A stretch of DNA of 64,000 nucleotides from Albugo candida. Its lineage: Eukaryota; Oomycota; Peronosporomycetes; Albuginales; Albuginaceae. This document shows, in pieces, positions 1 to 64,000 of the stretch. Made by a program: the position numbers and the translations under genes. Position 1 is the first letter of the stretch. Each line of letters starts with the position of its first letter. Where the stretch lies: NCBI GenBank assembly GCA_905220665.1, contig CAJNAR010000164.1:682001-746000 (forward strand), read 5' to 3'. Under the pieces are notes generated by a model. It ran no database searches and was not told the DNA's origin. It was given only the letters and a program-made list of their open reading frames with translations.

Positions 1-1858
1 GAGAATCAAGCGATCGTAACCGCGTCCGAGTACGACTTTGACGGGGAGCTGTCTGATCTGGAATGATGTCATCAGTACTCGTATTTCTCAGCGATAGTAC
101 TCCATTGAAATTTCCTGGCTTCCCCACTGACAGCAACACGCGGGTTCCATGTGGAAGTGCCAGCAGATCACGTATTGGTTCTCCACTAGTGGTTGACAAA
201 TCCATTATTTGGTTTGACTTGATGAGAAAGCGTTTCTTTATCACATTCATGATCTGCTGTCCATCGCTACCTTCGTAGTAGGTAATCCCGACAGGCTGGC
301 CATAACTCGACAAGCTGTGAATTTTCAGCTCTTTGCAACGTGCATATCGGTAGTGTAATCCTTTGCGTGGCCTCGGAAGGTGAATATGCCATAGCCGACT
401 GACACAGACATCACATATTCGCTTAGACCGTTTCGAATCATCTGCTTCAGTGATCTTGTTATCGTTAATCTGGTTTGCTATCCGGATGCTGGAACATTTA
501 CTGCAAAACTCTTTTTTACAAAAGCTGCATCGATATTTCCAATCCAGTATTTTAAAAACTTTGCAGCATAGAGAGCAATTTTCTGATGCGTTTGAATCCT
601 TCACTTCCAATGGAAGCGGTCGATCTGGAATCTTGTCCTGCAGTAGTGAGTCTAATTCCGACTCTGTGATACTGTTCCCATTATATAGTCTCATTTCTTC
701 TTCCATCAATGCATGAAGGAAGCCTGCATTAGGATAAACCACACCTCGGTTGGCTAGAACAAAGTTGGTTGCAGTCACTAAGGACCAGTAGCGAGCCCGC
801 ATCAGATACATGATAACTAATGTACCCGAACGAGAAATGCCTTGTGTACAATGAACCAAAACTCGAGCGTGCTGGATGCGCTTTGCATTCTCGATAAATG
901 CGAATACTTCCTCGAAAAATTGGGAGATGTTCTCTTCTGGTCTGTCCTTAATTGTGACAATGCAATATAGCACCCCAATATTTTCAAAAACATTTCCTAC
1001 ATCCAAGCTAGCGTTGACAATATGGGTGATTCCAAGGTCCCGAAGAACTTTCTTCGATTGTGCGTGCCACATATTACCAAGAAATAAGAATCCCTCTAAA
1101 ATCTCATTTGGGTAGTTGATGGCATGCATGCCACTTAGAGTACGATGTAGTGTTTTATCTCTTTCATTTGAATAAGCTAATGTCGTACAAAAGTGATAGC
1201 GATGTTTGAAGGTTGCGAACCCATCACTTAGTATCTTCACACTCATGACCAGACCATCTTCGACAAATATTTTTGCCAGACGAAGCATCCAGCAATCCTG
1301 AGGTTTTTCCGCTTCGGTGTTGCATTCATAGATCAAATCAAAAGCAGAGACCATGGCGGAGATTCGTAGAGCATTCCCAAATAGTACAACTTCTCGTAGA
1401 CTGCGTTTTTTCGGTGTCAGACATGCACGATATTCAAGTGGAATGTAAGCGACTATTTGGTCAATCGAGATGCAATTTTCGCTTGGTGGAATTGAGATTG
1501 CAGTTGAAATTGTGTCTCTTTCAAAATCAGGTTTTGGTCTAGTATCGACGAGAATCATCCCGGTTGATGCTTGCACTTGATTGTACAGCCATTTACAGTT
1601 GACACGCTCCGTCCGTACTTTTCTCTTTGGCAGAGAAATGCTGCCTTGTATCTCAGCGCTTGTATTTGTCCTTGCATTGATGCAACTTGTCGCTGAATTG
1701 TCTGTATTGCAACTCGTTGAACAAAGACATTTCCCTGAATCGCATTGTGCTGTAGAATATGGAAGCGATTCCATATGCTTTTGTCTGGCATGCGGTTTCG
1801 CGCAAGCCTTAATTTGATCGGTCCCATCCTTTTGTCTGACGTGTCGCCGTTGTTGCAT
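1..1858 (-). CDS. Rhodanese-like + dual-specificity phosphatase + FYVE-like finger protein (3' end cut off by window)
   Basis: An open frame runs from an ATG at 1858 off the left edge (about 619 codons seen, no stop). In-frame upstream sequence reaches a stop near 1990 with no earlier ATG. The N-terminus is Ser/Thr- and Cys-rich. Residues about 90-215 look like a rhodanese fold (MILVDTRP at residue 101), but the usual active-site Cys loop reads VVLFGN, so it is probably non-catalytic. Residues about 255-395 are a dual-specificity phosphatase with the P-loop HCTQGISRS (Cys 337) and an upstream Asp in KDRPEEN. Residues about 428-485 hold a FYVE-like zinc finger: CSLC, YRCSFCKKEFCSKC and RICDVC; the basic RHHCR motif is replaced by KYRC. 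The rhodanese-plus-phosphatase order is that of MAP-kinase phosphatases. I infer a phosphatase recruited to membranes or other partners through the finger; PI3P binding is doubtful without the basic motif. Confidence 0.85.
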   Translation of the reverse strand, partial: MQQRRHVRQKDGTDQIKACAKPHARQKHMESLPYSTAQCDSGKCLCSTSCNTDNSATSCINARTNTSAEIQGSISLPKRKVRTERVNCKWLYNQVQASTGMILVDTRPKPDFERDTISTAISIPPSENCISIDQIVAYIPLEYRACLTPKKRSLREVVLFGNALRISAMVSAFDLIYECNTEAEKPQDCWMLRLAKIFVEDGLVMSVKILSDGFATFKHRYHFCTTLAYSNERDKTLHRTLSGMHAINYPNEILEGFLFLGNMWHAQSKKVLRDLGITHIVNASLDVGNVFENIGVLYCIVTIKDRPEENISQFFEEVFAFIENAKRIQHARVLVHCTQGISRSGTLVIMYLMRARYWSLVTATNFVLANRGVVYPNAGFLHALMEEEMRLYNGNSITESELDSLLQDKIPDRPLPLEVKDSNASENCSLCCKVFKILDWKYRCSFCKKEFCSKCSSIRIANQINDNKITEADDSKRSKRICDVCVSRLWHIHLPRPRKGLHYRYARCKELKIHSLSSYGQPVGITYYEGSDGQQIMNVIKKRFLIKSNQIMDLSTTSGEPIRDLLALPHGTRVLLSVGKPGNFNGVLSLRNTSTDDIIPDQTAPRQSRTRTRLRSLDS

Positions 1859-2290
1859 ATGTGACCGGCACAATCGTAAGACTTGTCGTACTATCGAATC
1901 TACTCGGTACCTAGTGGCCTGTTTTTGCAAAAATTTAAATTTGCCAGTGATAGAGAAAAGAGGTTTAGAGAACACGTGACCAGTTGGAGAATTCTACTCG
2001 AATTTACTCTGCACCTTTTGCTTCTATAAGCCGTCTTCGGTCAAAAACAGAAAAGACATGGGATCACGACACACAGATACAGCCTACAACAGGTCGACGT
2101 CAGCATGAAGCATTTATATGATTGGTTGTAACTCCCTGGCTATAAAACACTAGATAAACAATTTCTCGCACGCCTGCGCAAGTCATTATTGTCTTGTCTT
2201 AATTTGCAATGGGAGAATTGGCAATGAATGCTTAGAATAGCCAGTAAATCAAGTCCAAATTATGGAAAAACTAAATCGCTCACGCTGAAC
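1859..2290. other. Intergenic, divergent promoters
   Basis: This interval separates the divergently transcribed phosphatase (minus) and PHD protein (plus) genes, so it must hold both promoters. I see no RNA gene or transposon in it and no confident core-promoter motif. Confidence 0.5.
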
Positions 2291-5200
2291 ATGGAATTCG
2301 GATCCTCCGATAGTACTGTAAGGCGTTTAAATAGAAGACTTCTTTAAAAAACGATTAAGCTGAAAAAGCAAACGTATTTGCTATCATTGTTGCTCCAGAT
2401 ATAGCCAATTCCTTGACCATTTGCATCGATAAATCTCCACTTTTCGACAGGTGCACTCTTCCATGCAATCTGATAGTAACAACAGCGCTGAGAGTCACTT
2501 TCGATGCTGTGTTTGCTTCGATAATTCGGATAATTGGAGCGGTGTACTGGTTCAGTGTTCTTCTTGTGCGATACACGTTCACACCAGATGCTATGGTTTG
2601 AGTGATTCTACCGACTTGCAGACGTGGCAATGTGAGCGCTGCTTATACTTACAAAATGCTCCCCAAGATACTTCGGATGACGAAAATATTATTCCGTACT
2701 GTGCGATCTGTCCAATAGAAGGTGGTGCCTTGAAACAATCTATTCACACTGGTGTATGGTGTCATGTAGTTTGTTCATCTTGGATACCTGAGCTGTCACA
2801 TGCTATAAAGGCAAACTCGATGAATGCGATTGATCTGAGTCTCCTAGATCCTAGTCGCGAAGGTTTACGCTGCCTGGTATGTGGACAGCGGGGTGGATGT
2901 ATACAGTGTCTAAGTAAGCGCTGCGCTCGATCCTTTCATGTCATGTGCGCGATTCGATCTCCGTCAAGTCTTGTCTTCACTGGATACGATCGAAACAATC
3001 ATCAATCGTATCATTGCCATGTGCATGCACCAGAAGTACTCAAGCAGAACGACATAGTTGAGATTGTAGATACGAAGTGGAGAAAAAAGCGGCAGCTCCA
3101 AGAACTACTTGATACTCGTCGTAATCAAGCAGGAAGACTGGTGGACGGTAATGGTAAATGTAATATCTGTAATGCTAAAGTTGGTACAAGCGCGCTGGTC
3201 AGACATGAAGTTAAGTGTATGCTCACCTGGCTCACCGCTATGGAAATGGATGCAAGAAAAAAAGCACTCGAAAAAACAAAGCAACCTCCCGTCCAGATTC
3301 CTTATCAATCTTCAATGTCATCACTTTTGAGGTCGGAAACTACAACTGCCTCTATCATCAAACAGTCGAGCTTTAATCCAGATCAAAAAATTCTATGTAA
3401 GAATAGCGTAGAAAAGAAGAATCACTCATTACCAGTGAGGCGACCATGTCCTAAATGCGGAGATCTGATCAAGGAGACATATATGATAAGTCATCTAAGA
3501 AGAAGATGCTCGCAAAACCCAGAATCCACGCATTGCAAACGTGGTCGATTAAAAAAATCATATATCAAGCGGCGGAGCTTCTCGAATAAGAATGGAACGA
3601 CATATCGAAGAAACCTTGTTCAGGATAATGCATTAGAGTATGGCAGTTATCCATCAACGAATGCAACTGAGGAGAAAGATTCACTATTCTCGTGCGATGT
3701 ACTTTTCTCGAGTTGGCCAGGTCAGACCACTGGCGATCGAATGGATACTTCATTTTTCTGGACCATCGTGCACAATTACTTCTACTGTAGCACCATCTCA
3801 GATACGCAACAACTTGATAGGATTTGTCGTGATTTTTGTGGTTCTCAGTTTTCGGATCTCACGACGAGACCCCAATCAGGAGATTTGATGGAGTGCAAGC
3901 TGACCGCTGTGATCACACGGGAGTATGGAGCAGGCAAGAGACAGCACATACAATGTCTATATTTGGATGAAATGATACATCAGTGTGATTTCATGATGCG
4001 ATCAAGCTGTGTCAAATGTCCTGAAGATTTTGAATCGCGATTACAGCTTGAAGTTGCTCACGAAGACAAGCTAGCGCGTCATTTGTCCATACACCAAACA
4101 ATCAAACAAAAAAATGGGAAGAAGATAGATATCTATGGTAGCTCGGAAAGCGAGCGTCTCATGGCTTCACCAAAAAGCTGTCTAATTCCTCAGGCGGTCT
4201 CCCGCCCGGTCAGTATTCAATTCAAGAATAGAGATTTTATCGTTCGGGGTCTCCTGCATCTACATCTACTCCAGGATAAGCAAACCCTCAGTGATGACTT
4301 ACCGAAAAGGGAGACAGTCTGGTCCAAGTATACTACTGATTCTAATCTGCGTGTTGTTGGTGCTGACCTTCCATCCGTCATCAATTCGGAATCGAGCACA
4401 AATTTGTGGACCTCGTTGCAGTTGCTCAGCGTATGCCCCGCACCCTACACCAGCACAGATGTCACAGTGGACGAACTGACTCCACAGATCAACTTTCTTA
4501 TTGAGAATGTTTGTGAACAAGCAAGACGAAACCGGACAAAGCTTCAATCAATCTGCTTTCGTTTCAAGAGCGTCACGCAGACTCAAACAAAGTCACAATT
4601 TGACTCAGAAATTGTGGGGTCCTACTACAAGGAGCTAGCATGGTGGAAAGTTGTATGCAAAAGCATGATTGCAGGTTTCTCTCTCGCAATAAGCTTACGT
4701 GACAGAAGTTTAGGAAGCAAAAACTCGGAATACCTCGATGATGGAACATGCGTTGTGTGCTTTGACGGGCAGTCACCAGAAGCCAATCCTATCATATTTT
4801 GCGATCGATGTGATCTTGCTGTACATCAACACTGCTACGGAATCACAAAAGTTCCATCCAATGAATTTCTGTGTGATCGCTGCAAGAACCAAGATGGATC
4901 ACGAATTCCAACAAACAATGCCATCTCAAAAGTTTTCTGTCAGTTATGCCCAGTACAAGATGGAGCTCTCAAACAAACTGTAGATGGAAAGTGGGTACAT
5001 GCTGTTTGTGCGTTGTGGTGCCCAGGTGTATGGATAGGAAATCTTTTCAGCATGACAGGTATCAACCTGGCTACTATCACATCATCAGCGCGATTTATTG
5101 ACACACTTGCTGAAATCGAGGCAATATGTCGACAATCGCGACAATCCCTTTCAACTGATGAAGCGAAATTGGAATGTTTAGCTGATACAGCGGCTATTCA

Positions 5201-6970
5201 TCGACTGAAAAAAGGATTTCTGTGTATATTTTGTCGTATTTCCTGCGGACGAACGATCCAATGCAGCTTTGCCGATTGTCGATGTTCATTTCATCCATTG
5301 TGCGCATGGTATGCAGGAGTGCCAATGTTTATAGAGCAATCTACGAATACGGTCGTGTACGCAGGTGGAGGCGCAGGCCTTAAATTCTCGATCTTATGTC
5401 ATGATCACGCCAATACAGTAGGAGCGGACCGTCAGTACATCTTGGATCAGCGAGCAAGGCGTCGTCGTCTGCGTATCGATCTGTATTATCGCACGTCAAG
5501 CAAAAAGAGTCGATATCGCGAGGCAAGACAATCAACAGCAGATCAATCTCCTAAAGAAACTAATGAACCCGCTTTAAGCAGCTTATCCTGGGATGGTATC
5601 CACGAAGATACTGAATTTTGCACAGCCTGCTTCCATTATGCATCTCCTTCAACAGATGAAAAGTATCCCGAAAAAGTCCATGGTCGACAATTTTTAATCC
5701 GGTGCCAGCAGTGTCATATCATCATACATGCAGCGTGCGCAATCTCACAAATTGGCTCATTTTCCGATTCAGTTCAAAGTGACTGGGTCTGTGAAAAATG
5801 CAAACTCACGACTGGCAATGACCATGCTCCAAGTTGTATTGTGTGCGATGAAAGCGGCGATTACATGATGCCATGTGTGGAAGTCGAAGTCTCCACTTCA
5901 TGGCAATTCAAGGAGCGAATTCGCGAGCTCCTATCTTCTGCTGGGTCCGGTGTGCGTAGTCAAAGCGCTGACGTGAAAAAACTAGCTGGCGGTATCGGTT
6001 CGCCAATTCATAAAGGCGAATGGATGCATGTCTTTTGCAGCAAATGGATCAAAGCTAGATATATTCGACGTGACAAGATTCTATTTGCCTTGAAATCGTT
6101 TTCAACAGCTAACCACTCGCCCCGGTGTGATATTTGCTTGAGGAAAACAGTAAGTCTGATGAGTTCAAAAATTGTATGCGAGGTGTATAAACTCATCTTT
6201 CTTTTTAGAATCAGTACGTCAAGTGCGAAAATTGCCCGAAAAAATTTCATCCAATTTGTGCAGCTCGACAGAATTACTTTGTCGCATGCGGTGCTAGAAA
6301 TACAAGAAAAGTGTGCTGCACATCGCATTCTCCAAATAATGCCGCATTTGATTTCAGGCGGCAAATGTGGATCACAGAGGAAGCAGTACAGCACTTGCAC
6401 GCAGTTCGATATGCTTTCGAGCGTGGTAGGTTACTGATAGAGATGTGCCGACAACGCGAGAAGCAGAAAAAACGAATCATACAAGCCAACTTGTTTCCGT
6501 TGCTGCGAAACTCAATCGACATAGTTATAACGAGGCGTCCATGTCAATCGATGAAGAATGTGTATGCGGTACTCACTGGAGAATCTTTAATAGAGCCGCG
6601 GCCTGTTGTTCGATGTCACAAATCTGTCGTGGTACACACTAAGGGTGAAGGCAAGCGGTCAGTTCGCCAGAACACTAGCCAAAATAGTGGACTAAGAGCG
6701 CGGAAAGCGAAGGATACCGCCGGCCTTGCGATGAGCGACTTGCGCCGCAGTACTCGTCACCTTGAGGACAAGATGAAGAAGCTGACACCTCCTCGAGATA
6801 CTGCAACACGTCGGATGAGTGACACCTTGTGTGAGTCCCCACAAAAAAAGCGTCAGCGAAGAGAAAAGAGCTTTACTGCTGCTCAAGTCATCAGCGCATT
6901 TCGAGATTTTTCGGAGCAAGAGTTAGATTTTGATGAAGTGATTCCTCAACGATATCCTGAATTGGCTTGA
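2291..6970 (+). CDS. Multi-PHD/extended-PHD finger chromatin reader
   Basis: Three PHD plus extended-PHD cassettes can be read. Cassette 1: PHD at about 2505-2645 and ePHD to about 3020. Cassette 2: PHD at about 4745-4880 and ePHD to about 5390. Cassette 3: PHD at about 5615-5800 and ePHD to about 6300. Two C2HC fingers (CNICNAKVGTSALVRHEVKC near 3155 and a second near 3445-3510) lie between cassettes 1 and 2. Two introns are inferred. The second (6150-6208, GTAAGT..TTTTTAG, 59 nt) restores the last ePHD, which otherwise runs out of frame. The first is tentative: exon 2291-2317 (nine codons) spliced over 2318-2450 in frame; without it the first ATG is at 2463. The C-terminal exon is basic and ends at TGA 6968-6970. 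PHD-ePHD cassettes of the BRPF/JADE/AF10 kind read histone tails. No SET, bromo or acetyltransferase domain is visible, so this is probably a nuclear scaffold or reader subunit. Confidence 0.85.
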
Positions 6971-8166
6971 CACCTCTTGGGTTTGAGTATCTGGCATGCA
7001 ATAGATGTGCTCATTTGGTCTTGTCTTTAGCATGGGCTACTTGTGGATTGCATTTTGTGCACTACGCCTCAGCGGCATACCCTTACTAGTTTTGTAGAAC
7101 TATTCGACTGCCAGTCAAATGGGAAAGTATGATTTATTGCCCAAAGGAGATATTTGCTTCATCAAATTAATTGTACTTACACTACTGATCCAACACGATC
7201 TGGACACTGGACTTGTGGTGCTGGGATCGCCGCCTTTGCAACACCGCTAAATAGTGCCACTATATCCACTACATGTACTCATCACGCCAAGTCCGAGAGC
7301 AATCAATGATTAGATGTGCAATACCGGCAGTAGCGCTGAACTGGCTACATAAAATGCACCTTATTTATCAATTCAAGCTGTTGAGTGACGACGAATTCCA
7401 TCAAAACAGCAACACAGAGAGTATTTGAGCCGCGTGTTAACGGTGAGAGGGTACAGGGTAATTCGATTTTATGTAGACGATTGAAGACGCAGCAATACCG
7501 ACCATTATGGATAACATGCACTCTTGATGCCTACAATGCTTCTTAAAATGCGAGACGGTTACGAAGCATTTTATCCTACCTTCCCGTTTAAGATGTTTGA
7601 TCATAGAAGGATTTTCGCTCATATCGTGTGATGCCAACACAACGCAATGCTCGCGAGGATTTTGTAATGCCACTTTATGGACGGATTTGAAATAAGATGT
7701 TCATATGATACACTTTTTGGGTAATGCAAAGTGCTGTGTATAATTGAACCGGTAGTTACATTTATTTGTGTGAACATTTCGTGCAACTTTTCTTCTGACT
7801 ATTTCTAAAGTCCGATGTACTTTAAAAGAGCTCTACTCGAACCTCCGATACCTTAGAATAATTGTCGCTGGTGAGATTGCCGACAAATTCTCATCCATGA
7901 CCGCGTTTGCTTGATAAATATTCAATGGTTAAGGCTTGAAAACCTTAGCGAACATCTCCATACATGGGACTTGTAAATAAAGCAGCATAGCTTCGAGCGT
8001 TTTAAAAAAGAGATCGCGATAGTGAAATGCGCTCGATAGACTTGAACGCTCAAAAAAGTGACCGATCCATTGAATTATAAAAAAGTAACTTCGCGTCTAA
8101 CGTGGTACATAGTATTTGCTTGAATTATGCTTCTATACACAGTTAAGCCACATTGTTGCATGGAAA
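6971..8166. other. Intergenic, no gene recognised
   Basis: AT-rich sequence between the PHD gene and tRNA-Asn. Short open frames exist (for example minus 7437-7673) but none shows a recognisable domain, signal peptide or splice structure. Confidence 0.5.
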
Positions 8167-8239
8167 TCTCCTATAGCTCAGTTGGTAGAGCGTGTGGCTG
8201 TTAACCATAAGGTCGCTGGTTCAAACCCAGCTGGGAGAG
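8167..8239 (+). tRNA. tRNA-Asn (anticodon GTT)
   Basis: A 73-nt cloverleaf. Acceptor TCTCCTA (8167-8173) pairs with TGGGAGA (8232-8238) with one G-U pair. The anticodon loop CTGTTAA gives GUU. The T-arm is GCTGG-TTCAAAC-CCAGC. No intron. A- and B-box sequences are intact, so it is probably functional. Confidence 0.9.
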
Positions 8240-8636
8240 ATTGATGCCACTCAATCAATTTGCGAAAACAGTTCAGGTGTTGCTTGACTAGAACTATTGA
8301 TTTTACAAATCGCGGGGTACGTCTTCGACAGTGCAACAATCTCAATTTTGCCGGTACTAAATGCGATTTTGGTGCATATTTAAGAACAAAAATAACTACA
8401 GATTTCAGCATATGAGCCTTTGTGTTCAACGGAATGTATTCATTCGATGTCACAATGCGAAGATTTGTTATACCGTTAATCGATTCAACCGCTGGCTCGC
8501 AATTTTAACGAAGTGCAACTGTAAAGAGCGAGAGAAATATATATCCGGCTCCATTGCGCAACACCTATTCATACCCCTGCTGCTCGATCGATTCCAATGG
8601 ACATCGACGACACGACCACGTCATCACCTGTGTCAG

Positions 8637-8786
8637 TGATGGGTTCGGTATTCATCCCAAGGTTAGGTCGTGCGTATCTTTCATATCTTTTCATAAAACC
8701 GGTACTGAGAGAATCTTAAATAATACCATTTTGAGTCGTCGGCGGCCGAAGCAGAGGAGCCTTGTTCAGGAGTGAACGAGATATCA
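8637..8786 (+). repeat. 5' LTR of gypsy element 1 (150 bp)
   Basis: Begins TGATGGG and ends ATATCA. Its 150-bp length matches the LTRs of the gypsy element at 41.8-46.9 kb, which share the termini TGATG..ATATCA. Confidence 0.8.
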
Positions 8787-11700
8787 AAGTTAACTTTATT
8801 TACACCAGAAGTGGGGAAAGTAAGCAGCCAAAAGAAAATCATTCAAACCATATTGGAAGAAAAGTTGAGGGATGCAGAAAAATTAGGCGCAAAGTCAGAG
8901 TCGATAGAGCATCCAAAGAAACTGTTTTTAAGATCCCAAGATGTGTTCTGGGTGAAATTTGTAGCGGACCCTCCAGTGGCAGTCGCTTCTGTTAAAGTAC
9001 AGCTAAAAGAGGGATCAACTCCCATCATGGTAAAGTCTAGACGGTACCCACCTTCGCACAAGGATTATTTGAAGAAACATTTATCGGAACTCGTGGACCA
9101 CAATTTGGTTTACAGAAATCCAGATTCACATTGGGGAAGTGCCCCTCGCATCGTGGCAAAGAAAACAGTCGGTAAGCATCGCATGACAGTGAATTTACGT
9201 GCTATCAATGCACTAGCAGTACCGATGGCGTGACCAGTGCCGAAATTGTAGGTAGTCCTGGCTCAATTGGAAGGATCAACGTGTTATTTTTCGCTGCATT
9301 GTTTTCGTTTCTATTGGCAATTAACCTCTGGATGAGGCCAGCAAAGACTATTCCACAGTGGTAACATCAAACGGCTTATTATTGCGAATAGAGTGATCAT
9401 GGGATCAACAGATGCAGCGCCATACGCACAACAGGTGGCCGAACAAGTTATGAAGCCAGTATTGGGAAAAAGAGTGCAAGTATGGTTAGATGATGCTCTC
9501 GGGTATGCCGAAATGGATTCCATTCTTTTGGAAACATTAAAGATAGTATTAAATCACTGCGAGGAATATGGGGTGAAACTGAATCCAGCAAAATGTACAT
9601 TCCTCACCTATTCCACAATATGGTGCGGAAAGGAAATCTCAAAAGAAGGGATCAGTCTTTTTGCGTCGAGCTCAGGGCCTGTGCGAACACGTTACCCCGG
9701 AAACTGCAGCCGAACGTTAGCAATTTTTATGTGCTGTAAACTGGATGCGAAACAACATATCGAATTATACAGCACTGGTACAGGGTTTGCATGATGTCCT
9801 GTAAACTGCGACTAAAACTGCGGGAAGTAGAAAGAAGCGGAACCTTCTACACGTCTCTTTGAAAGACCACGGCTCGAGTATGAAACAAGACCAATGTCTG
9901 AGAAAATGAAAACAGCTATTAGCGATGGTACCCATGGCTCATCCAGAAGATACCTGGGAAGTCTGCATATGTTTACGGATGCATCTCAAGACCATTGGGG
10001 CCCTGTAGTCACGCAGCTGGTCCCGGGGGCATTTCTGAACAAAGACCAGAGCAAAATCATTTCCCATTGACATTTATGAGCGGATCTTCTTAAGGGTCAA
10101 TTTTGAGGTGGGCAACGATCAAAAAGGAAGCATACGCGATAGCGGAAACATGCAAAAGATTGGATTATCTGTTACTGAGAGAAGAGGGTTTCCGTACATT
10201 CACAAACCACCGCAACTTACAATTCGTTTAGGATCCACATAAGGTTGTTGGCACTATTTCTCGATATCGATCGGACAAACTACAACGTTGGGCAATGGTT
10301 CTACATATGTTTAGATATACGCTGGAGTATGTGGCAGGTGAAATAAGTGTATGGGGGGATTCATTATCATGATGGGGTAGCCGTCAACATGAAGTGGTCA
10401 AGCAAATAGCATCAAAGAGCTGTGCATTTGCAATGGTCGAAGACATTTCCCCGCTGGAAAATGAACATTTTGAATGGCCCTCCTTGCATGAAACCAGGGA
10501 GACACAGGAAAAAGAGCGCAAACACCTGATCCATCGGGGTCTGGTAAAGGATGCCGAGAGATCAATATGGGTGGATAAAAAAACGCATATGGATACAAGA
10601 TGCATCTATCGGTTTACAAAAAGGCTATGCATCCTAGCTCATGCCGGCTCGGCAGGCCATCGTGAGATGACTACAACATTATGTATACTAGCAGAACATG
10701 TATGAACGACAAGGTGTCAGATGTGCGAGAATTTGTGAAAAATTGCTTACATTGGTGGCAAATTGAGAAATATGTCCGAGACCTTATGGAGAGACACTAC
10801 GAGCAGCCAAGCCGAACGAACTACTGTACTTTGATTTCCTGATCATGCGTAAAGGAATTAATGGAATCTGTACGTACTGGTAGTAAAAGATGAGATGAGT
10901 GGATTCTGCGAGCTGATACCAACAAGAATAGCGAACACGGAGGTGACCGTCCAGGCGCTCTTGGATTGGTTTAAGCGGTATGGTGTGGTTCTATGTGGGT
11001 ACCGGATCAAGGCTCTCATTTCGAAAACGAAGTCATGGAGCAATAAAAAAAAAGGTGGGTGCTACACACCATTTCGTCACGGCGTGTTGCCCGTGAGCAA
11101 CTGGAACGGTGGAGGTAATGAATCGTCAGGCGCTCAAAGTCATGCGGTCCCTGCTGAGCGAGCGCAAATAGCAGATCGAATATTGGCCAAATTTACTTGT
11201 GTCAGTCAACGTTAAACCAGCCTTCATCCAGTTGACTTGGTGGAATTGCTCCGGTCAGTGTACATACCAGCCACCGGGAGGAATGCAGCTTTTCTCGTGT
11301 ACAAACAAGGCCTTGATGACACGCAGCTGAAGCATATTGAAGCGTTGCAAGCTACGCTGGACGTCATGCGTCAGCGAGTTTCCGACATGGCACAGAAAAA
11401 AATAACGCTGCGAGACGTAGACAAAACAAAAAGCACGGCGTGTCTCCAGTAAATTTCTCAATCGGGGATTTTGTTCTATCTGGAAGTGTTGTACGATGAA
11501 CAAACAAGCTCATGTTACATTGGAAGGGATCTTATCGGGGAGTGAAAACATTAAAGGGTGGACTTACGACAAACAAGAATTGGTTGAGCCGTTTGCTATT
11601 ATTACCCGGCATGTCACGAGATTGGAATTCTACAGCGAGATTTGGAAGTTACGCAAGATTTGCAAGAGTACGTGGTGTATGCAATGGGGGGCATCTGGTG

Positions 11701-12088
11701 CAAAAGTTTCTGGAATGCCGTATCAATCCAGATACACATCAGTGGGAGGTTCTAGTTCAATGGATCAGTTTGGATGTTGCTGATAATAGCTGGGAGCCTG
11801 CAAGCATTCTTCAGGAAGATGTCCCGAAGTTATTCAGACGATGGGTGGCATCCGAACCTAAGGCGGAAGCTTTGCGAGTTTCTGGAATGCCGTATCAATC
11901 CAGATACACATCAGTGGGAGGTTCTAGTTCAATGGATCAGTTTGGATGTTGCTGATAATAGCTGGGAGCCTGCAAGCATTCTTCAGGAAGATGTCCCGAA
12001 GTTATTCAGACGATGGGTGGCATCCGAACCTAAGGCGGAAGCTTTGCGAACTTTCATTCACACTGAAAGTACAAGAAGGAGAGATAAA
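8787..12088 (+). pseudogene. Gypsy pol remnant (RT, RNase H, integrase, chromodomain)
   Basis: Pieces of a pol polyprotein in several frames. 8790-9233 is the region before RT plus its N-terminus (SRRYPPSHKDY, YRNPDSHWGSAPRIVAKK). 9393-9700 is the RT core with VWLDDALGY as the catalytic box. RNase H-like remains lie at about 9960-10360 (FTDASQDHWG), integrase zinc-finger remains at about 10620-10760, and chromodomain sequence (HQWEVLVQWISLDVADNSWEP) at 11700-12050. Many stops and frameshifts and the lack of gag make it inactive. The chromodomain places it among chromoviruses. Confidence 0.8.
11706..12049 (+). repeat. Perfect 172-bp tandem duplication within the chromodomain
   Basis: 11706-11877 and 11878-12049 are identical over all 172 bases as read by eye. 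172 is not a multiple of three, so the second copy changes frame. It is a much younger event than the decay around it, or an assembly artefact. Confidence 0.9.
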
Positions 12089-12170
12089 TGATGGGTTCGG
12101 TATCCATCCCAAGGTCGTCGGAAATTTGAAGCAGTGGAACGAGATTTGTTAAGGAGTGAACGAGATATCA
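12089..12170 (+). repeat. 3' LTR of gypsy element 1, shortened to 82 bp
   Basis: Same termini as the left LTR, but about 68 bp are missing from the middle: the sequence runs from CCCAAGG directly to TCGTCGG. Confidence 0.8.
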
Positions 12171-12175
12171 GTCAG

Positions 12176-12989
12176 CGAATGAAGTATACTAGTCACCTTT
12201 AAAGGATATCTCGATTCAGCATCTTATCAGCATAATAAAGCCTCGGAAAAAGGAAGATGAAAAATAAGGATGCTTGAGCATTTGACTACGCATTCAGATT
12301 CTAACAGAAAGCTTTCGCAGACGTACTTCTCTCTTCTGATTCTTTGTTTGCGCAGTTGGCTGCAAGGAAAACGTTGGCACGAGCAAGTGACATGACCGTG
12401 TGGAACCTTCTAGGATGTCTTGGAGCCAGGACAAACGTTTGCGCGCACACCATCTGTTCAAGATTGTACAATTTTTCGTTCGAGATCACGGAAGCTTGAC
12501 TCTAAAGGACTATCTAAACAAGAAAGAACCAGCCATTTGCTAAAAAACCTAGAGGTAGGTTACGTCTTCTCGTTACTGATGAGAGTGTGCGAGAGATTTT
12601 CCTGTGAGAGAATCAATATCTGTGGCAAATACTACACATTCCGATAAGATGACGTTCTCGGCTCTTGATACTTCTGATACATTTGTTAGAATATTCGCGA
12701 AGCACGGGAAGATTTTGATGGCTCGCAATATCGACGTAGACGTATATATTCGCTCCATTTCCTGTCCCGAGCCTCCGTTAGACTGTGGAATAGTTAGCGA
12801 TCTAATGTGAACCGAGGAATGATCAAGACGCACCGCTACCGCAAAGCGTTTTTCAAACATAAGAGCGTGTATTGTCGTAGGTAGCGATTCCTTTGCTGGG
12901 ATAGCGCTACCGAAGAGACTTGACATCATAAATGTTTTCCATTGGGCAATTGTCAGACAATTTTCGGACGAAAGGAAATTCTCTCATTG
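12176..12989. other. Between gypsy relic and LINE relic; unrecognised
   Basis: No RNA gene or recognisable transposon part. A 118-codon open frame on the minus strand (12573-12929) shows no family I recognise, no signal peptide and no splice-linked neighbour; I do not call it a gene. Confidence 0.4.
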
Positions 12990-14975
12990 AAAGCCAGCAT
13001 CGACTTATAGCATTAACGATCTGCCACAGATATGGATGGATACACAGCATTACTGATCAGTCAGTGATTTGGAAGCCAGCACATAGTCCTCGTTTGGTGC
13101 GTACTGATATGCTGCCGCAACTTTTGCGGTCTTCACTAGCTAGGGACTTGACACGCAGTGGGATAGTCCTAGGTTCGATTACATTAGTATGATAAACATT
13201 CGTGGCAGTTTCTCACTATCAGGAAATGCTCAATATCTCGGCGATTTTTCCATCGAATATTAAATTTGATAATATATTCAGATATACATGGAGCTTCGGT
13301 CTATATGCAGAACATTATGCTCCTGTCCATCCACGAAAGGATGGAGCTTTTGTCAATCAATTTCTGACTAAATTTGTCAAACCTAATGCATCTCGCATCG
13401 TTTGTAATCTCTTTTCGAGCAGATTAGGATTCCACCTATTTTTTGCTCCCCCTATAGAGTGATCACATGGCGCATATACCAAAACTTAGAAGTTCCCACA
13501 CTCCAAGATCCTGGATACTGATAATTACACTTTCTTAATCTGACTTACTAGTAATAGAAGAAGCTATGGAGGCTGATCGTTACCTTGATTTTTTTCTGCA
13601 GCTTCCCATCGACTATAGGCGTTGGAAGAAACACATCAAGTACTCTCTCGAACAAGCACAAAAAGAAGATCTGGCAGCAAGAAAGAAGATGGGCGAGGAA
13701 TGTCTTTGCTGGAATGTTAATGGGTGAAGATTTGGTTCAATTTGAATCAAGAGTCCATGTTTCACTATCATATCAAGCACATGGGGCAATCTGCAGGAAA
13801 TTGTTCTCGACCAGTGAATTCGACGTGTCATACTTTGCCATTGGAACAAGCTCTACTTCTAATTGGTCAAGATCGAAGATTACGATTGATATCTCTCTTC
13901 GGTTCACAGATCAGTGGGCTGACTGATGAAGATCCATCGAGTTTAGCTGGGCTTTCCTTGGGTCCTTGTTAAGAATACCAATACAACCTCAATCAACAGC
14001 ATTAATTCAGTAGCTTTATTGTACGCTTCAATCAAATAGTACAAGCAATCCATAGCATGCGTGGACACACACCACCTAGATTGAACAGATCGCCACAAGA
14101 GTTTTACCAACTCGTCTTGAGTATTTTCAATGATTGTCTGCAAATTGTGTACGACATCAACTTCGTAAAGTCTTATTTCTGCCATCTCAACATATTTCGT
14201 TAATCACGTTGATTAACGAATAAGAATCCTGCCTTGATTCTGGCATCTATCGTGGCATAGCTATAACCTACGTTGATTAAAAAAAAGACAGCTACCGAAG
14301 CCAATCACGTACCGACTTCAGCAGGTGTTTTCGAAATATATTTGGAGCATCGAAGAATCTCTTCGCGTTTTCCATCCACCGCCACATCCACTGCATGAGT
14401 GATATCCAGAGTATGGTCACTTATTGAGATGACGAGCGTGACCGACCCATTGATTGGTCGTCCATGTTAGCGTTTGTTCGGAGGAACCTTGTAAATCCGT
14501 GTATTCAGCAAACAAAGCTTCTGTAAAACAATGAGACGTTTCGTTGCTTTAAATGTGGCTAGCGACACCGTAAATCACTCCTTCTCGAGGTTCGTAATAA
14601 GAAGATCTAATCTTCGCACTGCTCTCACTTGTGACGATTGAGCCTCTGATGTTTTTTCGCGGAGGAATAAAGGACCTGAAATATGTAACAAGCACGTGGC
14701 ACAGCAAATAATTGATTGTTGTTGACAACTTGACTTTGATATCTTTCTTCGCTCGATGGAATTGAGATGCAGCGTGAGGTCATTTGACATCCTTGTGATT
14801 GATGATGATGAGTAAGGTAGAACCTGTTCAATTCAACTGAACAAATGTCAAGCTTGTCCACATCCATTCGCGAGTGAGTGATTTCATGATTGGATTGCTA
14901 AAAGATCGTTTTCATGGTGCTTTCTGTCAGACTTCCATCTAGCCAGAATAACTGGAGGCTGACACAAGTCATGTT
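12990..14975 (+). mobile_element. Degenerate LINE relic related to the 34-41 kb LINE
   Basis: Blocks match the LINE at 33970-40697 in the same order and orientation. 13010-13190 matches the end of its ORF1 (near 36230-36420). 13600-13970 matches the linker before RT (near 37500-37880). 14290-14480 matches RT (near 38230-38390). 14650-14700 matches sequence near 38630. 14880-14970 matches near 38930-39020. The endonuclease part is absent or unreadable, and every frame has many stops. This is an old dead copy of the same LINE lineage. Confidence 0.75.
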
Positions 14976-15466
14976 TTATCACGATTGTTGTTTTTCACAG
15001 CTCATTAGTAGGAGCGGGAGTCAGCACTCGTTCATCTTTTCAAATCGGAATTTTCATACATATAAAATAGCGTGAATTGCAAGATCCATTTATTGCGACA
15101 GAAGAAGGAGATACATCATCCCCTATAGAATATCAGTACAGGCCAATACGGCAGCACCCAGCAACTAGAGTCGGACTGAAAAGAAGGTAATAATAGGCAT
15201 TTTTTTATTCAGCCGTAAGCGTAATCTTTAGTCCAATGCTACGTTTTCGATGCCGCTGCGGAAATACTCATAATTCAAATTCTCGTTTACAGAGGGCTCT
15301 TTCTGCCCTGGTAATTTTGTTTTATCTTCGACCAAGATCGTCCCATATAGCGTGTGCACAAATGCACTCACTTTGTGTGCGTAAAATCTTTTTGATTGAT
15401 GCTTGAGACTTTTTCGACCAAGGCACCTCGCACCTACTGTTCCAGCTCTTCGGTAATCTATAACAC
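14976..15466. other. No gene seen
   Basis: AT-rich sequence between the LINE relic and the MITE. Nothing recognisable beyond short unsupported open frames. Confidence 0.4.
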
Positions 15467-15474
15467 ATACTACA

Positions 15475-15597
15475 CTGGGACTGCAAATGGATCTAGATCC
15501 ACTGGATGTGGATCTTTTTTTCAGATTCAGATCCATTCAGCAAATGGAACCAACTCTCAGATCCAGCTCCAGATCCAGTGGATCCATTTGCAGCCCT
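15475..15597. mobile_element. Small hAT-like MITE
   Basis: A 123-bp segment with inverted ends: left CTGGGACTGCAAATGGATC, right (reversed) AGGGCTGCAAATGGATCC, continuing through CACTGGAT-type repeats. It is flanked by ATACTACA (15467-15474) and ATACTTCA (15598-15605), 7 of 8 identical, the 8-bp target duplication typical of hAT transposons. It has no coding capacity. Confidence 0.65.
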
Positions 15598-15993
15598 ATA
15601 CTTCACCCATGATACACTTTTTTAGGGGTGCGAATATTGCCACAGACAAAACACTTCTGATTGGATAATCGGTAAACCAACATGATTGGTTGATAGGATG
15701 GCTGTGTTACTGATTCTACCTAAGATCCATCATAAATGAGCGATACAATGCAATGTGTTGACGATGAAGCTCCTGTGGACGGCTTAACATCGTGCTCACA
15801 TGATTGTCATTGTTTCTAGGGATTGACGGTTTGGTTTCGTTCTTGAGCAGCTGTTGTAGTGCAGTTAGAGAAGGACCTCTAGAAGAATCTTCAAGGTCGC
15901 TTCTTCTAAGTACATGTAAGGCTCATTCCACTTTTCATTTTACCCTATGTGTTGTAGAGTTCTTCCTCTGCGAGTCATTCACGTCTACAGGTT

Positions 15994-18900
15994 ATGAGCC
16001 CAAATCCGGCTGAGGAGAACGATGCTTTTAACGAGGACAACTACTTCGTATGGGAGTTCAACGCTCGGATGAAGCTCGCCAAGAAGGGCCTGCTTGAACA
16101 TATCGACGCGACGAAGACGCCGAGGAGAAGATCCCAGCGCGTTACAATGAAAAGTCAATGATATGAAGGCCTTCGCAAATGTGGGTACCATGATAAGCCC
16201 AATCCATGGTCCGGGGCGCAGGAACGACTGCAGAAGATTAGGAGATTTTGTAGAGTTTTTTCCCCCGCAGGAGCATTCACAATCGGGTACAGATGCGTCG
16301 ACAGCTTCATGAGTTCAAAATGCAGAAGGAAGGAAATGTGATGGAACATTTTCTCAAGTATGATGAGCTGTACATGACAATGCAAGCCATCGGTGATGAA
16401 ATTTTGCGGGATGAGCAGCTCGTGATTTTGCTTGGAAGTTTGTTGAAGAATACGAACAGATCATAAAGTTCATAGAAAACATGCAAGACATTGACCTATT
16501 TTGAGTCAAGGAGATGCTTCGTCGTGAATACGAAGGCATTGCTTGAAAGGAAACGAGTGAAATTGCTCTGAAGGCAACGATAAAAGTCAAGAGCAGGAGA
16601 GACTGGTCGACGGAATCAAGAAATAAGTTCTCCGGGAAATGTTTTATTTGCAACAGGTATGGACACAAGAAGCAAGATTGATGGAAGAACCCAGACAACA
16701 AGAAGAATACCGAAGAGGTGTTTACAATTGGTATACATGGTTCGGATGATTGGATACTTGACAGTGTTGCGAGTAGTCACATGTGACCATTTCGAGATGA
16801 TTCGCTCTTTGGAAAAGTCTGTTGAAATTTCAGTTGCGAATAGAGAGTCAGTGACTGCTGATGGAATTGGAACAATTCGTGTTGTGCTTAAGAACAAGAA
16901 GCCAAATTTAGCATTGAAGATGTCTATACGTACCGAAGCTGGATCTTGGACTTTTTTTCCCTTTTGAGATATTTATCTTTTTTTTCAATTACTGCATTGT
17001 CAACAAAAGGTTTGCATGCGACCTTCAGCAATAAGACATGTGTGATTAAAAATGACGAAAAAGTGGTAGCTCAAGTGGCCCAAAAGGGTAAGTTGTTTGT
17101 GCTGGAACGCGATACGTTGGAATCAGCAAGCACGAGTGAAGAGGCCGGAAATGGAGCTCAACCAATAAGTCAAAATATTTGGCATGCACGATTGGGACAT
17201 TTACCGATCAAGGCCATGAGAAACCTCGAGAAGTGTTGAGGAATTTGAGATAAAAGATTCTTCCTCTGTGCATGATGAACACGACGATATATGTGAAGGA
17301 TGTGTGACTGGGAAGTCGACGGTCAAACCGTTTCCGAAATCAAGCTACGGTGAAGTAAAGAACACATCACTGCTTTAGATAGTTCACAATGATGTTATGG
17401 TTTCAATGGAGACCAAGTAACAGGGTGGAGTTAGATTTGTGGTAACGTTTCTGAATGATTATTCGCCGTATGTGGTCGCTTATTTCATAGTTCACAAGTC
17501 AGATGTGTTGGAAAACGTTATTAAGTACAAGTCGATGATGGAAAACCAATTGGAGACCACTATTAAGTGTATTGGCACCGGTAACGGTTGAGAATATATA
17601 ACCAAGCGTTTTGCAGAAGTGTGCCGGAAGCTGGGTATCATCCATCATCCATCAACCGTCAGTGCCGAAGTCGCCACAGCAAGACGGTATGGTAGAACGA
17701 GGGACGAAGCCATTAACACCGCGGTGTATGTGACCAATCGAATTCAATGCGCTGCTAGTCCGACCAAAACTCCGTTCGAAGTGTGTTTTGTAACCAAACC
17801 TAACCTATCGCACATGCGATTTTTTGGTGCTCAATGTTTCGGTCACGTTGTAAAGGCAAAAGCGTCATAAGATAGACAAAAATGCATTTCGATGCATGTT
17901 CTTGGGGTATGCACGTGATGTGAAGGGATACAGAGTCTGGAATTATGACTCATAAAGACTGAAGATTACGCGATCGATGATATTTCAAGAATTACCTAAG
18001 TCCAAATACGTTGGACATAGTGAGTTCACACCATACACGCATCACAATGGCGATGATGATGGCATGACGCAATCACCAGTTATTCATGCCCGGAGTGACG
18101 AAGAACCAATGGTGGTGGATCAGACTGGATATGATCAAATCATTTCGCTCCAAGTGAATTTGGATGTCTACGTCCCAACCAAGACCTCGTGGATGCATCT
18201 CAACCACTGTTTGAAATTGATGATGTAAGTATAGATACAAGTATATACATTGTGCCCAGGAGGGGGGGGGGCTTTTATCAAGTCAATGATCACAATGCCC
18301 TGCTCAAAGTAATATGGAGTAACAATTCTCAAACTCTGGTTCCGATAGTAATGTCAGACGAAATCGGGAATACAACCAGTAATGAATCACTGGAGCATGC
18401 AAACAAAAGACACCTTCTCGATTATGAACAAGCCAATGCAGCTCTAGAAACACCGTCAACATATCAAGATGCGATGAAGTCTCCACAATACAAGATGTGA
18501 AGTGAGTCAATTAAGACCGAGCTAGAGGCGTTGCACTCAATGAACACGTGAACCGTGTTGGCGAAACCTCCGAAAAAAGAGAAATGAACGCGTTGAATTG
18601 AGCGCTACGAGGCTCGACTAGGGGCATTAGGTTATCGTCAAACCTATGGAGTTGATTATACTCATCTGTCGCGAATCTTAATCCGGCTCGTGTCTTCCTG
18701 GCAGTATGCTGTCATAACGGTATGACAATACATCAGTATGATATTGATACGGCATTTATCAATGGTGTGTTGAAAGAAGATGTGTGTATACATACGCCTC
18801 AAAGTGTTGGAATGCGGCCTGATCAAATTCTAGAGCTAAATCGAAGTTTCTACGGACTAATGAAATCTGCTGCTACATGGTTCAAGACAATATCACGTGT

Positions 18901-19857
18901 TTTTGTTGGCATGGTATTTAAAGCATGCGTTTCGGACGCGTGTGTATTTCTTTGTCAAGATGACCAGAGTTCATGGGTATACGTCATTTTGTATGGCGAT
19001 GACATGCTTTTTTTGGGGGTTTTCGACTATCTTGATCAAGAAGGGCGCAGATGAACTATCAAGTCATTTTCAGCTAAAAAAAACTATGTAAAGTGCGCTT
19101 TATACTCGGCATCGAAGTCGAGTACAATATGTGTGTGAAACAGCTCAAGATCAGTCAGAGTGCGTGCATTGCCAGAATGGTAGAGAAATTTAACCAAGTC
19201 AAGGCAAAACCGGTGTACAATCCAAGTGTGGAAGGTTAGAATCTGGTCAAGTGTGAAGAAAAGGACCCAAGAATGGAGAATCGTCCGTATCGGTCTCTAG
19301 TGAGGTCACTATTGTGCGGGGCTACCGGTTGAGACTAAATATTTCGTTCGCCGTGTGCCAATTAAGTCGTTATTTGATGAAGCCAAGTTAATAATACTGG
19401 AATGGGGCTATTCGTGTTTTACGCTACTTAAAGGCTACTGAAGTGAATGGAATTTGCTATGAGAGCAAGTCTGGCGAGCTAATGCTGAGTGCATTCAGTG
19501 ATGCCGATTTGGGAAGTAACAAAGACAGTCAACGTTCGACGTCAGGAGTGATGGTGATGACCAACAATTCTGCAGTAATTTACAAGTGAAAATGCAGCAC
19601 AATGTCTCTCTAAGTACGGCGGAAGCCGAATATGTGGCACCTTCATCGTGCGTCAAGAAGTGTTGTGGACAAATAGTCTATTAATGGAGATGAAGATCAG
19701 GATTGACGGTCCAGTCAATGTACACGAAGACAATCAAAGTGCAATCGCAATTGCAAAGAACGAAGGACATCAGAATCGTGTGAAATACATCGATATTCGC
19801 TATCATTTTGTACGCGATCATGTTAAGGCCCAGAATGTTTTAACTGGAGTACATTGA
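15994..19857 (+). pseudogene. Copia gag-pol remnant
   Basis: Gag begins at ATG 15994 (NYFVWEFNARMKLAKK). A zinc knuckle lies near 16630 (CFICNRYGHKKQD, whose final Cys position reads TGA). A protease-like segment (DDWILDSVASSHVTCD) is near 16745. The GAG-preintegrase motif WHARLGHLPIKAM is near 17180, with integrase remnants to 17870. RT lies at 18720-19060 with YGDDMLFLG as the catalytic box. RNase H lies at 19490-19857 (SDADLGSNKDSQRSTSG, HEDNQSAIAIAKN). Numerous stops and frameshifts separate these blocks. The domain order protease-integrase-RT-RNase H defines the copia superfamily. Confidence 0.85.
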
Positions 19858-20099
19858 GACTCGTCTGCAATTAGCTGACTATTACGTATACAAAAAGTAT
19901 ACGTTATTTTCCATGTGAGGGTCAAACTATCGCTTCAACCTTGGCAAAGAACCAATTTTCTTAATGATCAAGGAGCCACAATAATTCTCATATAATGCTC
20001 AAGGCTGACAATGAAGTCTATTAAAAGTCGTTGCTACTTTATTTATATGCAGGAATTGCAGTGTTCGACGAAAATGTGCGTGGCATTGAGGAGGGTTCA

Positions 20100-21113
20100 C
20101 TAGCGAGTTGATCCACCCTTGGGAGCAAGAACAGCAGAAATTCGCGTTGGCATTGACTCTACTAGGCAACGAAGCATCTCGAGGGATACCTTGCGGTATT
20201 CCTCACCAAGTATGATAGCCATTTCTGCTATATTTTTTGGCCTGTTGCGGTTCTGGACGGCATTTTATGATTCTTCCAAAGGTTTTTTACGGGGTTGAGA
20301 TCATGACTTCGGGCAGGCCATTCTAGCTTTGCAAGCGACCGCTTTTCACGCCAGGTATTTGCTGCAATACTACGGTGGACTGGTGGACCATCCTCCATAA
20401 GAATTAAATCTTTCTTGTCATCCTGGTCGTCCATACATGGTCCAAGTGCAGCGTCATATATCAGATTGACAAAGTCGGTGGGAATGTGATGTTGGGGTGG
20501 CATGATGGCCATCTGTCGAAATCTCTCACCAGCAACAGCACGCCGGATTATCAACGAGGACCGTCCACTCCTAAATGTTGGCGCCAAATACTCAAAAACA
20601 CTTAAACACGAACTTTTCATCCACGCAACGCCACACAAGAACCTGACGAGAATTCTTGCCAATATCAAAGGTGGACTCGTCAGTCCAAATGACCTTCTTC
20701 TAGTTCTCTACTGTCCATTTTTTGTATTTCCAAGCAAACTCCAGTCTCTTAACCTTGTGCTTATCTGTCAAAAAGGCTTCTTGGCGGCAATGCGGCTCTT
20801 GAAGCCCATTTCATGGAGGGCGCTATGGATTGTACCTGGCGATGCCGGAGTATCCGTATTGTTCGCGATTTCTGCTAGTGGCTCCCGCCGGTTCTGCATC
20901 ACAGTGCGCCCAATAGACCTGCTGTCCCTTTCTGAGAGCTTTGGTGGCCTCCCTCTTAACTTGGGACTCTCCACCGTACCCGTTTTACGCCAGTCCTGTA
21001 GCACTGTCGAAATGGTTGACTGGGTGAGACCTGTTGGACAGTGATTTCAAGCCTGCCTGATGCAATCCGACAATGTCAACTTTCTCCTCAGTGCTTAAAC
21101 AATGTGTCTTCAT
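20100..21113 (-). pseudogene. Tc1/mariner transposase remnant
   Basis: Starts at ATG 21113 and ends at TAG 20100-20102, with frameshifts and stops between. The N-terminal helix-turn-helix part is readable at 20768-21004 (GRPPKLSERDSRSIGRTV). The catalytic part shows WTDES, then EDGPPVHRSIAANTW, then LEWPARSHDLNPVKNLW. In Tc1/mariner enzymes the last motif is normally D-L-N-P-I-E-N-L-W, so the third catalytic acid is Lys here. Terminal inverted repeats were not confidently found. It lies just upstream of the copia 3' LTR end. Confidence 0.8.
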
Positions 21114-21316
21114 ATTTCACAAATGGTTTGATGTCGGAAACACAAAGTAATATCGTTGGATAGTCCTCTTTATCTTATTTCTTGTTGTATGGATTTTAGA
21201 AATATAACGTTTATTCTTTGTAGCCTACAGTACATGTCTAGGTTTTAAGGTTAATTCCACTTTTCTAAACCCCATGTGTTGTAGAGCACTCCCTCTGCGA
21301 GTCATTTACGTCTACA

Positions 21317-22789
21317 CGATGTTCTTTAGATCGGAAATATAATACACAAACAAAACGATTACTGCTCATGAAATACCAACCTGAATTAAAGGAGGCCACG
21401 GCCCTGTTTTTTATCTCTGCATCTACGATTCGGGTCTTCTTCAGACAGACGGCATCAAAACATCTTCCGAAGCTGTGTATTTTTTGCTCCATGACTTCTA
21501 CTTGCTTACTTCACTGTGTGGCACCACCTTTTTGAAAATACATCCGTCTAAAAAAGCTCACCTGTTCGTTTCACATGAAAGACGTGAGCTGTTTGCACAT
21601 CGTTCTACGACCGAAAAGGTCAATGTAACAGGGTTACACGTCGGTTAGTAACTGTTGTGCAGTAAGGTACACATTTGGGACGCTTTGTTATTCGCTTTGT
21701 CAGCCACCGGACATTAGTGCCTATATCAGGTATGTTTGGACTAAGGTACTCTTCTATAAAAATAAAGTTAGTTTCCCTTTTGATCAACTAGAGACACCTG
21801 CCTGGTTAAGCCGTCTCTGATCTTGTACACTTTGTTTTAGCGATCCCCTGAAATCGTTAGGTACCTTGAACAAGGACCTGAAGCTCTTAAGCTTGTTGAC
21901 TCATTGAGTCGAGTTCTGTTAAGAGTTAAATTGCTCGTCGAGCAGATAGCCTTCCTCTGGCGAAGAGCTATAGCAGCTCCGCTACAGTCAAGGAGTATAA
22001 TAACAGTCACTTTTGCGAGAAATCGCCAGGAAAATGGGTTGGAACTTCACAAGCGTACAGAGAAAGGTGATCGCCCGGTTTTAGCAGAGAGTCGAGCAAT
22101 TTGAACGATAGCCGTGTCTGATGTCTCCAACCGACGTGCATAAATACGTCGACGGGAAAAAGTTGGCGCCAGTGTACGGAACAATTTTTGTGTTAATGCA
22201 GCTTCTAACGTCATAAAGGCTGAGTACAAGACTGACGTTGGAGAAATGTACTGATTTCAATCAGCGGCCAGTTTTCTGATGGCGCTTCGTGGCGAAGTAT
22301 GTTTGTTTCGATGTCTAGGCTATCTTGAATAACAAATATACACATTGGAAATGTTCATTACGACTGTTCGTATATCTAGTACGAAAAAAAAATGTTCTTG
22401 ACGTGACCATATTCAACACCGGTGTTTTTATGAATATTTCGACTTTGTTCGAGAAATTTTATAATGTATCTTAAGTAAAACGAGCAATGTAGCCACTCTA
22501 TCGACCGATCATATTAGTTTACACCGACTAGACAATCAGTGATGTTCTGTCTGTGGCAATAACAACAACGTAAGTGGCAATAGTCGCACCCTTTTTGTAA
22601 AGGAAGTGCTAAAATCGCGAGAAGCTTGTGCACTTGCACCACTTATTAAAGCCCCTTCAGCATTTTAGTCTGTACGGAGATACTTTCCTCTTCGTCTCAG
22701 TCTAATTCACTTCGACGACTGCAACGATCGTCACAGCTTGATCAAACTGAGGGCGCCTTTCTCACATTAAACTTACATCTACTTCATGT
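21317..22789. other. No gene recognised
   Basis: No RNA gene or protein family recognised; probably decayed transposon sequence. Short open frames only. Confidence 0.4.
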
Positions 22790-22860
22790 TACTTACTATA
22801 GCTTATGCTTTGAGGTGGTCATTTATCTTCAATCCTAGTAATATAGATCCCTCCAATAGG
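22790..22860 (+). repeat. Possible LINE 3'-end fragment
   Basis: CCTAGTAATATAGATCCCTCC resembles the 3' end of the LINE at 26913-33952 (TCTAGTAATATAGACACCTTC). A severely 5'-truncated copy would look like this; the match is short. Confidence 0.35.
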
Positions 22861-25175
22861 ACCTGAATGATGGAATACCCAAAAGTAAGTGTACACCAAT
22901 CGGTCTAAGAAGAACGAGAAGCCATTCGCTCACAGCGAGTAGAAGACCGATCACATCCAGGTATGTGGAGCATTATTGGGGACGGCTTGTCCCGTGAAAC
23001 GCCTTCCAAACAACCCGAATGGATTCATCACTCGTTGTAAATACTATTGTGCTTGGAATCGAGATTTGATTCAGACCGGTGTGCCCTCTCACCAAGCAAA
23101 CCACGTCAGGAATTTAAAAGAAACACTTCACCGAGTTGCATTTCGAAACTGCGTCCTGGTTCACTAACGGTTTGATCCATCCCGCTACTGGAGCGCTTCC
23201 ACTTCTCATAACCGAGTTGTGAGTCGAGATGGATCCAATAATAGCATTTAACAAGTCATATTTCTATTTGAGTACCAAGATTGCTGGTGAACTCTCAGCT
23301 GCTTTCGTGCGACCAAGTGCAAGTCCCATACGATGAATTCATTAGAAGCTCCCGCAAAAACTTTTTCATCATTGCAATGCTCGCAATTATTACGTCGACC
23401 ATCTTCATCATTGAGATTTCCAGAAACTTTATTTTCATGCACACATTTTTTTTCAAATTCTTCACCTCTTCGGCGATAGATTTCGTTGTCTCGTATGCCA
23501 AAAGCATCTACTTTCTGTTTTTGCCTTTATGCTGAGCTTTTGTTCACTAATCTGAGCCAGTTAGTTTGTTTTGATTGCAAGCACACATAACTTTCCTTGA
23601 CGCTTTACTCTGACGGTATGCTTTGTATTGTGCCTTATCTCACAATTTGTTTTAGCCGAATTCAACACGACTTTAGTTGAAGCTGATAGTATTGTCGATT
23701 AATATTCGGAACACAAAATATAATTTCGATCAGTGCTATTCGTACTTTCGTTAAGTTCCGAACAAATAGTTCCAGTGCCAATGCTTCAATTCTTTCACAA
23801 CTTGCAGCAGAGAGCGGAATGACAGTTTTGTGGTTGATCTTCAAAGTTACTTCCCTTTAATGACATGTGGGTGCTAATAGCAGCACTATCCAGTAATTAT
23901 CTATATGGACTTTACTTATATGTCATAAAAGCATGTTCACCGCGACTTCGAGTAGTCTTATTGTACAATTCCCGGCAGTATTTCTTTAGCTGTCAAATAA
24001 GCCTTTCTTTGTTGATGACTTTCTTTTCTACTTCGTTGCTAGCAATGGAAATTCATCTGCCGCTTTCTTCCTGATAATGTTTTCGAGCTCTCTTCGAAGC
24101 ATTTTTTACGCTTGTATAGATCAACTCCTTGCATGTTTTGGATTGTCTTGCATATTTGCCATATTCATCTGTTAGACTTCCATAAAATAACCAACTTCTC
24201 GTCCCCAATAACTCATTACATTACCATGTTCATCAGTTTGGATTTATAAAGTTCCTTTCTTTTCGAAGTCGATTATGTAAATTTACTCGGTAAAGTACAA
24301 GGCTGTGAAGTACTGTCCATGTTCAGTCACATTCCTGACCATTGCTTGTTGCTGGTACTTAAGGATATTGATATGCTTGCATACGCCTTCGTACCATTGA
24401 CTATCCATAATGTCATTTCTCAATCCCCGGTGCATTCTGCCCTGGATGCATCGGTATATTCCAAAGACCTTTTATCATTGGCTTCATAAACTCTTGCGTG
24501 GAGAAATTATCTTCTTTTGGAAAAACTTTGTTATGGTCATTGTAGTACTTGATATTTCTACTCACTCGAAAAAAAATCCACAATTTGGCTTAAAACCTGA
24601 TGAATACTAGTTATGGATCAAACGAAGTGAGGGCTGCGTATTGTTTAGGTCCTTGATTCACTCACTAGTAGCTTCAGAAAATTCTTGAAAGGGTCTGGTG
24701 GATCGACCACCGATGTATCGTATTTGGTGGTGAATCGATTCTCTTTCAAGAAATGTACTCAGCTTCGCATGGATCGATTTTACCCGAAGCCGAAATCACA
24801 TCTAGATACTAGAACAAAAACGGGACGACATTTTCAGGATCAGAACTATTTTTTTGTGAAGCACCCTGAGCGTCGAAGCATAATCGGAACACACTGAAGA
24901 TATCCCACATAGCTGATCCTCGAAAACAGATATTGGCAACTGTTCCAATCTAGATGACAAATGGCCACATATGCTTTTGTTAGCTCCTGTCATTATAATA
25001 GAAATAGCAAGAATGCCTTTACTTTGCTCGAACGTCTTTTATTGATTGATTGGAGATGTGCGGTTATATTCGATGTTTATACAATGAATTTTCACATATA
25101 TATTCCTCGACTTCCTTCCATTCCATACTTTTTGCTTGCTATTTAGCACGGGCGTACATGAAATTCAGTAGACCC
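22861..25175. other. Decayed region, possible minus-strand coding relic
   Basis: On the minus strand from about 24900 to 23660, long stretches read as protein-like sequence broken by stops (for example a run containing SQWYEGVCKHINILKY near 24350-24400). I cannot assign a family. Nothing else is recognised. Confidence 0.3.
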
Positions 25176-25184
25176 TGTTTTCAA

Positions 25185-25390
25185 GGGGTCCGCCCCAGCT
25201 TAGTCGGTTAAGCACTTGAGCGCACGGACCCCCTGCCGGAGGTCGTTAGTTCGATCCCCGGCAGTGTGGCCAGCGGTATGAGCCCACCCAAGCAATAAGC
25301 TTGGAAAATATCTGCCTCCCTAGATTTGAAGTCAGACTTAAGTGATATTCACACGGTCAGGGGCTCATGATAGGATAAGGAAGGTAGTTA
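25185..25390 (+). mobile_element. tRNA-derived SINE candidate
   Basis: The head resembles a tRNA with a long variable arm: A-box-like CAGCTTAGTCGGTTAAGC at 25196 and B-box AGTTCGATCCCC at 25248, about 53 bases apart as in Leu/Ser tRNAs. CTGCCGG..CCGGCAG forms a stem around the B box, but there is no proper cloverleaf. About 120 bp of unrelated tail follows. This is the layout of a tRNA-derived SINE; copy number cannot be judged here. Confidence 0.45.
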
Positions 25391-26839
25391 AAGAACCAGA
25401 TAAACAGCGTAATGAAATCCTTGACAAAGTAGAACCTGTTTTCTCCAATGATATCACCCCACTAATCAATCAAATTGACAGGATGTCTTTCAGATTCGTT
25501 GACACATGACCAGAAGGAAGGAGCATTTCGCGGTACACTTAATGGAATGTTGCAACCAATGATCAAAAAGTAATTGTCTTGGTGTTTTTGTATTCAGCCT
25601 TGAGTAATCGAATACGCATTCAATGTTGCAGTTGTACGAATTTCTTACCCATCTGAGACAAAGATGCAAAGAGTTGTCCTGTACCTACCCTTTTTCTTGT
25701 TCAACACCGATAGTCGAGGAGCATTTGCCGCTTCTTCCAGATACGATTGAGCTCGTGCGAGGTCCTCTTCATCTTGACATCGGATAAGTGCTCAAATTGC
25801 CTTCATGTATTACTCCGGACGCCTTCGATTCCACCTTAATAGCTATTCAATAACGGGACAATCGCAGCATAAGTGGTTATTCCCGTACGAGACGGACTCA
25901 GGAATTTGATTTTCGAGCATCAAATGACCCCGCCATGAGAAAGGAACACACATCAGACACTTTTATAAATCGAGTAGAGACTCCGAAAAAATGGTGCTCC
26001 CGGGTCGAATATTTCGTGACTGTGATCTAGGGAATTCATGATCATCGCAATGGTGCTGACCCAAAGCATCGACGACACCCCTTTTGGAATATCATTCCAA
26101 TCATGATGATCGGCATGGCATGAGCCGCGGCGATTAGCACCATTCAGACGATCTGAAATGGGAAGTAGGATTGTATTGATGCCCCTAGAATTATTTGAGC
26201 ACGCGTCTCTATCTAATGAGCTTGTTGGAACGTGATGAAGTACGATGTGGGGTTCGTTATGTTACGAATCACAGTCACGACACCTTTTGTTCCCATCCAA
26301 AATAATTGTTGACGTCAAGTCAAAACGACATTTTCTTAGGTGTTGCCGATCGCTGGAATAGATATCTTGAACGTAATCTTTTTTAGTGACGATTGTATCA
26401 ATTTTCACTGGCAGCATGTTCATGTTATTTTCACATGTCGCCGACGAGTTGCCTGTAGTATTCAACGAAAACGGGTAAGTGATCAGCCGCGAATGAGTAT
26501 TCGTCATCAACTGTACAATTCACCCGATTCTTCGAAGGTGAGCTTTTCTATCCCGCGTCGAACTAAGACAAGATGCTCCTAGTGAAGAGTACAAATGTCG
26601 AAGCAATTTGCGGTATTGCGTGGGATAAAAAGAAGATGGATCAGTAGTGTACGGGATGCTGTGCTCATTTTCTCTGAAAGAAAATCGAACTATACAGACG
26701 CATCAACTCAGAGCAATCGAGCAACATTATCCTTCCATTGCGGCTGTCTAAAAGGGAGAAGCTTAAACCGTTCTGTTCCTGACTCGAAAGCTCGGGCCAC
26801 TTATCTTCAAGCAAAATACAGCTCTAGACAACATTAATA
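25391..26839. other. No gene recognised
   Basis: Between the SINE candidate and tRNA-Thr. No domain or RNA gene was recognised in either strand. Confidence 0.4.
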
Positions 26840-26911
26840 TGCCTCCGCCCGGGATTGAACCGGGGACCTTCTGCTTACAAGGCAGATGCTCTACCACTAA
26901 GCCACAAAGGC
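26840..26911 (-). tRNA. tRNA-Thr (anticodon TGT)
   Basis: Read on the minus strand this is a complete cloverleaf: acceptor GCCTTTG pairing with CGGAGGC through two G-U pairs, anticodon loop CTTGTAA (UGU), T-arm CCCGG-TTCAATC-CCGGG, discriminator A. Its 5' end (26911) touches the 5' end of the LINE at 26913, and its first 16 bases belong to the LINE target duplication. The tRNA gene itself is intact. Confidence 0.9.
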
Positions 26912-26912
26912 A
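26896..26912. repeat. Left copy of 17-bp LINE target duplication (tRNA-Thr 5' end)
   Basis: ACTAAGCCACAAAGGCA, identical to 33953-33969. It covers the first 16 bases of tRNA-Thr plus one flanking base. Confidence 0.8.
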
Positions 26913-27006
26913 GGACTTCTCAATCTGACGGCTACTAAGTGACCAGCCAATTTAGTAAAAACAACTCGAAAAAACAACTTTTTTCACCTCTTTCCTCTCG
27001 AAAACA

Positions 27007-29484
27007 ATGGTTCAAGTCGACATATCGACACAACCAAGGGTGCTAGCGTCCACTTGTACTGACGTGGCAACCCTCATGAGTCACCCTGTTTTGGGTGATT
27101 GTATGATTGTTGATCAGTCATCACCCCTGTGTGATGACGTGGAAAGTACCCCCACCCCCAGTGTAACGGTACTGGTCAATACCGGTACTACAGGTGTCGG
27201 ATGTGGTACCGGTGGTACATGCGGTACTATCGTTGCCTCGTCACAGGATGACCCAAAGGCAACTGCAAGTGTGGACGACACTAAAAGTCCCACTTTGGCT
27301 GACCTGATCAGGTCACAGGAGTCCTTGCGTAAGGACCAGGCTAGAGCTCGGGCGAAATTTCGCGTGGAGCTTCCAAAGCCTAAAGCCTCGGACATCGAGT
27401 CTATTACGCGATTGTATGCTGATGGACAACATCCCGAGTGGTCGGTGTTGGCAGAAAAATTGGAGGCAGCGAGGCCTTTTAAGGTCTCCAAAGCCACCTT
27501 TCCCATGATTCTGGAAACAGGTCAAGCGTTGGTGCGTACTCCAAATGGAAAAATCCTGTCTTCCCTTATGAAGGATCATGGGAATCCAGTATTCGAGAGT
27601 CTACTGGAGAGCAGAGCCATTGCTCAAGTCTCAAAGATGCCTGGTGGCAATCTTCGAGTGATGGTCTCCACCGAGGATGCTTGTCAACAGCTGGAGTGCC
27701 AGCCGATAACCATCCTCGGGTCTCAATACTTTTTTCGGGAGTACGATTCTCTCGAATCCAAATACTATCTGGATATATTTGGAGTGGGCGTGGAGGAAGA
27801 ACGGATTCCGATTTTACGTTCCCTTCACAGTCTAGGATGTCCAGTAGTCTTTGCTACTTTCCGCGAAACTGTTCCGTGCAAGGGTGTCGTGATGTCGACG
27901 TGGAGAGTGTACTTTAGTACTCCTACATGCCCTCCACAGCTGGTCCGCATCGGTAAAGTATGCGAACAAATTGCATACGAAAAGATGCTTTACCCTGTGC
28001 GAGGGAAACACGCTCCTATCCCATCGGAACGACCACGTTTTGGTCAACGTGGTCCTTATTGCTTGGATTTGTGCGCTATATCAACCACGGGAGCACGGCA
28101 ACAACAATCGAACAAGCAAAAGAAAAAGCAAAACCACATTCAAAATCAACCGCAACAAAAACCACAACAGCAACCAAAACAAACAAACGCGCCAACGGAG
28201 CTCGTGGTGGCACCACAAAAAGTAGTGAAGCCAGTTCTCAGTCAAGAATTGAAAGCGAGGAAACCTGACCGGAAGCTATCCGATCAAATCTCGTTGGAGC
28301 TCAACACTCCCCCCACAATCACACCACCAGGAGCACAAGCTTTATTGCAACACACACCTCCCATCCTCCAACTGACCAGTCAGTCATACTCCCAACCACG
28401 GGTAGAGCGGGATGGGGATGTATCCATGAAGTTGGCTTGGACGAGTGGAAAACGTAATCGGGTGGAGCCGTTCGACCAAATGGTCTCCAAAGCACCACCT
28501 CTTGCGCTTCCAAAACTAGCGACGAGTAACTATTTTTCCGTGCTCGCAACTATGGAGGTGGAGATCGAAGAAGTAACAGCGGTTGCCAATCCAGAGAATG
28601 GCAATCGCGTCCAAATCATCCCCGTGAAAGCACGGATGCCAAAAGAGGTGGCCACCTCGAAAGAGGCGGCACACTTTTATCAAAAACGTCATACAACAAT
28701 CGAGAAATCGGAACGACCAACCCGAGTTGGTGAAATAGGGGAGCTGATGGAAATCGATTCGAAAAATGCCCTTCACTCACTCCGACCGGACAAGCTGGTT
28801 CAAGCGGATTCTTGCATCCCTCATGTGCGGAAGCTAATCCAGTTCTGCACAAATCCGGACAAAATCATCCGAGCGGCACTTGATCATCCGATCACGATGA
28901 ATGGTGTGCTACTTGCATGTATGGAGTCGAATGATAAAGCTTTGGATGAAGTGGCTCATCTACTTATGATAAATCGCGTTTTTGCAACTCACAATCTCGG
29001 CGAAGATGTTACGTTTGCGACGCGATGGAGTCGCCACGTTGGTGGAAAAGTTCCCTCCAAGCGATCTGTTCTGTTCGAGAAAGTAATGTCGTGGTGGACG
29101 TCAGTGCCGGACATCGTTATCGGTTTGACTCGAGCAACGAAAGCTCTCGCGTTGTTGGAACTTTTATTCATGTGTACTGCTCCGACATTCTACACCAACG
29201 ACCACTGGATCCAATATCTCACCGATGGACCAGTGATCTGGATTCCGGGTCATCATTGTCGTTTACTTCCAACCAATGTGATCATATCCTTCTTCCGCTC
29301 CGACGTTGGCATAAAGTGTTGGTCGCAATGGTTTGGAGGTAGATGGCGTGGACTTCTTCATGGTGACATCGCTGAGCTTTCCGTCAATCTCAGCTTTTTT
29401 CCAGAGGAGCACACAACACTTCACCTCTCACAACAAGATGGTGAAATGAGGTTGATTACTGGTCCACTTCAGCGTGAATGCTAA
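27007..29484 (+). CDS. LINE ORF1 protein
   Basis: 825 codons from ATG 27007 to TAA 29482-29484. No RRM or CCHC knuckle is visible. The centre (about residues 360-400) is rich in Gln, Asn and Lys, likely disordered and RNA-binding. The C-terminal third is conserved with the ORF1 of the next LINE (WIQYLTDGPVIWIPGHHCRL against WIQYITGQPVIWIPTHHCRL), so it is under constraint even though I recognise no family. LINE ORF1 proteins generally coat the element RNA. The stop codon overlaps the start of ORF2. Confidence 0.8.
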   Translation: MVQVDISTQPRVLASTCTDVATLMSHPVLGDCMIVDQSSPLCDDVESTPTPSVTVLVNTGTTGVGCGTGGTCGTIVASSQDDPKATASVDDTKSPTLADLIRSQESLRKDQARARAKFRVELPKPKASDIESITRLYADGQHPEWSVLAEKLEAARPFKVSKATFPMILETGQALVRTPNGKILSSLMKDHGNPVFESLLESRAIAQVSKMPGGNLRVMVSTEDACQQLECQPITILGSQYFFREYDSLESKYYLDIFGVGVEEERIPILRSLHSLGCPVVFATFRETVPCKGVVMSTWRVYFSTPTCPPQLVRIGKVCEQIAYEKMLYPVRGKHAPIPSERPRFGQRGPYCLDLCAISTTGARQQQSNKQKKKQNHIQNQPQQKPQQQPKQTNAPTELVVAPQKVVKPVLSQELKARKPDRKLSDQISLELNTPPTITPPGAQALLQHTPPILQLTSQSYSQPRVERDGDVSMKLAWTSGKRNRVEPFDQMVSKAPPLALPKLATSNYFSVLATMEVEIEEVTAVANPENGNRVQIIPVKARMPKEVATSKEAAHFYQKRHTTIEKSERPTRVGEIGELMEIDSKNALHSLRPDKLVQADSCIPHVRKLIQFCTNPDKIIRAALDHPITMNGVLLACMESNDKALDEVAHLLMINRVFATHNLGEDVTFATRWSRHVGGKVPSKRSVLFEKVMSWWTSVPDIVIGLTRATKALALLELLFMCTAPTFYTNDHWIQYLTDGPVIWIPGHHCRLLPTNVIISFFRSDVGIKCWSQWFGGRWRGLLHGDIAELSVNLSFFPEEHTTLHLSQQDGEMRLITGPLQREC

Positions 29485-32400
29485 GGGCTCCTCGATTATT
29501 TCAACGTGGAACAATATCTCAGCACTCACGGTGAATGTTAATGGAATACATAAAAACGGTCATCTTTTTATCGACCACATCGTATCACAATACTCCATTT
29601 GTTGTGTTCAAGAAACCAAGTTTCACGATCACAACCAACTGGAATCATTTCAATTTTTATTATCCTCAAAAATGCAGCACAAAATGTTTGTCAATGATCA
29701 CAACAGTGCTTTTCTCCATCCGACTCAAAACCGCAGTGGCGGCGTCATGACAATCCTTCGTTCGGACTTTCCCGGTTATGAAACAGCTGAAGAACTCACC
29801 GATCGAAGCATTCGAAATCGTTATTTGGTTCTGCGTCTTCTCATTCACGATGCACCGGTGTATATTCACAATGTATATGCACCGGTCAAGGCCGAGGAAC
29901 GAGTGGGTTTTTATGAGTTATTGCTTTCCAACACTTTCGAATCGACCGCAACACATATCGTATTTGGTGATTTCAACACACCACTCGATCCAGCTATCGA
30001 TGCTTCGAGTGGAACAATTCGACACGAACCAAGTCGATTAGCGTGTTTGGAATGGCTTTCACAGTTGGGTGTGGTAGACGCTTGGCGAATCCAGCATCCG
30101 ACTGAAAAAGTATTTACAGGACCATTACCGCGCAAGAATCGACTTGATTATATCTGCATGTCGGAAGAGCTATTCAATATGGTATACAAAACCTCTGAGT
30201 ATTTTCGTCCACGACATGCGGGAGATCATCTGGCACAAAAAGTAACTTTTGCAAATCCAACTCAATCACCCGGTCGAGGATATTGGAAATGCTCATTACG
30301 ACTATTTGAATATCCTAAAGTTGTCGAAGCAATCAAATTGGAAGCGAATTTGGTGCTCGAACAGTTACGGACAACTTCGAATCCCGGTAAAATGTGGGAA
30401 TGTTGGAAGACGAAAATCAAGAAACAGCTTCAAACCCTTGAAAAAAAGGTTGCAAAAGATAGCCGACGTGATGTTGAGTCTAGCCAGCGTGTTTTGGAAG
30501 TCGCAGCAGCTCGATATCGCATTCAGGACACCAATGAGTCACGGTATTTTTACGAATCGAGTCTCCAACAATTTCGAATTTCAGTCGAAAACAACGCGAA
30601 ATACAACCAAGATGAAAGTTTCGACCATCACGTGAAGCATATGGAGAACTCTTCAAAGCATTTTTTTCGCCCTCCGGATAGTTCTTGTCGTCGCGTGCCG
30701 ATCGAAAATGTTACAAAAAAATGTGGTACCGTGACATCGAACCCGAGGGAGATTATTGACGAATTCAGAGATCATTGGGGTGGTGTCATGGGCTCTCTTT
30801 ATAGCTCAGAGACCGACTCAAATGTTCCAAGTGACAGAAAGCAAAAAAAGTTACTCGATTCGATTCAAGTTTCACTTGCCTCAGCAGAGCAAGAACGTCT
30901 CTCAACTCGGTTAAGTACGACCGAGATGGCGGAAGCGATCAAGCACATGCGGAGTAGTTCTTCTCCAGGTATGGATGGACTACCAGCTGCATTTTATCAG
31001 CTTGATCCGGAAACGTTTGGCGAGTGTTTGAAGATCGTGTTCGAATTTCAGCTAGAAAGAGGAATTTTACTGCGATCACAACGTCACTCAGCAATCACAC
31101 TTTTATACAAAAAAGGATCACGAGGTGATCCTGGCAACTATCGACCGATCGCACTACTTTGCGTCGATGTGAAAGTACTTTCAAAAGTGTTGGCGTATCG
31201 ATTGCAACGTTTTTTGCCAAAATTGATCCATCAAGATCAAAAAGCATTTGTGCGCGGAAGGTCAATGCATCATCATATTCGACATCTCACCGACATCCAA
31301 GACTTGGTCACTCATCGTGGGGAGGAAGCTTATGCGACTTTTCTCGACTTTGAGAAAGCTTATGATCGAGTCAATTGGACGTACATGTTTCGCGTTTTGG
31401 AAAAAATGGGTGCTGGAAAAAGTTTCATCGACTGGGTTCGTCTTTTGTACAATAACACAAAGGCGCAGTTGATGATTAATGGAAATATCACACCATCTAT
31501 TACACCACAACGTGGAGTGAAACAAGGTGATCCTCTCTCAGCATTACTTTTTCTGATGACGATCGAACCTTTGGGAAATTTACTTCGCCAACATGAAGAA
31601 CATGGAATTTGGATTAATGGCACGACTGTCGCAACTGGATTATTTTTTGCGGACGATTCGACATTGCTTTCAGAGACACCAAATGGTGTTTTGACGCAAC
31701 TCGAACTCGTCCAAGTCTATTGCGATGGATCGGGTGCGAAACTCAACTTGAGTAAATCATCTTTGCTCTCGTTGAATCGGACCATGCCGTGTCCACGTAT
31801 TCCCAATTTGACCATAATGGGTCCGGAGGATTCGGTCAAGTATTTGGGTATTCCGTTCGGCCAGAAACCAACTCATTCGAAGGTTATTTCAACTCTCGAC
31901 AAGCGTTTTTACGATGGGTTTGGTGTATGGTTTCTACGAGCACGAACTGTCCGTGGTCGACTACTGGTTGCGCAGACGATGATTTTATCACGTTTGTGGC
32001 ATTACACAATGCACGTAGACATACCAGCAGCGACAATTCGACAGTGGCAATCGATGTTAAATCGATTTGTGCTTGGTCGGAAACACAAAAAAGATTCAAA
32101 ACATGTTCACCTACTCAGCAAAGAGTTTTTATATCTTCGCCGACAAGATGGTGGACTACAAGTTCCTTTTTTGATGGGACGACTAAAGCTACAACGTATT
32201 CAATTCCTTCAGCAGTTCGCATCCGATGCGTCAACAATTATTCCTGCGAATTGGACAACTGCTTCGACGGAATTATTACAACTTATTCAACCTTCCTTTG
32301 GACCACACAAGCCGATGGATATATTCACCATCGCACCAAATCGACATGGAAAAATGGTTCAATGGGAGAGCATATCGTCATGGTGGAAACAAGCATTTAA

Positions 32401-33655
32401 AATGTGGCATCAGATGGATTGGAGCATTTCAATATCAGATTTAAATGTTTCACAACGCCGTCAGTACTACATGGAACAGCCGATGTGGTTTCACTGCGAC
32501 CAAAAATTACATTACGAAGCTGCTACTCGTCATACGAGTACGCAGAACGTTTGGTACAATCTTGGCATGGTGGATGAACCACATCGAACATTTCGAAAAA
32601 CGTTTGCTACACTTTTCGACGTTCGAAGTTTGCAAGACTTTTTTCGTGAAAGCGACACATGGCCAACGAAGGAAGATTTCGTCGCCAACTATTACAACGA
32701 CGAAGAGCTGAACACATCGGATATGTCTGAAGAAAAGTTGCTGAGTCGACTTTACAATGAAGTCACTCAGATTCTCCAGCGTATCCACTCGACGATTGGT
32801 CTCATCACTTGGATTATACCAACTACAAGTGGCAGATCATTTTATGTGGGAGAAAAACGCAAGGAAAGGAAACATTATTTTCCATCTATTCCACGCTCAC
32901 AACTCTCACGAATCGTCTGGAAACCTCCCGAACCAACCAAGAGTCATCCGATGTCGACACATTGGTCATCACGGGAGAGATCGGACGCACTGGATTCAGA
33001 ACGAGTTCGAACCTTTATGGCTACATCACGGCATCTTCGAAAACGTGTATTACCAATTTTCGAGGATTTACAGTTTCGTCTCGCCTTTCGGATGTTGCCA
33101 GTTCGATCTCGTTTCTGGTTGTTAAAGGTTATTCAGCCCGACATTATATTGTGCACGCAGCCTTCGTGTGGGGCAGTGGAATCCGATCAACATCTCTTTC
33201 TAGAGTGCGATCACACGGCACAGTTATGGAGGGAGTTACTCCCTAGTTGGGATCAGTTTTTCTCCTCTCGACCACGTTGGACGCATATTGCATGTGCAAT
33301 CGTACCAACACTACGGTCGGATTGGAAAGATTATTTATCAATTATCTCAGATTTATGGCTTGCATTGCAAGCGGTGACACTGCACTTCGTCTGGACAGAT
33401 CGGAATCGTCGTTTGTTCGATCATCGATCAGCAACTCCGACAGTTCCAGCACTTTCCGTCATTTACACCACGTTTGGTGCGCACGTTCGGTACTTTCGAA
33501 GACAGTGTTACGACCACGAGGAACGCATTCGGCTTGCAAAGGTACTGAATCAACTCGCAAAGCAAGGATCATTTGGTGGATTTTTCAGAAGTCGAAGATC
33601 ATTGCTGCGGGTCCGGCACAGGCGAGTGGAACGGCAAGTGCAACTCAGATCCTAG
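29474..33655 (+). CDS. LINE ORF2: AP endonuclease, reverse transcriptase, C-terminal zinc motif
   Basis: The frame is open from just after a TGA near 29455 to a stop at 33655 and has no ATG before the endonuclease domain. APE domain: about 29510-30260 (ICCVQETKF, GDFNTPLD, NRLDYICMS, AGDHL). RT: about 30930-31800 with LLYKKGSRGDPGNYRPIAL, FLDFEKAYDRV, GVKQGDPLSALLF and the catalytic FADDSTLL. Near the C-terminus is C-x4-C-x7-H-x4-C (33150-33210), like the LINE gag-knuckle. It makes DNA by target-primed reverse transcription in the nucleus. Translation must couple to ORF1 by frameshift or reinitiation (see findings). Confidence 0.88.
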   Translation: MNAKGSSIISTWNNISALTVNVNGIHKNGHLFIDHIVSQYSICCVQETKFHDHNQLESFQFLLSSKMQHKMFVNDHNSAFLHPTQNRSGGVMTILRSDFPGYETAEELTDRSIRNRYLVLRLLIHDAPVYIHNVYAPVKAEERVGFYELLLSNTFESTATHIVFGDFNTPLDPAIDASSGTIRHEPSRLACLEWLSQLGVVDAWRIQHPTEKVFTGPLPRKNRLDYICMSEELFNMVYKTSEYFRPRHAGDHLAQKVTFANPTQSPGRGYWKCSLRLFEYPKVVEAIKLEANLVLEQLRTTSNPGKMWECWKTKIKKQLQTLEKKVAKDSRRDVESSQRVLEVAAARYRIQDTNESRYFYESSLQQFRISVENNAKYNQDESFDHHVKHMENSSKHFFRPPDSSCRRVPIENVTKKCGTVTSNPREIIDEFRDHWGGVMGSLYSSETDSNVPSDRKQKKLLDSIQVSLASAEQERLSTRLSTTEMAEAIKHMRSSSSPGMDGLPAAFYQLDPETFGECLKIVFEFQLERGILLRSQRHSAITLLYKKGSRGDPGNYRPIALLCVDVKVLSKVLAYRLQRFLPKLIHQDQKAFVRGRSMHHHIRHLTDIQDLVTHRGEEAYATFLDFEKAYDRVNWTYMFRVLEKMGAGKSFIDWVRLLYNNTKAQLMINGNITPSITPQRGVKQGDPLSALLFLMTIEPLGNLLRQHEEHGIWINGTTVATGLFFADDSTLLSETPNGVLTQLELVQVYCDGSGAKLNLSKSSLLSLNRTMPCPRIPNLTIMGPEDSVKYLGIPFGQKPTHSKVISTLDKRFYDGFGVWFLRARTVRGRLLVAQTMILSRLWHYTMHVDIPAATIRQWQSMLNRFVLGRKHKKDSKHVHLLSKEFLYLRRQDGGLQVPFLMGRLKLQRIQFLQQFASDASTIIPANWTTASTELLQLIQPSFGPHKPMDIFTIAPNRHGKMVQWESISSWWKQAFKMWHQMDWSISISDLNVSQRRQYYMEQPMWFHCDQKLHYEAATRHTSTQNVWYNLGMVDEPHRTFRKTFATLFDVRSLQDFFRESDTWPTKEDFVANYYNDEELNTSDMSEEKLLSRLYNEVTQILQRIHSTIGLITWIIPTTSGRSFYVGEKRKERKHYFPSIPRSQLSRIVWKPPEPTKSHPMSTHWSSRERSDALDSERVRTFMATSRHLRKRVLPIFEDLQFRLAFRMLPVRSRFWLLKVIQPDIILCTQPSCGAVESDQHLFLECDHTAQLWRELLPSWDQFFSSRPRWTHIACAIVPTLRSDWKDYLSIISDLWLALQAVTLHFVWTDRNRRLFDHRSATPTVPALSVIYTTFGAHVRYFRRQCYDHEERIRLAKVLNQLAKQGSFGGFFRSRRSLLRVRHRRVERQVQLRS

Positions 33656-33952
33656 TCCTAGTTGGCTGGTTCTGCTCACCGTAGTGTGGCGCACACCAAT
33701 GTGCAAGCCACGGTACTTTTGGACCATTTTTACAACTTAACAACTTTTTCAACTTTACAGCATTAACAAGCTGGACACAGTCTCGTATTAAGGTGCTGAG
33801 GCTACTACGATACGAGATTATCAACGAGACGACATTTTATCATCTCTCACAGGTGTTTCACGAAACGTTTTTATATGTATATATGTTATTTAAGATAGCC
33901 TAGGCAACTAGAGAAGTCAGTTAGTCTAATTCTAGTAATATAGACACCTTCA

Positions 33953-33969
33953 ACTAAGCCACAAAGGCA
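33953..33969. repeat. Right copy of 17-bp LINE target duplication
   Basis: Identical to 26896-26912 and carrying the antisense 5' end of tRNA-Thr. It also forms the left flank of the second LINE. Confidence 0.8.
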
Positions 33970-33978
33970 CTCCTTCTT

Positions 33979-36534
33979 ATGGCGGCTACAGCGCGTACTA
34001 AGACCAAGACTGCACTAACGAATCCAGCCAAACCGCCTGTTCAGAAAAACACGCAAGCTCCCCTTTTCTTGCCGAAGACGATGGTTATTGTCGACATCTC
34101 CAGCTTACCAATTGTTACATCGCCTGATGTGGCTAGTGCGGCTACATGTAACTTGTCCGTTACGGGCACGTTGCCGGCGGAAAGTACATCCACTGGCCCA
34201 CCTCTACCGTCGGCCTCTGTCACGACGTCTGCTGAGGTAATTGGCCAATCAGGGAGCGCTATGGAGATTGACACGCCTCCCTCTCCCACTTCAATTTCCA
34301 CCAATGAACCGGTACCAATGGAGGTGGATGACGCGTTGCCGTCAGCACCTTTGAAACCGGTTGAGCCCGTAACGACAACCGGTAATCGGGCATGTCTCGC
34401 CGATATCTTGAAAGGTCAAGAAGAGCTCCGAAAGGATAAAGCTCGAAAAACGGCCCAATTTAAGGTCGAAATGCCGAAACCGTGGGCGGCGGATCTTCGT
34501 GCTATCGAACAACTCTTTGAGGGTGGACGACCGAGTTGGGAGGTTTTGTCTGCTAGCCTAGAAGCAGCGAAGCCCTTCTCAATACCCGTGTCCAAGTATG
34601 CAATAGTCCTTGAAACGGGTCAAGCTCTGGCGCGGACACCACCGGCTCAAATGCTACGTTCCTTTGCTCAGGATCATGGCAATGCGATCTTAAAAAAACT
34701 CTTTGAAGAAGAGAAAATTGGCCATTTGGCAAAGTTACCGGGGGGTAATTTGCGGCTTTTGGTCACTAGTGAAGAAGTGTGTCAGCAGCTGGCACACGAA
34801 AAGGTTACAATTCTGGGCAACCAGTACTCATTCCGAGAATACGATATTCTCGGGTCGCGTTATTTCCTGGACATTTTCGGCATCGGACCCGAAATTTGTC
34901 CATCGAGCATCGCATCAGCGTTGTATTCGATAGGATGCGACATACTCTATGCTCATTATCGCGAAGCAGTGGCTTCACAGAGCATAGCGATGTCCACCGG
35001 AGAGTGTATTTTCACTCTACATCATGCCCAGTACCGCTGGTCGTATCGGGCAAACCTGCGAGCAGATCAGTATCGAAGGGAGATATTATCTTGCTCGTGG
35101 AAAAGGAGCCCCACTTTCTGTTGAGCGATTACGGATGGGTCAGCGCAGTCCACACTGCTTAGTGCTGCCGGTGAACACTCCTAAACCGCCTCATCCACCA
35201 AAAACTAAACCATATTCATCAACTGGAAGTCACACGGAACGCCCAGGAAGCACTGTTCCAACTCCCGTCAAGGCTGCTCTAGGTGACAAACGAGCTTCGT
35301 CGCGGGATAAAAAAGATTCTTCTCGTTCAAAAAGCGTTGCTGAAGATACTAAGCATCCAGCAAAGGCGTTCACGGAGCACGAATCACCTCCTGCAAAGAA
35401 GGCGGACTCTTCTCCGAACGCGGACACTACAAAGCCACCGATTCCGTTCCCGGCATCGAATGTTCCTACCGATACCTGTACGTTACCACGTCCTAGCAAT
35501 AAGCGTAATCGCTCGCTTGACAGCTTTACCAGTCTCGTCAGTAAAGCTCGCCCAAAACCACTCGAGGGATTATGCACCAGTAACTACTTTGACGTTCTCG
35601 GTTCGGTCGACGTCGAGTACTCAAAAATCGATGTTACGACAAATTCGGATTTTGGTAGACGCTACCATATCGTTCCTTCGAAAGTCGTGGCTAGCAAACA
35701 TGTCGCTAGTTCCAAAGAAGCCGCCCATTTTTTAAGAAAAACCACACGCGCATCGAGAAAGGTAATCGTCCAGCGCGTGTCGGTGAAGTGGTGGATACTC
35801 TTATTGAGGATGTTAAAACGTCAATGGTCCTTACTAAAGTGGACAAACTCGTCCAGGAGGATGTTCACGTACCGAAGGCTGAGAAGCATGTTAGCTTCAC
35901 CTGCAACGGCGATGGATTACTTCAATTCGCCCTGACCCATCCGATAGCACTTCATGGAGTGCTGAACCGACGAATGCGGGAGAATGATCATCAATTGTCC
36001 GAATTGGTGCACGTTCACACTATCAATCGTGTTCTTGAGGCCTCAGAACCCACTTCAGACACTACGTTCGTCAAGAAATGGTTCAAACAACTAGGCGGAA
36101 GAGTTCCAGTGAAGCGCCAAGATTTGTTTGCATCGGTGGCACACTGGTGGAAAGCCTCACCAGCAGTTGAGGAATTAAGTCGAGCGACAAAATCGCTTGC
36201 ATTTTTTGAGCTGATGCTGATGTGCACAGCACCGGCGATCTACCACAGTGATCAATGGATTCAGTACATCACTGGTCAGCCTGTGATCTGGATCCCAACC
36301 CACCATTGTCGTTTAATTCACACAAACGTATTGTTACAGCTTCTGCGGTCTCCACTTGGCTCCCTTTGCCTCAGTGAGTGGTTCGACGCGCAATGGGACA
36401 GTCCATTATTGGACGACTTGGAAGTTCTCCAATTGTCGACCAACTATTATTCCGAAGATGCAGCTATTCTACAGCTGCAGCAGGTAAATGGCGTACCGAC
36501 TATTATACCTGGAGCACTAGCTTTTGATTATTAA
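33979..36534 (+). pseudogene. LINE ORF1, frameshifted
   Basis: Reads from ATG 33979 (the ATG equivalent to that of the intact LINE is 34081, MVIVDIS) in three successive frames, with shifts near 35020-35120 and 35780, ending at TAA 36534. The C-terminal part is closely similar to the intact ORF1. Once full length, now broken. Confidence 0.8.
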
Positions 36535-39500
36535 GGGCAGCTCGTCCGATCAGTGTTCATGGAACAATAAGAGCATTCTTTCTGTCAACACGAACGGCAT
36601 CAAACGCAATGGTCACCGTTTAACAGAGCACATCCTTTCGAAACACGTTATTTGTTGTGTTCAAGAAACTCACTTCCGCGACAGTCAACACCTGGAGACT
36701 TTTCGGTTTCACTTGGATTCAACATTCACAATCATCTTTTTGCCAGTGATTCGTATAGTCTTCACTCTCATCCCGTTCGGGAACGAGTCAATGGGGTTAT
36801 GACAATTATTCGCCACGATTTCCCCGGATCTGAATCTGCACAAGCTCTTACCACTGTCTCCGTACCCGACCGATATTTGGTTGTGCGTTTGGTGATACTG
36901 GGAGCTCCAGTATATATACATAACGTTTATGCTCCGGTGAATCCAGCTGAACGAAAACTATTTCTCGACCAACTTCGAACGGGTTCTTTGACCACAACGC
37001 AACGCACATCGTTTGTGGCGATTTGAACACAACCTTGTGTCCCAGTTCGGATTGCTCCAGTGGTGTATATAGGCACGAGACAAGTCGCCTCTCATGTTTG
37101 GAATGGCTTTCCAACTTGGGTGTGCTGGATGCTTGGCGTCAACATCATCCTGAAGCACGTATCTTTACTGGCCCCCAACCCAGAAAAAACCGGCTGGATT
37201 ACATCCTTTTGTCAAAACCTCTTTTCCAGTCAGTTACCAAGGAGTTCAGTTACGTTTCACTCCCACACACGGGTGATCTTCTGGCTCATGTTGTAAAGTT
37301 CGCAAATCCATCTCAACTCCAAGGTCGTGGTTGTTGGAAATGTCCTTTATCATTATTCGACTATTCAGCAATCAAAGAAGCGATCGAGGAGGAGGCGGAT
37401 CGTATCTTAACAAAACTTCGTGTTTCTTCTCATCCTGGAACAGACTGGAAGAATTGGAAGAAGCAGACAAAAAAACTACTACAACAAATTCAGAAGAAGA
37501 TAAGTCGCCAAGCAGAGTTGGACGTCACAGACGCTCGTGCTGCGTTGGACGAAGCTGCAGCAGCTTTTCGACAATCAAACCAAGAACAAGAAAAAAAGAT
37601 GTACGCGGAAGCTCTCCGCTCTTATCATGCACGGGTCAAGAGTTCGTCCAAGTACAATCAAGATTCCATGTTCGATTACCACATGAAGAATATGGAGAAA
37701 TCATCTCGACATTTCTTTCGACCAGTGGACTCAACATGTTATCGTGTACCCTTGGAGGAAGTTCTCCTGTCTAGTGGCCAAGTGTCTACGACTCCTATTG
37801 ATATCACCCTTCAGTTCACGGATCACTGGGGTGGTATCATGGGAGACCCACAAAGTTCAGCTGGACTTTCTTTGCGCCCATGTGCGACCCAACAACACAA
37901 ATTACTTCAATCCATCACAAAAACATTTTCCAGATTGGATGAATCCTTTTTGTCCTCTACTCTAACAACACGGGAGATAGAAGAAGCAATCAAACACATG
38001 CGTGGACATTCATCACCTGGAATGGACGGATTGCCCGTAGCATTCTACGAACTCGATCCAAGTGCTTTTGGTGAATGTCTAAAAATTGTTTTCGAACACC
38101 AACTTCGTCGAGGCTCTTTGCTGCGTTCTCAACGTAGTTCAGCAATCACGTTGCTATACAAAAAAGGATCCCGTGCTGATCCTGGCAACTATCGTCCTAT
38201 TGCCCTGATATGCGTGGATGTGAAAGTGCTGTCGAAGGTACTCGCGTACCGACTTCAGCAGGTGCTTCCGAAATTGATCCACGAGGATCAAAAAGCATTT
38301 CTGCGAGGACGTTCCATCCATCATCACATTCGGTATATGAGTGATCTGCAGGATCTAGTCACTCATCGTGATGAAGAAGCATACGCAACATTTCTCGATT
38401 TTGAGAAAGCGTACGATCGAGTGGATTTGGTCGTACATGTTTGCGGTTTTATCGAAAATGAATTGTGGAAACTCTCTCATCCAGTGGACAAAGCTTTTGT
38501 ACACCAACACGAATGTATCGTTGTTGTCGAATGGAACGCTTTCGCCAAAAATTACTCCGTCGAGAGGTGTTAAACAGGGTGATCCACTGTCCGCTTTGCT
38601 CTTTCTCATGAAGATTGAGCCTTTGGGAAATTTGTTGCGGAGGAATGAAGGACCTGGAATATGCATCACTCCAACGAATACAGCAACGAGTTTATTTTTT
38701 GCGGACGACTAGACCTTATTATCGTCTTCGCTCGGTGGGGTAGAGGCGCAGCTCGCGATCGTTCAGAAGTATTGCGATGGTTCAAGAGCAAAGTTTAACT
38801 TGTCTAAGTCCAATTTGCTCCTCCTGAATCGACACCAAGTATGTTCACCGTTTGCACACGTGACAGTACTCTCACCGAGTGAGTCGATGAAATATTTGGG
38901 AGTTCCATTCAGTCAATCACCCGTTGGTGATTTGATGATCGAATTCGTAGAAGATCGTTTTTATGGTGGATTCCGTCAGTGGTTTCGTCGGGCCAGAACA
39001 GTTCGTGGAAGATTACTGGTGGCACAAACTATAGTGTTATCACGTTTATGGCATCTTACAACTCATTTCAACATCCCTCAACATTTCGTTCGACGCTGGC
39101 AATTGATGCTCAATCGATTCGTTTTGAGTCGGAGTATGAGCGCGATTCAACACACGTTCAACTGATCAAGTCGGACTTCTTGTACCTACCTCATTCAGAA
39201 GGTGGCTTTCAGGTTCCAATTATCTCAACACAACTGAAGAAACAACGCTTTCAGTTTTTACAACAATTTCTACTCCATTCCAGTACAGCTTTACCCAGCA
39301 ACTTGACACTTCCTGGAACGGAGATCACACGATGCATTTTGCCAGATTTTGGGCCATATCGATCACTCGATATCCTCACGATATCACCACGTTGGCATAG
39401 AACCATGGTTTATTGGAATATAGCGTCACCATGGTGGAAGCAGACATGTATTTGGTTCCACCAAAGTCATTGGGATCTTACCGACAAAGAACTATCACAG

Positions 39501-40545
39501 AAGGAGCGATTTTTTCAGCTTTTGGATGCCCCCATATGGTTTCATATCGAACCAAAGCTCCATATTGAGAAGAGGCAATGTTCAACAAGTATCTCTGCTC
39601 ATCGTCGAAGTCTGGGAATGGTGCCCGAACCAGCGCGCAGTCTTCGGATACGATTCGCTCAAGCGTTTCACATACGGTCCCTACGCGACCTGTTTGGTGG
39701 GAGAACGGACTGTTTCGCCCCTGCTCTAGAATTCGTTTTGCGTTTTAGTACAAGTGAAGTTGGTAAGCCGTCCGATCCGTCTTAATCGAAATTTTTGCGC
39801 CGGTTGTACTTCGAAGAAACGCAAACTCTTCGAAGAGCTCAATCAGTTGGAGTATTATACTGTTCGGAAAGGGGAATAACACGTGCGTATTCGGTTTACT
39901 TTGGACCTCAGCTCTCGGAAAAGCAGATTTCTTTCCAATGATTCTTCGGACCCAACTTTATCGCGTCGTTGAGAAGGCAGTGTCACCGGATAAACCGCAC
40001 CCACTGTTGCTTCGCGTGTCCGAACGGGATCGAAGCGGGACTTCAACATGGGTGAGAGATTTTTACAAATTATCCAGTTCCGACTTTCCTTTTTTCTCCT
40101 ACCAGTTCGAGCACGCTTTTGGTTTTTACAACAATCACATCCGGAAAGCATCCTGTGCACTCAGAAGCATTGTGGTGAAGTAAAAAGCTACCAGCATTTG
40201 TTTTTTGAGTGTAGCAGGAAACGTCCAATTTGGGAAGAACAATTTCCGTCATGGACGATTTTCTTTTCTGTTCGACCACGATGGTCACACATCGTGTATA
40301 AATGGATTCCTGTACTTCGTGATGTATGGAAACCTTTCGGCTGGTGCTGGAGGACCTTGGTTCACACTAGTCGCGGTCGTGATTCATTTTAGTTGGACAG
40401 ATCGGAACCGCAATTTTTTCCCACGGCACATTAACACCTACTGCACTTGCTGTATCGGTGATTTAATTTTACAGCAAATGCAATGCTTGCATACGATATT
40501 TTTCAAGGCAGTGCTATGCTACGGAGCAGTTGGAGCACTTGACAA
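36524..40545 (+). pseudogene. LINE ORF2, broken
   Basis: Endonuclease (36560-37270) and RT (37960-38800) are recognisable, with frameshifts near 36740, 37020, 38430 and 39120. An in-frame TAG directly follows FADD of the RT catalytic box (near 38710), so no functional RT could be made. The C-terminal region is readable to about 40545 (HFSWTDRNRNFF near 40390). Confidence 0.8.
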
Positions 40546-40697
40546 AATTATTAGAGTCATATCATCATACTGGTTCAGCACGGAAATAGCGAACTGCGCT
40601 GTGGATTACTCTACATCAGTCTTGCATGTATTTTTATTTATTAATGATGAGTTAGACATTTAAAAAGAAATGTACGTCTATTCCTAGTACCTTCAAC

Positions 40698-41526
40698 TTG
40701 ATTGTATCTTCTACTTGCAGACCACAATGTGGTTGCTCAGTAATGTCATGATTTTATACAATGATATTGAGTACGTCGAGTCGTAGGTGTCAAGACACTA
40801 GCCGTTCACTTCCTAACATTTTGAAGACGATCAAGTAAGTGTCCAACTATATGGATAAACGCTATCGTGTCAAGGAATCACCTCTTTGAATTCAGCCGGC
40901 TGCAGTTAAGGCATCTGTCAAGTCAAGTAGATTGAGGGACTGAACGCTACGAACGACTTGAATGAGACATTATTGTTGAAATTTGATCTAAAGACAGGAA
41001 TATAAGTTCTTGTTAGCTTTACTTGTTTTCAATTGAGAATATACATCAAAGTGTTTCAATCTTGGCTGAACCATGATGTAAGATTTCTAATCTAGCGTTG
41101 CCAAGTAGCATGAACCTGTGCCGCGTGACAATGCAGGAAAGGCTGTAGAGCTCATTCGGCCCTTTTACTTCTATAATGTATTATCAGGGGGTCCAGTTTT
41201 GTAGATTTACTTCAAGAGAATCCGCTTATAAAAACTTTGATATAGACAATGCTTAAACTGCGCAGTGTATCTTCCCCTTCTACCGTTCTCCTTACATGAG
41301 TGCGTATGCATGTAAAAAGTTGAAGTAGTGATTAGCATGCCACTACTTGCTTAGATGTATTCAAACCTGGAAGAAATCTGGGCAAGTATGATACGAAGAC
41401 AAAAATTAATCATCAATGAGACTATTGCGAGTATCGCAAAACCTTTCTGGTTGAAGTAAGACGGCTTCTCATATGTCGATGTTGTGATCAGATGCAAATG
41501 TACACTTTCATTGCACACGTCACGAC
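40698..41526. other. No gene recognised
   Basis: AT-rich sequence between the dead LINE and the interrupted ORF. It could hold an upstream exon or promoter of that ORF, but none is convincing. Confidence 0.35.
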
Positions 41527-41795
41527 ATGATAATTGCTACTCGTTGCACAGATCTGAGTTGTAGCACAAAAGCACACTGTACTGGAAAATACGCGTCACA
41601 ATCCTGCAGAGGTATGTCATTGAAATTGTATGAGTCCTTTGACGTGATGTTGATGGGAAACACAGCTGAGTGGCAGAAAAATGAGGTCAAATCGATCATA
41701 GGTGCCATTAATGCGTACCAATTCAATGAAGACAAAAATCTGATCCTAACGCATATCTCATCTTTCCAAAACCACTCGCAGCCGGACTACCTCAT

Positions 41796-41945
41796 TGCTA
41801 TGCTCTGTGCTTCTAGCAGATCCCCTTTGTCCCTTGCTCGGGGTCTGCTCTGACCTACTATTCGAAAAATGTAAAGGACGTGTATTAAGATCTTTTATCG
41901 GCTAGTTACGTTAGATACGATAAAAGATACGCATAACACACATCA
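41796..41945 (-). repeat. 3' LTR of gypsy element 2 (150 bp)
   Basis: Left LTR as drawn, downstream in element orientation. Outer flank CTCAT. Confidence 0.8.
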
Positions 41946-41960
41946 TTTCCCTCTCCTGCT
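41946..41960 (-). promoter_or_regulatory. Polypurine tract of gypsy element 2
   Basis: On the minus strand AGCAGGAGAGGGAAA directly precedes the 3' LTR, the position of the plus-strand primer. The relic at 12 kb has AGAAGGAGAGATAAA in the same place. Confidence 0.65.
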
Positions 41961-44900
41961 TGAAGTTTCGTTGAGGACGAAACTTCGCATTCCTTCCGCC
42001 TTGGCATCGGTACGTACCCACCGCGCCAATAATAGCGGGAAATCTTCCAAGAGGATTCGCGCAGGCTCCCAGCTATTTTCGGCTTCGTCCAATCCCCGCC
42101 ATTGGACTAACACCTCCCACTGATGCGTATCAAACTTCATTTTGCAGTCCAGAAAACGCTGGACCATGTGCCCACCATTTGCATACGTTGCATATTCCCA
42201 TAAATCTTCGGTAACCCCGAGATATTTGTCCCTGAAAATTTTTAAACGCATGATGTGCCGCGTGATGATGGCAAACGGGGCGACAAATTCCTGTACGTCG
42301 TAAGTCCATCCATTATTCGTAACCACCACGCGATGAGGACCCTTTTAATGGGGAATCAACTTGTTTTCGCGTCGAGTGACATTTCCTGATAAGACAAAAT
42401 CACCCATTTCGAAATTTACGGCCTGCACGCCATGTTTCAATTTTTGTCGTCGTCGTGCCGCTTCGTTCTTTTTTCTCGCCGTATCGGACATTTGTTTGTG
42501 CATAGCGTCAAGTGTTTTGCTGGAGATAATGCATGTGCTTTTGTTGTTTCTCATTGATTGCATGCTCTGTAAATGACGACATCCCTGTCAGTCCAGCTGG
42601 CTTATAGATGATACTGATCGTATCTCTTGGAGGGAGTGCAGTAAACGCCGTCAGTGGGTTAACACCACCAAGTCGACTCGACGGTAGTTGGTTTATGCTC
42701 GACTGACACAGCGACAATAACAGCGGCCATTGTCCAATCGGTTGCCGCTTCTCGCTTAAAAGTGACCGCATTGCCTTCAGCAATTGCCTGTTCAGCACTT
42801 CAACTGATCCATTTGCCCATGGACAGTATGCAGTAACGAAATGGTGCTGCGCACCAAGCAGCTTACGTAACCTCTCCATTATTTCGTTTTTGAAATGTGA
42901 TCCTTGATCGGATACTCACAACGCCACCACACCATAACGCTTAAACAAATCCATCAAAGCGTTGACGGTAACTGCCGTGTTGGCAACGGTTGTCGGGAGA
43001 AATTCACAGAATCCGCTCATCCCATCCTTCAACACAAGGACATAACGCAACCATCCAAGCCTTTTGGCATCGATAGGTAGTCGAAATGTATAATCTCATT
43101 CGGTTTTGTTGCACGTAGTGTTTCACCGTACGGGCGTGGGCACCTCTTACCCTGAACCACCAAACAGTGTAAACATTTGCTAACAAACTCGCGCACGTCG
43201 TCTCTCATGGTTTCCATACCACATTTACCGCCAGAATTTCATAAGTTGTTCCAATTCCACGATGGCCTGCTACACCCGCATGAGCAATGACACATAACCA
43301 TTGCTGTGATCCACAGCATGGTCTGGTATCCATGTACGTCCCTGTGCATCTACCCAAACTAACTTCACTGCATCCTTGGTGTAGCTGGTGGCCGCTTGCC
43401 CCACAAGCGCCTTGTCTTGGATTGCTTTGGTCTGCTCCAATGACGGCCATTCAAAATCCGTTTTTTCTAGAGGCGACACATTCGTGACAACGGATAAAGA
43501 ACAGCACCTACCTGACACGCGTTTTTTGTTATAATTAGGTCGACTCCACCGTGATAACAAATCACCCCATACATTTTCGCTTCCGGCCACGTGCTCCACA
43601 GTATAGCGAAACATTTGTAACACCATCGACCATCGTTGGAGTTTGTCGGCTCTGTATCGAGCTATCGCATTATCGATACTCCTTGGGTCAAATATGAACT
43701 GTAGATTTCGATGGTCGGTGAATATATGGAATCCCTTTTGTCGCAGCAACAAGTATTCCATCCGCTTGCATGTTTCTACTATCGCAACGCTTCTTTCTCA
43801 ATCGTCACCCATTTCAACATACTTCCTTTGAACGACCCGCTTATAAATATAAAAGCGAGCGGGAAATGATCTTGTTCCATTCTGGGTTTTGATAATTCCC
43901 TCGGTGCTACTTGTGTAATAATAGCCCCCCAATGATCTTGGGATGCATCTGTATAGACACACGTCCCAAGCATCTTTTTGATGCGTCATTGGCACCATAC
44001 CAGACAAAACTCCTTAATCTTTCTTCGACATGCATCTTGCTCGGAACTCCATCCATGGTCGCGTAAAAACACGGTCATGAGATTCTTTTTCTTTCTGCTT
44101 CCTGCAGCTTTCGTTGCATGTTCCAGAACGGCCTGTAGATCTTTTACAAGCTCCGTGTAATTTGAAATGTTGTTTCGCATCCAGTTCACGGCACATAAAA
44201 ACTGTTGATTTCGGCCGCGGTTTCTGGAGGTGCGAGCTCACACAGGCCTTGTACCCGACTCGCGCAATGACTTATGCCCTCGCTTGAAATCCTCTTTCCA
44301 CACCACACGGTTGAATACAAAAGAAAAGTGCATTTTTCTGGATGTAGTTTAACTCCAAATTCTTGGCATCTTTGCAGGACCATCTCAAGTGCATCCAGCA
44401 ATTGCTTCTCATTTTCCACATATCCTAAGACATCATCCAGCCAAACCTGTACGCCTTTTCCTAGAACTGGCCTCATGACTTGTTCGGCTACCTGTTGTGC
44501 ATAAGCAAATGCATCGGTCGATCCCATGATAACTCGATTTGCCGTGAACAAACCATTCGGCGTCACCACAGTAAAATAATCTCGGCTACTCGGATGGAAT
44601 GGTAATTGCTCGTGAAATCGAAAAAAATCCAAAGACAAATAGCATCTTGATCCCTCCAAATTCGCCAAAACTAATTCGAGGTGCGGCATGGGCCATGCCA
44701 TAGGAACCGTCACTTCATTTATTGCCCGTAGATCCACCGGCATACGGTAAGATCCGACTTCTTCTTCGCTACAATACGTGGGGCACTTCCCCGTCTTGAA
44801 TCCGGATTACGATATATCAAATCGTGCCTGATCAGGTCCGCGAGATGTTTATCCATGTAGTCTTTATGGAGTGGTGAATAACGTCTCGATTTCGCCATAA

Positions 44901-46770
44901 ACGGTATGGATCCCTCTTTTAGAATGACTCGCAATGGTGCAACTTTGACAGGAGGGTCTGCAGCGAATTCCACTCGGAATATATCCCCATACTTGATAAA
45001 AAGTGCCTTCAGACGGTCCGCTGACTCGATTGTGGCTCCTGCTTCCTGGACCTCGGTCATCTTCTCCTCCAATATGGCATTAACCGTTTCTCGCTGAGTT
45101 TCGCTACAGGTCACTTCCGGAGTGAAAAGACACCGTTCTGCTTCGTCGACAGTATCATGAAGGTCTTCATACTTCTTTTTCTCACAGCTTTGCAAAGACT
45201 TACTAACCGGAGTATGTACTTCTTGCGTTTCGTCAACGGACGCATCCCAGACAGTTTGTTTTTCTCTTGCTCCTTGCAAAATCGCCTCCACCGAATACCC
45301 CGTCGTCTCCATCAAATTTCTATCCATGAGTAACGACAGTGATTCATCTTCTTCATTTACCATGACTTCCAAATTTCGCCATACCAGCGGCCCCCCCATT
45401 TGTAGTGAACTCCACAGGCTGAAAGCACACTTCGTTTTACCCATAATGGCGTCTTCCCTACGGTGGCTATCTTCAACGGAATCTTCGAGTCTTTTATCGG
45501 AAGATGTTTCGAAGCCGAAAACACTTTCACGAGGCCAGCGGATATCATCCGACAATCCGATTCTGAATCCAATAGAGTATTGACATTTTCGATGCCATCC
45601 ACCGTAGTCATGCCCTCTTCACTGCTACAGCTTGCCACCGCTTTTTTCACTTTCCGTTCCGATTCAGATCTCCTATATTTTAGCAAACTGTCGGCCTCTC
45701 CTGGTGCACATGACGGACAGTTTCGAACGGAATGTTCCGTACTATCGCATTTCAAACACTTGAAACGCTGTTTCCTGTTTGAACCCGTTCGCAGAGACTT
45801 CTCGTCTTCACTTTTCTTATAATTCTCGCGCTGTAACAACTTGGTCGTCTTAGCTTCTTTAACCTCAACTCTGTGCGAGATACTGGCTGATGTTGATACT
45901 GGCTCCCACTCCATAAAGCTCTTCAATGAATCTCGGCCCCATTTGCAAAAAAACTACGGGATTCTTCTTCTTTGTCTTGTGAACATCCATTCCCAACTTT
46001 TCCAGGATTCTTCGCTTGAACGTTGGCGGCTCCAACGCATCCACTATCCACTGAACAATTCTTTTTGGATCCGCTTGTTCCACATAATCCTGCAGACCGT
46101 GCTGATCCAATACCCGATATATCTGGTTTCTTAGGCGAGAAATTCGTGAGCTTGCATCGGTCAGAGTAAAATCCATCTTTAGCTTCCGCATTTCTGCATC
46201 AATCTTTGCCAAATCCACGTAATCCGGCTCTCCTGCTTCCCGAAAGTAATTTATCCAATCTTGCTCCGTTACTTCCATTGCAGATTTTTCCATCTCAAAC
46301 TTCAGGATTTGCTCTGTTGTCCATACCTCCACGCACGCTGATACCGGCATGACGAATGGTTTATTCTGGCAAGTTTCGTACGCCAGCAGCGTGGTATAAT
46401 AATCCTGGTATCTCTTCACAAACTCCCTTTTGTCTTTCAACGTCTCCCCTTTGTACATAGGGTGTCTGGGGAATTGTGGCGCGTTGGCAAATCGGTCTTC
46501 CCCGGAAACATCCATCATCTCACAGTCCCCCCTCATCCGTCGAACTCGCTCTTCCGTTAGCTTTCCGATGAAGGGTCCAGATGGATTTAACTTTCGAAAT
46601 GTCTTTTTTTTGGCTTCTTCCTTCGGAGTCGGATGCTATCCGATCCAGCTCCGCATACATGTTCTCGTTGGTGCTCATGTCGTCAACTTGTGGCACCGCT
46701 TGAGCTTCGACTATAAAGGCTATTTCTAAACCTTCGACAACTCGCACTAAAGTATTTAATTTAAGCTAAC
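41961..46770 (-). pseudogene. Gypsy gag-pol with frameshifts
   Basis: Reading on the minus strand: gag at about 46740-45870; CCHC knuckle CLKCDSTEHSVRNCPSC near 45720-45770; protease-like NTLLDSESDC near 45560-45600; pre-RT region 45555-44760; RT 44740-44190 with VWLDDVLGY as the catalytic box; RNase H 43970-43680 (CVYTDASQDHWGAI, FTDHRNLQFIF); integrase 43450-42840; chromodomain near 42170-42020 (HQWEVLVQWRGLDEAENSWEP). The frame changes many times (near 46530, 45900, 45400, 44740, 44190, 43970, 43430, 42370), so the copy is dead although all domains remain. Confidence 0.85.
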
Positions 46771-46772
46771 TT

Positions 46773-46923
46773 TGATATCCTCTGTGCTTCTAGCAGATCC
46801 CCTTTGTCCCTTGCTTGGGGTCTGCTCTGACCTACTATTCGAAAAAATGTAAAGTACGTGTATTAAGATCTTTTATCGGCTAGGTACGTTAGATACGATA
46901 AAAGATACGCATAACAAACATCA
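46773..46923 (-). repeat. 5' LTR of gypsy element 2 (151 bp)
   Basis: Right LTR as drawn. On the minus strand TGATGTTTG..GAGGATATCA, followed inward by AAGTTAGCTT. Confidence 0.8.
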
Positions 46924-47133
46924 CTCATCGCCGACCTTCAAACTAGAATAGCTGGGAAGGCGATGCGATGGACAAATCATCCAAGAATGGAATCATCATG
47001 GCGTGATAGAATCCGGCATATTCACGAGAACAGTACCGACGATTCCAAAATGCGCTGTGGGAAGCTGGCTATACATGCGTTCAGGCGGAAGACACTACGA
47101 CTGCTAGGCGGGTGCGATAGCGAGAGGGGCTGA

Positions 47134-47776
47134 CGAAATTATTTGCGTCTTCACAATTCAATCGCCAAAGTGTCCCTCTCTACCCCGAAGTGACGCCAAC
47201 TAGTACGGAGTTCAAAGATTATACACAATTTTCCTGATTACTCTCACACCAATGATGCGATATCCATCGAAAGTGTCAAGCTAGAAGCAGATGTGAAGCA
47301 CAATATATGGTGCTAACATGTTTTTTTGTTTCAAACTAATTATAGAGAAATTACTTCGCATTTTTATAAGGTCTGATCTACAACCAAGCAGGTAAAGGTG
47401 TTGACATGAATTACGTGGGCACGATCGAATTATGAAAGCATAGATTCGAAAACCGTCAACATTGTTCCCAAAACAACACTTGCTGCTGGCCGATGTGTGA
47501 CTGCAAATCAGCGAAATGCTTCATCAGAATGTTCCATATCACGCCTCCGATAAGATGAATCACGACCTGAAAAAATCATCCCCGTTTACCAGATCAATTT
47601 GACGATCATTACATTTCACGTTTGAGTGGCGTAAGCCTGATAATGAAACCACAATTTATAGTGGATCTAGATAATTCGCATTTGGCTAACGCAATGATAT
47701 AACGTAAACATGGATAAATTACTTGATTATACTATGTTTGGTTTATTGTGTATTTTCTCTCCATGAGACTCGTAAT
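47134..47776. other. No gene recognised
   Basis: AT-rich spacer before tRNA-Ser. Nothing supported on either strand. Confidence 0.45.
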
Positions 47777-47857
47777 GACAGCTTGGCCGAGCGGTTAAGG
47801 CGATAGACTCGAAATCTATTGGGGTTACCCGCGTGAGTTCAAATCTCACAGCTGTCG
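47777..47857 (+). tRNA. tRNA-Ser (anticodon CGA)
   Basis: An 81-nt class II tRNA. Acceptor GACAGCT pairs perfectly with AGCTGTC, the anticodon loop CTCGAAA gives CGA, the long variable arm is GGGGTTACCC, and the T-arm is GTGAG-TTCAAAT-CTCAC. No intron. Confidence 0.92.
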
Positions 47858-48090
47858 ATTATTCTTAGCCCTTCATTCAAGGGCTGACTGACACTTCAGC
47901 GCACTCCAATGGATGACTGCGCAGCGATACTTACCTCCCAAAATGACGTGGTCGTTGCTGCTTCGCAAAAGAGGGTGCATGAATGAAAAGAATCAAGCTC
48001 AGGGCACCCTTCTGCCAAACTGTGACATCTCATTCAATATTTTACCGGAAGCATCTCCCGGTCTCCCATAACTCGTATATTTCGTAGAAG

Positions 48091-48669
48091 ATGACGCTAG
48101 GCAGAGCAATCACGGCTCGTTTCACAGGATTAACAAAGAAGAAAGACAGCACAAACCTTGCCAAGGAGAAAAGCTTGTCGCCACAATGTAGTCTTAATGA
48201 AATTGCGGAGAAAAAGAAGCGATTCTCACGTCCTCTGCTTAGCAAAAGAAGTAAGACAGTATCAAAGGCATGTGATACGACTAGTAGTGATGACACCTCC
48301 AGCAGTATGGAGCCTGATTGTACATTCGACGCGAAGACTTGTTCGGACTCGAAGCGCAAAAAGACTCAGCGATTTCGTCCGGCTCTGTCCAAAGTTAACT
48401 TGGAATCCAGAAAGGTGAAAGTTGGAGACACCATTCAAGTCTTATGGCGACGTGTTTCTTCGTCAAAATTATCGACAAAATCACCATCAACGTCTCCTGA
48501 TTCAGATGACGATTCGGAAGAAGAGTCATATGTAAAAGAGGAAGATTTTTCACTTTACGATGAGAACGTAGACGAACTTCTCGAGCTGCTGCAAATTCCG
48601 TCTTGCCTCTCTGTTTCGAGGACACCTCTGATCGCACTCGTCCCGACAGCGTGTGACAGCTGCATTTAG
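48091..48669 (+). CDS. Small basic/Ser-rich hypothetical protein
   Basis: 192 codons from ATG 48091 to TAG 48667-48669. The N-terminal two-thirds is rich in Lys, Arg and Ser (AEKKKRFSRPLLSKRSK, SKRKKTQRFRPALSK). An acidic Ser-rich stretch follows (PDSDDDSEEESYVKEEDFS) and then a short leucine-containing tail. No signal peptide, membrane segment or known domain is seen. Composition suggests a disordered, possibly nuclear phosphoprotein. The long clean frame next to housekeeping genes supports a real gene, but the function is unknown. Confidence 0.55.
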   Translation: MTLGRAITARFTGLTKKKDSTNLAKEKSLSPQCSLNEIAEKKKRFSRPLLSKRSKTVSKACDTTSSDDTSSSMEPDCTFDAKTCSDSKRKKTQRFRPALSKVNLESRKVKVGDTIQVLWRRVSSSKLSTKSPSTSPDSDDDSEEESYVKEEDFSLYDENVDELLELLQIPSCLSVSRTPLIALVPTACDSCI

Positions 48670-48811
48670 TAATTTGGAATCAAGAAAGTAATCGTTGCTA
48701 TTAGAGTTATCAAAAAAAGCCTTTGCCAAAGTGCATCTTTGTGTGTATTATATAACAACGACATGCGCGCGAAAAGTTGGTGCCGCCTGCAATCGACCTT
48801 GGCTCAAGTAC

Positions 48812-50528
48812 TTAATTATTTAAATACTTACTCATCAAATATGACGTGGACGGATTGAATCCTTCCACTTTCGCGTGCTTTTTGCGAGATTGCTCTAATT
48901 GATTTCTCACCTGCTTAGCCAGAACTTTGCCCAGCTCTACACCCCATTGATCGAACGAGTTGATTCCCCAAATTGCTCCTTGGACAACAGTTCGATGTTC
49001 ATAGAGTGCTAGCAATTGGCCACAGGAAAATGGATCGAGTTTCTCGAAGAGGAGGGAAGTTGAAGGTCGATTTCCCGGGAAATATCGGTGGGGCTGAAGA
49101 GCTTTTGGCACTCCCTCATTTTCCAGCTCCTTTATAGTTTTTCCATAAGCTAATGCATCTGGCTGGGCGAAAAAGTTGGACATGAGCTCGTCGTGATTAG
49201 ACACTGGTTCGTCATCTTGCACGATCGGTTTCTGGCTCTCAGAGAACCCGATGAAATCACAGGGAACGATACGACCCTGGTGGATCAGCTGATAGAAACT
49301 GTGTTGCCCGTTGGTTCCAGGCTCGCCAAAATTAACTTCTCCAGTGGAAAATGGTAAGTCGAATCCTTCCACACTTACACGTTTTCCGTTACTTTCCATA
49401 TCGACTTGCTGAATGTGGGCTGCAAAGCGAAGTAAAGCTTGCGAATACGGCAGTAATGCGCGCGATGAATGGCCCAGAAAAGTTGAATTCCAAATTCCAA
49501 ATAGACCCAGCAATACGGGAATGTTGGAATGCAATGGGGCATGCACGAAGTGCATGTCCATGTCATGTGCTCCGCGCAGAAAATCGCTCATTACATCAAA
49601 GCCATACTGGAGAGCAAGAGGTAATATACCGACAGCACTTGTGACGCTGTAACGACCACCGACCCAGTCCCAAAATCCGAAGACATTCTGTTCGTTAATT
49701 CCGAACTCTTTTACTTTCGGAATAGCTGCGCTGACAGCAATCATATGCTTACTAATAGCGTCTGATGCGTTGACTCCTTTTGCTGCTAAAGAAACCACAA
49801 GCCATTTTCGCAGTGTGCGAGCATTCAACATTGTTTCTGCCGTTGTGAAGGTTTTGGAAACGACAACAATCAGAGTTTCTTCAGGATCCAATCCTTCGGT
49901 AGCACGAGCCACATCCACAGGGTCCACATTTGCTAAGAATCTCAAAGCCCGGCCATTTGCGGCAGCAAATGCCTTTTTGTCATATCTCAACGCTTCGTAC
50001 ACAAATTCAGGTCCGAGGTAGCTTCCACCAATCCCCACTGATATCACATTCTTTAGCTTTTTTCCTGTCGCACCTTTGAATTCTCCTGAGCGAGTGGAAT
50101 CGCTAAATGCCTTGATTGCTCGTAAGACGTGATGAACTTCCTGAACAATGTTGATTCCGTCCACAATGAGTTCCTTATCAGCAGGATACCGCAAAGCCAT
50201 GTGCGACGCCGCACGATCTTCGGTCACGTTTACGTGCACACCTGAAGTGATAGCTGTCTACAATAAAGCATGAGGATCTATGGGTTTGGATATTGGCGTT
50301 CCTCACAATTTTCTCACGTAATTTCGCTTCATTAGCGAGCGCAAAAAGCAGCTCAACCGTTTCCATCGTTGCGTTTTGTCGAGCATAATCGAGCACGATT
50401 GATCCGTGCTCCGTGCGAAAAGCTTTTGCACGATTTTCATCTTTCAGTAAATCGCGCAAATGGGTTGTGCTTTTGATCAACTTTGCGTGTTCTTGCAGTT
50501 GCTTCCAAATCAATGAATCATTAATCAT
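48812..50528 (-). CDS. GPI: Glucose-6-phosphate isomerase
   Basis: Interconverts glucose 6-phosphate and fructose 6-phosphate in glycolysis and gluconeogenesis (cytosol). Two exons: 50528-50307 and 50257-48812, with a 49-nt intron 50258-50306 (GTGAGG..TTGTAG). Splicing gives [22 protein letters not shown], the expected conserved segment. About 555 residues, the normal family length. Family signatures are present: [23 protein letters not shown] (the GPI signature), [18 protein letters not shown] with the catalytic Glu and His region, and [10 protein letters not shown] with the catalytic Lys. The start at 50528 (MINDSLIW) fits the family; an in-frame ATG-led extension from 50642 would add about 38 residues with no homology I know. 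It diverges from the lipase gene 229 bp away. Confidence 0.95.
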
Positions 50529-50757
50529 TTTCAGAAATGACTCGATCAGAATTATGGAATCGAGTCTGATATTGCAGCATTTTATACCCCGGCAAGAAGG
50601 ATTTGTGTCATAACAGCAACTGTGCAAGAAAAATAGAAACATGGTCAGCTTTTTAATTGTTTATTCGTGCTGACTCAGAAGTCGAATTCGATAAAACCGG
50701 CGTCACTTTGCTGCATCGATAAAGTTCGAGATATCCACGCTCGCCATAGCATCGCAT
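50529..50757. promoter_or_regulatory. Divergent promoter of GPI and lipase genes
   Basis: The 229 bp between two head-to-head start codons must contain both promoters and leaders. No defined motif is claimed. Confidence 0.45.
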
Positions 50758-53514
50758 ATGGCTGCAAAATATCGAACGCCAGAGACTTTGACATCCGATC
50801 GGACTGCTGGAACAGTCCAAGCAATATTGTCCCACTTTGTATTTGAATCTATCATGGCTTGGGAGCTCTTTCTTCGGGTGATTTTCGTGAGTCTACCAGC
50901 ATTCATTACGGAGCGCTTCAAGCAATCCAATTTGATCATCTCCTATTTCTTTGTATACGTCATGCTGCAGGTGCGCATGCACTTGAATCATTCCTTGCTT
51001 GCTAAGTATTTCACCGCATAGGCTTTAGCTATTTTGTGGGGATTTCTGCAGAGCATCGGAGCAGTATTCGGTTCCAACATGATAAGCATATTGACAATGC
51101 CGCTACCACAAACAGCTTGTGTGCTTGTTATCTACTCCAGTGTCATTGGATTGGTCTTATCATTTGGTCGTACCACCTGGATACTCACTTGGCAATCTCT
51201 TGACAACTTTCCATTCATTCGACGAATGCTGGCTCATGGATGCCGTCCTCAAAGCGCCGTTCTAGTGGCAGCTCTCCCTATGCTTCTTCTGCTTTGCTGT
51301 ATCCTGATCGTTCCATCGATTTGTTTTCACAAAGATAAGAATGTTTCGGATTCATCTGATCCTTACATGAAGCTCATGTGCGAAAACTCATTTTTGCAAT
51401 TTCTCACAAACAAATATCCCGTCTTTCAGCGATCCCTACGATTGTCAACTTCCATCGCGATGTTCCAGTTTGTACAGGCTTGCTTGATTTTCCTTCCCAA
51501 ATGGAGGCATGCCTTGGCCAACATCTCATTTGGGACAGCCAGCTTCTTACTCATTTATCTTATCCTGTTGAATGCAGCTGGAATCATTTGGTTTTTGGAG
51601 TGGCTTGGTCGACACTTTGAATATGCTGAATTCACGCCTCTGAGTCGGCTTTCCGATACGCATTGGGAACAATTCGGCACAAGTTTGTGGCTACTTCTTC
51701 TTCTATGGATGCTGCTTATGACATCTCGCACATATCAAACAGTCCAAACGTGTCAAAGCAGTCAACGTAAACTTGCAGATTTATTTCAAAATCTCAAACT
51801 GACGTTCGTCTTCGGCCAAGCAATCATTTTCTGTCGAGCTTGTATGCATCCGCAGATGGGTTTTGTCCACGCTCAACTCGAATTGACCATTATCAACCTC
51901 ATTCTTCCCTCCATCTACGTATTTGCGCTAATTTTTCTTCGCGTGGTGACTCTAGCGAGTGCTAAATCTGTCGCGATCAGCTTCCCCCTCGCTATCGGCT
52001 TCAGTAGCATTATTTATCGTGGATCCAGGAAGACCGAAAGACCCCATTCCTTTGTTGTTGTGGGCTTATTCACGTTTTGCATACTTCTCAATCGAGCGGA
52101 ATTTTTCATGTCGAATCAGCATTCAGGCCGGTTACCGTCGATATTGGCAAGGATCTTGCAATCATCAGGCGTGGGGCTACCAAATAAGCCGACGATAGGC
52201 CACCAGGCTGCCAAAATTTTAGTTTTTATGGCGTTTGTGCTTTTTTCGATCTTCGTTACAGCCTTGATCATGTTCAGCGTATTATCAGTCGTACAAAAAA
52301 GCAAACAATGGTATCCTGATGCCACCTCTGTTTTGTTCGAGAACAACTCGATTATTATCGACCACACATCGATTGTAAAGCTTGAGCTACAACTTGCTGA
52401 TAATCAGTCTATACCCATGCAGCAAGAATATCCAAAGTACGCAAGCTGTACCAATCTTTGGCATGGATTGAGCTTGGTTGATTTTGCCCTTCTCTCCCAA
52501 GCTGCTTATTTGGATCCATCCTCTGATGATGTCGCCATATTTGTTTCCAAGTTATTTGATCAAGATACAGAGATAGTGGAAGTTCGCTTACCGCCTCAAA
52601 ATACGAAAACTGGATCACGATTGGATTTTTATGAGGTCTACATGCCGAAATACAACACAAGTGTGATTTCTGTCAAAGGCACAGACATCTGGCGATTCAC
52701 TGATTTTGTAGAAGATCTCAAAATGTTTTTTGAGCCTGTCATTTTCAACATTTTGTCGACCATTTTTCCTACTATCCGCATTTGGCCAGATGTAACATTT
52801 TCAACTCTGATCGAGTTGTATCATGAACTGATTTCTTTATTTGGACTTGAGCATGATTTCTGGTACTATCACGAATTGGTGGAGTATACAAATTCCATTA
52901 AAGATCGGAATGTCATACTAACAGGGCATTCGATGGGTGGTGCAATCGCTCGTATCGTTGCTTCCATACTAGGCAAGCAGTCTATCACATTCTCGCCTCC
53001 GGGTTTTGTACAAAGTTACAGCAAGCTTGTCCACACGTTTGGGGGTCGAGAATACAAAGTTGAACGATCAACACTACATCAATTCAATATCGCTGTCATC
53101 CCGGAATACGACCCAATCACATTGATTGACGTCCAAGTTGGATTGATACAAAAGATTTCATGTGCTACCCCACATTTATCAATGCAACTTTCCTGTCATA
53201 TGCTTGAAGGCACACTATGTAATTTGTTAGAGCATTGCGGGGATCGGAAAAAACGTATTGCAGGGTGTGTCTTTACGCATACTATCACAAGCGCAACCAT
53301 GAATTTTTTCTCAAAATTCAAAGGACATGTCTCTCCAAACTCAATATCACTGCTCGCCATGTTAACAGCGATCATTCTTTCCATTGCGGTACGAAGAGGG
53401 TTAGCAGCAACACCAGAGAAGTACCCAAAGCTTCAATCAAGCAGCAATTCTGCACTTATCCGAAGAAAATCATGCAATATCACACTTAAACGACGACGTC
53501 ATCGGGGCCAGTGA
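50758..53514 (+). CDS. Polytopic class 3 lipase (diacylglycerol-lipase-like)
   Basis: Two exons: 50758-50970 and 51022-53514, with a 51-nt intron (GTGCGC..GCATAG); the join is in frame and runs YVMLQ/ALAILWGF. About 901 residues. The N-terminal half has several hydrophobic helices (around residues 30-60, 72-180, 210-300, 330-420), so it is a membrane protein. The C-terminal half is an alpha/beta-hydrolase of the lipase class 3 family: the nucleophile elbow is LTGHSMGGAIAR (Ser about residue 708), followed by SPPGF and a likely acid in PEYDPITLID. Membrane helices before a class 3 lipase domain are the layout of sn-1-specific diacylglycerol lipases, which release 2-monoacylglycerol from diacylglycerol. 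Substrate is inferred, not shown. Confidence 0.85.
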
Positions 53515-53777
53515 CCTCTACTCGTAAGTCACATCATACTTACGATGAGTGACCTCAGCAGGGTCAGAGTGTGCGATACCAACATACTTGTGGAAGTTTT
53601 CTGTGTAGTATATCAAAGCATAGGAATATTTGGCAAAATGCGGCAGAAGCGCATGTATTCTAGTCGTTATGTAAGTGATTCCCTCCAAGACCTATCACGT
53701 TAGGAACGGCATTTTGCTGAAGTGTTGCAACCTGTGGATCACAAAGATATTTTCTTGAAGCAAAAAACGTAAGAGAC

Positions 53778-54676
53778 CTATTCCAAAGCGCACAACAACA
53801 AGCATTCGTACAGTATTCGAGGTGTCGCCAGAGGCCGACTGATTTTCCAGCCCCGGATAGCAGCAATTGATGGGTAAATGTCTACAAAGAGATGATGATG
53901 GCCAATGGAATCTTACTGGGTATCCACGAGTTCCTCACCTTCCAAAAAGTAGTACGTGTGACCGACGATTATACCAATCAGATCCGTTGTGGCGCTATTC
54001 CCCAATGCGAGTGAAAATGAGAGCAGTACCCAGGGAAGATAAGGTGCTGTGAATGGAAATAAGCCAAGAAAGCTCATTCGAACTTCGCTATTACGTCGTC
54101 CCCATATATAGACCATCATAAATGTCAAAGAGGATCCCAAAAAATGAACATTGATGAAGGGAGCGACCAGCTAAACAAAACCAAGTTACGACTGAAAATG
54201 AACCGTTGACGAACTCTTAGAGGTCGTACAATCATCAGCGCTGCACCAAACAGTAGCATGTAGACAAAGTCTGCTGGACGATTACGGAAAGAACCTTCTT
54301 CCAAAAGTCGACAGTAGCGAACCCTTTGAATAGAAACCGATTAGTGTCAATGTAACGCGGAGCGAATTAGACACGTGAAGTACTTACACAAAGTACATAT
54401 GGAACAAAAAGTCCAAACTAAGCAATCCGAAAAAGAGAAAGTTGGATACCAGACGCCATATCTGGAAAAAGCGTGTGAGTAGTCTAGCTGTTGCATTCGA
54501 CGAAAGCATGATACTCAAGCAACCTGGCCTTTGTAGAAAATAAGATTGAAATTATAATACAGGGAGAACGGAGAAATAAGGTCAAGTGCACAAAGTGCTG
54601 TTGTGAGAAAGCATCCTGTCAAATATAACCTGGAAATGATTGGTATGTCATAATACCATTCCAATGGATCATTCAT
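53778..54676 (-). CDS. Derlin (Der1-like ER-associated degradation protein)
   Basis: A five-exon gene: 54676-54524, 54461-54388, 54323-54230, 54170-53939, 53881-53778. Introns of 62, 64, 59 and 57 nt have GT-AG ends, and all joins keep frame, giving 218 residues, near family length. Recognisable Derlin blocks are [69 protein letters not shown] and GHTYYFLED. Derlins are rhomboid-like ER membrane proteins lacking protease residues that help move misfolded proteins to the cytosol. The C-terminus ends at TAG 53778; a further downstream exon is possible, and no C-terminal p97-binding motif is seen in this model. Confidence 0.92.
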
Positions 54677-55302
54677 TTTCGCTGTTAAAAATGAATTCAG
54701 AGATGTAAAACTTGGGCAAGAAATTTACCGGCATTGCTCACTAAAGTTGACATCATTAAACTTAGGAGAGAGAAACATGATCTACACTTTGATATGCAAG
54801 CAATCATTATGGAGCGCTTCGTTCGAGCGCAACTAGTTATCAGCAACAGCAATCTACAACCTCAAATTGTCCGTACAGCACAAACAAGCAGTGTATTGCT
54901 CAGGACGAAGGAACTATAAGCAACAAGAACGGCCGAATCAAAAGAGTGTCATGGACCACACTTGAACCATTTTCATCAACAAACCTGGTCAAATGATGGC
55001 ACAGCATGCAACGCACGATTTTCTACAAAAGCTGTGCTTGTCAGAGGTGCGACGTGCTACCACGTTGGACTTGAAGAATCCATAGAACTAAATGTTTTGG
55101 CTGTTCTCGTTAGTGTCCTTTTTCAGAGAGACAAGCAGCACATGAGATACGCTCTGGTCAACCGCACTACATTTCAACAGAGAGCAAAAAATAATCATTA
55201 TCAAATCCTTCTGTCACTTCAGTGTTGTAGAGCAGTGCTCGACTGTTTTTTCCTTTTCTCTCTTTCGCTCCTTGCTGCCAACTGATTGTCGTAACGAGGA
55301 AC
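54677..55302. other. Intergenic, no confident gene
   Basis: Lies between the Derlin start and the U2AF stop. Short plus-strand open frames (54734-54919, 54962-55285) show no recognised domain. It presumably contains the Derlin promoter and the U2AF 3' UTR. Confidence 0.45.
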
Positions 55303-57943
55303 TTAGCTGTAATCCTTGGCTTCGAATTTGCTCAGTGAGAAATATGTGACTTTCACAACGTTTCCACCGAACTTGCGCCCGCATAATGCCTAACACAATG
55401 ATTAGAGATTCAAATTTGATCCAAGTTGATCAGTACTGCGCTTGGTACTTGCCTTTAGCGCTGCGGTTGCCTCTTTGGTGTCAGAATATCGAACAAAAAT
55501 GTTTCCAGTACCAGCAACATCTTCCTCATCCTTGTGGCCTTGTGAGTCACATGCGATCAATTAACATCGGTCAAACGCGTACCTGAGGTCGTGGTATATC
55601 GAGAGCAAGAATCGTTCCAAAACGCTTACACTCTTCTTCGACGTCCTCCTTCAAATCGGCAAATTCCTCGTCGTTCTGAAGCTCATCTTCTGACACCATA
55701 TTAGCCTACGAGCCGAATAATGAACAAATAGGACAATATTTATGCGACGCTATTACCATTTTCAATACGGGTCCAGGATCTTCGCCCGCAGCGCCTGGAA
55801 GCAGGACGGCGATCTGTGGATACTTCGTTGCGTCAGGTGCACGCCGTACACTCAATTTGACACCGCCGATATCAAGCCCATCCAAACCATTCAGGGCATC
55901 TATGGTCACTTGATTCTCCTGATATTCAAAAATGGCGCTTCCTGTTGATTGACCCGTCATGGGATCCTTTATCAGTTTGAAAAAATTAAGTTCTCCAAAT
56001 GGTTGTACTAGTTCTTTTACTTGTTCTTCGGCCAGAACGCTGGGAATGTTGGACATCAGCAGCTGTGTGGCGTTTATGTCTGAGGGAAGCGAGGCCAAAG
56101 ACTCTGCTAAAGCAGTTGCAGACATAAGTGAAGACGTCGACGAGGACAGATATCCATTGAGCCCATTTCCAAAAGTGGCTGCAGTCATGGAATCCATTCC
56201 CAACGAGGCAACATCAGGAGACGCAAACCAAACTGGATTTGGTGTGCATCCCAGGTTCACCAGAGCAGTCTGAGTTCGTGCTGAAACAATGGGCATCGGT
56301 TGAGGTGGTCCCATAAAACTTCGTGGTCGTCCAAACTTTAACGGTTGCCCCAAAAGAGGGAGTTGATTTAGCAAGAGAGCAAGATTACATTCCTCTACTG
56401 ATCTCATCTCACAAAATGCAAAATGGCCATCCGTTGAAATCCATACACTTAAAATTGGATTGCCAGGTTGCGTTGAAAGACCAACTTGCTGGATAATTGT
56501 TCCCAAAAATTCTTGCAACTGCGGGCCGGTGATGGTGGCGGGGAGATTCCCAACATACAATTCTCGAGCTGGTTTCATGGCCACAGCTGCAGCCATTGTA
56601 ACATTCGACGCTTGCATTTTTGAGATGATATCCTGCAAACTAAGGGTCGGATATTGCTGCATGAGCTGTGTGATACTTGGAGTTCCATCACCAGAGACAG
56701 GAGGATGCTCGTGTGGTTCCGGAGAGCTATTTGCGTCTCTCTTTTTCTTCCCTTGTTCTGATTTGGACCGATGGCGCTTCACACGACTCGCGCTACGACT
56801 ACGACTGCGGCTATCACTACGTCGTTGATGACGACCACGATCCCTACGTCGGCTTCGGGAGCGTCGTTTAGAGATCGATCTTGATCTTGAGCTATGATGC
56901 CGATGACGAACACGTGATGAAATGGAATGGGACTTTCGCCGACCAGCACGTCGACCACGTCGTGACCTCGAAAACGACCGAGAATGATGACGAGATTTGG
57001 ATCGGGTTCGGGAGATAGAAGGTGATTGAGAAAGCAATCGGCCGTGTCGAGTTTTTTTTGGACCCCCTGGTCCTCGTTCATTTCCTGGCTCTCTCTTTTC
57101 TTTCGCGCTACTTGATTTATTCGATTGCACCGACTTATTTTCAGCATCGTTCGATTTCGGTATGCAAACAGCACTTTTCTCATCCTTTGTAACTGGTGCC
57201 TCGCGGTTCTGATCGTTTTTTGATGCATCGGATTCCTCCAATGCCTTTCGACTGGGTGTTTTTTTATTAGTAGAAGGTGGTGACATGTTTGACTTTGGAT
57301 CAGCTCTTGTTTTAGTTCTACTGCTTGACTTAGATCGTTCTGATTTATGTCGTGCTTTTCGGATTCTTGAAGCTGAGCTGGAACGATGATTTATTTGAGA
57401 GGCATCTGAGTGCGGGGATTGAGAATGGGATCGACGACGGGAGGACTTACGTCTGCTCCTATTCGCCCGTCGGTCCCGATCTCGACCCCGACCTCTTTCT
57501 CCGCGTGTTTGGTCTCGATCGTAAGCTCTTGAACGAGATCTGCGGCTTCGACCGCTTTCTTTTCGAAACTCGCGAGTTTTGCTCCCACGATCTCGACTAG
57601 AGTGCCTCGCTGAGCGCTTTGTTGACGACTGACGGTGATTGAAATCAGACAGCTCACTGCTGCGATCATAGTCCCGAGATGACCTTTTCTTCCTTTTTTC
57701 TGACTTTAAGTGATCTTTTTCATTTCGCTCGCTCTTTTTCCTCTCTTTCTTCTTTTTATCATTCAATTCTCCGTTTCCTGCTCGATCTTTCTCGCCTTCT
57801 TGTCGAGAATGATCGCCTTCAAAATCATCGTATTTCTTGCGTTTATTTTTATCCCATCCAGAGGCGCGCAGCTTCTCTCGAATCGCTCGTTCCTCTGCGT
57901 CATTCGTTGCTTCTGAGCCTTGGGAATCTTGATCCCGGGCCAT
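55303..57943 (-). CDS. U2 snRNP auxiliary factor large subunit (U2AF65)
   Basis: Binds the polypyrimidine tract at 3' splice sites and recruits U2 snRNP (nucleus). Four exons: 57943-55757, 55705-55583, 55530-55453, 55389-55303, giving about 824 residues. Introns are 51, 52 and 63 nt; the last has a GC donor. The N-terminal half is an unusually long RS/KR-rich region (about residues 25-400). RRM1 starts at RELYVGNLPATITG, RRM2 at TQLLMSNIPSVLAEEQ, and the U2AF-homology RRM3 is spread over exons 2-4 (LKM/ANMVSEDEL.., IPRPQ/DEEDVAGTGNIFVRY, AALK/ALCGRKFGGNVV) and includes the R-x-F motif GRKF. The start at 57943 has a good context (ACAATGG); 57982 is an in-frame alternative. Human U2AF65 is about 475 residues, so the RS region is greatly extended. 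Confidence 0.93.
55390..55452 (-). other. GC-AG intron in the U2AF gene
   Basis: The donor is AAG/GCAAGT and the acceptor TGTTAG/GCA. Only this splice joins AALK to ALCGRKFGG in the frame demanded by the conserved RRM3; using the nearby GT (GTACC) puts the last exon out of frame. Confidence 0.75.
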
Positions 57944-58162
57944 TGTCAGTCGGTACAGTGAATCACAAAATACAGATCGCAAGTAAAAAATCAGTTTTTA
58001 ATAAAATTGCTGTTAAGGAAAAATAGATTTAATTTGTCTTCGCATTGCATCGCTTCAGCTTGTGCATGAGTCAGTGCCTGGTCGATCGCTTTCCTCTTTT
58101 TTTATGCTTCACAATTCTTGTTTGGATTCAGCTTCCCTGCGCCAGAGCTCACTTTCTAGTTT

Positions 58163-58825
58163 CTAAACCGATGCTAGACGTGATCTCAATCCCGGATTAG
58201 TGATGGTCGCACATTTTTCTATCATATGAAGTATGGCATTCAGGTCGCAAGTTCAAGCAATAACATTCTTACTGTAGAATTGGGGCTTTGGGTCTTGCAA
58301 GGCTACATGATAGAAGATGAAAATACATTTTTCCTTCACGCAGCTATCGTAGGAGATGTCCATTATAGCGGGGTAGGCCGGATACGTAATGACACAATTG
58401 TGATCATAGAATTGCTGCACTCCATCAATCGTGGCCGCGCATGGCCCATGATGCGTTTCTATAAACCCGCGCTTTTTCTCATCATTCTGATAGGCGAAAT
58501 GATGTCACGACGAGACGTCAAAAGGTTCGACGTCGAGATTGGAGCAGGGACAGCCTTGCACGACCGAGTCTACCATTTCTCCAATTGTTTTCCATTTTGT
58601 CTGGTTGAAGTGCTGATTGAAAAATACAGCATTTTCTTCCGGGTTTCTTTCCTGGAAGCTGTCGAATGCAGGACTGAGTTCGGAATATTCGACTTCAGCT
58701 TGGAAGTTTGTCTTCATGCAGCTTGTATAGGATACCTGGAACGCTGCGCTAAGATAACCATGCCCCGTGACTGCTGGCATATACGACGCACTCAAAATCG
58801 GCAACATTTTTGAGAAGGTGTTCAT
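58163..58825 (-). pseudogene. AA17-like monooxygenase gene with in-frame TGA
   Basis: Paralogue of the gene at 59851-60840. A 21-residue signal-like leader (MNTFSKMLPILSASYMPAVTG) precedes HGYL, giving the N-terminal His expected of a copper monooxygenase. It then reads KWKTIGEMVDSVV, VEPFDVSS, TGA (58505-58507), and continues in the same frame through HHFAYQNDEKKRGFIETHHGPC, CVITYPAYPAI and KCIFIFYHVALQDPKPQFY. A 54-nt intron (58219-58272, GTAAGA..GATAG) leads to a short second exon ending at TAG 58163. The TGA is the only disabling change seen. In-frame ATGs up to 58909 would lengthen the N-terminus. It is either a young pseudogene or a sequencing error. Confidence 0.7.
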
Positions 58826-59850
58826 TGCGCCAATTTGTTTGTCTCGATTGTCTTTCATCGTTTGCAGTCGAATTATAAAATGAGCTCTCATTACTTTCAA
58901 ATCTTTCATTCACCGTGTTGACGGATGTTAGAACCTACAATTGCTTAGTCAAAGCATCCCGGGATGACAGAGAGTTTATGGGGTGAATATTACGACGGGT
59001 AGACGGCCTTTTGCAATTGTTAGTCATGTGCTAAGGTCCCATGCAAGCTACCAAATGTCGGACAATTATGAGAAGACAGCAATGCAGGATCAAGTCGTAG
59101 TGGAAGATTTGATAAGTGGCATAACCCTTTAACATCCTTCATAGTAGTTCTCACGAGGAAGCATGGCTGCGACCTATGTTTATATCGCGAGCCAAATACA
59201 GTAGCAATAGTTGTTTCTGGAATCTCCTTCGGCCACGTCTAATCGTAAGGTTTTATTCTAGAATTATGAATGAATTTTCATGTCGATGATTCATCTTTCA
59301 ACGATAGAGTGATTCGCTGCCAAGTCATATTTCGTCTTCATCGCTGAATTGTGACTTACGTAATTACGAAGCCACCTCACTCTGGGAGATAGTATAGGCT
59401 AACTTACGTGGCATTGCATGCAAGATGGGAAGAAGTTCTCTAGCGCTGTGTTAGCGTATATTCACACTTATTGATCCTACGAGCTGCTAATATGTAGTTG
59501 TCTCTAGTATTCAGACTTGCTGTTCGTCGTACATGTCACGCTTTGATTACTGATGAAGCTATCCGTCCGCCTTGACGCCATTGGATTAAATTCAATGAAA
59601 AGTAGACTGAGCATAAAAGAATCTTCTCTAGTAAAATCGTTGGACGCGGACTGATCTGATTCTTGACAAGTCGACGCTTTATGAATGTGATCGAGAACAT
59701 GAACACTACGTCCGAGTCTTGATACTCGATACATGATGTGCAATTCAAATTAAATGAAAATCCAGGATCGTATTCAATGAAAATGAAGCGAATGCTAGTG
59801 CTATTGTTGTGATGAGCACATTCCATTTCGCTGAACAATACAAAGATGAA
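58826..59850. other. Intergenic between AA17-like paralogues
   Basis: Holds the promoter of the 58.2-kb gene and the 3' UTR of the 59.9-kb gene. No other gene is recognised. Confidence 0.4.
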
Positions 59851-60840
59851 TTATTCCACTTCCCTACACTTTTTCCTCTTATCACTTGTTTCTCCGTGTG
59901 GCGGAGGTGCTGGTGGATTGCTTGATGTTGGACTCACTACATCATGTTTTATAGTTGGGTGTGGCTTGTTGTCCCCTGATGGCTCATCCTTGTGTTTCGG
60001 GTTCGGTTCCGGGACTTCCACTTTGGGTTGTGGTTGCACTTGGGCTGGAGGATTACTAGGAGGCGTTTCTTTTGGTGGGGTTCCTTGTGGTGGGGTTCCT
60101 TGTGGTGGCGTTCCAGCCCCAGGAGCTTTTCCCGGATCTGATTTTGGCTTCCCTTTCTCGCCATTAGTGACGGTCACGCATTTCTCTGTTTAAGAAGGTT
60201 AGATACTCAGCATACACCTCAAAGCAGTGGAAATCTTACTGTAAATCTGAACTTTCTCGCCATGCAAAGCTACAGCATAGAAGATGAACAGGCATGTGTC
60301 TGTCACACAGCTTTCGTACGAGACTTTGATTATTGCGGGGTAACCTGGGTACGCTTCCACACAATTATCGTTTTGGAAAAGCGTTTTTCCGTCAAGAGTA
60401 GCCATACAACCTCCAGTATGCGACTGTATAAAGCCGACCTTATACTCATCATTCCGAACGCTGCAGTAATTCAGAGACGACACATCTATAGGTTTAGCTT
60501 CAGTGTCGGTGCAAACACAGTCTGGCACAACCGAGTCTATCATTTCTGCAAGCGTTTTCCATTTTGTCTTGTTGAAGTGACCATTGAAATATTTGGCGTT
60601 TTCTGGCGGACTATTATGCTGAAAGTCACTAAAAGCAGGATCCAAGTCCTTGTATGCGACTTCGGCCTGGTAATTTGTGCCCATGCAACCCTCTTTGTTA
60701 GTCTGTAGTGGATGGTCAAGATAAAAATGCCCCTGAGCTGTTGGCATATGCAGTGCAATATAAATCGGGAGTAGTCTTTTGATGGTACTCGATAAACCAT
60801 TTCTACAGTGTTGATTGAGTGCCATCGCTTGTGCTTGCAA
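59851..60840 (-). CDS. Secreted AA17-like copper monooxygenase with Pro-rich tail
   Basis: Two exons, 60840-60240 and 60185-59851, with a 54-nt intron (GTAAGA..AACAG); 311 residues. After a signal-like segment (KRLLPIYIALHMPTAQG) the mature chain would start HFYLDHP, giving the amino-terminal His of a copper histidine brace. Further matches to my memory of oomycete AA17 pectin monooxygenases: KWKTLAEMIDSVVPDC, PIDVSSLNY, GFIQSHTGGC (likely second His), NDNCVEAYPGYPAI, and LFIFYAVALHGEKVQIY (likely axial Tyr). About ten Cys suggest disulfides. The tail is Pro-rich with GTPPQGTPPQGTPP repeats, probably a flexible or wall-associating linker. AA17 enzymes oxidatively cut pectin during plant infection. 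Family assignment needs a profile search. Confidence 0.72.
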
Positions 60841-62665
60841 GATTGAATATGAGCACAGAGAAGCTCCTAGATGCTACTGATTTGTCATGGTGACATCAAT
60901 GTGGCGGTACCCATTCGATTGGCTGTCATGCACACGTGTATAGAAGAATTTTGTAATATTGTGCTAATAATACGTGGCAAAAGAGAAGAGCGAGATTATG
61001 ACGTTGAGTATAGCATCATCATCATAGCCCCATCTCTCTCTTTCGAGTAAAAAAAAGAAATTGGGGACGTATTCATAAAGGACCTGTAAAGGATGAAAAT
61101 CTGTGTCGAGGGAATAATGCTAGCGAAAAATCAGCTTCTTATTGTACTCAATAGTGCCTGTGCACTAAAGCTTGGCTCGGATCCGTCATCAGTCATATCT
61201 AGCAGAATTCGACGATAGCAATTACTTGGGATGTGAGATTCAGTCTGGATGTAGAAGGTGCTCAAGCAATTCACTGCCAAGTGCTACCTTATCTTGATTA
61301 CATCATAAGATGATTGCTTATAATGCTACCCTTGATATCATAACATGTTACTCATACGTTACCCTGCGTGTGAACATATGTACGGAACGTTTTCGTATTA
61401 CAGGGTATATCACGTTGCCAGCGTTTGTACAGTCTTGAACCCACTTCTCGCTGTGTCACAGTTTGCTACTGGGTCGTCATTTTGTTGGATATACTGAGAG
61501 TTATCAAATGCATTGTCGTCCGTTATTCCCTTCAGCTTGGCAATTAGATAATTCGCTCACCTAGAAATGCATCGGAAGAAAGTTCCGTCATGAACGGAGG
61601 TCGTTGTAATGTAGCGATTGCATGTAAAGTACATTGAAATTGTCATTAGCAGACTCAACTCTTTCTCATCGCAAACAGCCACTTCCCTTCTGAGCGTAAC
61701 ACACTTCCATAGTACTCAAAATATTTTTAGTCAGAGTATGCTGTTTCTATCAGCTCAGGTGCTTATGAATGACTCTAATGTGAGTGCGCATGGGAATCGA
61801 ACGGAGCTCCGATAATTCAGCTATAAAGTGGTTGCTATTCAATGTAGATAGTTGCGTTATTCATGCATCCTCTACGCACGCAATCGATTGCGAAATTGCA
61901 CTCCACGTCCATTGTAAGTTTACATCGACGTCATACAACGAGGACAAGTGCGAGGGCTATGCTATCAAGGCGTTTGTTCCTTTATGCTGCCAAATGCCAA
62001 CCGTTTTACTATGCTCTTTGTATGCGCTGGAGCACATAGCCATCCACAGCCAGTTTCCCGTCAAATCTCAAAGCATCAAGAATCCTTTCAAGTCGAATAT
62101 CCTAAAGCTCGATAAAGTCTTTCCTTATAACTTAAAGTGCGGCTGAGCCTGTTCAGATGCGCATGAACAGGATCTTAGGACATTGCTCTTGTAGACTTGC
62201 ACCAAATCAAATCTTATCGTATCTTGTTGTCGTGCTAGATCGATAAAGCAAGCTGTATAATTATTCTGACAAGCTTTTTTCCTACTTTCCTAACTTGTTG
62301 ACCTTCACTACACGAAAATCACGCTGGACATCCTTGCATGAAAGTCGAGCAATCAAGCAGAAGCACTATGGGACATTGCTCGATGTCAAGCAGATTGAAT
62401 GTCCTTTACTCAGTCTTGTGATAGCGTCACTAAATGATGAATAGCACAACTTCTCCTACGAACACTTCTCGATTCATCACTGTAGTCCTACTCTCCAAGT
62501 GAACTTATCTAGCGATAAGCAGTCCGATTGAAAGATTACACCTCAGTCGACTCCATTATCATTATATTCGTCTCTCGTATTTCCAAGAGCCTCCACTTCG
62601 AAAGCACAATCTGTGCACTCACCAGCCTCTACACCCAAGCGGTGACTACAATGGCAAATAAGCCA
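60841..62665. other. Intergenic, one weak open frame
   Basis: Mostly featureless AT-rich sequence. A plus-strand frame at 61790-62146 (about 118 codons, seven Cys, no signal peptide or known domain) is the only sizeable candidate; I cannot tell whether it is coding. Confidence 0.35.
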
Positions 62666-64000
62666 CTAGCGCACCAGTTCACGTGATCGTTCTCGTCTGT
62701 CGAAAAAACTAGTATACACAGATATCATAACGATGAATAAAAGTCGATACCCCATGGCACTTACATCTTTATTGGCATAGGCAAGTTCGAATCCATGTAT
62801 AGATCCACCAACGACTCGATTTCTCAACTTCTCATCATCCTTGAGTGTGAATGTGACCAGGCGAGCGTGTGCTCGATACAAATCATTGCTTTCTGTGAAG
62901 CGGTCGTATATACATTGCTAAAGAGCACAAATTGGAGCGAGCCCGTGATGTGTCTGCGAAAAAGTACCTACCTCTATAGCTTTGGCGAGATTCCCGTATT
63001 GATCGCCCAAACTCATTGTCAGCATCTCTATTACACGTACTCGATACTCGTCCTTTTTTGATTCTTGAGTTAATGCATCGACTTCCCGGTTTCCTTCCAA
63101 ATTTGTGTCACTCGATTTCAGATGCTCTTTGGAGGCTCCTGATACTAATTCAGCCTTTCCTGCACTGACAACTGATGCTGTAACAGGTATATCTTTTGAT
63201 GTTTGTTTCTGTAATTCACCATTGGTAGCTATCGAAGCAACTGCGTCAAGAATAGATTCTTTGGATCTAAGTTCCTCCACATGCCGAGAAGAATCTACAT
63301 TTCTCAAACAAGGAATTGGCGGCTCCAGAGTGGCCTTGGAAGTAGCCAGCTGCTTCCTTGCATCATCCTGTATGTGAAGTTTGTCACTTTGTCTTGTCGT
63401 TTCGTCAAGCTGGTCAGGCTTCCTACTCGTTTTTGTCATCTCGTCACCGATTTGTTCAGCATCAGTCGTCCCATCAGGCACGACTTTCTCTGCATCTTTC
63501 TTACTATCGCCATTTTCAGTCTGTTCTTCCATACTCTGGCCGATCATTCTCTCTTTCACGTCACTTTTGCCAGCCAAGCTTGAGTCTTGACATTTCATCG
63601 TGCTCTGTTTTGACTTACATTTAATATCTTGTACTTTCAAATCCTTGTTCAAGGAGGCAATAAGATACTTTCGTAGAGACTTGGCTGTTTGTGCCAATGA
63701 AGGATTTGTGCTTTTGCGTAGCTTGGAAATAACAGGTGCAACCCCAGACTTCTCGATATCTACTTTAGTGATTTTCTTGGCTTCGAATACTTTGGAAAGC
63801 ATAAGTAGCAATTCGTCGTGGTTGGCTGCTTCATCTTCACTCAGCGAGATCAATCGTTTACCAAAAATGATCCAATCAATGGGATCACTCTCAGTTTCTC
63901 TTGCTACCAAAGTGTGTGCAGCAACATCGCTCTTAACTTCTTTCTCCTTTATAGCCAGCTTGGTCGAGTCATTGGCTTCTTGCGCATTTTTGAGTTCAAA
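62666..64000 (-). CDS. TFIIS N-terminal/central-domain protein (5' end outside window)
   Basis: Open from the right edge. Exon A (to 62972) has a TFIIS N-terminal LW-type domain (NHDELLLMLSKVFEAKK, SGVAPVISKLRKS, AKSLRKYL) and a long Ser/Thr/Lys-rich linker. It splices over 62918-62971 (54 nt, GTAGGT..CTTTAG) to exon B, 62917-62765. The join AKAIE/QCIYDRFTESNDLYRAHARL then LVTFTLKDDEKLRNRVVGG matches the TFIIS central (TFIIS_M) domain. The 3' end is uncertain: GTAAGT at 62764 may start another intron ending at CGACAG and stopping at TGA 62679, or the frame may read through to TAG 62666. TFIIS rescues arrested RNA polymerase II through a C-terminal zinc ribbon, which is not visible here, so this is more likely a TFIIS-like regulator or the model is incomplete. 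Confidence 0.78.

Follow-up and report, generated by a model that had tools for sequence, protein, structure and literature searches.

Albugo candida is a plant-parasitic white-rust microbe. The window analyzed here is a stretch of 64,000 nucleotides of its genome, in which two LINEs lie one behind the other at the 5' end of a tRNA-Thr gene. The glucose-6-phosphate isomerase encoded in the window shares 99% identity with a protein of A. candida and 89% with A. laibachii, which points to A. candida or a very near relative as host. The features of the window to which the text refers are as follows:

8167..8239, + strand: tRNA-Asn(GTT) gene (ARAGORN) with A box CTGAGC, an unoccupied gene used for comparison
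26839..26912, - strand: tRNA-Thr(TGT) gene (ARAGORN), whole, with its 5' end against a LINE
26896..26912, no strand assigned: first copy of the target-site duplication (17 bp), antisense of the tRNA from -1 to +16 and including most of the A box
26913..33952, + strand: young intact LINE (family A), located between the two 17-mers
27007..29484, + strand: ORF1 of the young LINE, 825 aa
29474..33655, + strand: ORF2 of the young LINE, 1393 aa
33953..33969, no strand assigned: second copy of the target-site duplication (17 bp), a perfect match to the first
33970..40695, + strand: older LINE (family 2), broken in frame
47776..47858, + strand: tRNA-Ser(CGA) gene (ARAGORN) with a different A box, a second unoccupied gene used for comparison

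The initial annotation had reported a perfect 17-bp duplication around the intact LINE, an insertion that left the tRNA gene whole, and a second LINE beginning directly after the same 17-mer; all three are found in the sequence. The complete tRNA-Thr gene was recovered by ARAGORN, and Infernal places its limits at 26840-26911. The duplicated 17-mer is ACTAAGCCACAAAGGCA and, in agreement with the earlier description, corresponds to the antisense of tRNA-Thr bases +1 to +16 plus base -1. It has two sites in the window and no others even when up to 2 mismatches are allowed (chance expectation 0.01). The young LINE is about 7 kb in length and is directed opposite to the tRNA-Thr; its 5' end reads (GG)ACTTCTCAATCTG... 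and its 3' end ...GACACCTTCA. The first base of the older LINE, 33970, follows directly on the second 17-mer, which is the same base as that at which the young LINE starts. The older element ends with ...GTACCTTCA, is 73-79% identical to family B over the first 600 bases, and its ORF2 shares 59-61% amino-acid identity with that of the young LINE in the two longest stretches (27-56% in the remaining stretches). The proposal that two insertions had hit one position was borne out in part: the shared start base and the two different families argue for it, but where the older LINE ends, at about 40695, the sequence that follows is ACTTGATTG... and contains no copy of the 17-mer. Because this flank differs from the 17-mer, a duplication belonging to the older LINE itself is not demonstrable on that side, so that two insertions at the window locus are not cleanly proven. 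A further diverged LINE fragment, 28-35% identical to ORF1 and ORF2 of the young LINE, was seen at 12968-14436.

The coding capacity of the young LINE was assessed by Pfam scans (E 0.01). ORF1 matched no family; its relatives are found in Albugo laibachii (55%), A. candida (39%) and Globisporangium splendens (33-41%). For ORF2, relatives in Globisporangium show about 47-54% identity. ORF2 contains Exo_endo_phos (APE-type endonuclease) and RVT_1 (reverse transcriptase), and these were the only domains in the scan, which showed no RNase H domain. The APE-type endonuclease takes the place of the restriction-like endonuclease that is the hallmark of NeSL, LIN and Utopia elements, and no LTR repeat was noticed at the element ends. 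A C-terminal CX4CX7HX4C knuckle was spotted by eye, and the solved structure that best matches ORF2 is the LINE-1 ORF2 protein. With an APE endonuclease and a reverse transcriptase in ORF2 and with target-site duplications, the element is an APE-type LINE. ORF2 (29474) overlaps the ORF1 stop by 11 bases and its frame has no ATG from the last upstream stop to its GTG; its translation may start by reinitiation or frameshift. A search of viral contigs for relatives of the LINE returned no locus.

Copies of the element were collected from the genome assembly (38,932,133 bases, 196 contigs). The 17-mer is present in exactly 3 copies. The third is part of a further tRNA-Thr(TGT) gene, which likewise has the 5' end of this LINE against it and whose other flank is different. 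A search with ORF2 yielded at least 34 matches of 88-100% identity among the best candidates scored; from at least 5 of these no 5' end was taken (truncated matches or matches near a contig end). A 28-base pattern of the 5' end gave 273 matches with up to 3 mismatches (reversed control 0), and exact 15-base 5' ends numbered 206; TGAGCYA precedes 85 of these by 5-12 bases. A pattern of tRNA D-arm and A box, combined with a 14-base 5' word, was found directly ahead of 18 copies; this pattern misses the window copy and that at tRNA-Ala(CGC) (locus L073), though both abut a tRNA gene. Twenty-four stretches were fetched, one of which had no 5' end (L057) and two no recognizable 5' end (L045 and L055); L055 is close to a tRNA-Leu gene but not against it, and was excluded from the abutting count. 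The tRNA types abutted by the LINE, according to ARAGORN, are Thr(TGT), Thr(AGT), Tyr(GTA), Lys(CTT), Lys(TTT), Ala(CGC), Ala(AGC), Ile(AAT), Asn(GTT) and Phe(GAA). Rfam scans of 53 flank loci found no Pol III family besides tRNA at the gathering score.

A less biased sample was drawn by taking the 40 copies that best match the element's first 126 bases, without regard to tRNA genes, and reading their sites by hand. Ten of the 40 touch a tRNA gene, 2 are inside tRNA-like repeats, 12 follow the 3' end of another element, from which a CTGAGC-type duplication separates them, and 16 are elsewhere. At one of the 12 (L085) the element end in front is diverged. As the copies touching a tRNA gene and those following another element together make up 22 of the 40, the family behaves as a target-specific LINE, though not an absolute one. 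The condition named at the outset as speaking against the idea, that most copies lie away from tRNA genes, does not hold in this sample. The earlier designation of the tRNA-Thr 5' end as the target stands as far as tRNA 5' ends are concerned, but the target is not tRNA-Thr as such; it is the A-box region of many tRNA genes and also that of tRNA-like repeats.

Both ends were in hand for 23 copies, and 17 of these have a duplication of 14-18 bp. At tRNA genes the duplication begins at the tRNA 5' end and reaches into the A box, as far as about base 16. The remaining 6 copies lack a proper duplication: four have different A-box stretches at their two ends, one shares 11 bp and one 7 bp. The unlike ends are of the Tyr and Ile (L005/L034), Tyr and Phe (L006/L035) and Ile and Tyr type (L028/L054); in L013/L042 they also differ, the 3' stretch there being untyped. 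These copies suggest either that arrays of different tRNA genes have recombined or that the assembly is wrong at these places. An extra A or AC precedes the shared stretch at the element 3' end in 8 of the 17 copies, and one copy has 8 extra bases. The 3' end of the element thus reads ...CACCTTCAA(C), which overlaps ACTGAG, and the overlap suggests a brief pairing of the RNA 3' end with the nicked strand. Genome-wide, ACTGAG continues 140 of 265 exact 3' ends (the reversed control of the 3' word gave 1). Part of the ACTGAG after 3' ends may be derived from the element, so that the 5' side is the safer evidence. Target-primed logic places the strand that is cut first at the left end of the duplication; the first cut would accordingly fall on the tRNA-sense strand within the A box, whereas the 5' end of the tRNA would be the site of the second.

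The relationship was also viewed from the side of the tRNA genes. A covariance search gave at least 65 genes (63 of 1851 candidates scored), of which the 32 on contigs C134 and C196 were excluded because their layout suggests an organellar origin; two of the 33 that were left (L094 and L104) also look organelle-like. Among these 33 listed nuclear genes, 20 have an element at the 5' end (18 without two scored by eye). In 14 of the 33 this is the 5' end of a family A or B LINE at a gap of 0-3 bases, divergent from the tRNA in 14 of 14 cases. Six more carry other elements: a family-B LINE (L098), old diverged LINEs recognized by eye from their translations (L099 and L107), a 5'-truncated LINE (L095), and a 317-bp SINE at an Asn-type tRNA on contig C29 (L044) and at a tRNA-Cys with LINEs behind it (L106). 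Genes with the A box CTGAGC or CTAAGC were occupied in 18 cases and free in 4, versus 2 and 9 for other A boxes (Fisher 0.0007, hand-scored over the 33 genes). The P value of this association was 0.003 without the two organelle-like genes and 0.016 after repeats had been merged to 25 rows. Four genes are thus free of elements despite the preferred A box, and elements are found at genes with a non-preferred one in L098, L099 and, outside the 33, L073 (tRNA-Ala(CGC), A box CTGTGC). Overall, judging from the sequences, these two-ORF APE-type elements are probably target-specific LINEs directed at the tRNA A box.

The 16 sites elsewhere bear on what reads the target. TGA is present at -18 to -11 in 12 of them (background 0.158), TGAG in 7 (background 0.031), and 4 have no TGA in this interval; the insertion specificity is therefore strong, not absolute, since 16 of the 40 copies lie off tRNA genes, mostly at a short A-box-like motif. 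The A-box-dependent occupancy and the TGA at these sites favor a recognition of DNA letters. Genome-wide, CTGAGCTA is found 1149 times as an exact 8-mer (2774 times for the reversed word), so that this 8-mer alone cannot explain the concentration at tRNA genes, and some further determinant is required, be it a longer sequence, open chromatin or Pol III factors. In the best-surviving alternative, the complex is recruited by TFIIIB or by A-box-bound TFIIIC, a type of tethering to Pol III factors that is reported for TRE5-A of Dictyostelium, and the endonuclease cuts where it is held. This is a possibility to be taken seriously, which we consider somewhat short of probable. It would accommodate tRNA insertions far in excess of those predicted from the 1149 genomic words, as well as the occupation of genes with a differing A box in L098, L099 and L073. 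Against it, a common set of Pol III factors would be expected at every tRNA gene, whereas occupancy tracks the letters of the A box; moreover, the TGA core persists at equal spacing at non-tRNA sites, and the duplication sits inside the A box of the gene, not in an upstream interval. Direct reading of the A box is therefore ranked above tethering by Pol III factors, but not far ahead of it. The chances are about even that these elements form a LINE lineage whose own endonuclease recognizes the Pol III A box as naked DNA and which re-creates its target, and that a community of LINE families and a SINE has in this way colonized tRNA 5' ends.

A mechanism for direct A-box reading that fits the observed position, orientation, duplication, A-box preference and family stacking can be proposed. 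The endonuclease of the element would nick the tRNA-sense strand in the A box, after about base 16 (TRGCTYAGT^NGG). The freed 3' end, ...CTCAG(T), would prime reverse transcription at the RNA 3' end, ...UUCAA(C), the last bases of which overlap the A-box sequence. The other strand would be cut 14-18 bases off, at the first tRNA base. Such staggered cuts would duplicate the A-box stretch and keep the tRNA body and both internal promoter boxes, and expression of the tRNA may continue. After insertion a fresh target would be present at either end, allowing further elements to stack.

Stacked arrays are frequent. The array on contig C150 consists, in order from the tRNA, of families B, C, A, B and A. 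At the tRNA at C156:303564 the next element behind family B is, to judge by its position, of family 2, and the duplication of that tRNA separates the two. The mixture of families at both loci means that these are not tandem copies of one insertion, and the interleaving of three LINE families on C150 points to repeated insertion there. As the A box is within the duplication, a new target is left by each insertion. The arrays could instead derive from tandem duplication or unequal crossing-over of few insertions, which we regard as unlikely for the arrays in general. Some loci do have this appearance: copies 1-2 on C149 are 99.3% alike across 600 bases, copies 3-5 on C149 equal copies 2-4 on C164 across the first 600 bases, and the mixed duplications hint at recombination between loci. 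As the sole source of arrays, tandem duplication is rejected because of the mixed-family arrays: the succession of families on C150, the two different families at one tRNA both in the window and on C156, and the SINE between tRNA and LINE at two loci. The best reading is that tRNA genes serve as renewable landing pads common to about four LINE families and a SINE. The three C149 copies L126-L128 and the three C164 copies L130-L132 have identical first 600 bases and equal spacing; candidate readings are that these arrays are duplicated, allelic, exchanged or misassembled.

For the older copies the picture is less clear than for the young family A. In 9 further family-2/B-like 5' flanks, none (0/9) stands directly against a tRNA gene. 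One is behind another LINE at an occupied tRNA (L112) and two are behind a SINE (L111 and L119); in L113 the family-2 LINE 5' end lies, antisense, in the A-box region of the 317-bp SINE (by eye), so that the SINE can serve as target. L114 and L115 represent one duplicated locus with CTAAG. A second duplicated locus, represented by L116 and L117, lacks an A box. L118 is near a tRNA-Leu gene but not against it.

It is very improbable that insertion was near-random and that the copies at tRNA sites persisted because they are harmless. Their harmlessness is plausible, as the tRNA stays whole, but selection would not be expected to produce a gap of 0-3 bases and a single orientation, and the motif is common to the sites elsewhere too. 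Random placement predicts 0.001-0.003 tRNA-abutting 5' ends even for 206 copies, and was rejected with P < 1e-39 for the 10 of 40 copies at tRNA genes. This calculation assumed 100-300 tRNA genes; for A. laibachii, 153 are reported in the available part of the genome paper (PMC3130010). The other objection named beforehand, that the 17-mer belongs to an invariant 5' end of the element itself, can be practically dismissed: no support for it was found, and in other copies the initial bases of the adjoining tRNA stand in its place.

R1, TRAS and Mutsu are APE-type target-specific LINEs with one target in a multicopy gene or repeat. The Albugo LINE resembles these, as well as Keno (U2 snRNA) and the Tx1 clade (PMC4640811), in the same respect and differs from all of them in its target. 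According to the same source, Utopia has a U2 target in oomycetes, and the planarian elements LIN15_SM and LIN25_SM, reported with NeSL-related elements that have a restriction-like endonuclease, target tRNA-Arg and tRNA-Glu, respectively. The Albugo LINEs share with these two a specificity for tRNA genes; unlike them (one isoacceptor each), they are APE-type and use many isoacceptors. In the sections available of PMC5006619, PMC5911963 and PMC5391098, the TRE5 elements of Dictyostelium are placed 40-54 bp upstream of tRNA genes with a need for the B box, and TRE5-A ORF1 is stated to bind TFIIIB subunits in vitro. TRE3 elements insert 40-150 bp downstream of tRNA genes. Like TRE5-A (L1 clade), for which a tandem pair is also reported, the Albugo LINE is an APE-type two-ORF element found at many tRNA genes in the opposite direction. 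Unlike TRE5, it has a gap of 0-3 bp and a duplication reaching into the A box, and it uses non-tRNA A-box-like sites; its 3' end is ...GACACCTTCA, whereas that of the TRE family is poly(A). The Albugo LINE thus lacks two defining TRE features, the insertion distance and the poly(A) 3' end. The nearest described position found is that of NLTR-A of Dictyostelium purpureum, 2-6 bp upstream of the mature tRNA start, which like the Albugo LINE is close to the tRNA start; the RNase H domain of NLTR-A was not found in the Albugo LINE by Pfam, and the available part of its description mentions no duplication or A-box cut (PMC5006619). Precise insertion at tRNA genes is likewise described, in the parts available, for Ty3 (PMC5911963) and Dada (PMC3706591, PMC8869645), but these are an LTR retrotransposon and a DNA transposon, respectively. 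Repeats and tRNA genes are each covered in the A. laibachii genome paper, the available part of which does not connect the two (PMC3130010). Among the open-licence papers listed in the searches, no tRNA-directed LINE was found in oomycetes, in line with the initial annotation, which knew of none of the APE type.

While tRNA-directed LINEs are already known, the A-box-spanning duplication and the oomycete host appear to be new, and, as far as the open-licence papers listed show, no tRNA-directed LINE system would have been described in this group before. The promoter box itself, and not just its bound factors, appears to act as the address, which offers a testable contrast with TRE5-A and Ty3 as users of Pol III factors. 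If the naked A box is read, all tRNA genes and tRNA-derived SINEs would be possible targets, re-created with every insertion. LINE families and a SINE would then hold the 5' ends of a large proportion of the tRNA genes and their upstream regions would have been replaced, which raises the question of how a tRNA is expressed when its upstream DNA is LINE 5' sequence. A box-specific APE-type endonuclease would be of interest for site-specific retrotransposon tools, the box being common to most tRNA genes.

The two copies of the 317-bp SINE (L044:33-349 and L106:92-408) are located at the same base of the two tRNA genes (Asn type and Cys). They are identical at 315 of 317 positions and have duplications of 16-18 bp; the head of the SINE contains a B-box-like GGTTCGAATCCCGG (by eye). 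Mobilization of the SINE by the LINE via a shared 3' tail is not supported: the tail alignment scored 22, against a mean of 20.6 and a maximum of 35 for shuffled sequences. Repeated insertion into a tRNA-like repeat, antisense ...GATCGAAC...TTGAGCTGGG or CTGAGCTGGGTACGG, was seen by eye in L036, L043, L049 and L068, and this repeat looks, by eye, like a second SINE-like family.
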